The notes under the pieces: model-generated
Databases searched by the model: none
Told to the model about the DNA's origin: nothing
Seen by the model: only the letters and a program-made list of their open reading frames with translations
Shown: positions 1-64,000 of the stretch, one piece after another
Layout of the letters: each line of letters starts with the position of its first letter
How positions within the stretch are numbered: the stretch's first letter is position 1
NCBI GenBank assembly: GCA_963575645.1
Contig: OY754469.1
Location: forward strand, 23,702,001 to 23,766,000
From: Xanthostigma xanthostigma
Taxonomy: Eukaryota; Arthropoda; Insecta; Raphidioptera; Raphidiidae
Length of the DNA: 64,000 bases
Direction of reading: 5' to 3'
Position numbers and translations under genes: made by a program

Positions 1-960
1 GCAGATAGATAATGTAATTTACTATGGAAATGGTAGTACGACTACGTTTATTTTACTTTACGCAACTTTACAGTACTAGTGGTAAATATGACATTTCACG
101 ACCACTATATAGGCATGAAAAGGAGTTATTTTAAAGGGGAGTGTGCAAAAATAATGGTATTAAACAGTGTCCTGCACACTCGAAAGTATTAAAGAACAGT
201 ATGAGAAAATAGGAAAAAAAATTGCTGTTAAAACTGTGATGTAACAGAAATATATTTGCGAACAGTTTGCGAGATAGTTCAGTAGGGGAATACTGTTTGA
301 CGTCAGAATGTACATTATTTTTAAAAACAAGTTTTAAAAAAAATTTTGGTAACATAAAAGCAGTTGCAAGTAACAAACAATTTCAATTATTTTTTTATTT
401 TTTTCGGAAGCAGGATTTGCATACGACTAGGAAGCAAGTGGTAAATGATTATAGCTATTCTGTACCGAATTGCATTTCTAGTATTATAGGAATGAAAAGT
501 GAAATTAGTTTTTACCGTGTTAATCGAGTTCCGATGGTTATTTTTGTCTTTTATATGTTGGTTGGCAATTTATGTCCATAATCTAATTTATCATTATGAA
601 AGCGATCTTCTAAAACCATCTTCAATTTCCGATAAGTTGACACAGGTACGACGGCAACAAAACGCTGTACTGAACGACATCAATGTCGTCTGACATCTGG
701 CGCATTAAATCGACATTATCATTGTCACCAACATAACCTTACGCGTAGTAACGCACAAGTGAATGTACATAATGTATTTATGTATCATACGTATAGTATA
801 CATAATATCTGTACTGGGTATAACTGAGATGTGATTTGCATATAAGTACTGTTGTTTTAGTAAACGTCAACACAGATATTATGCAATCAACTCATACCAT
901 AGCCGCAGACACCGACTGTGTACATCACTGGTTAAAGTAAAACTTCAAGTTTGTGAACAA
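1..960. other. AT-rich stretch, no recognised gene
   Basis: Open frames of 64-104 codons run on the plus strand between 267 and 693 and on the minus strand at 131-376, but none contains a family motif I recognise. They overlap each other and are rich in Phe, Ile and Lys, as expected from AT-rich DNA. The frame at 499-693 has a hydrophobic segment followed by a charged tail; I do not assign it. Confidence 0.5.
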
Positions 961-961
961 A

Positions 962-1030
962 TGTTACATGCTTTTTAGGGCTCCGTACCGAAAGTATCCA
1001 AACGGAACCATAGTGTTCATCTCTCTGTCA
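962..1030. repeat. fragment of common lepidopteran 'gggctccgtacc' repeat
   Basis: The stretch 'agggctccgtaccgaaag ... tctctgtcacagc' matches the start of a dispersed lepidopteran repeat whose typical text is gggttccgtac followed by gtccgtctgtcacag. Fuller copies of the same family lie at about 37985-38245 and 63020-63510. The downstream part is missing here, so this is a truncated copy. Confidence 0.55.
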
Positions 1031-1108
1031 CAGCCGCTTAGCATTAAAACTCTAATTTTTAGAAAGGATTGTCAAAAAAATCTGATTTGACAATTACTAT
1101 AGATTGTT

Positions 1109-1195
1109 CAATAAATAAAATTATTGACCAATTTTTCAGACATAAAAATTAATACATTAACGTTTCGGTCCGGATTTGGAGCTTCTTCAGAACTG
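1109..1195 (-). repeat. fragment with CTGAAGA...GAAACGT motif (Penelope-like end?)
   Basis: On the minus strand this reads CTGAAGAAGCTCC, a short spacer, then GGACCGAAACGTT, followed by an AT-rich stretch ending in ttattgaacaat. The flank 'aataaataaaattattgacc' (1111-1130) recurs as an inverted pair at 21452-21526. The CTGAAGA-hairpin-GAAACG layout recurs in the palindromes at 12.6, 13.0 and 26.0 kb. Such motifs are common at the ends of Penelope-like retroelements; the assignment is an inference. Confidence 0.4.
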
Positions 1196-1247
1196 ATCTA
1201 AAAAATATTAAAATTAATTAATAATTAGTTTCCAATTGGTTTTTGAA

Positions 1248-1372
1248 AAAATTAAGCATTTGTTTTTGTGTGAGTACAATCTAATGTTGTACATCGCAGG
1301 GAGTTTTTAAACGACATTAGATTACTCCTGCATGAATGAAAATTGTAATTATATGAATCACAATCTAAGTTC
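1248..1372 (+). repeat. dispersed repeat, second copy inverted at 47640-47765
   Basis: The block 'gcatttgtttttgtgtgagt' through 'tgtaattatatgaatc' reappears on the minus strand at 47640-47765 with moderate divergence, including the shared 'gtacaatctaatgtt' and 'cagggagttt' words. Nothing in it reads as a known protein. It could be part of a LINE or Penelope-like element, since the second copy abuts a LINE RNase H relic. Confidence 0.55.
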
Positions 1373-1612
1373 ATTGCCAAATCAAATTTTCTAAAAATGT
1401 TTTGTGCAACTTAGCATAAACGCTATAATAATGAAATTAAGATATATTCTGTGCCCAATCAAACAACGTCTGTACGGAAGAGGAGTGAAAACATAAGCGG
1501 GAAGATGTTCTCCAAATATTGGATGATGCGATTATCGAGATGAAAACTTTAGGTATAAATAATATTCCATTAAAATAGATAGATATTAAGTAAAATTTAC
1601 GATTTATCTAAA

Positions 1613-1922
1613 TATATAAAAGGAAACCGTGATTGATTGATCTATCAATGCACAGCTCTAACTACCGAACGGATTGGGCTGAAATTTGGCACACAGATAG
1701 TTATTATGACGTAGGCATCCATTAAGAACTGATTTTTTAAAATTCTTCCCTTAAAGGGTGTAACAAGTGTAAAATTTTTTAGAACGTTATCACGTGAATG
1801 TCGTCAATTTTGAAAATTATTAAGGGGGTCTATGGCGAGAAAAAAGTAACTATGCCAAATTATTAGAACGCATTCGTGTTTCGTCTCAATCACGTGTGAA
1901 GCCGCGGGTAACGGATGGTTTT
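1613..1922 (-). repeat. lepidopteran dispersed element (GGGCTGAAATTTGGC family), minus copy
   Basis: From 'tataaaaggaaaccgtgatt' through 'gggctgaaatttggcacaca' and 'tatgacgtaggcatccatta' to 'gaagccgcgggtaacgg', this is the reverse complement of the element at 57305-57785. The family is extremely common in Lepidoptera and is usually classed with SINE- or Helitron-like non-autonomous elements; I cannot settle which. The interior is diverged and shortened, so this is an old copy. Confidence 0.7.
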
Positions 1923-2101
1923 TACATAAGATCACGTAAATCTCGTGAACTACAAGTTCAGTCAATTACTCATACGTCGTATTGTAACTAACACTTTGCT
2001 TTAAAGTTCCTCAGTGAATCACCGCCCTATATTGACGCATCTTGATATTGGATAAGAAATAACTCAGGATACCACTCAAGTATATATGAGTTACTGAAAT
2101 G

Positions 2102-2371
2102 TCACAATGTGACAGGAGCGTCTTGTATAATTTTAACAACAAATTCTCGCCACATGTAAATGTGTATTTTAAATGTTTCACCGCAAAGTGCCCATCCGGA
2201 ACTAATTTTAGGTTTAGTGATGTGAACTGACGGTTTTAATTGGGTTTTAATAGACCACTGTCGGAATCGTCCGTTGTAGAACAACACATCTGTTGTCTCG
2301 CGATCATTGAGTGGAGAAGATGCATTGATTTTTGTAACCACATTTTTATAATGTAATGATTTGAACCACAT
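2102..2371 (-). CDS. hypothetical protein-like open frame, possible exon
   Basis: An 89-codon frame begins MWFKSLHYKNVV and ends IIQDAPVTL with a TGA. It uses a balanced amino-acid mix (several Trp, Cys, Pro, Gly) unlike the Phe/Ile/Lys bias of chance frames nearby. Directly upstream on the same strand is 'tttctcagattttag', a plausible 3' splice site, so it could be a terminal exon. The spacing DVLFYNGRF ... GETFKIHIY ... FVVKI loosely recalls beta-sandwich lectins such as galectins, but the key galectin residues are not convincingly present. I recognise no family. It could equally be a decayed transposon frame. Whether it is expressed cannot be judged from sequence. Confidence 0.25.
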   Translation of the reverse strand: MWFKSLHYKNVVTKINASSPLNDRETTDVLFYNGRFRQWSIKTQLKPSVHITKPKISSGWALCGETFKIHIYMWREFVVKIIQDAPVTL

Positions 2372-2459
2372 TCTAAAATCTGAGAAACATTAACGATTTT
2401 TTGATGTGCAATCATTTAGAACCAGCACCTAAATGATTTGTATAGGTACTATAGGAAAC

Positions 2460-2880
2460 GCGCAACTTAGCAACTGCATCACGATTCGTCGATTACTCAT
2501 CTACTCGGCATTTCTCGTTAGATCCCGCGATTGGACTGCAAAAGCATGGAAAACGTAATCGCACTTTCGGCCGATCTAGCGATCTATGCGTTTATTTCAA
2601 AACCGCGAGTCTGCGCGTGGAATTCATAGCATGGAGCACAAACCTGCGACTAAGTGAGCTATGTGTTTTCGACAATCTCGCATTTGTGCTATACATCAGT
2701 TCTGTGCGCGGCCTTATGCTGTTGGTAGCCAATTGCCTATTACATAGTCCCAGTGCCCATCTGTCTGTTTGACCGGCTCTAGAGGAAACTATTCTACATT
2801 GACAGGGTACGCGCGGCAAAGTGGTAGGACGCTTGTACAAACAGCTGATAAGCGCCGTTATAACATTGTTCTACTACGTA
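2460..2880. other. GC-richer unique island
   Basis: This stretch is visibly less AT-rich than its surroundings and has an 83-codon minus-strand frame (2592-2840) rich in Arg, Ser and Thr that matches nothing I know. No inverted repeat or tRNA-like box is seen. It may be conserved regulatory DNA or an old element. I see no splice-bounded exon in it. Confidence 0.3.
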
Positions 2881-4645
2881 GCGACACTCTTTTGTTTACC
2901 CTACATTCTAGATTATTTTTCATTATTTTATAACATTACTCTGTGTAACTACTAAAGTTTATTGTCTAGCGTCAATGTAAAAGTAATCAATTTTACCTGT
3001 TTTACTTGCAATACTATAATATCTAAGATATATTTTTTTTAAATCTTATGGCCATATTCATCGAACACTATTAAAGATAGAAATTACTTATTTTGGAATA
3101 AAATTCGTTACAATAAAATTTACTTTCAATTCACCAACCAAATTATCAGGTAAAATAGTTGGTTGAAGAATAAATACACACTGCACTATACTTCTTGGTA
3201 TTTTTGTTGAATATTATGACGTTCACCTAAAAATCCGACAAATGACGTTAGTGTTAACGTCAAAAAAAACGTTTCATTTAAATAATAATGTTTTATCCTA
3301 ACCCAATTGCACACAAAACTTTCACTAACTTTAGTGTTTTACTATACACTTCTTAAAAGTTTAATGAACAACACATAAATATATGAACAAGAGCAAACTG
3401 CAGATATAATATTCCACGTTTATAGGTTAGATATTATGATCTATGTGGCGACTATTATTATTTTCTCAGGAGAATAAATATTTATACCCGGGAATTTTGT
3501 CAGAAAAGATTTGTATACCTGCAGTAAACATAATTATGCTTGGTGGATTGCATTATCGCTATGTATTCGGAGGAATGAAACAAATGATCCGAATAAATAA
3601 CTATTTACGTTCGGTAATAATATGGCCATTAGAAAAGTAGTTGCTATGTGGAAAGAGTCCGTAGATACACGTTTAAAAGTTTACTTTGTAGGGTTGCAAA
3701 TGTTGCAATGCATTAGGAAACTATTTGTCGACACTCTTACGGTTCGGCCGAATATTAAAAAGTTTTAATTAAAATTATTTATGAATATTAAAACTGCAAT
3801 AAGTATACAATATTTGTTGTGTGCAGATAAGCTCTTTTTAATTTAATTATGTGCTCAGCTTTGCTACTACAATGGCTGATAAACAAATTGTTCGACATAA
3901 CGACCATTTTGATATAATAGAGATAAATGGAAAGATGTATAATCCAACGAATTTTATTTATTTTTAACTTAATGTAGATTTAGTATAACATTTTTTATTT
4001 CATGTTATTAAAAAAGTTACATTCTTAATTTTTATTATAGTATAAATTACCCTGTCACATTAAATTTGCCTCGTAATAAACTGTAATTTTTTTGTATATA
4101 ATGTAGAAGTAATTATATTTTCTTTATAGATAGGTATACAAAATTCAGCCCGTATTAAAAATCGTATACGGTAATTCATTTAAATTTATATCAGTTTTTA
4201 TGAAAATTGTACAAGCGAATCAAATCAAAATGACGAACACTTAAAATGATTAAAGCGATGGCGTTAAATACATTAAAAAATTGAGATGGTTTTTGAGTCA
4301 AAATGTATGTTTTCTATTTTTGTCAATATTTTTCTAGTAAATCATTTGTCACTTTCTTATTTATTAACCACAATTTTGGAATGCTCTGCTTGTACAATAT
4401 TTCATACAAATCCATCTTTATGGTCTTTACTTTTGATCGCAATAATTATTGTGAACTGTTAAGATAGTTCATTGACTGTTTTGAGTAACGACGAACAAAG
4501 GGCGAGTTATGATTTTAATAATCTACAAGCCTATCTGTACATAATATGTTCAATAAATACATTCTCATTATTATTATTATAATTCGATTAGTGTTCGCAC
4601 GATTTGCATTTATGATTTGTTCGCACGAATTGGGTGCGGGAAGAC
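2881..4645. other. AT-rich non-coding stretch
   Basis: No gene, tRNA or terminal inverted repeat found. The phrase 'ttatggccatattcatcgaacactattaaagatag' (about 3047-3080) recurs at about 43478-43510 ('cttatggccatattcatcaa'), so a short dispersed repeat is present. A plus-strand 65-codon frame at 3443-3640 is unrecognised. Confidence 0.4.
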
Positions 4646-4662
4646 GAGAGAGAGAGAGAGAG
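4646..4662. repeat. (GA)n microsatellite
   Basis: A short uninterrupted GA run inside a slightly GC-richer stretch (about 4610-4900). A second shorter GA run lies at about 5878-5888. Confidence 0.85.
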
Positions 4663-4985
4663 TAAGACGAGGCGTCTATCCGGAGTGATTTATGCGAACC
4701 GACATTCCCCGGAGTACTGAGGCAAGTCGTAGTGAATGCGAGAATATGAGAAACATGAATAAATGGAACAATATGCGCTTATAAATCATAATATGCCTTT
4801 TGTATTTATGATACTGTTTATGCGCGGGAAAAGTCCGATGTCAAAGTGTAGCGACTGGTACAGGTGGCCGATATTCGTTCTCCGTCTTTAAATTAGATGC
4901 GTAAATATTATTACAACGTTTACACACTTCAGGTTTGTTTCTACATACAATAGAGGATAGAGAGAAAGAAGACTAATCTCCAGAC

Positions 4986-5303
4986 CAGGGGTCGACAAGC
5001 TATGCCCCGCGGGTCACCGAGTGACCCATTTAATTTTATTAAGTGACCCACTTTAGTTCCGAAAATAAATTGTAATAGGTACCTAATACCTATATAAAAA
5101 TAAATTATAAAACATTAACATGAAACAAACATTTTGAGAATAAATAAATTGAAAATAGAAAGAACAACATTTTAGTTCGATTACCAAAGATTTTATACAC
5201 AAAATACTGTTGTAAGACGAAAATATCTCTGACCTAAACGTCTGCTTAATACTTACATTTTGGTTGATTTTGACCCGCGACCAAAAAAGGTCGCCGACCC
5301 CTG
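4986..5303. mobile_element. non-autonomous hAT element (MITE)
   Basis: The element starts CAGGGGTCGACAAGC and ends GTCGCCGACCCCTG, a terminal inverted repeat of the classic hAT CAGGGGTC type. It is flanked by 8-bp target duplications CTCCAGAC (4978-4985) and CTCTAGAC (5304-5311) that differ at one base. The 318-bp interior contains 'gtgacccattt' and 'gtgacccactt' words and no transposase. An open frame on the minus strand over it is a by-product of the repeat. The single mismatch in the duplication suggests a moderately old insertion. Confidence 0.85.
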
Positions 5304-5311
5304 CTCTAGAC

Positions 5312-6400
5312 ATTCTCCGTTGTCTAAAAATTGTGAAAAATAAGGATTCCTATTCCGACGCTAGACGCACTAAATCTAATACTCCAAGTAGAGTTGGTAA
5401 CCGCGCGATTTAAATATTTTTGAAGAATAAAAATAAATTGATTTTAAAAATAATCGACCTGATTAACTTGTAGTTGATTAGTTCATAGAATCACGGAGAC
5501 TGACTCCATGAAGAAGAGAATCTTTACCGTTACCACACGCCCGCATTGTGGCCTGTCGAGATCAGTTTCCTTTTTCTCTATTTGCCAAGTTATAGACAAT
5601 CCCATATTGTTTCTGACAAATTCAGTCTCCCGCTTGCTTGTTATAACAGCTGACGAAGTGTTTATGGTAGGTACAACAAAAAAACAGAAGAGGTAAACTG
5701 GAAGCATTTCAAAGAACAATACGCTGTCACGTCCCCGATCACAAAAATTGCCTAATGCGATACCTCTACTTAAAAATAAGTTGGAAGAACTGACTAGTAG
5801 TCAGAATTTTAAAATTGATAGATTAATAACATTCAATTTTCCTGCGTAAGGAAAAGTAATTTTGACAATATTAAATAAGAGAGAGAGAGTTAATGTAACA
5901 ATAATTTATTTCGCCCACCAGCATTTGGGTTTGGGAGAACTTTTTTTTTCATTTGTCACATAGGTATAAGTAGATAAAAAAACGAAAGAAAGGCGTCGAT
6001 AAGTCAATTAGAACCAAAATTATGGGAAATTAAAAATAAATTGTTTTCTCCCTCTCCCGGCCAGTTCTAATTGACCCACCGCGTCCAACCTCCAATGCAA
6101 AGAGGTCTTTAGTACCTTTATAATAGAAAAAATTAAGCTCTTAGCTGCATTTGTTTTTCAAAATTTCGCGCACTAACGGGTTGTCTGATCCGACCCGGTC
6201 TTGAACGAGCTTTCCCGAATTCTTTTTCTCTACAACAGAGGTTCCCAATTTTATTTGGCCATGGAATTCTAATTGATCATACTTTTTTTGGTGGAATCCT
6301 AGCTGGCTATTTTGATAACTAAAGTGTTTACCTTGTAGTTTGAATATTTTCATGTTAGACTCAAAGTAAGAACAAATTATAAATGAAAAATAATTATTAT
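5312..6400. other. non-coding stretch
   Basis: Overlapping frames at 5483-5719 show no motif. At about 6050-6080 and 6240-6290 there are 'ccagttctaattgac' / 'ggaattctaattgatc' words and 'gtggaatcctagctgg', suggesting a decayed repeat. The words 'cgcggaatccctgtgac' and 'ttccacggaacccc' at 7000-7040 may belong to the same decayed unit. No gene is supported. Confidence 0.35.
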
Positions 6401-6613
6401 AAAATATTTTTAACAAAAAAATTGAACCGACTTCAAAAAAGGCACTAAAAAGTAAAAAATAATTGCGTATTGAAATGTTTTGGAGTCGGTGTAGTTCTCG
6501 GAATAGATTTCATTTTGGCTGACACCGACTCCAAAACATTTCAATACGCAATTATTTTTTACTTTTTTGTGCCTTTTTTAAAGTCGGTTCAATTTTTTTG
6601 TTAAAAATATTTT
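6401..6613. repeat. palindrome built from the AACCGACTTC repeat
   Basis: Two 91-nt arms (6401-6491 and 6523-6613) are near-perfect inverted copies separated by a 31-nt loop. The arms carry 'ttgaaccgacttcaaaaaa' and 'gttttggagtcggtg', both hallmarks of a ubiquitous lepidopteran repeat. A single transcript would fold into a 90-bp hairpin. Confidence 0.85.
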
Positions 6614-6623
6614 ATTTTTCTCT

Positions 6624-6900
6624 TTTTAGTGTTAAACTAACACTAAAAATCGGTGAACATACATAAAAAAACATTATGCATGCCTTTGAAATTTGAGAGT
6701 TTCCCTCGATTTCTCCGGGATCCACCATCAGATTCTGACTTGGTTCCGATGGGACCACCTCGGAAGTGCACTCTTTCGAATAAAAAAAAAATTGAAAATC
6801 GGTCCATAATTGACGGAGAAATCGGTGAACATACATAAAAAAAAAAAAAAATATACAGACGAACACAGAACCTCCTCCTTTTTGTTGAAGTCGGTTAATA
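6624..6900 (-). repeat. common lepidopteran repeat (AACCGACTTCAAA / GGAGGAGGTTCT)
   Basis: On the minus strand this starts 'attaaccgacttcaa', then 'aaggaggaggttctg', and continues with 'gtatgttcaccgat' twice, separated by 'atcggaaccaagtcagaatc'. This is one of the most frequent repeat texts in moth and butterfly introns. It follows directly on the palindrome at 6401-6613, which contains the same AACCGACTTC word. A small hairpin, 'tttttagtgttaaactaaca', lies at the junction. Confidence 0.75.
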
Positions 6901-7059
6901 AGTACCTATTACAAAACATTTATTGTAACAAAGAAATACAATTTAACTATTTAATGAAAAAAATGAAATTTTTTCACATTTTATTTAACTCTCAGATAGA
7001 TCGCGGAATCCCTGTGACTCTTCCACGGAACCCCAGGGTTCCGCGGACCACCTTTTAGG

Positions 7060-7639
7060 AATTGCAGCTCTACAACTTCTTTTGGAACTTTTTTTCCCCC
7101 CGGTAATAATGGCAGAATTATGGGGCAAAAACGGGTTTTCGGGAACTTTAAAGCGGCATATTCTCCCCCCCTCTCCGACAGTCGATCACAAACTATACCA
7201 AAATGTCGGGGGAGCTCGACTTTACAGTTTATGTAGGAAACAATTTCCGATTCGAGCCATACGGGATTTAATTAAGGCTTTTTTCCCCAATCCACTCCAT
7301 TATGTAAAAACAATAAAAAAATTCACTGTTGATGGTTTTGTATTTCTGTAGCTAACAGATATTTAAACTGGTTTATAAATAAAATCATTGCAAGGTTTTT
7401 TTATTATAGGTACGCTAAAGAAAGATTTTCAGCAAAATATTTTTGTAAAACCAAAAAAGTGAGATGTTTTCCTGTCAAAACACAATTGCAGATACTTCGT
7501 TTTAAATTTTAAGAAATTTTAAGGTAAAATGCGTACATTTTGGAAACATTTTTATGTGCAGTCGATGTTGTATAAAAACATTTCTTTAAACACTGTCGCT
7601 GTGTTTTGAACTGTAAAATCGCTTGAGCATGTTTAGTTG
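7060..7639. other. unassigned stretch
   Basis: An 89-codon plus frame at 7082-7351 shows no family signature. It has the text 'attatggggcaaaaacggg' and lies after a decayed repeat rich in 'ggaaccccagggttccgcgg'. No promoter, tRNA or inverted repeat is evident. Confidence 0.3.
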
Positions 7640-7840
7640 CGTATACATATATCTGACAGGCGGCACGCGGTCACGGCGTCCACCTCTTCCCGAACGTCCT
7701 TTATCTACCACCCTCGCGACTTGCCCGCGTTTGACTGACGTAGATCTGAAGGCTGTCACTATAACATGTTGTGTGGACCTCCTGCTTTTTCCGTCTTGCA
7801 GTAAAATGTTGTGTGAGCAGTGGTGTGTGCGAACTTGATT
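7640..7840. other. GC-rich island with long opposite-strand frames
   Basis: This 200-nt island is GC-rich and carries overlapping frames. The minus frame includes FRSTSVKRGQVARVVDKGRS and the plus frame includes PPLPERPLSTTLATCPRL. The minus reading looks transposon-like rather than host-like, but I cannot name a family. It immediately precedes the LINE fragment at 7875 and could be an older element into which that fragment inserted. Confidence 0.3.
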
Positions 7841-7874
7841 TAAAGTGTTCTTACTACTAGCCGATCGATTTTCT

Positions 7875-8280
7875 CCGTTGTTATCATGCAAGTATACCCA
7901 AAAATTCCTTCTCAGGATAATCCATAAGAAAACATCGTCTTTACCTCTCTTTAAAACTCTTAAACAAATTTCGGATATTGAAGATATCACACTTATATGC
8001 CAAAACAGTTATATCCCTGTTCCATAAGAAAATTTAAAACCATATTCCTTATCAAACATGACTTAATGTCATCCTAATATCAGAAATGTCGAAAACTTTC
8101 GCCAAAACCACGCAGTATTCCTGGCTCCCAAATTTTACAGTAGCATGCCTGTCAGGTTAAAAAAATATTTAAAAAATCAATATAAAAAAATATTCAACTG
8201 GTTGTTTCAAGATGAAAAATCTAAATTGATATCCTTATTTAAATTGATGACTGGAGTAATTAAAACAAGAATAAAATAGC
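7875..8280 (+). mobile_element. LINE fragment: C-terminal end of reverse transcriptase ORF
   Basis: One frame reads YTQKFLLRIIHKKTSSLPLF, then FRQNHAVFLAPKFYSSMPVR and LKKYLKN. This is the layout of the region downstream of the reverse-transcriptase core in Jockey/CR1-type LINEs: a 'Q+..R.I' helix, a 'tR...' segment and a '..F.AP+.YN.LP..LK' block. The frame holds TAA codons at about 8025 and 8064 before the terminal TAG at 8278-8280, so it is a dead copy. The catalytic core and everything upstream are missing, as expected for a 5'-truncated insertion. No clear poly(A) tail follows. Clade assignment beyond 'RT-LINE' is inference. Confidence 0.6.
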
Positions 8281-8779
8281 AACAAATTATGAAATTTTAT
8301 AAATTTGTGTATATTTATACCAGGCGTCGCAATATAGTTAAATAATTACCAGTTCTTAATCATTCTTACTCTGAAACTGACACCAATTTGGGTAGTGTAA
8401 GTAAAAGTAGATTTTTTTTGAAAATGAATATTTAAATGTACCTAATAGCGAGTATGAGTGGCTTCATGCGAAATTTTCCCGCATGCATTTCCTTCTCTTA
8501 CCTTTCGTGTTTTTAATTCGATACTTTAAGACCTTGGATAAAGGAACAAAATCTTAGTTATTCCGCGAAACTGGGTCTCTTCTTGTCACCTTATTTATTA
8601 GGGGAAACAAGGTCTCAATTGATAACTTTACACGACACGCATAGTAACCTAGGCAATTTTATAGTTTGTTGAATTTTATATAGAAGAGAACCGGGTAATT
8701 TACGTGTTAGTCAATACAATAATACAATGTATATTAAAATCTATATTTAAATCACAAACAGCACTGCCCAGATCACACA

Positions 8780-9026
8780 AAAAAAAAATTGGTTGTCTGT
8801 AAAGTCGGTTTACGGACGATATTTTTACATGATAACGTCATGATGAACTCTCTGACGTCACGCGAGAAGAGAGAGAAATGCGTACAAGCCGACGCTTGGG
8901 CCGATCGTGCCTCTCTATCGCTTATACCGCGCTCTCGCTTGCACGCTCAGGCTCAGGCGGAACGTGACACTTTTTCGTGCGTGCAGCCGGTGTTTCATCA
9001 ATTTATAAGACGTTATCACGTCAAAA
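8780..9026 (-). mobile_element. GTGATAACGT-family non-autonomous element, internally deleted copy
   Basis: It begins 'attggttgtctgtaaagtcg', continues 'gtttacggacgat', and ends 'acgttatcacgtcaaaa', matching the ends of the longer copies at 15614-16197, 53584-54193 and 55668-56252. At about 247 bp it lacks most of the ~600-bp interior but keeps the 'caggcggaacgt' and 'gtgcagccggtgtttcatca' words. The long plus-strand frame over it (8789-9208) is incidental. Confidence 0.75.
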
Positions 9027-9689
9027 GTCTGCTGTATATGATGGCAATACATTATAATCAACAAATTCAAATGGTTTTTTCGAAAACAAAAATATTGTGT
9101 TCTACAATCTATACGACCGCAAGGGGCTACTTACAGAAATTTCGTGACAAAGGAACTGTAGTAATGCGAATTAGATCCTTATATAAAAATCGATCGGATA
9201 TGACGTAAATGTTTTAACTCTAAGTAACATCTAAATCTAACATTAAAAAATTAATAATAAAATTTTGGTATAATACTAGAAAACCATAGGTATCTATATT
9301 TTCATTTTCTTGAGAGTTTTTTTAGTATTTTACTACCTTGACGGAAAAACAAGTTTCCCGAGAATTACTGGTGTAATATAATGGACAGGCCTGTATAAGT
9401 GTATACATGTTATACAAGGGACTAGAAATTAGATAACCGATTGTAAGTTATAGCTGTAGAATTGAATATTAAACGTACAAAGAGTGAAACCACCAACACG
9501 TTGTTCATTTGCTTTGCATTACATGGCGCAAGTCGGTAGGATTTTGATGCGACTGGTCAGTTGGTATTCAAACGCACTTTTTATTCGACTGCTGTCGCAA
9601 ATGAAGTCGCAAGATAAAAGTTATTTTTATACACTTAAGAAGTATCTGACAATCCGACGTTCTGGCTAATTACAAAGGGGTGTTATTTA
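9027..9689. other. unassigned, possible decayed repeat
   Basis: Mostly AT-rich. At 9530-9625 the words 'gatgcgactggtcagttgg' and 'gcaaatgaagtcgcaag' suggest a short repeat, since gcgac/gtcgc is used several times in both orientations. No boundaries can be drawn. Confidence 0.25.
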
Positions 9690-10560
9690 ATGGGTTAGCC
9701 GAGTATTCATGTTTTTGTGAGCAGGAAAATTTAATTGTTCAACCATATTAGCTAATATTTGGTTAGCAACTCATGGTTTGCAAACATTTCTAAATCAATC
9801 AGTAATTTATGCCATGCTGGACAACTGTAAAAATATTTGTACATCTGAAGAAATATATAAACTGCAATGAGTGACCCATGTTAAATAAAATTTTGGTAAG
9901 AACTCAGATGGTAAGCAAATTTGCGCAGCAAATAAAAGTCTAGCAAAAATTTCTATGTACTTTTCTTGTCCTGTGCAGGTCCAGTACGATAATGTGTCTA
10001 AATTTTTACTTTTGTTAGTCATAGAAAACGCTAAATATTGACGTTCAAAAAAAAATTGCGGATTATTCACACTTTTCCTCAAAAATCCGTAAAAAAATAG
10101 AACTACTTTTCGTCTTTCACTGTCATTTTTTTAATGTAACCAATAAGAAATCACATATACACGTCATAGCAGCTGGTTTAGAATTACTGTATTACTATCT
10201 CACTTTGTATACACGACCCCGTAATTGTTTTGTAAAGAACTCCCCCCAAATGCAATCCAGTTTATATTGTTAACCATATTTTAAATATATATGCCGATGA
10301 GATAAACTGCATACATCATGTTTTTTCTGCTGACCAAGTAATCATTTTGCTGCGCGACTGTTTATTAAGCAGATACATAATATTGCTATAGCTACCCGCT
10401 TATGGTTAAAGTACTGACCCTTATGAAGATTCTTTGCAGCCGGATTTTTATTTATTACAAACAAAATCTTTGTATGCTGACCAAATGATTTTACGACTGA
10501 TTTTTGTTGCTAACCAAATTTCATAACGGCTAACCAAATATTTACTTCTCATTACACAGC
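9690..10560. repeat. foldback-type element built from the ATTTGGTTAGC word
   Basis: The word GGTTAGC and near variants occur near the left end (gggttagcc 9694, atttggttagc 9757, gatggtaagc 9909). The reverse complement GCTAACCAAAT and variants occur near the right end (gttaaccata 10269, gctgaccaag 10330, gctgaccaaatga 10476, gctaaccaaat 10508 and 10529). Left and right segments align as diverged inverted repeats. This is the same design as the word-repeat palindromes at 34.7, 36.0, 41.9, 49.2 and 62.4 kb but older. Boundaries are approximate. Confidence 0.45.
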
Positions 10561-12239
10561 TGTGTAGTGGAGTAAACAATAGTCAAAAATATATGTAGGT
10601 ATACCTATCACTGAGGCAATCAACCGACAATTGCATTACAAAATTGCATTTATAATTTAAAAAAAGAAAAATCAACTGATGTAACGTGCGCCACTGATGC
10701 ATGTAACGTGCCCAACTCACCACATACCGTTGACTGTCTTTTGAATTCTTGTGTTCTCAGTAGGCGTCGTACACAGTACAGCCTACTTTGTCGTATAACA
10801 AAAAAAAAAAAAAACTTCATTGTACCGCATTGCCGCGCTGTGGTTCTTTTGTTCTTGTCTTTGCTTTTTCATTAAATCTTTAATTCAATTGGTTACGTTC
10901 AATACAAGATTTTTTATATTGATTACTTGTCAATAAAGGAGCGTATAATTTAATTTGTGAAAGGTTAGTACTCTGCACTGATATTGTTTTCACTAATATA
11001 ATTTCCTGTTTTATTTTCCATTTTAAGTGCACCTTTGACTAGTGTTCCATTTTCAAAAGAGCCCTACTATTTAGATTTAAGGTGATTTTCCTTTTTAATT
11101 GCACAGTGATGCCCTACCAGTTTTCACAGCGTTCATTCAATAATGTGATTTTGAAACATATATTATACAGAGCGCGTCTAAATTATCTTCCTCCTTGCAC
11201 GCGCAATTTTTGAACGAGCGCATATCAAATGAGGTTAAATCTTATCGCATGAAGTTTTTGAAATTTCTGAACAGTAACAGTGTCCGGCTGTGTTTTGTAA
11301 CTGTGGTTTTCGAAGCAATAATTGTTGCTTTTATCTGGCTGATAAATATACAACATTCGTCATAGCAGTTTTTATATCGGCTATGTGGTCTTGTGCCCAC
11401 ACATTTTTATAAATTTTAAGATGAATTGGTTTTTAAATTTTCAAAGACGATATCAAAGCTATTTTTTTTTAATTGGATGGAGGATCATATTGCACATTTG
11501 CCCCTCATCTGAAGGTATTTTCATTTTCTATACACTGACTCAAACTACAATTTTTTATGTTATTAGATTAATAATTTATAATAACCAGACTTCAACTAGA
11601 ACAAAAGTAGGTACCTACAATGTGAAAATAGACGGGCGAAAATATAATATTAATGTTTTCGTATGCATTTTAGTGAAGGTTATATTAAAAATGTTTTTGC
11701 CGAACTACATTTCACATGTGAATATTATTTGTATCTTTGCTGTTCCAAGTCAGTTTTTTAAAATATTTTTTTTACGTATTTGATCGATTTTTTAATCTAA
11801 TCATATATGACTAGACAACGGATAATCTAATTGAAATTACCTTTCGTGCAATTTAAAAAGTTGAAATAACGCTAGAATTGTTAGAATTCTGATGCGCTCG
11901 GCATTCCGAACATATTTTCTTTTCTCAAGCTTGCTAAAAATATGTGGTAATGCCATTTTTAGCAAACTTGCGAAACAGTTTGTTAGATGACGAAATATCT
12001 TACATGATTTTATATTTGTCAGGCACGTGGGTTACCCTTAAGTCACACGCATAGTATTCTATCAAAAAGCTTTCATAAGCACGATTGTCAAACATGTACC
12101 CTTCTTTAGGTTTGAATATTGGAACAAACGAACGGAACCTATGTGACAATTATTTTATTGTATGACGTAGTTATTTTATAATTTGTAGATAACTTTGTCA
12201 TAAACGCTATCAAAAATATAAAAAATAAGAATTAATTCG
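10561..12239. other. AT-rich non-coding, one long chance-like frame
   Basis: A plus frame of about 132 codons (11385-11783) is very rich in Ile, Phe, Tyr and Asn with several hydrophobic stretches. It matches no family I know and opens on a non-ATG codon, so I treat it as probably non-coding. The stretch also holds an A run at about 10799-10814 and no tRNA or inverted repeat that I can see. Confidence 0.35.
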
Positions 12240-12480
12240 AGGACAGTGTGGTGTAATGGTCAGAGTGCTGGCCTTTGGCTCGAACTGTCGTGGGTTCGAA
12301 TCCCATCTCTGATCATGGATATTTTGTGATGTCGTTTATATCCAGCTTTGATATTTAATGATATTGACCAGATACCGTATATGGTGGAGCCACCCCTTAA
12401 GAGACATTCTTTTGTATAATGCTCTATACCTAATATGCGGACTTACTGCATAATTGGATATTATGTACCTTAAAAAATAA
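12240..12480 (+). mobile_element. tRNA-derived SINE
   Basis: The head 'gtggtgtaatggtcagagtg' is a good polymerase III A box, and 'gggttcgaatccc' (12291-12303) is a perfect B box. The T arm pairs well (GTGGG/CCCAT). The acceptor stem pairs at only about five of seven positions and the anticodon arm does not fold, so this is a tRNA-derived SINE head, nearest to a tRNA-Gln-like parent, not a functional tRNA. The body runs through 'gtggagccaccccttaag'. The 3' end is estimated. Confidence 0.65.
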
Positions 12481-12579
12481 TTCATTCAGTGTACAGCCAT
12501 AAAATATTAAACAGTAGAAATTCAAATTATTTTAACAAAACGAGCAAGATAATCTAATATTTTTGTAAATAAAATAAAA

Positions 12580-12940
12580 TATGATAAAATTATACGGGAT
12601 AAAAGGCTAAAATATTATAACAAATTTTATTCACTTTCGGCAGTATTTCTTGCTTTCGTCAGGACCTTAAAAATCTATAAGTCTATAATTTTTGAAAAAA
12701 GGTCTTTTAAAGTTTTTATTTGATTATTTTGTATTATTAATGAAGAAAAAAAGTTTTATATGTTTGACAACAATGATTTTAAATTATTTGATGTTTTTAA
12801 GTTTGTGGCTTTTCACCAAAGATTTTGTAAATTCCTGAAGAAGACAAGAAAAACTACCGAAACGTTGGCCAATAAATAATGTTCTAGTGAATAAAAAATG
12901 TTTAATATTTTAGCCTTGTATCCCGTATAATTTTATCATA
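12580..12940. repeat. palindromic element with CTGAAGA...GAAACGTTGGCC motif
   Basis: The ends 'tatgataaaattatacggg' and 'cccgtataattttatcata' are inverted copies. Arms of roughly 90 nt include 'aggctaaaatatta' / 'taatattttagcct'. The right half contains CTGAAGAAGAC, a spacer, then ACCGAAACGTTGGCC (12835-12866). The left half has the decayed counterpart 'ctttcggcagtattt ... tcgtcaggacc'. Inverted terminal blocks with this motif are typical of Penelope-like element ends, which I infer here. Confidence 0.65.
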
Positions 12941-12985
12941 TCATATAATATGAAGGTGTCTTATTTTATTTTGTTAAAATAAAAT

Positions 12986-14515
12986 AGAATAGACCAAATA
13001 ATTTAATTTATTACGATCGTTTCGACCTAGATCAGGTCATCTTCAGATACTGGAGATATGAAGAATTGTCGTTTAAAATATAAGTACAGTAAAAATTACA
13101 AAGAGATTTTACAATAACATCCTCAACGATGAAATTAATCCTATCTCGAAGAGGACGTATTTAAAGTTCATAATAAATTTTTTAAAAGTAAACTGATGTA
13201 ATCAATCTGACATATAGTACAGTCAATCTGGCGAAAAAAAAATCATTTCGTATCAAAACCATACAAAAAGGTGAAACTTGGTGAGTCGTTAGAGAATGAT
13301 GAAAAAAAGGTTACCTGGCAATGGCCACCTGGTACCTGTTCAAATAGTCAAAAAAAACTCAAAAATATTTTGAAATGCATTTTTCTCGAAAACTATGCAT
13401 TTTACAGAAAAATTTATTGAACAAAAAATGTAGAGGGTATCGTTATCTACAATTAATGTCATTGGTGCTATGTTGTACAACAAAAAATGTGCGCAGTAGG
13501 TGGCGCTAAAGTGCCAAAAAAAGTGTTTTTCCACTTTTTTGCCCTGAAATTTTCATTTTTCAGTTACGATTCAAATGGAAAAATTGTTCCTTTTTATTTT
13601 ATAAACAACTTTTATTTCAACATTTTTTTCATACAACTTACTTTTCATACAACTTATTTTCACTTCAACAAGCTGCAGCTCTGAAACGGTAAGTTGTACG
13701 AAAAAAATGTTGAAATAAAAGTTGTTTATAAAATAAAAAGGAACAATTTTTCCATTTGAATCGTAACTGAAAAATGAAAATTTCAGGGCAAAAAAGTGGA
13801 AAAACACTTTTTTTGGCACTTTAGCGCCACCTACTGCGCACATTTTTTGTTGTAAAACATAGCACCAATGACATTAATTGTAGATAACGATGCCCTCTAC
13901 ATTTTTTGTTCAATAAATTTTTCTGTAAAATGCATAGTTTTCGAGAAAAATGCATTTCAAAATATTTTTGAGTTTTTTTTGACTATTTGAACAGGTATTT
14001 GAACAGGTACCAGGTGGCCATTGCCAGGCAACCTTTTTTTTCATCATTCTCTAACGACTCACCAAGTTTCACCTTTTTGTGTGGTTTTGTTGAGGTTTTT
14101 GCCAGATTGACTGTACTAATAGCTTATTTAAGTACATCACTGTTTTAATTTAACCTTCTGTTTTGTAATCACTGATTTTATCAAAGTTAAGTATTTGATC
14201 AATGGCTGCCACAACCCACAAATTATTATTTAAGAACATCATATTTGCTTCGTGATTTATATTTCGGAGAAAATATTGAATAAGGATTAAGTTTTATCAT
14301 TTGATATATGACTTTGATAAACACAAATTGAAGTTTTTTAGTTACACATTAATTTTTAAGTAAGTATATCACATAATTTTGTATTAAGTAATTTCTCTTT
14401 GTAATTTTTACTGTATTTATATTTAAACGACAATTCTTTTATATTTCCAGTATGTGAAGATCTAAAGTCGAACCGGTCGTAATAAATTAAATTTTTTTTT
14501 GGGATTTGGTCTATT
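12986..14515. repeat. older inverted-repeat element (arms 12986-13109 / 14392-14515) holding a nested palindrome
   Basis: The left arm contains 'gaatagaccaaataattt', 'cgtttcgacctagatcagg' and 'catcttcagatactgg'. The right arm has the inverse, 'ccagtatgtgaagatct ... gtcgtaataaattaaatt ... ggtctattc', with clear but imperfect pairing over about 124 nt. The left arm on the minus strand reads CTGAAGA, then a perfect 5-bp hairpin (GACCT/AGGTC), then GAAACG. The Tc1-like palindrome at 13220-14113 is inserted between the arms, which dates the outer element as older. Confidence 0.7.
13220..14113. mobile_element. Tc1/mariner-like giant palindrome
   Basis: The ends CAGTCAATCTGGC and GCCAGATTGACTG are flanked by TA on each side (13218-13219, 14114-14115), the Tc1/mariner target signature. 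Arms 13220-13641 and 13690-14113 pair over about 420 nt with an estimated 96-97 percent identity around a 48-nt loop. The right arm has one small tandem duplication (tgttcaaatac). Both arms encode the same meaningless frame (MCAVGGAKVPKKVFF). No transposase is present. A transcript would fold into a very long hairpin. Confidence 0.8.
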
Positions 14516-15012
14516 CACAATAGATAATCTAATATTATTAACATAATTCATATTATAAGATTATTCATCGTGAAAATCATTTTATAAAAAATAACCTAAA
14601 AATAAAAATTGGAAATTATTAAATCGCATTAAAATTAAGGTTATATTAAAATTAAAATCGTATAAAAATCGAAATTAAGATCAAAACTGGCACTGAATCG
14701 ATATCTTTCAAAAGTTTAAGAATTTACGATTATGTAATCTAGTAAAAAAATGATTTGGAATTTTAAAAACACCTTTTATTTCATACATGAAATAAAATTA
14801 TTTTGCAGTAATTGAAGTTTAAACCACGCTTCCAATAAAATTTAAATGAATTTCCAAAAACGTTTCACTTAATTTAGAGGTAGGCAGTATTATGACATCA
14901 AAGGTTGAGTTTTGAAATTGGCGCAACATTACATTTTTCTCTTTCAAAGCTATTAAAAATAGGAAACTATTGCTAGTGCACAAATACTGAAATAAAATTA
15001 AAACATTTCAAA
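14516..15012. other. AT-rich spacer
   Basis: Contains a run of 'taaaattaaaatcg'-like direct words at about 14625-14690 and no recognisable gene, tRNA box or inverted repeat. Confidence 0.4.
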
Positions 15013-15015
15013 TAA

Positions 15016-15223
15016 GGCCTAGTTTATATGAGAGGCGTTCAACGCGCGTTGGCCCAACGCGCGTTTACAGTTTCTATACAATTGTATAGGACTGTTTATA
15101 TGATAACGCGCGTTCAACGCGCCACCAACGCGCGTTATCATATAAACAGTCCTATACAATTGTATAGAAACTGTAAACGCGCGTTGGGCCAACGCGCGTT
15201 GAACGCCTCTCATATAAACTAGG
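15016..15223. mobile_element. PIF/Harbinger-like palindromic MITE
   Basis: The element starts GGCCTAGTTTATATGAGAGG and ends with its inverse. It is flanked by TAA at 15013-15015 and 15224-15226, the 3-bp TWA duplication of PIF/Harbinger elements. Arms of about 98 nt pair almost perfectly around a 12-nt loop. The interior is dense in ACGCGCGTT, so it is CpG-rich in an AT-rich setting. The near-perfect arms suggest recent insertion or conversion between arms. Confidence 0.75.
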
Positions 15224-15613
15224 CCTAAAAACCAATACAATGAATTTCATTTAAAACACATGAGTTTTGTTGATACGGTAGCTATGAAAATCATTACAGA
15301 GAATCATTCCACATAAAATGCATCATAGAGCGGGCGATACTTAGGGAGTTTTGTATGTAAATTATGAGGGTCGCTTTCTGTCATCTGATGTATGGTTCTA
15401 AAGAAGTCACGGATTTTGATATCATTAATGTTGCCGAGAAAAATCATGGATCAATATTTTTTTTACATCTTTAGACCTCAGTTTTTAGAAAGTTGCTGTT
15501 GCAGAAACTTCGAGACTTGAAATTTGGAGAATACTTTCATTTCTTCTATATTCTGTGCACTCATAAGCAAAAGGTTTCTTACGTATACACTATACATCCC
15601 TGTTTGGTCAAAG

Positions 15614-16197
15614 TTTTTTGACGTGATAACGTCTTATAAATTGATGAATCACCAATCTTATAAATTGATGAAACACCGGCTGCATGCACGAAAAAGTGTA
15701 ACGTTCCTAACGTTCCGCCTGACCCTGTGCGTGCTTTTCTCGAAAACGGCTCTAACGATTTGGATGAAATTTACTGAAAAGGGATTTTGGGGGGCAAAAA
15801 TCGTTTTAGCTAGGTCTCATCTCTCGAAAAAATCGTTTTCATACTAATTTTATCATTATAAAAATCAATTTTTTGACGTATGAAAATACTTAAGTATTGT
15901 AAGTAGGTTTTGGAATTTTATATAAACAATGAAACAATTGTTTTCAAAATATTGTGACAATTAATCTTTGAGACTTAAAATAAATACGAAAGAAAGAAAG
16001 TTAAAAAAACAATTATAATTATAGGTGGTGAGTAATTTTAATAAATAAAATTAACCTAAATTTGAAGCGAAAGATGCAATATCATAGATTCGAATTATTA
16101 TAATTATTATATGTAGAATTTAGGTTATGTATTACGGAATACGTTATCACGTAAAACTATCGTCCGTAAACCGACTTTACAGACAACCAATTTTTTT
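15614..16197 (+). mobile_element. GTGATAACGT-family non-autonomous element, copy 2
   Basis: It starts 'ttttttgacgtgataacg' and ends 'acgttatcacgtaaaac' followed by 'gtaaaccgactttacagac'. The 12-nt ACGTGATAACGT and its inverse lie at or near the two ends. The interior includes 'caccggctgcatgcacg', 'cctgaccctgtgcgtgc' and 'cgatttggatgaaatttac'. It is nearly colinear with 53584-54193, including an identical stretch around 16055-16130. No coding capacity is evident. Confidence 0.8.
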
Positions 16198-17130
16198 GGT
16201 CAAAACTCGCTTATGTTGCCTCTTAACTGACATTCACTGTACATATTATCAAAGCTTAAGTGGTCAAAAAGTAAGAAACAAACTGATGCTGTTTTCATTC
16301 ATTTTGTTCTTGCGACTTGCAAACTCTTTAAAAGGGATTATAAGTCGACCGGTGTTTTTACCGCAGCACACTGCACGTTCTCTACTGAAGTATAGCTGTT
16401 TTGTAGAGTCAAGATAATGTTGAAGATAAATTCTGTCGTGATCTTGACTGACAGATAACAAGTAACTACAAGCGGATAACATGGACAGATGACTGTTTTT
16501 AATGTGCTTTATTGCACTGAAATAACTTTCAATAGTAGACGATCAATTATCATACACCACACTATGTTTATTAAACAGTTGGCGTTTTTATATCATAATT
16601 TTCAGTTTCAATGATGCTGAATGCGTGAGGGCATCAAGGTTGGGATTGCCAGAATGAAATACGCTTGTTAAATACATTATTTAATTATTACTTAAATTAA
16701 TTACATAAAAACACAGATAAATTCCAAGCAAGTAGCTTTGAGCCTAAAAAAACGAGTGATAGCTGTTCGCTCGCGACTATTAGCTAAAATGTAATAAGGT
16801 TGCTATGGAAACGACATCTGAACAACAGTTGATAGGTTATTTTTTCTTAACTGCCGCCTGAATGTACGTAATTTTCGCATCAGTGCGTGTAAATCCCACC
16901 AATGCGTAAATGCCTAACAATTGATGCCGAAAATATGTATTTTCGATCGAGGGATGAAGAAAAGAACAAAATGTCTGAAACAGACTCTTTAGAATTTATT
17001 GACGCTTGGGCCCACGAGCATGTTTTCTAGAATGCTGTTAAAATTATATATTTCGTACATAAGATTTAAATTTTATATTTACAGTTTCAATGAAATAAAA
17101 AATGTTGCTAGTATTTCTACGTGCACAAGC
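16198..17130. other. non-coding stretch
   Basis: The overlapping frames at 16264-16482 show no motif. No repeat boundaries were found between the element ending at 16197 and the GC-rich segment near 17140. Confidence 0.4.
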
Positions 17131-17139
17131 AAAAGTCAA

Positions 17140-17345
17140 CTGTACAAACGATGCCTTTGGCACGGTGGAGTGGTTATCGTATCGCGCGCTGTCAATCTAT
17201 AACGCACGCACCGAGAAGTGGACGTCCTTCTGCGAGCACCGACCGCGATAACGAGCGCTGTGTCCCCCAGGTGCCGGTGTCCCGGGTGTGAGTCAATCGG
17301 CCACATTACATTCATGCATTGATTCAACTTATGTGCTATAGTTAG
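17140..17345 (+). repeat. possible decayed tRNA-derived SINE (GC-rich)
   Basis: A GC-rich segment starts 'gcacggtggagtggttatcg', which resembles an A box, and later has 'gtcccgggtgtgagtcaatc', where 'gggtgtgagtc' could be a mutated B box. The spacing between the two is too long for an intact tRNA head, so an insertion or a different origin is possible. The surrounding DNA is AT-rich, so the segment stands out as inserted. Confidence 0.25.
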
Positions 17346-20300
17346 TGTGCGTACTTATCCTGCCTTTAAAAGCTTTTGCTCGCTTCTGTGATGTCCCTAT
17401 AAATTCATCTTATTTTCAGTTCATTTGATGGAACGCTGTTTTTATATTTGTCTTTCATAATACGCTTTAATCTAAAATATTTTTGACGTAGCTTCATTAT
17501 TTGTCCGTAGCTAGTATAAAGGGCGGTTCTGAGAATTCGAGCGTAACGAAATTAGAATTGATTTTAGACGCTTACTGCGTCAAGTACAGTGTCAAAGACA
17601 TAAATATGCATACTTGGTACAGCGACTATTACGATTTTGATCGTGACATAAAAATATTTATCAACCTGTTGTAATTTGATTTCTGGTTTCATGCTATATG
17701 AAATCAATGTTAGGGTAGTAATAATAAATTAAAATCATTTAAATTAGATAAAATTAAATATACGGCATTTATTGATCATTAAATACACAAAATATTTTTT
17801 ATGGTGAGATGTAGCTTTTAGCTTTCCTAAAACGAAAACCTTGTAAAGATGGTATCCTTTTTTTAAATAAAATGACAAAATTAATGGAGTTTTTTTTAAA
17901 AATCTTTAAAAACAGCAAAGCTATATATCTTACATTCATGACTTACTGTATTATTATTACTTATTATTTATAATGGCCGACCAGAGACGTCGGTTAGTCT
18001 CGTTTGCGGTCTCACGTAAAAAAAAATTGAATAGGTATATCAGTTGAATTTAATGATATCGATATAATTCTTTTAGCGTTTTTTCAGTTATTATTATTAG
18101 TTTATTACCATGAGGTGGCACTTTCGTTATTAGTATTTTCGTTATATGGAAACTTCCTAAATGTAACGGAAGCTTTGTTTGCAATTTCATTTTCTGCTGT
18201 TTTTTATGGTTAATATACCTAGCCATATGAGAATGCGTTTTTAAAATAGATCTCTCTGTTTATACTGACTGTCCTCCAAAAATGTTGGGTTACTATCTGC
18301 TGGTACTACTCAAACGGCAAGCATGAGATACGTAATTTTTACCCCGCTACTCTTCAATTAAGTTCCTGTCAAAACCGACAATAAGCGAATCTATGAGAAA
18401 AATTAGCGTTAACACGAGCGAAAGCTTGGTTCAAAAACTAGTAATATTAGGTATTGCAAATGTGTTGTTTTATAGAACGATATTTTTTTGTAACTTCCTG
18501 CAGCGTAGTATATTGTGGAAATACTATGTGAGATATAAGATGTTAAAAAAATCCCCAAACAAATTCCCCAGTACCTACATGTTGCTAAATTAGAAGTTTT
18601 GAAAAATGTTCCTAACTGTTTTAAGAATATAACTTAACTGTCAACATGACAAATACCTAACATTATACACTTTCCAAAAGGCGTGGAAAACTTTATCAGA
18701 CGCGCCTTAAAACTTTTGAACAAAGCATTTTTAATTCTTTCGCAAAAATTAGAAATGCGTAGGTAGGAATTTATTATTTTGTAGAATTATTTTTCATTCT
18801 AATCCTTTTTTTAAACTTTCAATAAGTTTTGTTTCTCATCTCGAATATCGATTCTCGTTTCATTACATTTTGGCGAACACCTTTCTTGTCTAGCTATAGA
18901 ATTCTCTAAGAATCTTATATTTAGATTGCGGGATTCATTGGTCTACATTCCACCTCTGCGAGGGTCATTTGGTTGTTATTATGAATTTATTTTTATTACA
19001 ACAAATTGTATAGCCATCAAACTTTTACTAGTTTTCGTTTTATTATATTTTATAAAGTAATAAAGAATACCAATTACACTTTTCCTTTTATATAAGAATG
19101 TCGATATTCCACACTTTTGTTCAGATTTCTCGAAGATTATTTTTCGACACAGTAAGATCTCGACAATTAAATCTGGATCTCATTCCAGGATTAGAGACAA
19201 GAAAAGTCATTAGTCTTGTCTCTGAAAAATAAAAATAAAATTATTTGTGCCGCATATCAGTTTATTATTTTTAGTGTCCGTTCGTCTGTCTGTCACAGGC
19301 GATTTTCTCTAAAACTATTTGCTGTAAAAACTTGAAGGTTGTCTGTGGCTGCCAATCTTCAAGTTTTTACGCCAAATAAGAGTGTAGTGGCGCAATCACA
19401 GACGTGAAGTATAATTTGAATTTTGATTCTGAAGGTTAATTTCAGGGGGTGGAATGGAAAATGAAAAAAAAACCTTTTTTCAAGGACATCGTAATAAAAT
19501 TAAAGGAAAAAGATAAATGTAACTTAGTGAAAAAACTGATATGCTATTTAACTTTGAGCTCGGAAGAATTAGTGATGTGGAGAGGAAAATTTTTCATTAT
19601 GTTTTTCCGGAAAATGTTCAATGTCAAAAAGGCATTTTTTAGTAAAGTTTTTATAGGACATAATTGAACTTTCCATACTTTGTGTTTTTAGTCAATTTTT
19701 GTACCATTTAAACAAAAGCTACAGATTATAATTCTAACTTTGTAATCCACATGAATAAAATTAAGTTTGACTCTGTTTTACTTAAGATTTGTCGATTGTT
19801 TAATTTGCAACTCATAACAAGTCATCATCCTATAAAATAAAAAAGCACACAGAAGATTAATCTCTTATTATTATTAATTGATAGTAATGACTAATGAGGT
19901 AGTGGCAGAGGCCGGAAGATGGCACCACTGTACTGGCTGCTGCAGTTATAAAATTCCCCTCCTGTAAACAGCACTAGATTATTGTTTTTTGTTGGAAGGG
20001 AAAAACTCTAAAGGGCATCTAGTGGACAAGAGATTAATTTTACAATACCTTATAAATTTAGTGGCTTAGAAAATGTTCCTGAAAATTTTCTGTTTCAAAA
20101 TTTTGCGTAAAATCTATAACTCTAGAAAGAATTAACATTTTTAACGAAACGTAGGTAATTAAAAATAGAAATATTAATTACACATTTTGTTCACTTTCCC
20201 ATTATTTAAGAATTTTTTTTAATAAATATTATGCTATTGAAATTATAGTGTTATTACTATGTTCAAATGATATCCAATGAATTCACGTTATGTCGGTTTT

Positions 20301-20400
20301 TTGAGCAACGTTTTGTTGTTGTTGACCATACTTAGTGTAAAGTGCGGTATGTACAGATATAGTACCTAAGAGTACATACGTCGGTAAATTCTGGTCTAGT
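17346..20400. other. AT-rich non-coding
   Basis: No gene recognised. A hairpin 'agagacaagaaaagtcatta' / 'gtcttgtctct' lies at about 19192-19224. The fragment 'gtccgttcgtctgtctgtca' (19278-19297) is a remnant of the same dispersed repeat as at 38.0 and 63.0 kb. The inverted words 'cttgaaggttgtctg' / 'ccaatcttcaag' follow. A Lys-rich 72-codon frame at 19449-19667 is unassigned. Confidence 0.35.
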
Positions 20401-20409
20401 TTACGAGAG

Positions 20410-20826
20410 GGTTGTGAGAGAAGGCACACGCGCCGTTATCGATCGCCACGGGTGAGGTGCGCCCATCCCCTTCCGGAGCCGTCGCCGTCGTCGCCGTAAA
20501 GAAAACATTTTGACAGCCCGCTTTATGTCTGCCAGTGCAGTTTGCAGTCATATAACGGATTATCTTAACCGCGCGCTTCGGTTGTAAAGATATGACTGTT
20601 ACTTTATGAGTTACGACTATGGCGTTATTATTATGTGTGCGAGTTGTGGGCCTACTGAATGATCATTTCCTGCTTTGTAAGCTTTCCTTCACGGAACTAT
20701 AGAAAATTACTCTGTGCTATTGCATATAAACTTTAGAAGGTTGATATTTCACTGGGATAATAAATCTTCGGCTTGAATCAAACGAAATTTAAGCTCGGAG
20801 ATATCTATTTGGGCTTACATAGTTAG
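20410..20826 (+). other. GC-rich island ending in a consensus splice donor; possible promoter and 5' non-coding exon
   Basis: Positions about 20410-20600 form the most GC-rich unique stretch in the window ('acacgcgccgttatcgatcg', 'gagccgtcgccgtcg'). Downstream composition decays towards background up to 'acatagttag|gtaagttt', a full consensus 5' splice site at 20827. No inverted repeat, tRNA box or transposon end was found in it. An island followed by a donor is what a promoter with a non-coding first exon would look like on the plus strand. No long frame starts here. GTAAGT hexamers occur often by chance, so this is a hypothesis. Confidence 0.25.
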
Positions 20827-20984
20827 GTAAGTTTAAATGAGTTTTTTTTGCGGGTTTTTCTTATGCAAATAGTGGGAGCGGCGACCGTATTCATTTTTAT
20901 TTATAGGTAGTTATTTTAATCTCCTAGAATTAGACCGTTTAATTTTTTTGAATTTATTATTCGGCAAGAGCTTTTTAGGAATAG

Positions 20985-21241
20985 ATTATGGTTGACATCT
21001 TAAATAAATGATCAAACGTAATAGGTATGTTCCAAGCAGCCAGCAAACAGTAAAGAAACCGTCACTGTCATGCGCAGGTAGCAAACCGTATTCCAAAACC
21101 GATGCAGTTTAGTTTTAGCTACTGCGCATGCTGGTGACGGTTTCGTTACCGTTTGCTAGCTGCTTGGAACATGCCTAATGTATAATAACATGAAAAATGA
21201 AATCATTATGTTTGATCATTATTTAAGACGGTAACCATAAT
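20985..21241. repeat. short palindrome interrupted by a MITE
   Basis: The flanking arms 20985-21022 ('attatggttgacatcttaaa ...') and 21204-21241 (its inverse) pair over about 38 nt with a few mismatches. The MITE at 21024-21175 has inserted at the inner end of the left arm, so the outer palindrome is older. Confidence 0.6.
21024..21175. mobile_element. TA-flanked palindromic MITE (152 bp)
   Basis: It begins GGTATGTTCCAAGCAGC and ends GCTGCTTGGAACATGCC, flanked by TA at 21022-21023 and 21176-21177. Arms of about 55-60 nt continue through 'cagcaaac', 'gaaaccgtcac' and 'catgcgca'. The TA target suggests Tc1/mariner mobilisation; the family is otherwise unknown to me. Confidence 0.7.
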
Positions 21242-21246
21242 ATATC

Positions 21247-21670
21247 TATCAATGTTAAATAGTGGGATGACCTATTCCAAATTATTTGATTTATTTAAAA
21301 ACACTTTTACTGAACAGTTTTCGTATAAAAATAAATTTTCAGATTACTTATCTCACTACAAACAAAATACAAAAATAGCATTGAACATTTTTTATAAATA
21401 AAAATTAGTACCTATATTCAAAACTTTGATTAACGTCTGAGTAGTAATCTTCAATAAATAAAATTATCGACCAATTTTTCAATAATATAATTATCTGAAT
21501 AATTGGTCGATAATTTTATTTATTAAAAATTAATGTATTAACTTATATAATTAAGGTACAATTTTTTGCTTACAATGTTCTATTGTTAAACAATAATCAT
21601 GATAAATTAAAAGTGTTTTTAAAAAAATCAAATAATTTTTGAATGGGTCATCCCACTATTTAACATTGAT
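21247..21670. repeat. inverted-repeat element with a second palindrome inside
   Basis: Outer arms 21247-21310 and 21608-21670 pair ('tatcaatgttaaatagtggg' and its inverse). Inside, 'caataaataaaattatcgac' (21452-21471) and its inverse (ending 21526) form a second palindrome. The inner word also occurs at 1109-1130. Confidence 0.65.
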
Positions 21671-22484
21671 ATGCATTTCCAAAACTCCTCACCGTACCTG
21701 TCAACCACATATATTGCTAAAAAGCTTTTACTGACTAACACATTCATAAAAATTATAAGCTCTAGCTCTATGGAACTGGTAACTATATCAAAATAAATAT
21801 CAAAAGTGGTGTTTCTTCGCTTTCGGATCAGGTTCTAACAGGGTTGCTTAGGCAAGTGATAGAAGTGCCACCTGCCCCCCGCCCCCCTCTTGCTACGCCA
21901 ATGAACGTCGGTATCAACTAGTTTTCTACGCCTACTTTCTACTAGTTTTCGGTCTCAACTTTTATACAATATATTATCACGGGGTGTCAGAATTCGTCCT
22001 GCCGCAACTCCCTGGAAGTTCAATAATGTATGTGCCATAATATGACAAATACAATAATTGTTGCTCTGCTATTTGTCTGCCTCATTGCTACTCACCACAG
22101 ACAAAGTCTGTATAGTCGAAATAGGAAATTCTACGATTGCCTCTGGGAATACGTGAGCTGTTTGTAAGATCCTCTGGGAGAAAATTTGCAAAAATGCATA
22201 TATTAGATTTATATATACCTAAATAATAAATGTATAAGCAATTTATTCGATTCATTAACAAATAACAATTTAATAGTTATTGTCCCGTGACTCAATGAGG
22301 AATTAGGAATTGTCCCGTATTTTCATTTTAATGTAGTTCTAAAAATAACAAAATTAAAGTCGTATGAATTTTTTGTTATATATGCAACTTTAGAGTTTAA
22401 ATTTGATAATTCTCTGCGCCATGCCGATCTCAGTGCGGGTGATATCATGCGGCACAAGTGCTATATTTGTAGAAACTAATAATA

Positions 22485-22904
22485 CAGGGTGAAAAGTATA
22501 ATTATGTCATGCTCTAGAGGGTGGATAGAGATCGCGGAGACAAGCATTTTTAGTATAAGAACCCATGTCCGGAAATGCACCGTTACGGAGTTAGTGCGCC
22601 GGGTGTCGGGAAGACAAAGGTGATGGAAAACGGGCTCTGAAACGTTTGGCCTGTACAGTTTACTGTAATAAATGTTAACAAAACATTAGAGTACACTGGC
22701 AGGCTACAAAACTAAACAATTACAACTTTGAAAAGAACGATACGGCGAAAAACGGTTGGTACAGTACAGATCTTGTTGGAGTACAGTACATTTAAAGCAG
22801 GTGTTCGATGTGATTTCGATGCATGGGTTCTTATACTAAAAATGCTTGTCTCCGCGATCTCTATCCACCCTCTAGAGCATGACATAATTATACTTTTCAC
22901 CCTG
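22485..22904. mobile_element. Tc1/mariner-like MITE with 83-bp identical terminal repeats
   Basis: It starts CAGGGTGAAAAGTATAATT and ends with its exact inverse, with TA on both sides (22483-22484, 22905-22906). Left repeat 22485-22567 and right repeat 22822-22904 look identical over 83 nt. The 254-nt middle is unique. Frames read across the right repeat are by-products. Identical long terminal repeats suggest a recent insertion. Confidence 0.8.
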
Positions 22905-23331
22905 TATAGCAAATCATGAAGGCTACAGAATTAAACAATTGAGTACATCTAAAAATTAATGTAATGTCATTTAGGAAGTTGACATGTCTAAATATACCTT
23001 ACATTCATCGTGATGTGAAACTCATTACATATTAGTGTTTTCATCAAATGGATACTTTCTAATTATTCAAATAATCTCCAACCCTAGTCTTGTCTACGTA
23101 CATAAATTTAATGAAAATCATAAATTAAAATCATTTCAATTTACTGCACATGTAAAATCGTAACGTAATGATAATATTTGTATTAATAATAACATAAATC
23201 TAATTTTACTGCATCTGCGGGGAAATATTTTGCGTTAATTTTCAGTATATTCATTATTATATCTATTGGTTTGATTAACATAAATTAACAGTCATATCTG
23301 CAAATGAATCACTTCACAAACTGGCATGGTG

Positions 23332-23925
23332 TGAAGGCGGGGTCTCACTAAACTGGCCTAGTCCGACGGCAATTGCGGATTTGCCGCCGCTCTGTCACAA
23401 CGACTTTACCGCAAAGCTAAATTCGATTACACGAAATTGGTTTGTCGTGTCGATAATGTTTGATGACGACGATATTTTGTTAGGATATATGGCCCAAAAA
23501 TCATTATCAACGTTAAGAAAAACGCATATTTGGGGTACGGCCTATAGTGTAAATAAAAGCATTAACAGTTGAAATGCACTTTTAAATAAATTCAGAAGTG
23601 ATGATTACGGTTTAGTGCCTGAAGAATCTACTATTATAAGTTTCATTCAAAATTTTATTCGAATGAGCGTAATTTGCTTAGTTGGACCAAATATTAATTG
23701 CAAAATTAAATACAAATTACGGAAATGCAATGCTTAAAAAGCGATTGCCCGCGTATTCGCGATTTCTTTGATCTTTACCGACATTTGGTCACTATAATAA
23801 GTCGACGGCTAAAACCGCCGATTTATCGAATATTTTTAATTCAATGTTTATTCAAGAAAAATCGGCGGCCTACGCCGGCGGCACTTGACGCCGCGCTAGC
23901 CTAGTCCGGTGAAACACCACCTTCA
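23332..23925. mobile_element. TIR element, GC-rich ends (TGAAGG.GG.GT.TCAC)
   Basis: The left end 'tgaaggcggggtctcac ... ctggcctagtccg' and the right end 'cgctagcctagtccggtga ... ccaccttca' are imperfect inverted repeats of about 30 nt. Subterminal 'ttgccgccgc' and 'cggcggcctacgccggcgg' are also opposed. The AT-rich interior has an open frame at 23381-23572 with no known motif. The superfamily is not determined; target duplications are unclear. Confidence 0.6.
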
Positions 23926-24467
23926 TAATGTACATAATTTATTAATTAAATTGTTCAAATATTAGCAAATCAATGTCCGTGATTTTTATGTATGAAAAAT
24001 GAAAATGGTACTACATATCAGTGAAATTCGCATGTGCTCAAGTGAGATTACAAAATTAATGAGCTAAAGAATAAATCATACGTACGTGTTATTATTTTTA
24101 TTCGAAAAATGACCATTACTGTTGCAATATTAACCGCATTCTTAAAGTTTTAATTTGATGCAAAAATAATTGTGTATTATTGCTATTGGCTTTTGTTTGG
24201 AATATTTGCGCTAATTAGCGAGTAACATATTACGTACCGCAATTAAACAAAAGACTTTCGATTTGTGAGAAACAAAAAGAAACGTTAAGTAAGACCCGCC
24301 TTTTGAATAGAACCACCCGTGAAGATTTTTTGTCAAGCTTTTCTATGCTTATTTTTCACACTAACTCCATTTGAATTTCTTGCATAATCATTAACAATAT
24401 CGTGCAAAAAATGGTAAGAATTGCTACTATTTGTTAATGGAGCCAATGAGATATCAACTATTTTTAA

Positions 24468-25543
24468 ACGCTTTATATTAGTTTGGGTTGTAACTATGTA
24501 TGTATGTACTAACGGAATCTTTGAGCATAATTTTCACCAATTTCCCGAAGTCTGATTAATTTGAAACTTTGCATACGTATCAAGGACCGATGACAATGCA
24601 ATAATTTGATAACAGTTTCCCATTATCCTTATTAGGACCCCCAGGATTAATTAGTTTGGGTTGTAACTATGTATGTATGTCCGTAACGGAATCTTTGAGC
24701 ATAATTTTCACCAATTTCCCGAAGTCTGATTAATTTGAAACTTTGCATACGTATCAAGGACCGATGACAATGCAATAATTTGATAACAGTTTCCCATTAT
24801 CCTTATTAGGACCCCCAGGATTAATAATTAAACGCTTTATATTAGTTTTTAATCCTGGGGGTCCTAATAAGGATAATGGGAAACTGTTATCAAATTATTG
24901 CATTGTCATCGGTCCTTGATACGTATGCAAAGTTTCAAATTAATCAGACTTCGGGAAATTGGTGAAAATTATGCTCAAAGATTCCGTTACGGACATACAT
25001 ACATAGTTATAATTAATAATAATAACTATGTATGTATGTCCGTAACGGAATCTTTGAGCATAATTTTCACCAATTTCCCGAAGTCTGATTAATTTGAAAC
25101 TTTGCATACGTATCAAGGACCGATGACAATGCAATAATTTGATAACAGTTTCCCATTATCCTTATTAGGACCCCCAGGACATTAATTCTGACCGATAAAA
25201 AATGTTGCAAAAAAATTTTAGTAAACATGAGTTTATTTAATAAATTACAAAACTTTAAAAAATAACAAATTTGAATAATTTAAAAAAAAAAAAAATTAAA
25301 GCATTCCAATTAAAATACGAATATAATTCTATATTAAACGCTTTATATTAGTTTGGGTTGTAACTAACTATGTATGTATGTAACTAACTATGTATGTATG
25401 TCCGTAACGGAATCTTTGAGCATAATTTTCACCAATTTCCCGAAGTCTGATTAATTTGAAACTTTGCATACGTATCAAGGACCGATGACAATGCAATAAT
25501 TTGATAACAGTTTCCCATTATCCTTATTAGGACCCCCAGGATT
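24468..25543. repeat. five copies of a ~165-bp unit, one inverted
   Basis: The unit runs from 'gtttgggttgtaactatgta' through 'ggaatctttgagcataattt', 'tttgcatacgtatcaaggac' and 'gatgacaatgcaataattt' to 'gacccccaggattaat'. Copies: 24481-24649 (+), 24654-24822 (+), 24846-25012 (-), 25021-25180 (+, left end shortened), 25351-25541 (+, with a duplicated 'ctaactatgtatgtatgt'). The lead-in 'aaacgctttatattagttt' precedes copies 1, 3 and 5. The copies are close to identical, so the array is young or homogenised. The facing pair (copies 3 and 4) makes a ~160-bp hairpin and mirror-image frames. Confidence 0.85.
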
Positions 25544-25586
25544 AATAAATTCTTTTATAGATCCTCAAACTAAAAAGTGAAAAATA

Positions 25587-25800
25587 AAATATAGTTTAAA
25601 AAAAACTAAAAAACACGCTTTATATCGGACTAAAAAGTAAAAATAATTGTTTTAAAATAAGCTTAAAAAGCGTTGGGCGCTCGATGTACGAAAATGTGGA
25701 ACAAAGCGCCCCACGCTTTTTAAGCTTATTTTAAAACAATTATTTTTACTTTTTAGTCCGATATAAAGCGTGTTTTTTAGTTTTTTTTAAACTATATTTT
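25587..25800. repeat. palindrome with GTGGGGCGC apex
   Basis: Arms 25587-25681 and 25707-25800 pair nearly perfectly. They run from 'aatatagtttaaaaaaaact' inward through 'acacgctttatatcgg' to 'aaaaagcgttgggcgct', with a 23-nt loop. A second palindrome with nearly the same apex (aaaacgtggggcgca) is at 51066-51252. Confidence 0.8.
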
Positions 25801-25967
25801 TTTTATAATCTAAGTATTAATAACATTACCTACATAGCTACTATATATTATTGTAAATTGACAATTGAGGTCATTAAAAATATTTAACCACTATTTGAGC
25901 CCCAAAATGCTCTAAAACAAAATTGTTAGTAGAAGTTTTATTCAAAAAATATGTATTAAAGGAGATT
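25801..25967. other. AT-rich spacer
   Basis: Short AT-rich stretch between two palindromes; nothing recognised. Confidence 0.5.
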
Positions 25968-26168
25968 TATTTCGTTGAAGAATAATTGAAAAAAAAGCTT
26001 TACTAGAGTATCGCTTGGGGCCAACGTTTCGAAAATTATATTTTCATCCTCAGGATCTTGTGCAATTGAGGCCCTGAAGATGAAAATATAATTTTCGAAA
26101 CGTTGGCCACAAGCCATACTCTGGTAAAGCTTATTTTTCAATTGTTCCGCAACCAAATAAATCTCCTT
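25968..26168. repeat. palindromic element with CTGAAGA-hairpin-GAAACGTTGGCC motif
   Basis: Outer arms 'ggagatttatttcgttg' / 'caaccaaataaatctcc' and inner arms 'ccaacgtttcgaaaattat' / 'ataattttcgaaacgttgg' pair over about 90 nt. The right half reads GGCC-CTGAAGA (26070-26080), a 6-bp hairpin (GAAAAT/ATTTTC), GAAACGTT (26097-26104), then GGCC. The order of boxes and the GGCC/GGCC closing pair resemble a small type-I hammerhead ribozyme, but there is one extra nucleotide between the first box and the hairpin. Probably a Penelope-like element end. Confidence 0.6.
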
Positions 26169-26204
26169 CAATTCTAAAGCAAAATGTTTAAATAGAGTGT
26201 AGTG

Positions 26205-26575
26205 CAGTGATACTAGCTGCTACCCGCGGTTCGGGACGCGATCGAAATGAAACGGCAGCAGCAACAGTTTATATAAAACTTGTGAATTTTGAAATCATCT
26301 CCTGCTTTATCCCCTTGAGGGATGATTTTGCAAAAACGCTGAAACACGTAATTCTTTATTTTTTACCAAAAGCCTGCCTAAATGTGAATTTTCATATCTC
26401 TAACTTGAGAAATGAGAGGTTCCCCCATACAAATTTTTAACCCATATTTCACCCCCTTAAGGATTTTTTTTAGACAGAAGGTAGCCTGTGTCCTTCATTA
26501 GGATACAGTCTATCTCCTTGCTAAATTTTATAGAAATCTGTTCAGTGGTTTACAATATTAGTATGGATGATGTTA
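26205..26575 (+). repeat. lepidopteran dispersed element, copy with 'ctacccgcggttcggg' head
   Basis: It starts 'actagctgctacccgcggtt' and continues 'gcaaaaacgctgaaacacg', 'tacaaatttttaaccc', 'cacccccttaaggattttt' and 'cagtggtttacaatattag'. It is related to the copies at 1613-1922 and 57305-57785 but has a different 3' part ('tagacagaaggtagcctgtg'), a text also widespread in Lepidoptera. It has no coding capacity. Confidence 0.6.
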
Positions 26576-27600
26576 TTTTTCTATGAAAAATGTTAGAATT
26601 TAAGAGTTACTGTTAATTTTGTGTCACTTTATTACATAAAGTCAGACAAATTTTTAAATACACTGTAATTTAACATTGACCTGCATACTGAATAACACCA
26701 CTGATTTAGTATTAAAATTATAGAAATATTTTTGCTTCCTTGGCAATACAAACACTATTCGTATAATCAGCAATATTCTATATGCGGTATTATTTATTAA
26801 TTTTTTTTAAATATCAAATAGTTTCATTTAATTATAGACAATGAAGTACTATAGATATTGTTTATAAATAGTCTTTATATAAATTCTTAATTTCGTTTTT
26901 TGACGCAGCGTATTTTCAACCTCATTACAATAAATTTTGTTAAAATTTAAAAAAAATAATTTTCAGGGGGGGCGCTGAGTAATATTTTTTTCTGGAAAGA
27001 GGGCGGTAGGCCAAATAAGTTTGGGAACCACTAACCTAAATGTAGTATTTTTAACATAAAGTAAAGAAAAAAAACTTTATAATGTCAATTGAACTTTCCG
27101 TGATTCGAAATCTCATGCCAGGCTGTAAAGAAATATTTACAAATGTCACGTTTTTGCTACAACTTTTAAGACAACAAATGCGTTTTTTTTTATTTTTAGG
27201 CAACAATCCAAATTTTGGGAATCAGCTACTAATCATTATCACATAATGATTATGTTTGTGATGTAAGTAGTAAAGCTATAAAGATAGAAAATGTTTAGAT
27301 TAGTCAACAATATCAGAAGATTATGTAGAAATTACTGCAGTGATTGCTTATTACATAGAATTGTTGTCCTCAATCGATTTCTGTGGTTTGTATTATATTA
27401 TAGAATCTAAAAAAGAATAAATTATACAAATTGTAATATTTTCAAGTATCTAGCGTTGATGAAACAAAAAAAAACTTTTGGTAAAAAGTTTTTAAATACA
27501 GAAGTGTTCATTTATTCTATTACACAAAGAATATATTTTCATAATCCTGTTACATTTTCCAAATACGTAGCCGAATAAAAAGGATGGAGTGCTTAGTGAG
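26576..27600. other. AT-rich non-coding
   Basis: No gene or clear repeat boundary. The text 'tcaggggggggcgctgagta' and 'gggaaccactaacc' (26964-27035) is reminiscent of hAT-type interior or end sequence ('tgggaaccact'), but I could not find the matching inverted end. Confidence 0.35.
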
Positions 27601-27604
27601 AGAA

Positions 27605-27684
27605 GGAGAATATTCTACTCGCGTGTTACCGCACTCGCTACGCTTGTGCGGAAACACCGCGCAAGTGGAATATTCTCCTTCGAT
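27605..27684. repeat. 80-bp imperfect hairpin
   Basis: 'gaaggagaatattctactcg' pairs with 'aagtggaatattctccttcg'. The intervening 'accgcactcgctacgcttgtgcgg' forms a second small stem. It lies just left of the TIR element at 27703. Confidence 0.6.
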
Positions 27685-27702
27685 CAATGGTCGCACATGA
27701 TA

Positions 27703-28022
27703 CTTTATTCAACTAGCACGAGTAATATTTAATCGGGGCCCTGATAAAAGAGGGAAAAATAATAAATCACTTCATTGATTGACGTATCCACCGCCCTCGA
27801 TGCACACAAGATGGCCCTGACTTTCGCTGAATTGCGAGTTTTTTTTTTATATATACAAATCGCTACCGCGTTCCTATTGGTCCAGAAACTATGCAGTAAT
27901 ACATTATCGTACAGTCTCGGCTCATTATTAGCACTCTACGTGTCAACATGAAGTAATTTATTATTTCTCCCGAATTTAGCAGGGCCCCGAAATTTGTATA
28001 TTACTCACGCGTGTTGAATAAA
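27703..28022. mobile_element. TIR element of ~320 bp
   Basis: The left end 'tttattcaactagcacgag' and right end 'ctcacgcgtgttgaataaa' are inverted copies. Pairing continues through 'gtaatatttaatcggggccc' and 'gaaataataaattacttcat'-type words for roughly 80 nt with mismatches. The middle is unique and contains an 11-nt T run. No coding capacity; superfamily not determined. Confidence 0.65.
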
Positions 28023-29703
28023 CAATATTTACCCGCGGGGACGAATCAGCACCTTAAAAAATTCATTATACAGGCAGAGACTATGCATCAGAAAGAATCT
28101 GCGATTTTATAATATAGTCGATAAAGTTTCATCTTATAATAAAATATCGCATGTGTGTTACACCTTGTTAAAATTTTCAGAATGCAAAATTTAACTCCAA
28201 CCCGTTTCACCGTGACGTTGAAGCAAACAAACATCTTTTCACACGACGTAATAATAATGCCGGTTAGAAATGTCTTAATTTTTGGTACCTCTCAAATGGA
28301 ACACCTGAATAATAAAATGTGTATTTTTGTTCAATATAACTGTGAATCTATAGCAATTAGTCTTCCGAAGTAATTTCATTTTGTTAATAATTATCTATTA
28401 ACAAATTAATTACTCATTTATTTAATAATAAATAACTTAATTCATCAAAATCATAAATAAAAAATACAAATACGGCTGTTATTCTATAAGAAAGTCCACT
28501 GCAGGATAATATGTCTGTCTTTATAAATAGGCAATTTAAAAATCCGGTCGAAGACGGAGCGTACCGTTACAGTAACTTATAAAATATTTCTCTATTATGA
28601 TTGCAGTGAACACGTTTACTGTTTAATCTGTATAATATAAGTAGTTATTTTATTATTTTAACACAAAAAAGAAAGTGGGACGGTAGCTTCTTTATCGAAG
28701 GACGTGCCAGTCGTTAATATCTATACAACCACACATAATATATTACACTACCTTTATAGTAAATTGTGATCATTGATCGTTTTGTAAACTAAATTAACGG
28801 TATAAATAAACGATCAGTTGCGTTATGTCTCTCTTACAGTTTGTATTGAATATTAATGTGCTAGATTAAGAAATATTATGAACGGGGAATTGGATAACCC
28901 ATTGTGTTTTACTTGAAGTCGTTTGTGTAAATTTTTAACAATATTCCAGCAAAGTTTAGCGTTATTTATGAAATTACACTTCTCTTTCTTTGCTTACTAA
29001 AGAAACACGTACTTTACCAGAAGCTCACCTGCAATAACCAGGGATATTTAGCATACCGTCAGATCATATTACCAACCCAACCCTCAAGTGGGGAATTGTA
29101 CTACTTTAGGTCAAATATCACTTTACAAAATCTTTTCGTTTTGAGGTCCCCTGAATCTAAAAAAACCAATTATTGGAAAAACTCTGCGCGTGTTTGTTTG
29201 TTAGTCTGTTTGTCTGTGAACACAATACAGGTCAAACGTATGAACGGATTGAAACCAAAGGAAGGATGTTTGGTATGCAAATATAAAGAGTGTTTTTTAT
29301 ATAATAATGGTATACTTTTCATTACGGCTTATTGTTCTATTTATTTTTTCAAGAAAGTTTCCTTAAACTTTTTTCTAAACTTTCGGAGATATTCTGAAAA
29401 TATTAAAAATCAGCTGTTCTTTTGTTTTGTAGATCTGTCAGAAATATACTAGTTAAGCATGCTTTGATTAATTTTTGCATGACGTGGAACATAATATGTA
29501 GGTAACCATGGCAACGAATAGCAAATACTATATTGAATACTACCCATTACCCGCGTCACCGCACGCGATAACAGAAATTTTATTTTCTTTATTATATCAA
29601 ATGTCAAAATTTTTGAAGTTGGAATGGTGACTGATCCGGTCGCTCAATTGGCTGGATTTTTTTTGTTATAATGAATTAAAAATACAATTGATTTTTTTTT
29701 AAT
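28023..29703. other. non-coding stretch with repeat remnants
   Basis: Frames at 28155-28373 and 29096-29452 have no family motif. The second covers 'gcgtgtttgtttgttagtct' and 'gtatgaacggattgaaacc', text typical of dispersed lepidopteran non-autonomous elements, so a decayed copy probably lies at 29150-29290. Confidence 0.35.
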
Positions 29704-29850
29704 CAAGAGCCCGCCAACCCATCACGAAATTATTTTAAAAGTTAAAACCTTTCATTTAATTGTTATTTAAACGATTATGAGGTAGAAAATCATATTTCGA
29801 GAGTCAACTTTTGACGCGGTGGGCGGGGGCGTCGGCCCATCGTAACCCGC
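29704..29850. repeat. repeat fragment starting CAAGAGCCCGC
   Basis: The opening 'caagagcccgccaaccc' shares CAAGAGCCCGC with both ends of the giant palindrome at 41911-43385. The right part is 'gacgcggtgggcgggggcg'. The 5'-truncated LINE begins immediately after, so the LINE probably inserted into or next to this element. Confidence 0.5.
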
Positions 29851-30761
29851 CAACCTACCGAGTTTGAGCACGTTGAATTGTGTGCTATCAAATACTTCCT
29901 AAAATATTATATACAGTTGACGGAAAAAAAATATAATGCGGTCATATACTCGGATTCAATTAGCGCACTACAGTCTATCGGAAACTATTACCCAACCAAC
30001 CCCCACGTTGTAGAAATACATCAGTGCCTTCACAAATTACAACAAAACAATAAAAAAGTAACGTTTGTTTGGATCCCATCCCACATACAAATAACCGGCA
30101 ATGAATTAGTAGACAAAAAAGCAAAGGAAGCAGCCAGGTCTAATTTTGAAACTCATGAAAATGATATTACTTTTAGCGATTTAAAGTGCTACACCAACCA
30201 AAATATAAAAAATAAGTGGAAAATAATATGGGAGCGAACAGAAGACAACAAATTAAAGAAAATAAAAAACTGTGTAGAAAGATGGAAATCTCCCGAAAAC
30301 TTAAACCGATGAGAGGAAATTGTACTAACAAGGTTAAGAATCGGACACACTCGACTCACACATTCTTACCTATTGGATCGCTCTCCTCCCCCGGAATGCG
30401 AGATCTGCAACGTTCCTCTGACGGTAGAACACCTTTTGGTGACCTGCCCACTATACGATGTCCAACGGATGGATACTGAACTTCCACAGGATCTGGAAAC
30501 AATTTTAAATAGTTGGCAAAACCAAAAGTGCACATCCCGCAAGTTTTCCACTGTATGATAAAAAAATAACAATTAAAAAATATTTTTAATAAATTTAACA
30601 AGATTTAAAAATTTAAAGAAATAAATAATTAAAAATTGAAAAAATATTTTTTTTTAAGTTTGCAAAAATAAAAAAAATTAAGAACTATACATAATATAAT
30701 ATATAATTAATATCAAGTGGAATAAAATAAAACAAAATAAAAAGAAAAAAAAAAAAAAAAT
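29851..30761 (+). mobile_element. LINE 3' end: RNase H domain, zinc knuckle and A-rich tail (I/R1-type)
   Basis: One continuous frame (about 29844-30558) starts TEFEHVELCAIKYFLKYY and reads RNase H motifs: IYSDSISALQSIG with the first catalytic Asp region, FVWIPSHIQITGNELVDKKA with the conserved His/Asp block, then RLRIGHTRLTHSYLL and the knuckle CEICNVPLTVEHLLVTC. RNase H followed by a CCHC knuckle is typical of I/R1/LOA-group LINEs. The only in-frame stop is a TGA at 30310-30312, in a context (NLNR-stop-EEIVLTRLRIGH) that suggests a CGA-to-TGA change. The frame ends with TGA at 30556-30558. The tail is AT-rich and ends in an A run (about 30747-30761). Endonuclease and reverse transcriptase are missing (5' truncation). 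A fairly young dead copy. Confidence 0.8.
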
Positions 30762-30769
30762 CAATGATA

Positions 30770-30845
30770 TCGTAAGGATTCGAACCCAGGACCTTGCCCT
30801 TGGGGATCGAACGGCATAACCATTGCGCCACGGCTGCCTAATACG
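30770..30845 (-). mobile_element. tRNA-derived SINE head
   Basis: On the minus strand: 'ggcagccgtggcgcaatggt' (A box) and 'gggttcgaatcc' (B box) 33 nt further on. Acceptor and T stems do not pair properly, so it is not a working tRNA. It directly abuts the A-rich tail of the LINE at 29851-30761. That suggests insertion of one element into the tail of the other, or a short tRNA-only remnant. Confidence 0.55.
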
Positions 30846-31670
30846 TCTAGTGGTGTTATCACGGTATACAAGTGTAGCACTTGTTTTATGGATTACACTA
30901 TATTTACCAGCAATTATTATATTGTTTTAAACTATTACCTAGCTGTCAAAAATAATAAAAAATAAAACTGTTTATAAAAATTAAACTACTGAACACATTT
31001 TAGTGAATTTAAATAGGGTTCTGGTCTGATAGTAAACAAAGTGAATAAAATATAACCCAAGGCAATCCGACCAAAATTGCGATCTGTAGAGTCGTGACGT
31101 ACGTACTTACGTACGTACATACGTACGTACATACGTACAGACCAACCGACAACTGCTGTTTGTGATTTTCAATTACAATTTTAATAGTATTTATGAACTC
31201 AAATTGATTTAAAAATGGTTCTATTTTATAGATTAGAATCTCCTCTTTTCAAAAAGCTTCAATTTGAATGGATTTCGTGTGAAATTAACTTAGATATAAC
31301 TTCTTATATGAACGAAAGTCAGCTCTGACGCACAAAGCGATAATAAAGCACATACCGCTAGTTTAGCGGTATGTGCAATAATGAAGAGAAAAACATAAAG
31401 TCAACTATTAATTATCTAAAAAGTATAAATAAATACAAAGACATTTAAAAATACCAGCTCAATTCTACTTGCCTTATTAATTAGCATTAACATTAATTGT
31501 GATTTTTATGTAATATAACATGTACTTACCTTAATGTTATCATACCTATGTACATATACATTTATTATTATTACGCGATAATGGCCATAGAAGCCGATTC
31601 GCTCTTTTTAAAATAAAAAAAATAAATAAATAAAGTAAACAACATGAGGATAACCGTTTTTTTGGGTAAC
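30846..31670. other. non-coding; (ACGT)n tract and LINE-like 3' tail
   Basis: Contains the ACGT-rich tract at 31097-31138 and a terminal text 'ataatggccatagaagccga' followed by an AATA-rich run (31616-31636), which resembles the 3' end of lepidopteran LINEs. No reading frame supports a LINE body upstream. Confidence 0.4.
31097..31138. repeat. (ACGT)n-like simple repeat
   Basis: Alternating acgtacgtac and atacgtacgt units; self-complementary over its whole length. Confidence 0.85.
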
Positions 31671-32385
31671 CGGAAGTTACCCCTTTTTCACGGTCCGGCC
31701 CACTCCAGCCTGCCAACCATTATATTTTTCTTTTAAGCAGGGTTTAAATTTCTTAAATACTCGTGAACTGACCTATTCGGAGATCCATAGGATTTGAGTG
31801 TTACGGGCTTTTGGGCTAAAAATGCCATCAAAATTTGGTCTGCTGTTGTTGGGTGATGCCGGTACAAACAAATATCCGAAGAACTATGGTTTTTCAACAT
31901 TCCAAAACACCCTTCAAGAATCGAGATTGGAATGAGAGATACCATTTTGATAAATTAATATTGACACTAAAAATATAACTAAACTACGAACACAATAAGT
32001 AAAATGTCAGTTGGAAAATTGGTGAAATAAAATTAACACTCCAGTGTAGGCTTTCCCGACTGGCATTGTACTAAATCTCCTTGCTTTCCGAACTTTTAGG
32101 CGGTGTTTCAATGGTATTTCTACCTGACGTTTCTTGTACATCTGCGGTAGATATTTTCTAAGACGATCTGGGTGCGGGCGAAGTGTGCTCCTGGGCGGCT
32201 TACAGTCAAGCGTGGTGATGACTGGTATCACTACTTTTTTATGCTCAATGCGAGTGTGTTCTCTGCTCGGTTGTTGGTCGTTCTTCGCTGGTTAATCGTT
32301 CCGCTCAACTCCAGTGGTTTTGTATGTTGTATTGCTGGAGTTCTACTACTTTCGGTTGAATTTCGGTATTAATGCATAACTGCAA
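31671..32385 (-). repeat. degenerate protein-like tract; 3' part duplicated at 44045-44180
   Basis: Read on the minus strand, one frame around 32231-32007 gives RKYLPQMYKKRQVEIPLKHR and KVRKARRFSTMPVGKAYTG, and another around 31945-31733 gives TTADQILMAFLAQKPVTLKS. Both look like decayed coding sequence, not chance. A 3' splice-like 'tttttttgttgcag' precedes the first. The 3' 150 nt (31671-31820) has a diverged direct copy at 44045-44180, which shows that this is a dispersed repeat. I recognise no family; it may be an old retroelement or transposon interior. Confidence 0.4.
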
Positions 32386-33060
32386 CAAAAAAATATAATA
32401 TGCATTTACTTCAAAATGTTACAATTTTATCCTGTAACAGTGTAACCAACGAGAGATAAAATATAACTCCGTTTAATTTTCAGTCATCATATTATCTCAT
32501 TAATTACTTATAGAAAGAATTTTGTTGTATTATTTTTCATATAAAGAATATATTATTACAACGTAAAATTTTTAGAAAAAAATGCTATAATCAATGCAGC
32601 GTTAATTTCGTTTTCATAAAAAAACAAATAAAAAACCGTCGTATATATCGATTTGATAAAATAATAATAGTGATATAGTAATCTTTCATAGATAATCTTC
32701 AGTAAAATTGAGTTTACTTTCCATGAATAATAAAATATAAAATTCTATGAAGCAGAAAGTATGCTGTGTTGGAAAATGACTGTTAAATTATTTATCTAAC
32801 GACAATATAACGTGACCTAGTCTATTAAATAAATGTGGATTTATGAAATTTGCTGACATATAGTTAGAGTTAACCGCGATTTATTTGGAAAATCAGACAA
32901 AATAAACAATATTATGCGTGCACACATTATAAGAGAAATGCATTGTTTTAATATTTAAAGCGTGCGATTATAATTTTTTTTTATGAAATTTATTATTTAA
33001 ACTATACTGTTCATTATCTTTAAAAGATTGTTGCTTTATTAAAGAGAGTACACTTTCCGA
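32386..33060. other. AT-rich non-coding
   Basis: Nothing recognised on either strand. Confidence 0.45.
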
Positions 33061-33252
33061 TTATTTATGGAGAACCATTTCATTCAATATCATGCCGTAA
33101 AATAATCGACCTTTTACACACTGAGTTCGATAACCGTACATTATCAGCCGTTTTGGAGACCTTCCTTGGCTAGCGCACATCTGCAATGTAACGCCGTTGG
33201 ACATGTTACAGACCATTGTTACTCCAACGATCCACAAACTTAAGGAAAACAT
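33061..33252 (-). CDS. hypothetical small secreted-protein-like frame
   Basis: A 63-codon frame begins MFSLSLWIVGVTMVCNMSNG, a short hydrophobic start ending in small polar residues as in a signal peptide. It continues VTLQMCASQGRSPKRLIM to a TAA. The predicted mature part is basic with two Cys. Codon composition is balanced and less AT-driven than the surroundings. The same frame stays open upstream of this Met to about 33426 (about 122 codons between stops), including ALRLVWKYRILKTIF, so the true start or an exon boundary could lie further up; 'caatattttgcag' at about 33298-33310 could be a splice acceptor. No homology to known peptide hormones or receptors is apparent to me. It could be chance. 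Confidence 0.25.
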   Translation of the reverse strand: MFSLSLWIVGVTMVCNMSNGVTLQMCASQGRSPKRLIMYGYRTQCVKGRLFYGMILNEMVLHK

Positions 33253-33426
33253 ACATCTGAATATTCGCCAAATAGATTCACCAACAGTCGAAAATGTACT
33301 GCAAAATATTGTTTTAAGGATACGGTACTTCCAAACCAGTCGCAGCGCTTTTGAATGGATTTGCTTTTCATAAAAAATCTCTTTAATAAAGCAATAAACA
33401 TTTAATAAAAATTGAACGGAGTAGTT

Positions 33427-33889
33427 TTAATAGTAATTTCTAAAAGACGTCAACAGATGGTTCACACTAGAATTTCTAGGTCATAAGAAAAAATTGTTTT
33501 TTTTAAATTAATTTTATTAAGCTAATTTAAGTTTATTGGACTTTTCTGACCGCACCATATAAACGAAGAGATTGAGAGTTGTGCAACAAAAACGTAAAAA
33601 CATATTATTTAAATGTTGAGTCCTTGAATTACTTTGGAATTACTTGACCGCTGGACATAGGCGTAGCAACGATATTATCCTAGGGATGCCAAATTCTACC
33701 TACCATGCCACTTACACATAATTTGAAAAATGTTCATAGATGCGAAATCGATCAACACGACTTTCTAAAGAAATTTCACGATAAAAAAATATGTAGATTA
33801 TTGTAGATTTATCTTGATATTTGTACGTGAATAATTAATATTCTAGGGTGCCCTTGCTACGCTAATGTCGGTGGACTATAAAGTCTAAT
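33427..33889. other. AT-rich non-coding
   Basis: No gene, tRNA box or inverted repeat seen. Confidence 0.45.
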
Positions 33890-34165
33890 GAGATTTAACT
33901 CTCAATAAACCCTTTCGAATGCCGCAAATTCTATCTAAATCGGTTGATTTGCTCTTAAGATATTGTATGACAAAAATTTATTCACACATTCACACACACC
34001 CACACATATGGACGTCCATCCAGAAATAGCCAGAATAGCTTCCTAGTACTCCAAGACGTCGAAATCTGATGAAAACTTGATTTTCTAAAATCGTATCGAA
34101 ACCAATAGCTTACGGTTGTTTTGAGAATTTTCAATAGCGGGAAGTTAAAAATGTATATGTAATTT
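33890..34165 (+). repeat. lepidopteran dispersed repeat ('cacacatatggacgtccatcc' type)
   Basis: The text 'ttaactctcaataaaccct', 'attcacacacacccacacat', 'ggacgtccatccagaaata', 'aaaacttgattttctaaaat' and the closing 'gcgggaagttaaa' matches a repeat with CA-rich start and 'gacgtcgaaatc' core seen throughout lepidopteran introns. It is a non-coding relic. Confidence 0.5.
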
Positions 34166-34714
34166 TTGTGCTATGGTAATGGAACAGTAAATTCTGCACA
34201 AAATGACGCCTAATTCAGTTCATTCAAATTACAACAAATAAGTACAAAAATTCATTTTGAAATATTTTTGTAAACCCCGTCCTTCAAAAATTGTTTATTT
34301 TCATGGTGTCACGCAAATTTTACAATTTTTTTCACTTTTCTGGTCGCTCTGTAAAATGTTTTGTGAACGTGAAAACGCAAATCCGTGAAATCAGATCTAA
34401 TACGCAAACTCGACTGTACCAAAAACACTATTCATTTGTTAATGACTATACTAAATAATTTTTAACCTTGGATTAGTCGTGTACCCTTTCGTAACAACTG
34501 TATTCGCATGATGTCTTTTCGACACAAAATTTAATAAAATCAGATAAATAAAGTAAACCATTAAATTTTGTGGTTGCTTTTAATATTCAGTACCTTCAGA
34601 CCAAAGGTTCCATCATTTATCAAGAAGTTCATGAGTATGTGATAATAATCTTATTGATATAATATTATGTTATAGAACTCTCTACCCCTCTGTGCAAACT
34701 GGGTAGGAGAAGTA

Positions 34715-35899
34715 ATATTCAAAGCAATGGCACGTCAATCCGGTGTCGGAGAGGCAACCGGATGGCGAGTGGTAATCTGGGCCTATGAGTGGTGCAGAAC
34801 CCCCTGGTAGCGGCCAAAGTGACCCCAAATGGACGGGGGCGGCGATATGGGGGTGGGGCAAAATCGAAAAATGTTTGAAAAGGCAACCGGATAAAAATGC
34901 GGTTGCATTGAAGGAAATACCCTAATTATATAATAAATTTTTTTTGCCATCCGAAACACGCGGGCCGTTTTAAAAAAAAAACTGAAAAGGCAACCGCTTC
35001 AAAATTAGTGAGCATACTTATTGACACCACCAAACGTTGGAAAAAAATTTCCATCCGATCCTGATGGGCAGTTTCGGAGAAACAACCCCTCAAAGTCACA
35101 GAAAAACCCTTTTTTTCGATTTTTTCAACAATAAGTAAAAAAAACACACTAAAAATTGTTCAAATCGGATGGCATTCGAAATTTATACTGTCCTAAGTAC
35201 AAATAATAGTGTGTATCAATGCCATCCGATTTTGATTAAATTTACCCCTATTTAGCCAACCCATAAAACTCAATAACAAGAAAAATAATGCCATACGCTG
35301 CATAAAATTGTTATTTTCATGAGTTTTGGGGGTGGCTAAATAGGGGTAAATTTAATCGAAATCGGATGGCATTGATACACACTGTTATTTGTACTTAGGA
35401 CAGTATAAATTTCGAATGCCATCCGATTTGAACAATTTTTAGTGTGTTTTTTTTACTTATTGTTGAAAAAATCGAAAAAAAGGGTTTTTCGGCGACTTTG
35501 AGGGGTTGTTTCTCCGAAACTGCCCATCAGGATCGGATGGCAATTTTTTTCCAACGTTTGGTGGTGTCAATAAGTATGCTCACTAATTTTGAGCGGTTGC
35601 CTTTTCAGTTTTTTTTTTATTTTTTTTTTATTCGCTAGTGCAAAAACGGCCCGCGTGTTTCGGATGGCAAAAAAAATTTATTATATAATTAGGGTATTTC
35701 CTTCAATGCAACCGCATTTTTATCCGGTTGCCTTTTCAAACATTTTTCGATTATGCCCCACCCCCATATCGCCGCCCCCGTCCATTTGGGGTCACTTTGG
35801 CCGCTACCAGGGGGTTCTGTACCACTCATAGGCCCAGATTACCACTCGCCATCCGGTTGCCTCTCCGACACCGGATTGACGTGCCATTGCTTTGAATAT
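34715..35899. mobile_element. giant foldback element, CATCCG word-repeat type (1.2 kb)
   Basis: Arms of about 570 nt pair from the ends (aaagcaatggcacgtcaatc and its inverse) to a ~30-nt centre near 35305. By eye the arms are about 98 percent identical; the main difference is an extra ~20-nt AT-rich piece in the right arm near 35610-35640. The hexamer CATCCG or its inverse occurs about ten times, usually as GCCATCCGA/TCGGATGGC, together with GGCAACCGG/GGTTGCCTTTT words. The two arms encode the same mirror-image frame (MFFLLIVEKIEKKGF). There is no transposase. Target duplications are not clear. Confidence 0.8.
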
Positions 35900-36031
35900 A
35901 AGTAGTTTAGTCATGGTAAAGATACACCTGCATAATATGACGTGTTAATAAAATCACAACAAAAACATTACAAAACAGTAATACATAGTTAAAATTATAA
36001 TTCATGAATATTGCAAAGGCACGCTTTAGTA

Positions 36032-36550
36032 CGTACGTCAAGTTAGATTGCCCATGACAGATTTCTGATTTTTTTTTATGCCAATCGTTAGTGCTTCGTT
36101 AGTGCTGCTAAATCCCAAAATTATTTCGTTAGTGCTCAAAAAATGTGAAAGTAGTAAACATTTTATGTGGTCAATCTAACTTGACGTCAAGTTAGATTGC
36201 CCACGGTACCGACACTTATTTTGGACTTTTATTTATGTCATTCGTTAGTGCTGTAAAACCCCAAAATTTCATCGTTAGTGCTCGAAAAATGGCAAAATTA
36301 TAGACTTTTATTATATGAACAATTTTACTTGGCGTAAAGTCAGATTGCTCACGATGGATTTTTGAATATTTTTTTATGCCAATCGTTAGTGCTGCTTAGT
36401 TCTAAAATTGTTTAGTTAGTGCTCAAAAAATGTCAAAGTTGTGGACATTTTTTGGGCACTAACGAAACAATTTTGGGATTTAGCAGCACTAACGATTGGC
36501 ATAAAAAAAAATTCAAAAATCTGCCATGGGCAATCCAGCTTGACGTACCT
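36032..36550. mobile_element. foldback element of tandem and inverted ~150-bp units, CGTTAGTGCT word
   Basis: Ends 'acgtacgtcaagttagattg' and 'caatccagcttgacgtacct' are inverted. Inside are about three direct units (starting near 36037, 36184 and 36338), each opening 'tcaagttagattgccca' or a variant and holding 'tatgccaatcgttagtgctg' then 'gttagtgctcaaaaaatg'. A final inverted unit runs 36449-36548. GTTAGTGC or its inverse occurs nine times (seven direct, two inverted). The central palindrome is at about 36405-36490. Confidence 0.75.
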
Positions 36551-37639
36551 ACGTCGCTCTCGCTTTAGTTGCGTTTATTTTCTTTTCTTAAAAAAAAGTT
36601 TCTGGTAAATCTTCAATTAAATGGGGCAGATTATTATAAACTTTTTGAGATAAGTAGTGCTAGACAGATTGAAGTTTAGAAATAGTATTGCTTCCTTGTT
36701 TCGTGTATTATTTATACTGTGATTATTGCTCTTAAAACATGATATATTTAGGTTGGCAAACATCAACAGATGATGTAAATATAAAGACTGTAGAGCTATT
36801 ATTTTGAAATTTCGGAAGAATGGTTTACAGTGCTCACAAGATGCGGCCCGAGCTAAAATTCGATTTGTCATTTTTTGAATTTTAAATCCTCTATGGAGGA
36901 GCGTTGAGCTCTACCCTCCATAACAAGATACCGTATTTTAATCAAGATTGAGGTAAAACAAAAACTGAGCTGCCTTTTCAGCACTCTTGATCACTTCAAC
37001 TTCATGGAAGAAATTCTATATTTTTTGAAAAATTATAATCGGTAAAATATTAACCACTGCCATTGTTAATAGATGCCAGTATGTTGGTTTATAGTTAGTT
37101 AATTTTTAATCTACGATCTATATCATTAGTTTTCAATATTAATTTAAAATTCTGTTTGAAATGAGTTTAACAAAAATACAGTTAGCAACTGAGCCCTTCT
37201 TCAGTCTCCTTCCATCAGCTTTGAATACCAACCAAATTCATTACTGGACTATAATAGAATATAAAAATGTCTCCCAACCCTGAACTCCGTGGAAATTGCA
37301 CGCAATGTTTTGTTATCAACCATATTGTTATCTTTTAATCGGGTGTTGTTTTTGTATTGTTATGTTGGCCGAGATTAAAATTATAGCGTTAACAATGTAT
37401 TATAGCGATCAAAGCTCTTGTTAGATAACGTTCCTTTAATCACTAATTATATAAACGTATAGTAAAAAAATTTCACTTTGTAAAAGTTAAAACAAAATGG
37501 GATTAAGATCGTATGTCTTTACATAATCTGGATTTTTAGAACTATCATAGGTAAGCAAATTTCTAATACCTACAATTTTTTAAAATGAAACATTTTTTCC
37601 ATACTTGATGGTATAACTATAGATACAAATTAATACATA
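36551..37639. other. non-coding stretch
   Basis: A minus-strand 84-codon frame at 36617-36871 shows no motif. The text 'tcctctatggaggagcgttg' / 'accctccataac' (36890-36924) gives a small inverted repeat. Otherwise nothing recognised. Confidence 0.35.
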
Positions 37640-37930
37640 ATATTTGTCCATGAGCCACGTCAAGGCTCATGGAGTAACTTCTCAAAACTGGACTTTTTTT
37701 GAATAATAATTTTTACCCTGAAAAAAATAGCAAATTGTGAGTCTGGCAGTTCCGTGTTAAATTCGAAGCCATTTACTTAATTTTTTAAGTAAATGACCTA
37801 AAAAGTTGTATTGCCTCATAACTGAAATAACACAGGTTATAGTTTTCAATTTTACATAAAAAAATTGCCAAAATTTTAATTGGGGGTAAGTGTCTGCCAG
37901 ACCAGTATAAAATCAAAATGTTTGAGCTTG
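37640..37930. repeat. possible diverged relative of the 41.9-kb palindrome
   Basis: 'gtctggcag' (37742-37750) and its inverse 'ctgccagac' (37893-37901) face each other, as the GCCAGAC words do in the element at 41911-43385. Between them is a perfect small hairpin, 'gccatttactta' / 'taagtaaatgacc'-type. 'cagtataaaat' follows. End boundaries are uncertain. Confidence 0.3.
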
Positions 37931-37984
37931 GGCTTCTTATCTCTACACAGGACTATATTGTAATATCATCACCTAACACCTACA

Positions 37985-38250
37985 TATTTGTTAAAAAAAA
38001 ACATAATAGAAGCTCTTATGGTATCGGTCAGTCCTTTCACCCGTCCGTCTGTTATGTAAATATACACCAATTATGATGAAATTTGATATACCTACGGACG
38101 TAGATTGATAATCCATAAAACAGAAATGATGAGATTTTTGGAAACATAATTTTTAAAATTTATTTTTTATGGGAATTTTTTTATAAATACGTCATAATAT
38201 GAACACTACGAAACCCTGTCATGCGTTTGGCCGCTTTTTTCTTCAAAATA
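37985..38250 (+). repeat. lepidopteran 'gtccgtctgt ... gaaccctgtcatgcg' repeat
   Basis: 'acccgtccgtctgttatgta', 'atgatgaaatttgatatacc', 'cagaaatgatgagattttt' and 'gaaaccctgtcatgcgtttg' followed by 'gccgcttttttc' match the copy at 63020-63510 in order. This is the dispersed repeat that usually ends 'acttggccggttttt' in moths and butterflies. Confidence 0.65.
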
Positions 38251-38796
38251 TCACCTAAATATTTATAATTTGTATAAATATATAACCGTGCGAGTGCCAA
38301 CGCACTTTTATTTCATCATAAAAAACTTTCTATTTCTATTGAAATGTATCATTTGACAGTTAATAATTTTTATTTATTATTTTCGGATATCCAGTTTCGC
38401 TATTTTTCCAACGTGCCAGAAAGGCATTTCTTATAATAAACATGTAAGTATTGTCTTTAAATTATAATCGTTTTATTTATTGCATTATATACCGACGACG
38501 TCAATAAAACATGGTTGTTGGTAGGACTGGAAGCAAGAAATTAATTTTTTTGCGGTATTGTAAGAAGCGCAATGACCGTCAGTTGTTATTATTACACATA
38601 CATATGAACTAATCTATACATGAACACGATTAACGAAACATAATATTACGTGTATACAGGCTTGCTTTGATCAACCGTAATACTCGTACATAGCAAATTC
38701 AGTGTTAACATTAATAGTTGCGAACGCGAACACTAAGAAAACTTCATGAATTTGATTTGACAATTGTTTTTTTTGCCTGATAGTCTACTCGTCTGT
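38251..38796. other. AT-rich spacer
   Basis: A 51-nt segment between 'cggatatccag' and '|gtaagtatt' (about 38396-38446) has splice-like borders but no recognisable peptide; I do not call it an exon. Nothing else seen. Confidence 0.35.
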
Positions 38797-39370
38797 ACAC
38801 TAGACTAGTCGTTAAAAACTAATTTTTTTTTGGACGCCCGTTAAAGCTTTTGATGTAAAAATGCAAAGACAAGCTTTTAAAAAAAGTAAAACGTGCTGCA
38901 AAACGATCTAAGTTTTTTGGAAAAATCGTACTTTTTTCGAAATTTCTCACAACAAACATTATTATTACTATTTTGTAACCGAAATGTAATAAATTATTGA
39001 TAATTAAGTATGACTAATAATAATACTTTATTATTATCAACATTTATTTGAGTCATGGAATTAATGAATCTGCTCAAAATATTACCTTTGTTTCAAAATA
39101 AAATTTATAATTTTAAATCTCCTGTAATTTTTATCATCTAGACAACATAAAAAAATTTTCTTTCTTTTTCTTACTTTATTTTGGACACGAAATTGTTTGT
39201 ATTTCAGAAAAAAAATGATATTTGTTGTGAAAAATTTCGAAAAAAAATGAACTTAGATCGTTTTGCGGCACGTGTTATTCTTTTTAAAGCTTGTCTTTGC
39301 CTTTTTACATCAAATGGAAGCTTTTTAGGGGGCGTCGAAAAAATTTAATCTTTAACAACCAGTCTAGTGT
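38797..39370. mobile_element. TIR element with ~165-nt arms
   Basis: Left end 'acactagactagtcgttaa' and right end 'ttaacaaccagtctagtgt' are inverted. Pairing continues through 'gatgtaaaaatgcaaagaca', 'agctttaaaaa', 'gcaaaacgatctaag' and 'cgaaatttctcacaacaaa' for about 165 nt per arm at an estimated 85-90 percent. The loop is AT-rich and unique. No coding capacity; superfamily undetermined. Confidence 0.75.
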
Positions 39371-41910
39371 CCAGCACGACCAGCAACTTTTGATGCGTGT
39401 TCCTGTAGACATTTTCCAATTTTCAAGTATTGAATTTGTAGCATCACATCTCTAGCAGACTAGATCGGTCCAGCACGGTCGTTGAAGATTGCAGGTGCGG
39501 GTCTGCTGTGCTGAATAAGTGTACGTGGTCTTTTAATCTATAGAATGAAAAAAATGTGAACTGCGTGTGAAAATAAAATACTGACTAGGTATTGATTTTT
39601 TTTCTTGATAATTTCTTTTATGGCATTAAGAAAATTGTGGTGAACCTTGAAATATTTTAACACTCATCGATTAGTTTGTAATTGTTAGAATTAGTTCAGT
39701 ATTCAGTACCCAATTGTAACAAAATTTTGGCTGTTATTCAAGAAAGTCGTTGTTGATCTTTTCTTTCAAATTTTAAACCAGACTGAAAATTCGATCGTTC
39801 TATTAATAACAATTTATTTAATTTTTTGAATTGTTCAAGGTGACTGTTCACTCAGGTAGTAAAACATTCTGTCGGAAAACTAATGTCAAAGACATTTTAC
39901 TACTGATTTTATTAGCTGTGATTAAGAATTACGCTTCACAAAATTTTTCATGTTGATTAAAACTATCAATAAACAGTTATTTTGTAAGATATTTGTCAAT
40001 ATTTCTTTACAGCACGACGGGAAATCAAATTAACATTTTAAAGTTTTTTCTCCGCAAATATATGTAAAAATAAAGAAACTCATTAGCTTGTTCAACAATT
40101 GTTTTAAATTATATTTTTGTTTGTACAATTTGGGTAAAGAAAGCGTAATTTTTATCTTTTTAGTGTAGAATAATTTTGTATTTGAGCCTAAATTACAGGG
40201 AAAGCGCTTTTAAGTCACTACTTTGAAAAAGCTTTAGTCATTATTTGAGCATAAAAATAAATGCGTAAAGAATTTTAGTGATTCTCAGGAACACTATAAA
40301 AAAGTTTTTAATAGGTACTATAACCACTATAAATTTTGTAGTAAAATCAAACGATGAATAAGGGAAAAACTTTGTAAAACTATGTATTATGGATAACATT
40401 AGATATTATGCGGATACACCTTGTATACATTCTTGCTTGTTAAACATATGACGTCCATTGAAGACAGTTGAAGGCTATTGAACACCTCTGTTTATTATGA
40501 ACAAACAAGTACATGTTTTACCTTTGTGGGACTGGGAAAACTATACTGATTTAAACAAAGTTTAATTTTATATTAAAAGTAAAATACATTCAGTTTTGAA
40601 GTGAAACCTTCTTTAAAAACGGAGGTAACCCCGTTTCCTTATGTTACGAAATTTGTCACAAAGGAGAAGAGAGAGAATTGTACTATTAGTGACCCTATAA
40701 ATTTAGTAATTTAATTTTCACTCGATAAATACACTTTTCTGCATAATATTTTTATATGTCGAATTAACAAAGAGACCTAACAACCAAGCTGGAGTTTCTT
40801 TTGACATTTTTGGAAAACAGAAACCATTCGATAATGAATCTTATCTATTGTCGGAAATTTTATTTTTTTGTTATTTCGAGACATTCACAAAATACTTGTA
40901 AGCCTTGCATAACAGTGTTTTAATTTTAACGGTAGCTGCACATTGCAGAGACAAGGCTCATGATATATAGTAGTTCGTTTGTGTTTATTTTACACTATTT
41001 TAGTTATTTTCATAATATGATGAGATAAAAGACATTTCATTTTAGCCATGAATTTCTAAGGCGACAAAATTGCGCGGGTTCCGGGCTCTTTTTCAGATAA
41101 TCCGCCGTCAAGAAAGTGTGTAAGAATTTAGTGAGCTAAATACAGAATAATTATTCTTTTTTTTTGTATATACTTATTAGTTGTTGACAATTTTGAAATA
41201 ATTTTACCACTGATTTTCACCAAAGTTGGTGAAGGTTTGGATTTTTAAATTTAGGTATTGGATTTTTGAAAAATGCGTCAAAAATGATTCATTAACTCTC
41301 AACACATTTTCCGAAAATCTCCTGTTACCTTGCTTTGCCCATATTTGTCGTAATTTGTTTAGCGCCTAAACTATATCTTGTAATTCTAAGACACAAAATA
41401 GTGGTTATTATGGAAAAGTAATTTTCACTAATTTTTAGATTGAAGACAATGTTGAAACCCATCCTTTCTTCTAGATGTATGTAAGTCTAACGGGTCTTCC
41501 ACTTCACATAAACGTAGTGTGCCATTGCTGTTAGTATATGAACTAAACTCTGCGGTCAGCCTTGATTCACCAATCACCTGAACAGTGTGTCGTCGGATGT
41601 CGACTCATCATATAAAAATACCGCAACAATGGATTGTTGACCAGCGGATAGTAACCTATAGAAATACCACATTGAAAATTACTTCCAGTGCTATAGACAA
41701 AGACCGATGCGTAAATTTTAAGGAATTATGTACCGTCTTAATTCTAAGATAGTTATTGAAGAATTGATTACCCTCATGAGGATAATAAGTATTGTATTAT
41801 TTGGAACAATTACGTGCTAAATCCAATCTGTTATTGATGATGTTTCATGTCTCTGGGGTACAATATTCTGTTTGTAGGATATGCTTTACAATAGTCCAAA
41901 CTATATAGAA
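39371..41910. other. long AT-rich stretch without recognised features
   Basis: No frame above about 60 codons on either strand, no tRNA boxes, no inverted repeat of note. The phrase 'gcagaataattttg'-like AT text dominates. I see nothing to annotate. Confidence 0.45.
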
Positions 41911-43385
41911 CAAGAGCCCGCGGCAGCCAGACCTTCGTCATTTTATAAAAGCTGAAAGTTTTTCTATGGATGTCTCCAATACAGGTAAGAATGATCCCCA
42001 TCCATGAAACCTGAGTAGTGGTGGCTTTGGCAGGTAACAGGTATTAAAGGTGTACAAAATTCCATCTCAAATTCGTCATTTTATAAAACTCAATTTTTTA
42101 ATATTTTGTTCGTAACAATATTAAAAATCGCGTCGCTCATTGCCAGACACTTAGTATGGTTCCAACCCCCTGCCAGACACCCTTAAACTATCATAATTTG
42201 TATAATTATATTTACGTTATTTTATAAAAGCTGAATTTTATATATATTGTTTGGAGAACTATTAAATAATGTTTCATTAGTAGCCAGACAGTTTCGAGGG
42301 TTCTATCATCCTGCCAGACGCATTAAAGTGTACAATTTTCAAATCGTTTTTGCTTTATAACTTTGAAACGGCTCATGAGATTTTACTCAAATTTGGTACG
42401 TTGGCATAGCTTTATTGGGCAATAAAACCCATATCATAATAATGATGAATATCATTCCATGGGCGTAGAACTTGATTTTTTCGATAAATAAACATCTAAA
42501 ACTTCTACGCCAATGGAAAAAAATCAGTTTGAGTATGAAATCTGGATCACGAGACTCATTTACTACAAAAAAGGTAGGTACTCTTGATAAAATTCGATTA
42601 CTCTCATAGTTTCGACAAAATTTTAATTCTAGTAATTTAAGGCATATATGCTCTAAAGTCTAAATTACTAGAATTAAAATTTTGTCGAAACTATGAGAGT
42701 AATCGAATTTTATCAAGAGTACCTTTTTTGTAGTAAATGAGTCTCGTGATCCAGATTTCATACTCAAACTGATTTTTTTCCATTGGCGTAGAAGTTTTAG
42801 ATGTTTATTTATCGAAAAAATCAAGTTCTACGCCCATGGAATGATATTCATCATTATTATGATATGGGTTTTATTGCCCAATAAAGCTATGCCAACGTAC
42901 CAAATTTGAGTAAAATCTCATGAGCCGTTTCAAAGTTATAAAGCAAAAACGATTTGAAAATTGTACACTTTAATGCGTCTGGCAGGATGATAGAACCCTC
43001 GAAACTGTCTGGCTACTAATGAAACATTATTTAATAGTTCTCCAAACAATATATATAAAATTCAGCTTTTATAAAATAACGTAAATATAATTGTACTAAT
43101 TATGATAGTTTAAGGGTGTCTGGCAGGGGGTTGGAACCATACTAAGTGTCTGGCAATGAGCGACGCGATTTTTAATATTGTTACGAACGAAATATTAAAA
43201 AATTGAGTTTTATAAAATGACGAATTTGAGATGGAATTTTGTACACCTTTAATACCTGTTACCTGCCAAAGCCACCACTACTCAGGTTTCATGGATGGAG
43301 ATCATTCTTACCTGTATTGGAGACATCCATAGAAAAACTTTCAGCTTTTATAAAATGACGAAGGTCTGGCTGCCGCGGGCTCTTG
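41911..43385. mobile_element. giant near-perfect foldback element (1.48 kb), GCCAGAC word
   Basis: Arms 41911-42639 and 42661-43385 are inverted copies, estimated at about 99 percent by eye: four single differences in a 300-nt comparison. The loop is 21 nt. The ends read CAAGAGCCCGCGGCAGCCAGACC. The word GCCAGAC occurs five times in each arm and 'ttttataaaa' (often + tgacg) three times. No frame of note. A read-through transcript would form a hairpin of over 700 bp. Target duplications are not evident. CAAGAGCCCGC is shared with the fragment at 29704. Confidence 0.85.
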
Positions 43386-44044
43386 GGCTAATACATTTAG
43401 ACGTTATGTTATCCTGATAACATATCCAAAGCTATATATTATTATGTATTTTTAACAGAGGAGCTTTATTCCACTTATGGCCATATTCATCAAACACTAT
43501 TAAAGATAAAAATTACTAATCTTCTTACAAATTTATTCATTAAGTTAAAATTTATTTCCAAATCATCAAGTTATATTATCATATATATATTTTTTTTGTT
43601 ACAGACTTAAAACAACTTGAAATCTGTCGACCAGTTGGATAAGCACGCTCTACAGAACAGGTCAGTTATTTTAATAATCAAATTAATTTTTACGTATAAC
43701 TATTTCAAAATATATTTCCGTTTTATATGCGGTAGTCGTTTATTATGAGCGGTTTTTCTTTGAGCCCACGCTGTTTCGAATTATACTCGGTCATTAAATT
43801 GACCTGATATTGATAAACACCCTGAAATATTATTTATTTGAGTTTAGTACGGCTGTTATTAATTTTTAGTAGGTATCTAATAATGTTTTTTTGGAGAATG
43901 CAGCCAATTTTTATTTTATTTTCATATATTAAAAAGAAATTGAAAGTATAGTGGCGTGTGTGAGTCGGATAACATGCAAATATTTTGAGCCGGAACGAGA
44001 TTACCTCCTCCCCCCGTTTTCGAGGATGCTGAACACGGTGACCG
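43386..44044. other. AT-rich spacer
   Basis: Contains the short repeat 'ttatggccatattcatcaaa' also seen near 3047. Nothing else recognised. Confidence 0.4.
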
Positions 44045-44180
44045 CGGAAGTTACCCTTTTTTGATGGTCCGGCTCACTTCAGCCTGCCAACCATTGTATT
44101 TTTCTTTTAAGCAGGGTTTTAATTTCCCAAATATCCATTCGGATATTCATAGGGTTTTAGTGTTATGGGCTCTCGTGCTA
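44045..44180 (-). repeat. second copy of the 31.7-kb repeat
   Basis: 'cggaagttaccctttttt', 'cagcctgccaaccattgta' and 'ttcttttaagcagggtttt' align in direct orientation with 31671-31820, with several substitutions and a short deletion. Only the 3' part is present. Confidence 0.7.
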
Positions 44181-44655
44181 TCGCGTTCACATATTTTACA
44201 TCTTACCAAAATTTTGTTTCAATTCGCTTAGCTGTTTAATCTATATCGTGTTCACCGACAAACAGATTTTTTCAAAAAAATATGTTTTTTGACCCGGGAG
44301 ATTTTCAAACGAAAAAATATTTTAAAAGGTTGACTTGAATTAATACACTTCTTCACTTTTGGAGTTGGAGCGGTAAAAATTAATCTATCGTGTTATTTTA
44401 GAAAATCAACTAGTGACAATTCGCTGACCAGACATAATAACTCTGTACAAAGTAGACGTGTCAAATCTGTCGTTCCGTTTATCACTTCCGTTCATAGATG
44501 TCGACATTAATGCATACATTTGTATACCTAGTCACGGTGTGGGTATCTCGCGTGTCCAATCGCGGTGACCCATGAAATGTTCCCTGACACTTGCTTTAAT
44601 ATCTACTATGGCTTTACGCTCGTAATAAAGCTGTTGCCATGTGAAGTTTGTTTCA
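44181..44655. other. non-coding spacer
   Basis: No feature seen apart from generic AT-rich sequence. Confidence 0.4.
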
Positions 44656-44883
44656 TTACGCTTGAGCTCTGGCATAAATGACCGATTTCTGGAGAAATGT
44701 TGTCAGTTTAGTTAGTACTAAAACGTTGAGATACGTTCGTTTTAATATGTTTTTAATGTTATTAAGGTTAAACATCAAGAGTCTAAAAGTTCTATCAAAA
44801 TATGACAACACGGTATATCTCCAAATCAACTTGGCATCTGTATATCCGTTTTTTACAGCTTTTTTTCTCAAAGACATAGACAA
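44656..44883 (-). pseudogene. protein-like relic, unassigned
   Basis: A 75-codon minus frame (SLRKKAVKNGYTDAKLIWRY ... LLMFNLNNIKNILKRTYLNV) has a coding-like residue mix and mixed charged/hydrophobic periodicity. It resembles the style of LINE- or transposon-encoded C-termini, but I cannot place it in a family and no second motif lies nearby. The opposite strand also has a 69-codon frame. Chance is possible. Confidence 0.2.
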
Positions 44884-47104
44884 TTGAAATTCGGTATAAT
44901 TACAGAAAGTAGTGGCCTAGTCACAGACGTCTTCCTAACGATCTCATAAAATATAACCCAGAAAATTATAAAAAAATCAAATTTTTTCATTGTTAATTAA
45001 GAATAATGGCGATGAGGTTTACATTGAATGAACATTATTATCAGCATTGCATTGCACAAGACACTTTTTGATGTATTAAAAAAAACTAGAAAATTAATGA
45101 ATAATGACGAAAGTTCGTCGTGCATCCGATCGTTTATCTTTTGTGTAATTCAGACATTGAATATATTGACTCGTAAATGACATTAAAATTTGTAATCAGA
45201 TTTTTCTAATATTTTTCGCATACGTTATCCTTAGATTTCAGAGATTGGCAAAGTTGACACACACCCCTTCCCTAACATTCTTAAAAACAGAGTAGTATAA
45301 TTAATGTGCATTGGTTTCACACACATAACATTGGGTCCGCCGGCGCTGCTCATCGTGCGATATGTCACAGATCGTGATTTATTTATTTAATTTATCTTTC
45401 AATATGTGCCAGCGATGAGTCCGCGGATCCTCTCACTTATACTCATGGACTCCTAGGAGTTCACAGACTGCAGTTTAAAAAGCAATATTATAGTGGTTTA
45501 AAAATAAAAAAACGTGTGAAAATACGTCATGGTCCATCTAATCGGCGGCCATAGAGCACTCTTATTTGATCAGAAGGGGTCAATTGGGAAATAGATTTTA
45601 AACACAAGTAATTCTTAGCCTATATATTTTGTCTGCGAAATTCGTCTCCTATATATATATATTTTTTTTATTTATACCAACTTATCGGTGTTGATAAATA
45701 TGCTTGATGTTTTATCTTTAAATATTTTATTTCCATGACAGTGGATGAAATGTCTTTATGAAATCGATAAACATGTAAGAACATTAAAATTTTCGCCAAA
45801 ATTGAACATGCTGTACATTTGTCACAATTATTACCGAGGAGCTATTTAAAGAACAATCTTTTGTATGATGCGTCGTGACAAGGACCCGGTGACGTGGTCA
45901 CTAAAATGATGATGGGAGCATAGCGACCTTGTGTTCTGAAGATGTGTTCTTCTTTTCTAGACTTGCATTAATGTTAAGACCTTGCATATAGACGTAATAC
46001 CTTATACCATTTATAGCTAACACGCATGCAATTAGTGTATATCTAATGTGCACATAAACATGTAATTGCTACGCTATCAAAAACATTTGTTTAAAAGTAA
46101 TGCATTTGGGAATTAATCTTTCTTTGAAACGCTAAAAGTTTAAATATAGATAATTACATATGCTTTTTCTTGATTTATTATTTCACGGTTTGACCTGTCG
46201 TAGTCGATTGTACAAATGAGCAAAAAAATTCTCTACTTTTTCAAATTCCATGCCTAAAGCATAGAACCCTATTTATTAACTATTCTGTCTATTTGATCAC
46301 TTACCTCAAGTAGGTAGATGGTAAAAAAATTACCTTTTTGAAAATAGCCATGTAGAATATATAATAGACCAATTGCATTCCCGATCGCATTCGAAAATGT
46401 TTACCAACACGAAATTAATTGGTTAATTTATGTAGTCTTCACGATTACAATTAACAAGTCAGTTTAACCAAAACTGATCCAGTGGTTTCTAAGATATGCT
46501 GCAGGTATGGAATTCCCTTGGACTATACATACTAAGGAAATTGCATTCCAATCCCTTTACTATTATAGTTTTTTTAAATTGTTGGTAATGCTGCTCAGTC
46601 AAAGTGCACAACCTTTCAGTTTCAAGACTGGAAGAGCGCTAGTTATTTGGTAAATCTGAACTAAGAGGAATGAGTACGTATACTCCAACGGAATCCCTTG
46701 TGCACAAACGAAATTGGCATTTAAACTGATTTTTCTAAAACGCTAGATAATTATTTGAACACGGATTAATAACTTTCCATATTAAAAAATGTTAAAATAC
46801 GATTTCTATATAAATTCAAATTGAAACAATGATAAAACAGGATGGAGATGATTCAATTAATGACCTCAGAACTTGTTCCGATACAGATTTTGGAAATGCA
46901 CCCGGTTGATGCTGACATTTGTTGAACTATGATTTGTTTTTCAATTATTTTCTCGTAATCGATTGTTCAAACTGTACATGTGACACAATTTCGTGATTTA
47001 TTACATTTCAAAAAAATATTTTTATTGTTCCATCAACGTTTAAAAAATGAATGTATAGGATTAGAATTAGAGAAGTAGGGACCAAAAGGTAAATTGCAAA
47101 CAAT
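44884..47104. other. long AT-rich stretch
   Basis: No gene, tRNA or repeat boundary recognised. There are (TA)n-like runs near 45650-45665. Nothing else to annotate. Confidence 0.45.
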
Positions 47105-47610
47105 AAGGTCTATTGTGTTCTCCTAATATATTCCATCGGTTTTTTTGGAATCTCAGACTATTCACATCTAGTATCTTACTCAAACTAACGTCTTTAAAAT
47201 TCTTTGGTAACATTGATGTATCATTCAAAGTTCTTTTTCTCTGCGATAGCCTCGCACTTAATATCGATTTCTTCTACTTCTTTGCATTTGCTGGCGAGTG
47301 CGTTGTTGGAAATACCCAAATTGTGCAAGTGTTAGTTAAGATGATAATGTCCGGTTAATATCCCAGTTATAGTTCTTAAGTTATGTCTACTAAACTTTAG
47401 TGCTTCTAGTTCTTTTCCTTAAATGTTCTTTTATAAATGCTTTTGAGTGTGTTTGCGCTGGAATTTTAGTCCAGTACAATTTGCGTTGTCCCGTGAGCCA
47501 ACCAGACCGCCTGCTTAACTGTTGTTGCTCTAGCAAGTGTTACAGGTTCTGCTAAAATTTCTTTTCTGCAATTTCATTACTTCCCGAAGTAACATTTTCG
47601 GAAGTTTTTC
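47105..47610 (-). mobile_element. decayed LINE RNase H domain and C-terminus
   Basis: On the minus strand one frame reads GNEIAEKKF near 47560-47585, matching the 'GNE.AD.LA' motif of RNase H. Another reads TGILTGHYHLN, a TAA stop, then HLHNLGISNNALASKCKEVE near 47260-47370, the typical 'LTGH..LN.HL..LGI.....CRKC..E.ET..H....C' tail of RNase H-bearing LINEs, with a further KCEAIAEKKNFE. The domain is broken into several frames and the Cys/His knuckle is eroded. It is clearly older than the LINE at 29851-30761 and from a different family. Confidence 0.65.
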
Positions 47611-47639
47611 TCCATTTAGCTAAACTTACCTTGAGATCA

Positions 47640-47765
47640 TATAATTACAGTTTTCATACATCAGGAGCAGTCTGATGTCGAATTCAAACTCCCTGTCATT
47701 TAGAACATTAGATTGTACTCACACAAAAGCAAATGCTTGTTCTATATAGAAAAAAGATCGTTTTT
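47640..47765 (-). repeat. second copy of the 1.25-kb repeat
   Basis: The reverse complement matches 1248-1372 across 'gcttttgtgtgagtacaat', 'cagggagttt' and 'gtaattatatga'. It lies just upstream (in minus-strand terms) of the LINE relic at 47105-47610 and may belong to it. Confidence 0.55.
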
Positions 47766-48535
47766 CATGCTAAATTTTCATCAAATACGTATAAGATCAT
47801 TGTTTCGAAGTGGTAACTACAAAAAACGATGTTATATACATGTATATACAGTTTAATAAAAATGTCATTTCAATCGATCGATTATTTTTTGACCAGGATC
47901 AATTTTTTGATTTTCATAATCTAAGGCCATTGTTAAATCAGATTTTATGACAATGCTTTCCGCAACTGAGCACTAGGCTTTTTTTATACTTCGTGAGAAC
48001 TTTTGGATAAATGTTAATTTATGTAACGGTTTATGTCCACACATGTTATCATATTTCTATTTTTTGGACCGAAATCCAATTGCTATTTTGACCACTTTTC
48101 AGAATAGAATACGAGAACTTAGTTTTGTAAATATAGATGAATCATGGAAACGCCGTGCCTAAACCCTCGGGTATTTTTAAGTCAAATAGATTACTCCGAC
48201 GCTTATTTTGTTAAAATCTTTAAAGGTTTAATGTTTCCCTTAACAAAACCTTAAAAACAATTCTTAATTAAACATCAATATTCTTACGGTGAATTTGTTG
48301 AGATTCATTTAGGTAACTCGTTAGAGATTTGTCTGTAGAAATGTTTCTGAATCTAAGGACATTAGTTAAACGTCACTGGACACTCACACAGTCGGCATGT
48401 CAGGTGACGGGGCATTCGCTGATCAATGATGATGGGACGACATTCATCACCTCACTCCATGCTCCACCGACCGCCCTATCAGGATGATTTCAACCGCATC
48501 ATTGCGCTGCCGCTGCTTAATCTAATTTGTCACAT
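47766..48535. other. non-coding stretch
   Basis: AT-rich at first. From about 48370 it becomes GC-richer ('cagtcggcatgtcaggtgac', 'catgctccaccgaccgccc') leading up to the TATA-like element at 48544. No gene recognised. Confidence 0.35.
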
Positions 48536-48543
48536 TTACGGCA

Positions 48544-48590
48544 TATAAATAGCATTTTCGCACCCCCGCGTTGACTGTTCATTTCAAACA
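48544..48590 (+). promoter_or_regulatory. candidate TATA-box core promoter
   Basis: TATAAATAG (48544-48552) is a strong TATA box. 'ttcatttc' at 48578-48585 contains TCATTT, an arthropod initiator match, about 37 nt downstream of the first T, slightly longer than the usual spacing. The preceding 170 nt are GC-richer than the surroundings. No convincing coding frame follows: the first ATGs give a 14-codon frame, and an unassigned 64-codon frame lies at 48652-48846. Chance TATA matches are common in AT-rich DNA. Confidence 0.25.
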
Positions 48591-49245
48591 GTCGTACATT
48601 ATTATCGACTATGCAGATGAGTATTTTGACAAAAAAAATGCATAGTGGGATTTGACGTGTAGGCGGAACTTATTTATGGCGTTGTCAAATGTAGTTTACG
48701 TTTTTGTACGTAAATGCGGTTTGTATGGTACGAGTTGTGCATTATGGAAAAAAATGAGATTTAACAGTCACACGAGTCATGAGAGAGTTACGTTCGAGAA
48801 ACATACTTTCTCCATTTTTTGCACATACTTCCTATTAAATAACTGATTTTCACATCATAAGTATTTTACAATATATTTGCAATCTATTTGTTTACGAAAA
48901 CTAGGCTTACTTTGCTATCTCTGTTTCTCTATATTGTTAAATTTATGATAACTGACAAATCGCTTTTAAAAATTAGGTACCGTTGAATTGGTATAAGATA
49001 ACAATTATTTTGTACTGCCCTATCACTGGCATTGCCAATTTGGACAGGAAACATTACATTATTAAGCATTATATTTATAACATAATTGGTATTATATGTC
49101 TCAAAAGATAATAAACAAATAAAAATTTGCTTTTGATCATGTCACTAATGTCATTTTACTATCGCTGTACATTGTACAGGCATCAAAACTAGCTTATTTA
49201 TAGGGTTGTGCGCAAAAATGTCTTTTCTTATCAATCTAATTATAG
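48591..49245. other. non-coding stretch
   Basis: Holds the unassigned 64-codon plus frame 48652-48846 with two Cys and no signature; otherwise AT-rich and featureless. Confidence 0.35.
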
Positions 49246-49248
49246 TTA

Positions 49249-50257
49249 GGGCCGCGGTGACAAAAGTGCCTTGCAACTCCCAAACGGATGAGAAGCACGT
49301 TTTTGTATAGTTCGAGTGTCGTTCTCGAAATCCGTGTTGTCGAGTAGGGGTCTGGCGTTCGGCGTTGAGCGGCTATAGTATTTTTTCCGAATTTTGCCCA
49401 GCGGTTCCAAAAATCATTTCCCAAACGGATGAAAATTACTGGAGGACATCTACGCAAACCCCCAATTACCGGAAAAATATTTTCATCCGATTTGATCCTT
49501 GCCGTTGCCTGCAGTACAATTAAATGGACCCAGACACCGAAATGAAAAAAATCATCAGCCGCATGCATGCAACCGGACTGATATCAATGGTTATTATTTA
49601 TGTTATTAGAAAAAAAAGTTTTCATCCAAAATGCGCCTGGCTAAACTATGCCTTTCTACATTAAAGATCCTGCAGTTTCCCGTGATAATGAATATATCGG
49701 AGCATTATTATGGATGATCTGGACTTGACCGCAACAAATTTGGATGAAAATAATTTTTCGATTATCTGTAGGTGTCAAAGAACCTGTGGGCAAATTTTCA
49801 TCCATTTTGGAATTACTTTATCAAATTTGGCCCATTTAAATTTTGGAAAATTGTTACAAAGCGATCGCGATACATAGAAAAAAAAAATTTTTTTACATAT
49901 TCTCAGACACGAACTATATCTCCCTGCCAAATTTCAAGTTCAAATGAGGAAATTTTTTTCTCCCCCTTTTTCCATTTTTTTTAGAGCTTCTGGAAGAGCT
50001 CTTTGCAAATATCAAATCGGATGAAAATATTTTTCCGGTAATTGGGGGTTTGCGTAGATGCCCTCCAGTAATTTTCATCCGTTTGTGAAATGATTTTTGG
50101 AACCGCTGGGCAAAATTCGGAAAAAATACTATAGCCGCACAACGCCGAACGCCAGACCCCTACTCGACAACACGGATTTCGAGAACGACACTCGAACTAT
50201 ACAAAAACGTGCTTCTCATCAATTTGGGAGTTGCAAGGCACTTTTGTCACCGCGGCC
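49249..50257. mobile_element. foldback element with TTA duplication, CGGATGAAAAT word (1.0 kb)
   Basis: Ends GGGCCGCGGTGACAAAAGTG and its inverse are flanked by TTA (49246-49248 and 50258-50260), as in PIF/Harbinger elements. Arms 49249-49497 and 50013-50257 pair at an estimated 96-97 percent; the 515-nt middle is not paired. CATCCG or its inverse occurs five times and near variants (catcca, ggatga) four more, often as 'cggatgaaaat'. The arms carry mirror-image frames. No transposase is present. The CATCCGATTTG word is shared with the element at 34715-35899. Confidence 0.8.
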
Positions 50258-51065
50258 TTAACGATATGATTACTTTTTTGTTTTCAGTGCACTTCAGTTG
50301 ATTTTTCTCATCACCGATTTTGAAATTTTATAACGTAATTAAATATTTGATTTTTCGAGTTTTGTATTTTTACATGAGAAACGCAGTTTAGATAGTTTTG
50401 GCTACAAAATACAAAAATATAGTTCAGCACTATACAATATACGAAAGAATTTTTTTTTTTTTAGCTGTGCCCACAAATAGATTTTATTGAATATAAAAGT
50501 TTGAGAGTGCTACACAATCATTACATTTTTCTTTTAGCAGTTTTAAATATTTAAAAAAATGCATCAATGCTATTTATTATCCCCAGCAATTCTAAAAAGA
50601 AAACAAAATCAAAACTTTGCTATATTAAATTCATTGACATATTTTATCATGTTTTATAATGAAGGATAGAATATATTCCCACCGATTGAGAAACGATCGA
50701 TGATTTGAATTCAGGTCGAGGAAAGTAGAGTGTGTAGCAACATGCGTAAATAATTATCCTTAATAATTAATCGAAAATATCCAGCTTTCCCATAGGTGTC
50801 ACCCTTTGTAGATTTATTTATTAAGAGTTGATGTGTAAATTCGTTGAAAAATTGACTAAATTAATTTAAATGACATTTGTGAAAGGAATTTCAAATTGAC
50901 ATTTGAAAGGTTAATTAATTAAATCGTTTTATTTTAATAGGCAAGTATTAAAATTCAGATTTATTTCAATATCCGATTTCAAGAATTGGCAGTTTGTAAA
51001 TCGTACACATAATATAATAATCAAATAAATAAAAAAAAAAAAAATAAACCAAGTTTTTAAAATAA
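50258..51065. other. AT-rich spacer
   Basis: Contains T and A runs (about 50450-50462 and 51028-51046). Nothing recognised. Confidence 0.45.
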
Positions 51066-51252
51066 CTAAAAAATATAAAATAATGTTTTAACTTGAAGAA
51101 TTTGAAACGAAAAACGTGGGGCGCATGTGATAATTATATAAGAAGTGTAGAGAGGAATGAAAAATCTATTTATGAGATAAAACGAAAAATGCGCCCCACG
51201 TTTTTCCTTTCAAATCCTACAAGTTAAAAAAAATATTTATATTTTGTAGCTG
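51066..51252. repeat. palindrome with GTGGGGCGC apex, second family member
   Basis: Arms about 51066-51127 and 51193-51252 pair with several mismatches: 'acttgaagaatttgaaacg' and 'aaaaacgtggggcgca' with their inverses. The loop of about 65 nt is unique. The apex word matches that of 25587-25800 (aaaagcgt.gggcgct). Confidence 0.65.
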
Positions 51253-51309
51253 GTTTTTTTAGTAAATAAAACATGGTAAAAACAAAAATGCATCGTAAAA
51301 AAACAAAAA

Positions 51310-51395
51310 TATTATATGGCCCATGGGGCGTTTGAACCTGCGACCTTCGCGTTGTTTCCACAACTAACTGAGCTACGACCGATGTTTGCAAGGCG
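51310..51395 (-). mobile_element. tRNA-derived SINE head
   Basis: On the minus strand 'cggtcgtagctcagttagt' is a near-consensus A box and 'gcaggttcaaacgcc' a B box. The anticodon-arm region 'gttgtggaaacaac' folds but not as a tRNA anticodon loop, and the acceptor stem does not pair. It lies right beside the palindrome at 51066-51252 and may be part of the same composite. Confidence 0.55.
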
Positions 51396-52548
51396 ACGTG
51401 CAACGGCAAATAAGTAAAAATGATTTAGGTACCTATATGTATTTTTTAAAATTTATTTATTTCTTTCATTATTTTAGTATTTTCTCGTATTGTCATTTAA
51501 TTCTGAGGTATGTTAAAAATTTCAAGTCTCTATCTCATCAGGAAGTTAGTTTAAAATCAATTACAAAATTCCACCCGGACAGACATACACGTAAATCGAG
51601 TTAATATAAACCTGGTAAAATAGCTGATTTTCATGTCTGTATATCGGTAGTAAAGTGACCCGTTTCGCACTAGTGTGTAAATTGAAACAAATGTTGTCAT
51701 GCTACCGTTCCCATAGAAAAAGTATAAAATTTCAACGCAGCCTACAAATTAGAAGTGAACTTGCTCCAAATTGAAGTCAAAAACTTTGAAAATTTGCTGA
51801 AAATCAGCTATTTTATAGAAGGTAATACAAATACTATAATATATGTCTCTCGTGCGTGATGATATTATGGCTCATGTGACTTTTAAAACTCGCTGACCCT
51901 CGTTTTTATTATAATGTTACATTCGTCGTAATATATAAGTATGTCATCACGCACTAGAAACATAACCTAGTATATGGTGCGACAGAGGAAATGACGACTT
52001 CCAAATTTAATTTGTTGGCCATCTATACAGATTTGAATAATAGGGAAATGGTCTCACCCCACAAGTATTAGATTTCACAATTGACCAAGAATATATTATC
52101 CATTGTATTTTTGGATTGCCGCTTAAGAAAATTATTTTTTTATGTGAAACGGCATGACGCTCTCTCATGCCGTCATGCCCCCCTCTACGCTACCGCTTTT
52201 GACTCCCTTGTTTAAGCGCGTGTATACTAAACACTTCATTGCTTCTCTGTGTGAGCTGTGTAGTGCGTGTACCTTTTTTAGCATGGGTAAATAACAATTC
52301 CTGTGCGTTGTGATATATTGGTGAGTTACATGACAGGGCGAAATTTCGCTTAAATTTCTGTTTCACATTTGCCAGGCGTCCCACGACGGCTATTTATTTT
52401 TTAATGAAAAATCGCTCGGCAAATTTGTCTAAATCGATTTTATAATATTTTTTTTGGGTCGCCATTTTGCAATGTTCTGCATGATTTTCATAAAAACCAA
52501 GTCTTATCATTGTGACCTACTCGTACTCTGTGTATATTATGTATTAGG
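51396..52548. other. non-coding stretch
   Basis: 'atggctcatgtgacttttaaaa' and 'gatgatattatggctcatg' text around 51850-51960 includes the opposed words 'gtctctcgtgcgtgatga' / 'tcatcacgcactagaaac', an imperfect inverted pair. No gene recognised. Confidence 0.35.
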
Positions 52549-52935
52549 TACTAGAGATCCGTCCCGGTTTCACCCGGGTGCAAATTAATAAATGGGGAGG
52601 GAGAAATATGTACGTAAGTTCATCTTAGTTTACCGAAATGAATGTTGTGTCCAGATTTCATTATGATCGCACTTACTGTTCAAAAGTTTTTAGTCAGAGT
52701 GCCCGTCGGCAAAAATTTTACTGACAAATACTCTCCCCAAACTTTGTATATGGCTTCATTAGACCTAGTCTGACACCTATTTCCTCTATGACTTTTTTTG
52801 ATTTTGGGGCGTTTTCCCTCTAAACTTTCCGAAACATATCGTTTTGACGACATGTAAAAATGTATAGATACTGTTTGTTTTTTAATTGGATAGCTTAAAA
52901 ACTTCAACTAAAATGCTAAAATAATTTTCTCTGAC
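52549..52935 (+). repeat. lepidopteran dispersed element with 'cccggtttcacccgggtgc' head
   Basis: 'tactagagatccgtcccggt' and 'cacccgggtgcaa' form the usual opening of this class of lepidopteran elements. 'ccaaactttgtatatggctt' and 'ctagtctgacacctatttcc' follow in the usual order. A minus-strand frame over it is incidental. The 3' part runs into the palindrome at 52939. Confidence 0.5.
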
Positions 52936-52938
52936 AAA

Positions 52939-53020
52939 TAACATGAACAATTTAAAATGTCTGACACCTCGAATATGTCGACATATTCGAGGTGTCAGAC
53001 ATTTTAAATGGTTCATGTTA
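52939..53020. repeat. 82-bp near-perfect palindrome, no loop
   Basis: Two 41-nt arms meet at GTCGAC (52977-52982) with a single mismatch: 'taacatgaac' to 'cgaatatgtc' and its inverse. The flanking 'gtctgacacct' word also occurs at about 52769-52779. Confidence 0.9.
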
Positions 53021-53100
53021 CCCACGAACTTATACTTACTTACTACTTACTTACCCACGAACTAGTAACAAAAAAAAATAATTAACAAAATTTGACTCAC

Positions 53101-53142
53101 CTCTCCAAAAGGTTCGCTATCACTATTCCATTTCCATACGGC
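53101..53142 (-). CDS. candidate 42-nt microexon
   Basis: On the minus strand an acceptor-like 'ttatattttgtag' is followed by 42 nt and then GAG|GTGAGTC, a consensus donor. The segment is divisible by three. In phase 0 it reads AVWKWNSDSEPFGE; another phase reads PYGNGIVIANLLE, and the third has a stop. The phase-0 pattern VW.W....PFG resembles the short repeat of Rhs/YD proteins, but 14 residues are too few to assign. It lies in sequence free of recognised repeats. If real, most of this window is intron of a minus-strand gene. Confidence 0.25.
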
Positions 53143-53583
53143 CTACAAAATATAATCGATCCGGAATCTCGACTGTCTTAAACGTTTGATAATAATGTTT
53201 GGTAACTACTGCATGGAAGATCAAGAGAGCTGGGCCTGTGAAATTGATAATTCCCCTATTATGTAATATGATCTATATTTATTTATAGGTCTATAAACCA
53301 TCTGATACATTAATGCATTGTTTGCATGTTCACTTTTGAAACTTTTAGAAAATTGAACATGGAATGTTCGCAGACACATCTTAATACCTATTTTATGTCT
53401 TATCGCTAACAGAACTTATTATGATCTTGAAAAAAGTAATATACATTATATACATATTACATATATATCTACGTATACTTGATGTAACGAAACATTAGTA
53501 CAGCAATGGTTTTTAATGCTAGGACATAAAAAATACTTTTATTCGATAACAAATGGGTTTTATTTTTGTCCCGAAGCGTAATT
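53143..53583. other. non-coding spacer
   Basis: Unique AT-rich sequence with (TA)-rich words near 53445-53470; nothing recognised. Confidence 0.4.
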
Positions 53584-54193
53584 TCTTTTGACGTGATAAC
53601 GTCTTATAAATTGATGAATCACCAATCTTATAAATTGATAAAACACCGGCTGCATGCACGAAAAAGTGTAACGTTCCTAACGTTCGTAACGCGTAACGTT
53701 CCGCCTGACCCTGTGCGTGCTTTTCTCGAAAACGGCCCTAACGATTTGGATGAAATTTACTGAAAAGGGATTTTGGGGGGCAAAAAATCGTTTTGGCTAG
53801 GTCTCATCTCTCGAAAAAATCGTTTTCTTACAAATTTTATCATTATAAAAATCAATTTTTTGACGTATGAAAATACTTAAATATTGTAAGTAGGTTTTGG
53901 TATTTTATATTACTTATAAACAGTGAAACAATTGTTTTATAAATATTATGACAGCTAATCTTTGAGACTTAAAATAAATACGAAAGAAAGAAAGTTAAAA
54001 AAAACAATTATATTATATGGTGAGTACCTAATTTAAATAAATAAAATTAACCTAAATTTGAAGCGAAAGATGCAATATCATAGATTCGAATTATTATAAT
54101 TATTATATGTAGAATTTAGGTTATGTATTACGGAATACGTTATCACGTAAAACTATCGTCCGTAAACCGACTTTACAGACAACCAATTTTTTT
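53584..54193 (+). mobile_element. GTGATAACGT-family non-autonomous element, copy 3
   Basis: Same structure and orientation as 15614-16197: 'ttttgacgtgataacgtc' start, 'cattaatttatttaaataaa'-like AT middle, end 'gtaaaccgactttacagac'. It carries an extra 'gtaacgcgtaacgttccg' relative to copy 2. The strong similarity between the two copies, 38 kb apart, indicates fairly recent spread. Confidence 0.8.
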
Positions 54194-55667
54194 GATAAAT
54201 TTGAGTAAATTGAAAAAAGTTTTTAGACGGTTTCGACAGGAATCGGCTGATGACATTTGACAATAAGTTTAAAGTCAGCGTTTATTTTGTCTGAATTTAA
54301 AATATGAATGACAAAAAAATTTAGATTTATATTTTAAAAAATATTCCCTATCATTTTTTTATATTGATTAAAAATCAAATTACAAAGATTATATTATAAC
54401 GAAATTTTTGTGTAAATAGTTTTTGATTTAACAAAGATCTAATATTGATTTTCACTAAACATTGCTTGATAAAGGTTAAATAGTTCTCGTAGCTAGACAA
54501 AATGTGCACTTATTTAGATAAGTTGTTACGAAACCCAACCTTAACTTTTTTCAAAGAAAGATGTATAAGTCTCCAGAGGGTCGCAAAGTGTCCAAAAAAC
54601 ATTAATTGGAAAAAGATGAAGAACTGTTACTTTTAGGGCGAATAAGGTCGTTATTAATCTGAAATATGGAAACATTTCGTATATAACTGCAGAGCTAAAT
54701 CGGATAAAAAGTAGCCTCGTGGCGTCGCGTCGCTTTTAAAACTGTAAAATATGTTTTTTTAAGCTTTCAAAATAGTTTAAATGTAATGAATAACAAATAC
54801 AACATTTCGTTGATGAGCTGCTTTGACGGCCGTCTAAAATTCACAGTATACCATACTTCAATGCTTTTAAAATAATCTCTGAAAGCTCTAAATTTTATCG
54901 TTGGTGGTTCAACAAACAGCAGTTTTATGGGAATGTAACATTTTTGTAGTTAAAAATAGTAATTGGGATTAACGATGCATATTATTAACTTTTCAGTTTT
55001 TTTTTTGCAGTAATTACAAAATTAAATGTCGCGTAACGCATGTGGTTGTCACACGCTAAATGTCATAATTATCTTGATAATTAACTGACAGAATTATTTA
55101 ATATAGATAACGTAACAGTGTTGCAGTGTCTGCATAATATTATGTTATATAGATGTGATGTGCCAGGCAAGTTTATTGTAGTGTAACTAAATGAGGCAAA
55201 TAAATTATTTCCATTACGGCATTAGTGGGGCTATTTTAAATGTTAATTGAAACAGGCATGAAACTCGTATCTCCACTAAAGGTACATGGCGTTCATTAAA
55301 TATGTATCATGAATATTGCACAAGCTTAAGAAATTTAAAACAGTACGAATTGATAAAAGGATGATACCTAATATGAAGTAAATTTGAAATGAAAATTCCT
55401 GTGCAAATAGTTGTTACAGTTTATATCAAGTGGTAATATCACATTTTTGAACAATAATTGATCCTTGTATAAGCTTGAGTGCAGTTGGAGTTTTTCCTGC
55501 ACCCAATTTAATTTATCTATTTAACTTAAGTTTCAAAGTACATACAATTATGCAGTCATCAGGAAGCTGCAGAATTCCGTTATCCACGAATTGAGATCGA
55601 GAGAGGCCGCGGATACAGCTAGTAAATAAATAAGCTAAATTTTTCGTCATGGGTAATATTTCTATCT
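54194..55667. other. segment between two inverted family members
   Basis: This 1.47-kb AT-rich stretch lies between copy 3 (+) and copy 4 (-) of the GTGATAACGT family. It has no frame or motif I recognise. The arrangement could be two independent insertions. Confidence 0.4.
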
Positions 55668-56252
55668 AAAAAAAATTGGTTGTCTGTAAAGTCGGTTTAC
55701 GGACGATAGTTTTACGTGATAACGTATTCCGTAATACATAACCTAAACCTCCCAAAATTTGGTTTCAATCCGCTTATCCTTGGTGTCGGAATGATAAGAA
55801 ATGTCAAAAGTGACGTTTGCAACTGTCAAAGTATTATGTTCTAATAATAATTAGTTATTCCAATACTTAACTTAGAAGGCGTTGCATTTCACAAAATACT
55901 AATGTCAAAAAATTGAATTAAACATTAGAAATTCAGCCGTTTTCATGTTGCATTTATACAGCTATTTTTCTATACAAATTTGTATAAAAAAACTGTTTAG
56001 ACAAATTCTGTTATACGAAATCTATGTAAAATGTTCTCCTCTTTCGTTTAAGACTGGTTTCAAACCGATCTGATTTAAATTGAGCGAGAAATTAGCAAAA
56101 AGCACGCACAGGGTCAGGCGGAACGTTACGCGTAGGAACGTTAGGAACGTTACGCGTTACGAACGTTACACTTTTTCGAACATGCAGCCGGTGTTTTATC
56201 AAGTTATAAGATTGGTGATTCATCAATTTATAAGACGTTATCACGTCAAAAA
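55668..56252 (-). mobile_element. GTGATAACGT-family non-autonomous element, copy 4
   Basis: Starts 'aaaattggttgtctgtaaag' and ends 'gacgttatcacgtcaaaaa'. It shares the terminal 120-150 nt on each side with copies 2 and 3 (e.g. 'gtcaggcggaacgttacgcg', 'cgaacatgcagccggtgtt'), while the middle differs. Confidence 0.8.
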
Positions 56253-57304
56253 ATGATTGCCAAACGGACCCTGATGGGTAAGGAATAGCTTTGTAAAAAA
56301 CTACATATTAATTATTATGATTGAGTACATATCTAAGATATAACAGGACCACTGTATGTAATTTGTCTAATTAGAGCTTTCGAATTTCTATATGGTCTTG
56401 AAGAAAATTTATCGTTTTGTGTTTGAATATTTTTCTCTGGGTGCGTGAATATAATCGGGAGTGTGCTGTACAATTTCACGCAACAGGACAGCTGTGTTCT
56501 ACTCTCTTAAATCGTAACAAGAATTCGTGGTATTCATAGCACACATTTCGGAAACACTTTTACGAGTACTGTACGTTCCACTGTCTATTTCTATCCATAT
56601 AAAGTACAATGCACTTATATGTTACGGTACAAGTCCAAAATATACACATATTCCTTAAGTGGAGCTGCTATGAAAGTCTTACATCTCTTTTTGTCTTTGG
56701 TTATTTTTAGTGGTTTGTGCCAAATTTGCAAAAATAGATTAATAATAATTTATGAAACCATATCTGTCTGTCAGTCTATCACAGTCATTATTCCCAGAGA
56801 CCGTTCAATATAGAAAGTTAAAATTTAAATGTTTGTACGAAGTGGTGACTCATTTATAGGAGAGAAGTCCGAAAAGTTGAATTTTGATTTTGGGGTCAGT
56901 TTTGGGGGATGGAGGGATTACATAAACTACTATTTCTATGAATCTATAGTGAATATGCCACAATTTTGCATAGTAAACATTTTTTTTTGTATTCTTCATT
57001 AATTATTTTTCTTCAAACTTTAACATAGGATTAATTAAATATCTAAGACCAATTCTTAGTATAAAAAATCACGCGTGTATAAAACAATCTACAATTAGTA
57101 ATCTGACGTTAGATCAAAATTTATAGAGATTCGACTTAAAAATAGCACGTTTCTGCGTTTTTGTGATTGCATTTTGGCTAAACTATCGCTAGACGAGTCA
57201 AACGAATCCCTAAACATTAGAGCCATACTCTTTTCCATCAACAAACATAGTAATAGGCATTTGCTCTATTCTTGGACAAAAATAGAGGATCTATATTATA
57301 CATT
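56253..57304. other. non-coding stretch
   Basis: A 64-codon frame at 56619-56813 has a hydrophobic segment but no signature. It includes 'ctgtctgtcagtctatcac' text of dispersed repeats. Nothing assignable. Confidence 0.35.
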
Positions 57305-57785
57305 TACGAGCCGTTACCCGCGGCTTCGAACGCAATTAAGACGAAATACGGATGTATTCCCATTATCTGGCATAGTTACTCCTTTCTCCATCCTAATAAG
57401 TTTAAAAATTGATGACATTCACGTTATTAACGTTCTGACAAACCTTGAAAATGACATCCATGTTGCCTTTAAGCCTACACAGCTCTTTGCACCCTTTGAG
57501 GGGGTTGTTTGTGAAAAAGCTTGAAACACGTGGTAATTTATTTTTTGACAGGAGCAATCCTGCGCATTTTCGAATTAATGCATCTATCTTATAAGATTTC
57601 TCCATGCAAATTTTGAATCCCCGTTACACCCTTTTAGAGGTTCAATTTTCGAAAATGCGTTCTTAGTGGATGCCTACGCCATAATAACTATCTGTGTGCC
57701 AAATTTCAGCCCAATCCGTCCAGTGGTTTGAGCTGTGCATTGATAGATCAGTCAGTCACTGTTTCCTTTTATATATTTTGATTAT
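57305..57785 (+). repeat. lepidopteran dispersed element (GGGCTGAAATTTGGC family), plus copy
   Basis: It opens 'gagccgttacccgcggcttc'. It then reads 'aaaaagcttgaaacacgtgg', 'ttagtggatgcctacgcc', 'tgtgccaaatttcagcccaa', 'gatagatcagtcagtcac' and ends 'ccttttatatattttg'. This matches the minus-strand copy at 1613-1922. The plus frame 57174-57524 read across it is not a gene. Confidence 0.75.
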
Positions 57786-58134
57786 ATTATTGATCCTGGA
57801 TTCTTGTCTAAAAATATAGCGATTACTATAATATACATAGTATATCTCTTGGTAGGAAAGAGTATAGCTGTTGTCAAATTTTCCGCATCATATATGAATA
57901 TAAAGTATACACCGACAGAGTAGGTGTATCTGTTCGTTTGAGCCTGTTCTCTGTCTGTATGTAATGTGGAACAGAATAGTGTATGTGGTGACAATCGCTA
58001 ACCGTGACCGCTCTGCAATGGTTACGACCCCTGCTCCACTAGAGAATGCTGTCTATACTGCACACAGAATACGCATCCTGCTACACTCGCAGGATTGTGT
58101 TCACAACTACTAATACTCGCTATTTCCGCAGTAA
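57786..58134. other. non-coding spacer
   Basis: Nothing recognised; a minus-strand 70-codon frame (57782-57994) has no signature. Confidence 0.4.
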
Positions 58135-58803
58135 AGTAGTATCGTTTAGAGAAGATAGCAGCAAGGTGGGAAATCTGCATAGTAAGAAGAGTGGGAGAAA
58201 AGCGTTCAGTAGAGGCGTGTTTTTAAATTTCAGGGGCAATCATAGGCGTTACTTGTACTGTCAGTGGTCCATCTTTACTATGGAGGGTAGAGGATAAGGA
58301 GAACAATCTCTGTGTATGCAAAGTGTCCGTCAAAAAGACTGAAATTAAGATGGCGCTACTGTAGGAAGAATGTCAGTTTCTCTGTGATGATTCTATAGGT
58401 TATATTTATCAAATGTTTGACTACGTAAGTGATTGAGGTTTAATTTACTGCGAATATATTAACTACTCTAGTCGCCAAAAATATTAAATAGGCATTTCCT
58501 TTCAGCACACTTCACTTCGTCTACAACTGCTAAGTTTAAATTAAACTGTTAAACACTTTTTCTACACTAGCGCCATTCTGGTCACTTTTTGAACTGTTAT
58601 TTGACGCTTTCAGATGGACACTGTTTCAGTTTTACTCCCATATAAGATGGTTCTCTTCACCTCTACTCTCCATAGTCTCGACTAGCGACAAACGACTAAC
58701 TATATTCATAGGACTATCCCTTACTAGAAAACATGGACCCGTCCGACCTGAAACTGGTTTGTGCGCAGAAATGACGCTACTATCTTCTCTAAACGATACT
58801 ACT
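58135..58803. repeat. imperfect inverted-repeat element (~670 bp)
   Basis: Outer words 'gtagtatcgtttagagaag' (58136-58154) and 'cttctctaaacgatactac' (58785-58803) are exact inverses. Inner words 'actatggagggtagagg' and 'cctctactctccatagt', and 'agatggcgctactgtagg' and 'ctacactagcgccattct', are also opposed. Arms of about 250 nt are diverged. No coding capacity. Confidence 0.65.
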
Positions 58804-58887
58804 CCACATGCACTTCAGGCATTAATAATTTATTAAAAACAGAAGCAAAGATGATTTTACATTTTCAACTAAAATAAACTTTTGATA
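58804..58887. other. short AT-rich spacer
   Basis: Nothing recognised. Confidence 0.4.
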
Positions 58888-58951
58888 AATAAGTGAGGAA
58901 AATCGAGTCGTGCGTTATAATTAACGCACGACTCGATTTTCCTCAATTATT
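58888..58951. repeat. short perfect hairpin
   Basis: Two exactly inverted 24-nt arms (58894-58917 and 58922-58945: 'tgaggaaaatcgagtcgtgc' + gtta) with a 4-nt loop TAAT. After one mismatch, pairing extends six more bases. It is too short and symmetric for a typical pre-miRNA and more likely a MITE relic. Confidence 0.85.
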
Positions 58952-58965
58952 TTTAGACATTTAAT

Positions 58966-59210
58966 AATTAGATTGGAATCGTGGTTTGTTTTCTGATGAA
59001 ACCAGAGTAAGTTTTAAACGATAAGAGCAACGGTTTGATGAAAGATTTGCTGTAATATCACTACGAGAGATTTTAAGCAAATGCCTTCCCAGAACGTCAA
59101 ATAATTCTATTGGTATTCTAGGAAGCAATTTTCTTGAGCATTCGTGCAGTGTTCCAGAGATATAATAGGCGCCGTGTTTGTTCAAGATCAAATGGTTTCA
59201 TCAGAATATG
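58966..59210 (+). pseudogene. possible Tc1/mariner transposase fragment
   Basis: The plus frame reads LDWNRGLFSDETRVSFKR near 58971-59024, close to the 'W..VLFSDE(T/S)R(F/V)' motif at a catalytic Asp of Tc1-like transposases. A TAA follows, then EQRFDERFA. Beyond that the similarity fades, and two adjacent stop codons end the frame. The minus strand also has a 76-codon frame. It is a short relic if real. The hairpin at 58888 lies just upstream. Confidence 0.3.
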
Positions 59211-60339
59211 AAATATGCATTCAACCATCCTGTAACACTAATAACAGCAAAAAAAAAACGAGTGATGTGTTAATTTTGATCTGAATAATATCCGGAAATG
59301 TATTACTTGTCAAACAATTATTTGCTTCAACACTTTTTTCCTAATGAAACAAAATCTATCTAAGTGATGAAGTTTTTATTAATTTATATTATATTCACAT
59401 TATTGAGAATATCTGGGTTTATATTACCAAATTTAAAATTCGGAGCCAATTATTGGGGAAATATTTGTAAATTTAAAAACGGGATTGTAAAAAAAGTTAG
59501 TGTTTTCATTCACATAAGCGCACGGTTAAAGTGAAGTAAAAATCTGTATACGTTTTTCATTTTATTTAATTTTAATTATAATGATTCGAACTGCTATTTG
59601 CTTTAAGCCATAGAAACGACATATAAGCGACGACATTGCTATAGTATACGCCTTTCCCCCTCTTAGCATTTCATGTTTGAATTCCGTGTCGGGGTCTTTC
59701 AAACTCTGCCCTCTCTAAAGAATGTCCTCAAAAAAGTTGCGTATTTATTGAATGTTTGTTTCAAATCCTAATCAAACGCCGTTAGAGTTATATTTGTTTA
59801 TATTTTCAATTTACAATGTTTCGTCAATAAAGCATTTAAAAAAAACGTTCTAAGTATCCTTTTTTGTATAAAATGAGCAACTGAGATGATACGGTAAATG
59901 GAATTTAATTACAGTATAAAAGCATACAACTGCTGCAATTATTTATTTTATTGTGTACATTCGTCCTTCAGGTAATTATTTCAGTTAAGAATCCGTAAAA
60001 TTTTACAGTTAATACTTAGTAAAAACTACAGTGTCACGTTAGTCGACCTTTGAAAGTTTGCACCTGATTATATTTCGCTTTTTACGTAACCTATTTTTTA
60101 CCCAACTACGAAATCATAAAAGATTATAATTTCAAAAGTCTAATGTATTAAAAACATTATGTTACGAAAAGTTTTTTTTTTTTTTTTAATAACAAACAAG
60201 TGAATCGGCTTCAAAGGCCATTATCACTACAAAAAGAAAAATACATAAAGTGAAGAAAATAAAACGAAAAGTATGTGCTTTAATTTTATATTAACTTTTA
60301 AAATTGTTGTAATTTGTTTTGTCACATATTGGACTAAAT
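59211..60339. other. AT-rich non-coding
   Basis: Contains a T run at about 60173-60187. No gene, tRNA or inverted repeat recognised. Confidence 0.45.
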
Positions 60340-60900
60340 TTATCATTCAAGGGCTTACTTGTGATAGTTCAACTTGTTCAAGGATTCGTTTTTAATAGTT
60401 ATTACACCAAGCCAAAGTTATGATAGATCACAACGGTGTCCTTATGTATTTGTAATGTTTTTCTTGCGATAGATCAAAATCATGCTTGCTTGCTTGTCGA
60501 AGTTTGTTAGAATTCCATTATGGTTGGTCGATGGCACTTGTTCTGTGTAAAAGGGTTCGCATAAGACTACTCACGAGGATTCTTTTTGTATCATAATGAC
60601 TTGTTTGTCACGAGTTTCAAATATTTATTTTTGAGAGTTTGAGAGGTAGGGATTTCCTTTTGGTAGGTTACGCGTGCATTTTTAATCAATCGCAAATGTT
60701 GGCCAGTAATAGGCCTCACATATTATGAGTCGTAAAGGTTTTCCTTTTGACAAACCACAATTATTTCTCTAATTGAATAACCATAGTTCCTTTGACTGAA
60801 TAACATTGTTATCTTAGGAGTATATCTTTGAGTGAATAACAAGGGTTCTCTTGTGATGTTACACAAACTCTTGTAATAGATCCCGATGGTGCCTAGAGGT
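60340..60900. repeat. degenerate tandem-like region with TTGTGATAGATCA words
   Basis: 'ttgtgatagttcaac' (60359), 'ttatgatagatcacaac' (60418), 'ttgcgatagatcaaaat' (60464) and 'ttgtaatagatcccgat' (60872) recur. 'gaataaccatagttcctttg', 'gaataacattgttat' and 'gaataacaagggttctcttg' also recur with irregular spacing. This looks like a decayed minisatellite or stacked repeat. No unit can be cleanly defined. Confidence 0.35.
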
Positions 60901-62392
60901 GGCTCTTTGTGATGGCTTTAAATTTTGACTATGGATGCGTGCGCATTGGAACTTAATTTTAAAGACAGCGAGATATTTTGATGTGGAACGTCGCTAGTGG
61001 ACGCTGCGTAGTGACCAAATGGTTTTATGTTAAGGTTTAGTTCAGATTATAATAGAGTATCGCCGGTGTGCTCATAACGTCCATAACAAACACATATATA
61101 CCATCGTGCTTGCATTACATTCTACACGTATTAGCACTGTATATCGTGTATAAGTGAATATATAGGGCGGAGCGCCTTGCTAGTATCGTGACGTGACCTT
61201 TAATGCATTCACACAGTGGTGCACCATAGAGTAGGGCAGGGCAATGCGGACCAGTAGCGGAGCAGACACAAAAAGATTTGATATTGATCACTAAAAGAAT
61301 GTGAAAAATCTAGGTATGGGTGAACAAATAGAAAACGGTCAATTCTCCTTTATTATTTTTAGAGTTCTTAACCTGTTCTGGCAATGACATTTAAAAACAA
61401 TAGTTTGTACCGTTAAAAAAATAATATAAATTGTAAATATTGTACTGAAAAACATGTTGGAAGTTATTGTTGTCTGGTTGTTAATATTTGATAATATATG
61501 AATGGAAAAAGTTCATTAAGAGTTTACAAGAAATGTAAAGTTACTAACATCGAAATTAAACCAAAGATAGATTTTAAAATGTTATAACTGCGTATTATGC
61601 AAGAGTTATGATGGAAAATAAATCCAAATGTTTTTATTTTTCAAATAGTGAATAGCTTATAAGTTTAAAAATTAACCAGTCGTTTACTCTTTGACATTTA
61701 TATGTCCAGTCATCAGTTCATTTCTTTACGGACGCATGAATAAAGCAGTTAATAAAAAAAAATCACCTTATAAATATGGAAAAAAGTAAAGTTATTGGGT
61801 AAAAAGTAATAACACTAACTGATTTTGCATCATTTTTGATCTGCGTAATAATCTACCTGGCAAGACTTTTTGTTGAGCTTTGAATAGCAATTGCGTACTT
61901 CGGTTGATACATTTTAGTACTGATTGCAGATATTTTCGTACATACGATAGTTACAGCTTTCTGTCATGCTCAGCGGTCCGTTAAGTTTTCTATGAGTAGT
62001 CACTTAGTCTCCCGGCCTAATGTAAGTGTTCTGCGGTTTACATCTATTTTATACGCTTTGAAAACCCTTAATGTACCCTGCAAACCTACGCGCCCGAACA
62101 ACTCTCACTGCAAAATGCCTAATGTGATAACAGACAATCGACAAAGTCGATCGTAATATAATTTATTACAAATTGTTCCACAACCTGCACAATTGGCTTA
62201 TGGCATTAATTCGGTACTTATTTAAATTTTAAATATCCCCAGGGAATATTCATAATAAAACATTCTGGAATTTACCAATCACTAGAAGCGGTGGCTCATG
62301 TCCATTTCTATTTAGACACGGACCAATAGCTCCTAAATAAATATCTTGGAGCAGATGACAGCTACTTAACACGCGACTAAACATGTACATAT
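60901..62392. other. unassigned stretch
   Basis: A slightly GC-richer part at 60975-61265 ('tagtggacgctgcgtagtga', 'gggcggagcgccttgc', 'gtagggcagggcaatgcgg') has no frame. The remainder is AT-rich. No feature assigned. Confidence 0.35.
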
Positions 62393-62925
62393 AATTTGGG
62401 GGGTTCTATCTCAATCCATCCCGCGTTAATACGTCTCATGACAATTTGTAGCCGACAATTCATCGCTACGACAGTTTATCGCAACGAGAATTTCTCGCAA
62501 CCAGAATTTATAGCAAAATCACTATTATTGATATCCATAACTATTTTAATTACATATTTAAGGCTAAAGAATTTAAGGCTATGACATGACAATAATATAT
62601 ATAGCTTACAAAAAAACACAGTAAAGTAAAAAAAATATAATATTGAACAAATCATTATAAAAAATTGTACAAAAATAAATGAATTTACCACAATATGTTA
62701 AACTTGTAGCCCGAAATCGTATGCAATTTTAAAGAAACAAAAATCGTTTCTTGGTAGTCGTTAGTAAGGACCATTTAAATGTAAAAATAACATTAGAGAA
62801 TCATCATGAAAACGGAATATTTTACGATGAATTGTCTCGCGAAAAATTGTCGTAGCGGCGAATTGATAGCTATGAATTGTCGTGCGATGATTTGACGGGA
62901 TACCAATTTGGGGGACTAATCGAAA
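62393..62925. mobile_element. foldback-type element with CGCTACGACAATT word
   Basis: Left segment 62400-62500 ('catcccgcgttaatacgtct', 'gacaattcatcgctacgaca') pairs with the inverse of the right segment 62825-62925 ('gaattgtcgtgcgatgattt', 'gacgggataccaatttgg'). Within each, (c)gacaatt and tcgc words recur several times. The AT-rich middle is unpaired. It is an older relative in design of the word-repeat palindromes elsewhere in the window. Confidence 0.55.
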
Positions 62926-63019
62926 TTAATTATAGTAATAATAAAATAATATAGTAGGTACTACTTGTTTCTGGTATTCCTGTACAGTGTGAAGTGGAAA
63001 CAATATTATTTCACGCTAT

Positions 63020-63510
63020 ACTTTCTAGGGTTCCGCCGAAAGTAGGTTTCCTTACCGTTTCGGTCTGTCCGTCTGGCTGTATGTCACAGCCATATACAAT
63101 GAAATTTAGTATACGGACGGACATTGATAACCTAAAAACAGAAATGATGAGCTTTTTGAAAAAATGTTTTTTGTAGAACCTCTACTATGAAGTGAAATCA
63201 GTACTCGATTTTTTTCTCGTATCTCATTGAGTGATGTATCTTTAGACAGGTCTCCTCAAATACAATAAAAGTGTTCCAGGATTTTAACACTTCAGTCTTG
63301 AGATATTCGTATTGAAAATCGTTATCAAAGCCCCCCACCTTCCTATAACTTCTAAAAACACCTGAAAAAATTCTGAATCTAGATTTTCACTAGTACTCTC
63401 ACAGAAAATTATAACGAAAATCGTCTATGAAAAATTTAAAAATGACTAAATTCGACGTTCTGGGGATGGCTACAGAACCCTATCATGTGCGTGCCCATGA
63501 CACCCGCTTA
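63020..63510 (+). repeat. lepidopteran 'gggttccg ... gaaccctatcatg' repeat, fullest copy
   Basis: 'ctagggttccgccgaaag', 'ctgtccgtctggctgtatgt', 'cagaaatgatgagcttttt' and the closing 'acagaaccctatcatgtgcg' / 'cacccgcttagcaag' follow the order of this very common family. The copy at 37985-38250 shares 'cagaaatgatgag' and the ending. Non-coding. Confidence 0.65.
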
Positions 63511-64000
63511 GCAAGTTTTTAATAATTTGTTAATTGTAAACCTAATCTGGTATGTGGCAACTGACGACACAATAAATGAAGAAGATTGCTGCCTCTGGTA
63601 TAATTTCGCGGCATTAATTTATATCTCATATTTATATTATGCAGCCTGGGTTATTAACATACATATAGACTATAGAGGTATGATGGTAGAAAATTACATT
63701 ATCTCGAAATAGGATTGTTGCCTATTAAATTATACATTCAGAAATATATTGTCTCTCTTCATAAATGTCACTCAGGAGTTATATTATAGGTTGATCGAAT
63801 ATTAAATTATAAACCAAGTTAACATTGCAAATCAAATTAAAAATAATCGCGTTTATGAAACGAATTATTGTGTTAATTATTTCAGCTAGAAAGAAATACA
63901 GTGAAGTGTATTAAGTTAGCCACTTGCGGGTGTTGGTCATATTTCTACGAAATTGATGAAGATATGTATTTAGACCATCTTGAAAATAATAGTGTCGAGT
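63511..64000. other. AT-rich edge of window
   Basis: A 61-codon frame at 63527-63712 has no signature. Nothing recognised up to the window edge. Confidence 0.4.

Follow-up and report, generated by a model that had tools for sequence, protein, structure and literature searches.

A nearly loopless palindromic MITE of Xanthostigma xanthostigma: agreement between its arms and deletions ending near its centre

The 1485-bp inverted repeat found in the analysed stretch of Xanthostigma xanthostigma DNA (contig OY754469.1, positions 23,702,001 to 23,766,000; the whole 64,000 nucleotides are hereafter called the window) is a non-autonomous DNA transposon of the MITE/foldback class, as seen from its dispersed copies, inverted ends and duplication of fixed length. 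We consider it very probable that the family is a foldback-type cut-and-paste transposon, a nearly loopless palindromic MITE mobilised in trans, whose arms are homogenised against each other and whose copies decay by breakage near the centre. Dispersed insertions duplicating 3 bp, a clear empty site and non-coding arms were seen directly, as were mutations common to both arms, two orientations of the centre and deletion ends close to it. The object is ordinary in kind, a foldback-type MITE; the case for arm exchange and for decay from the centre outwards is unusually clear. The original prediction had described a hairpin, and the structure is real, but it is one copy of a dispersed transposon family and not solitary.

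Structure of the window copy and its insertion sites

A repeat search of the window confirmed the inverted repeat, with arms at 41906-42576 and 42720-43390 (671 nt, 99% complementary) and an inner pair at 42576-42639 and 42661-42724 (64 nt, 100% complementary, 21 nt between). The hairpin had been predicted essentially correctly in its coordinates, arm length, loop and identity (arms of 734 and 730 nt, about 99%, a 21-nt loop), and its ends, placed at 41911 and 43385, were about right in position but 5 bases short on each side, the true limits being 41906-43390. Exact alignment of the arms, set beforehand as a check with a limit of 95%, gave about 99% identity. When one half of this copy (L048) was aligned with the other, 10 substitutions were counted in 733 aligned positions, plus 8 gap columns; without the centre, the arms differed at 4 of 725 positions. 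The features are listed below.

41903..41905, no strand: left target-site duplication, ATA
41906..43390, no strand: whole element, 1485 bp, TAG...CTA
41906..42639, plus strand: left arm, 734 nt, end type TAGAAC
41909..41910, plus strand: terminal asymmetry, AA (CC at the other end)
41936..42235, plus strand: CGTCATTTTATAAAAGCTGAA-like motif, three spaced occurrences (starts 41936, 42074 and 42215)
42640..42660, no strand: 21-nt loop of the window copy
42661..43390, minus strand: right arm, 730 nt, end type TAGCCC
43391..43393, no strand: right target-site duplication, ATA
Element ends: TAGNNCAAGAGCCCGCGG

The commonest length of complete copies was 1474 bp. According to the repeat search, the CGTCATTTTATAAAAGCTGAA-like motifs are 21 nt long and spaced by 138 and 141, and a GCCAGAC motif was counted by eye five times in the left arm; both are possible candidate transposase binding sites. 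The loop holds an asymmetry of its own, AG at 42640-42641 and TC at 42652-42653 (GA on the opposite strand), flanking GCATATATGC. The added 21-nt loop was found in the window copy only, being absent in the other 10 complete copies aligned.

Relatives were sought in the 623 Mb (28 contigs) of the genome. A DNA search with the left arm returned at least 96 matching pieces from the best 40 of 449 candidates, and a pattern of the element end allowing up to 3 mismatches had 293 genome matches, with 0 for the reversed control. We fetched 40 loci from the best hits (one of them the window copy), 20 from the end pattern and 2 further ones. Among the 40 best-scoring loci, 11 were complete palindromes with flanks and variants of their own. 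Since the same element was found elsewhere many times with other flanks, a chance origin is excluded. A 22-base stretch of the element end had no exact counterpart in viral contigs.

Both ends were recognised in 44 of 62 loci (L009-L048 and L079-L100), with 4 substitutions and no gaps allowed; the remaining 18, in which one end was recognised, were excluded from the flank count. Identical 3-bp flanks were present in 41 of the 44 copies, and identical 4-bp flanks in none. The duplicated 3-mers were TTA in 14 copies, TAA in 10 and others in 17. These duplications support transposition, as had been envisaged when the element was proposed to be recently mobilised. The three misses were L023, L079 and L011; in the last, the script had halted short of a 7-base duplication, past which the flanks are the same by eye (TAA). 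Among the loci with one recognised end, L037 and L041 retain a few bases of the other, and L046 has its second end, one base shorter, with TAA flanking the copy at either side. Four empty-site comparisons were made. One was clear: the left flank of L019 contains the L093 site without the element, and TTA, present twice around the insertion, occurs there a single time. For L016, the site was found without interruption in L014, though with small differences; the comparisons for L096 and L014 were uninformative. TA, our first reading of the target duplication, was ruled out by the empty site and the flank comparison, the TA being internal to the element.

Beyond the common TAG, bases 4-5 of the two ends read AA/CC in 40 of 44 copies, AA/TC in 2, AA/CT in 1 (L011) and AC/AC in 1 (L091). 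By eye, the true end of L011 is CC and lies past its 7-base duplication. The two ends thus differ in 43 of 44 end pairs.

Agreement between arms and orientation of the centre

In the 11 complete palindromes, 40 of 42 listed polymorphic columns outside the centre were the same in both arms of every copy, among them variants confined to a single copy; the table leans to agreement because columns that deviate by one letter in one arm only are not entered. The mean arm difference was 0.66% within these copies and 1.78% between them. One palindrome, L020, carries a private 3-bp insertion in both arms. A full variant count was made on the 44 copies with both arms readable, out of 59 loci given. Of the 344 carrier cases of minor alleles, 203 had the allele in both arms and 141 in a single arm, while variants private to one copy (147) occupied both arms in 42 cases and one arm in 105. 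The private mutations common to both arms of a copy speak for the arm-to-arm conversion that had been suggested from the hairpin itself.

The arms of each copy were further compared with those of the others in the 41 copies that had 150 or more shared positions (3 fell short and were dropped). In all of these except L088 (40 of 41), the two arms of a copy differed less from each other than they did, on average, from other copies. Own arms were closer than the nearest other copy in 11 of 41 (15 counting ties), a small share because many copies are almost identical. The median end branch of the arm tree was 0.42% (44 copies); the family is young, in agreement with the proposal that the element is very recent. 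L088 (C2:28729166-28730643) is a complete palindrome whose arms are 2.8% apart; some of these differences match alleles of other copies, possibly owing to exchange between copies or alleles.

Differences that the arms do not share cluster within copies (p 0.0015 and 0.0032; 5 of 12 complete copies, with at least 4 differences, L088 excluded), as partial conversion tracts after insertion would give. The pooled own-arm difference was 0.62% in 15 complete copies, two of which bear a nested central insert, and 0.65% in 26 asymmetric or insert-bearing ones. As the two groups are alike, a longer loop has no visible effect, and most of the homogenisation may therefore predate or accompany insertion. 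Between the two symmetric outer units of L091, 1 of 425 positions is different, against 10 of 427 for the tandem neighbour; in this one copy, exchange thus seems to take place between mirror positions. L091 (C3:26855027-26856481) is an older relative; its TAGACC ends are symmetric, its 430-bp units lie in tandem, and its middle has matches at five genome places. A second pair of TAGACC ends lies at C5:8118362-8119832.

The centre is also asymmetric: the central GCATATATGC is bordered by AG in one arm and by GA in the other. A script run on 65 loci placed AG on the AA-end arm in 23 and on the CC-end arm in 18; 4 centres were symmetrical (L034, L040, L088 and L100), 2 were mutated on one side (L033 and L045) and 18 were unreadable. 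Hand assignment added L045 and L046 to the AA-end group and L033 to the CC-end group, and the resulting 25:19 was used in the tree. Both orientations were found, scattered over the arm tree, from which it follows that the centre was probably inverted repeatedly. On this tree, in which 1 of 41 inner branches is well supported, orientation required 12 changes compared with a mean of 14.5 after shuffling, 55 and 59 of 500 shuffles being as low. The asymmetry was kept in 44 of 48 classified centres; hence, like the terminal one, it is seldom evened out.

Deletions, inserts and the search for a transposase

The 40 best hits are biased to copies with a long arm, and for this reason deletions were counted only in 28 unranked copies, namely the end pairs on contigs C1-C4 with both ends exact among the matches listed, all 28 of which were fetched. 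Seven were complete palindromes, and four had inserts with both arms largely intact (L082, L089, L090 and L018). In 14 copies, one arm was complete or nearly so and the other was cut by a deletion that stops close to the centre, between 13 nt before and 76 nt beyond it; the shortened arm may be the AA-ended or the CC-ended one, as both occur. Two copies (L084 and L079) had a deletion across the centre, and the remaining one was L091. No deletion of more than 100 bp that spared the centre was seen in the other copies; small deletions inside an arm were present in L089 (about 71 bp) and L086 (about 24 bp). Decay of the palindrome had been anticipated, and in these relatives one arm is indeed partly gone, starting from the centre.

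Of 24 deletion junctions within the element, taken from ranked and unranked copies, 4 contained inserted bases, one of them 160. The other 20 had microhomology of at least 2 nt in 15 cases (mean 2.35), compared with 20% of 5000 random joins (mean 0.80); for L010 and L092, which are among these 20, the two-piece model is a poor fit. Tandem arm units were found in L091 and L104. As for the single-arm copy L024, its comparison with a related repeat in L051 is suggestive only: some 370 bp of flank may have been lost, or L051 may have received an insertion.

A 240-bp insert sits next to TA at the centre of L082, L089 and L090; by eye it has inverted ends of its own, and related sequence occurs at other genome places. 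We read it as a different MITE nested in the palindrome, which makes the loopless form the older state of that line. Because its translation resembled a transposase by eye, this 240-bp middle was also considered as the family's transposase and was rejected: Pfam gave nothing, and PDB only a match with E = 0.75. Inverted pairs of a fragment in the insert lie at C11:2812896-2813171, C7:30801479-30801964 and C2:32476239-32476811 and are possibly yet another palindromic family.

No stop-to-stop ORF of at least 120 aa overlaps the window copy. Two ORFs of 70 and 90 aa do, and the 90-aa one had no Pfam match (the 70-aa one lay outside the scan). No transposase was recognised by eye within the fetched end pairs. 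The longest end-paired copies fetched (L079, L099 and L100) were considered as autonomous elements and set aside, their inserts having no transposase recognisable by eye; end pairs that were not fetched were all shorter than 1.5 kb among the matches listed. L079 (C1:26361393-26367528) has a 3.4-kb insert, and adjoining ORFs resemble, by eye, a myotubularin-related host gene. The Harbinger DDE domain PF13359 had at least 150 hits in the genome, none near element ends among the matches listed when compared by eye. By hand count, 91 of the 150 matches listed for this domain are on C10, 89 of them in about 8.66-16.35 Mb, a span of less than 8 Mb. An autonomous copy may exist, with about 130 of the 293 ends outside the matches listed.

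A Pfam scan of 10 of the 97 window ORFs (at least 70 aa) gave a single match, RNase H at 29815-30309, and no host gene or intron around the element was recognised among those 10. Rfam had no family in window positions 38000-47000. No exact array of the telomere repeats TTAGG or TCAGG was found. A second, unrelated palindromic element occupies 34715-35899 of the window, with arms of about 580 nt; its family is large (at least 79 matches from the best 40 of 800 candidates scored), and many members are two-armed. More long inverted repeats, some overlapping one another, lie at 13333-13997, 24510-25548 and 49241-50266, with arms of 141-309 nt that are 96-100% complementary. Palindromic elements may be abundant in this genome.

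Mechanism, alternatives and known systems

From these results, the following course of events may be envisaged. Insertion would duplicate 3 bp, preferably TTA or TAA, with the transposase supplied in trans. The arms would then pair in register, be it by recombination of inverted arms or of sister chromatids or through a hairpin or cruciform, and conversion would copy mutations from arm to arm, an occasional crossover flipping the centre. The outermost 5 bp would remain unlike because homology stops there. Breakage close to the tip of the hairpin and rejoining of the ends by microhomology would delete one arm from the centre outwards and yield asymmetric or single-arm copies in which the perfect palindrome is lost.

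The most serious challenge to exchange between resident arms is that they are made identical only at transposition, with one arm copied from the other by fold-back while the excision gap is repaired, and divergence setting in after insertion. The similar own-arm difference of complete and other copies (0.62% and 0.65%), the 105 of 147 private variants confined to a single arm and the four symmetrical centres (L034, L040, L088 and L100, of 48 classified), which are expected of a fold-back copy, are all in its favour. Fold-back copying predicts symmetry, yet 44 of the 48 centres are asymmetric and 43 of 44 end pairs differ; moreover, the unshared differences are grouped in tracts. We regard this explanation as unlikely, albeit one to be taken seriously. 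It is very improbable that there was no homogenisation at all and that a few young master palindromes gave rise to copies too young for their arms to diverge. The median end branch of just 0.42% and the many near-identical copies agree with such a history, but 42 variants occur in both arms of a single copy and in no other fetched copy compared, the private 3-bp insertion of L020 is present in both arms, and independent identical mutation of both arms would be far too improbable for 42 cases.

Long-read assembly is known to be weak at palindromes, and fold-back reads might have produced an artefact. This is scarcely credible: complete palindromes make up 11 of the 40 best-scoring loci, and these differ in their flanks, have variants of their own and show both centre orientations; the matching 3-bp flanks of 41 of 44 copies also argue against it. 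Finally, the element could act as a hairpin-RNA locus, where readthrough from a host promoter would give long dsRNA and putative endogenous siRNAs silencing its relatives. The arms exceed 700 bp, and Dicer_dimer domain matches at three genome places (C13:16.86 Mb, C13:13.38 Mb and C1:26.11 Mb) make the siRNA idea possible. Judging from the DNA sequence, we nevertheless find such a role improbable: no host gene was recognised in the window among the 10 of 97 ORFs scanned, Rfam gave no family in 38000-47000, and transposition together with palindrome dynamics suffices to explain the structure. Caution is called for with hairpins of this kind in raw sequence, which may be transposons and not regulatory RNAs; the window has further long inverted repeats, and one of them is likewise a member of a large family.

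The preferred reading, a foldback-type MITE with arm homogenisation and decay near the centre, can be taken further. The element could be a self-correcting transposon, with arm exchange a regular part of its life cycle, the arms serving as mutual repair templates and the two-base asymmetries bounding the exchange. We hold this extension to be rather doubtful. If it is true, the family and its deletion series are a natural record of how eukaryotes handle long palindromes.

Among known superfamilies, Tc1/mariner elements duplicate TA, whereas the duplication here is 3 bp. The P superfamily, to which Galileo belongs, makes target duplications of 7-8 bp, and none of the 44 copies had a flank match over 4 bp or more. 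The element resembles PIF/Harbinger MITEs in its 3-bp TWA-type duplication (TTA or TAA in 24 of 41 copies, the other 17 having different 3-mers). It departs from them in that its ends start with TAG, from which typical Harbinger ends differ, and in its long arms, those of PIF/Harbinger MITEs being usually far shorter than 700 bp. No Harbinger transposase lies nearby among the matches listed.

A likeness to the Drosophila foldback-type elements Galileo and Tetris lies in the long inverted arms, the motifs repeated within them and the coding capacity, which is small or nil; the internal repeats of our family are the 21-nt motifs and the tandem units of L091 and L104. It differs from both in being nearly loopless and in having repeats of motif scale, except for those tandem arm units. 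For Tetris, the repeats cluster together in 2 of 3 complete elements and homogenisation was suggested, no autonomous copy was found, and the target duplication is 8-10 bp (PMC4079207), unlike the 3 bp of the present element. For Galileo, the authors propose that long TIRs attract recombination and conversion (PMC3573991).

The losses seen in this family also resemble those of palindromes in E. coli, yeast and mammals, in that they begin near the centre, remove one side and leave microhomology at the joins. In those organisms, palindrome instability takes the form of a break at the centre and asymmetric deletion, and long perfect palindromes have mostly been studied in constructs. Here, in contrast, the cases come from nature, as insertions of a single transposon with a known starting form, and with one palindrome spread over many sites, arm exchange, inversion of the centre and centre-out deletion become countable in nature.
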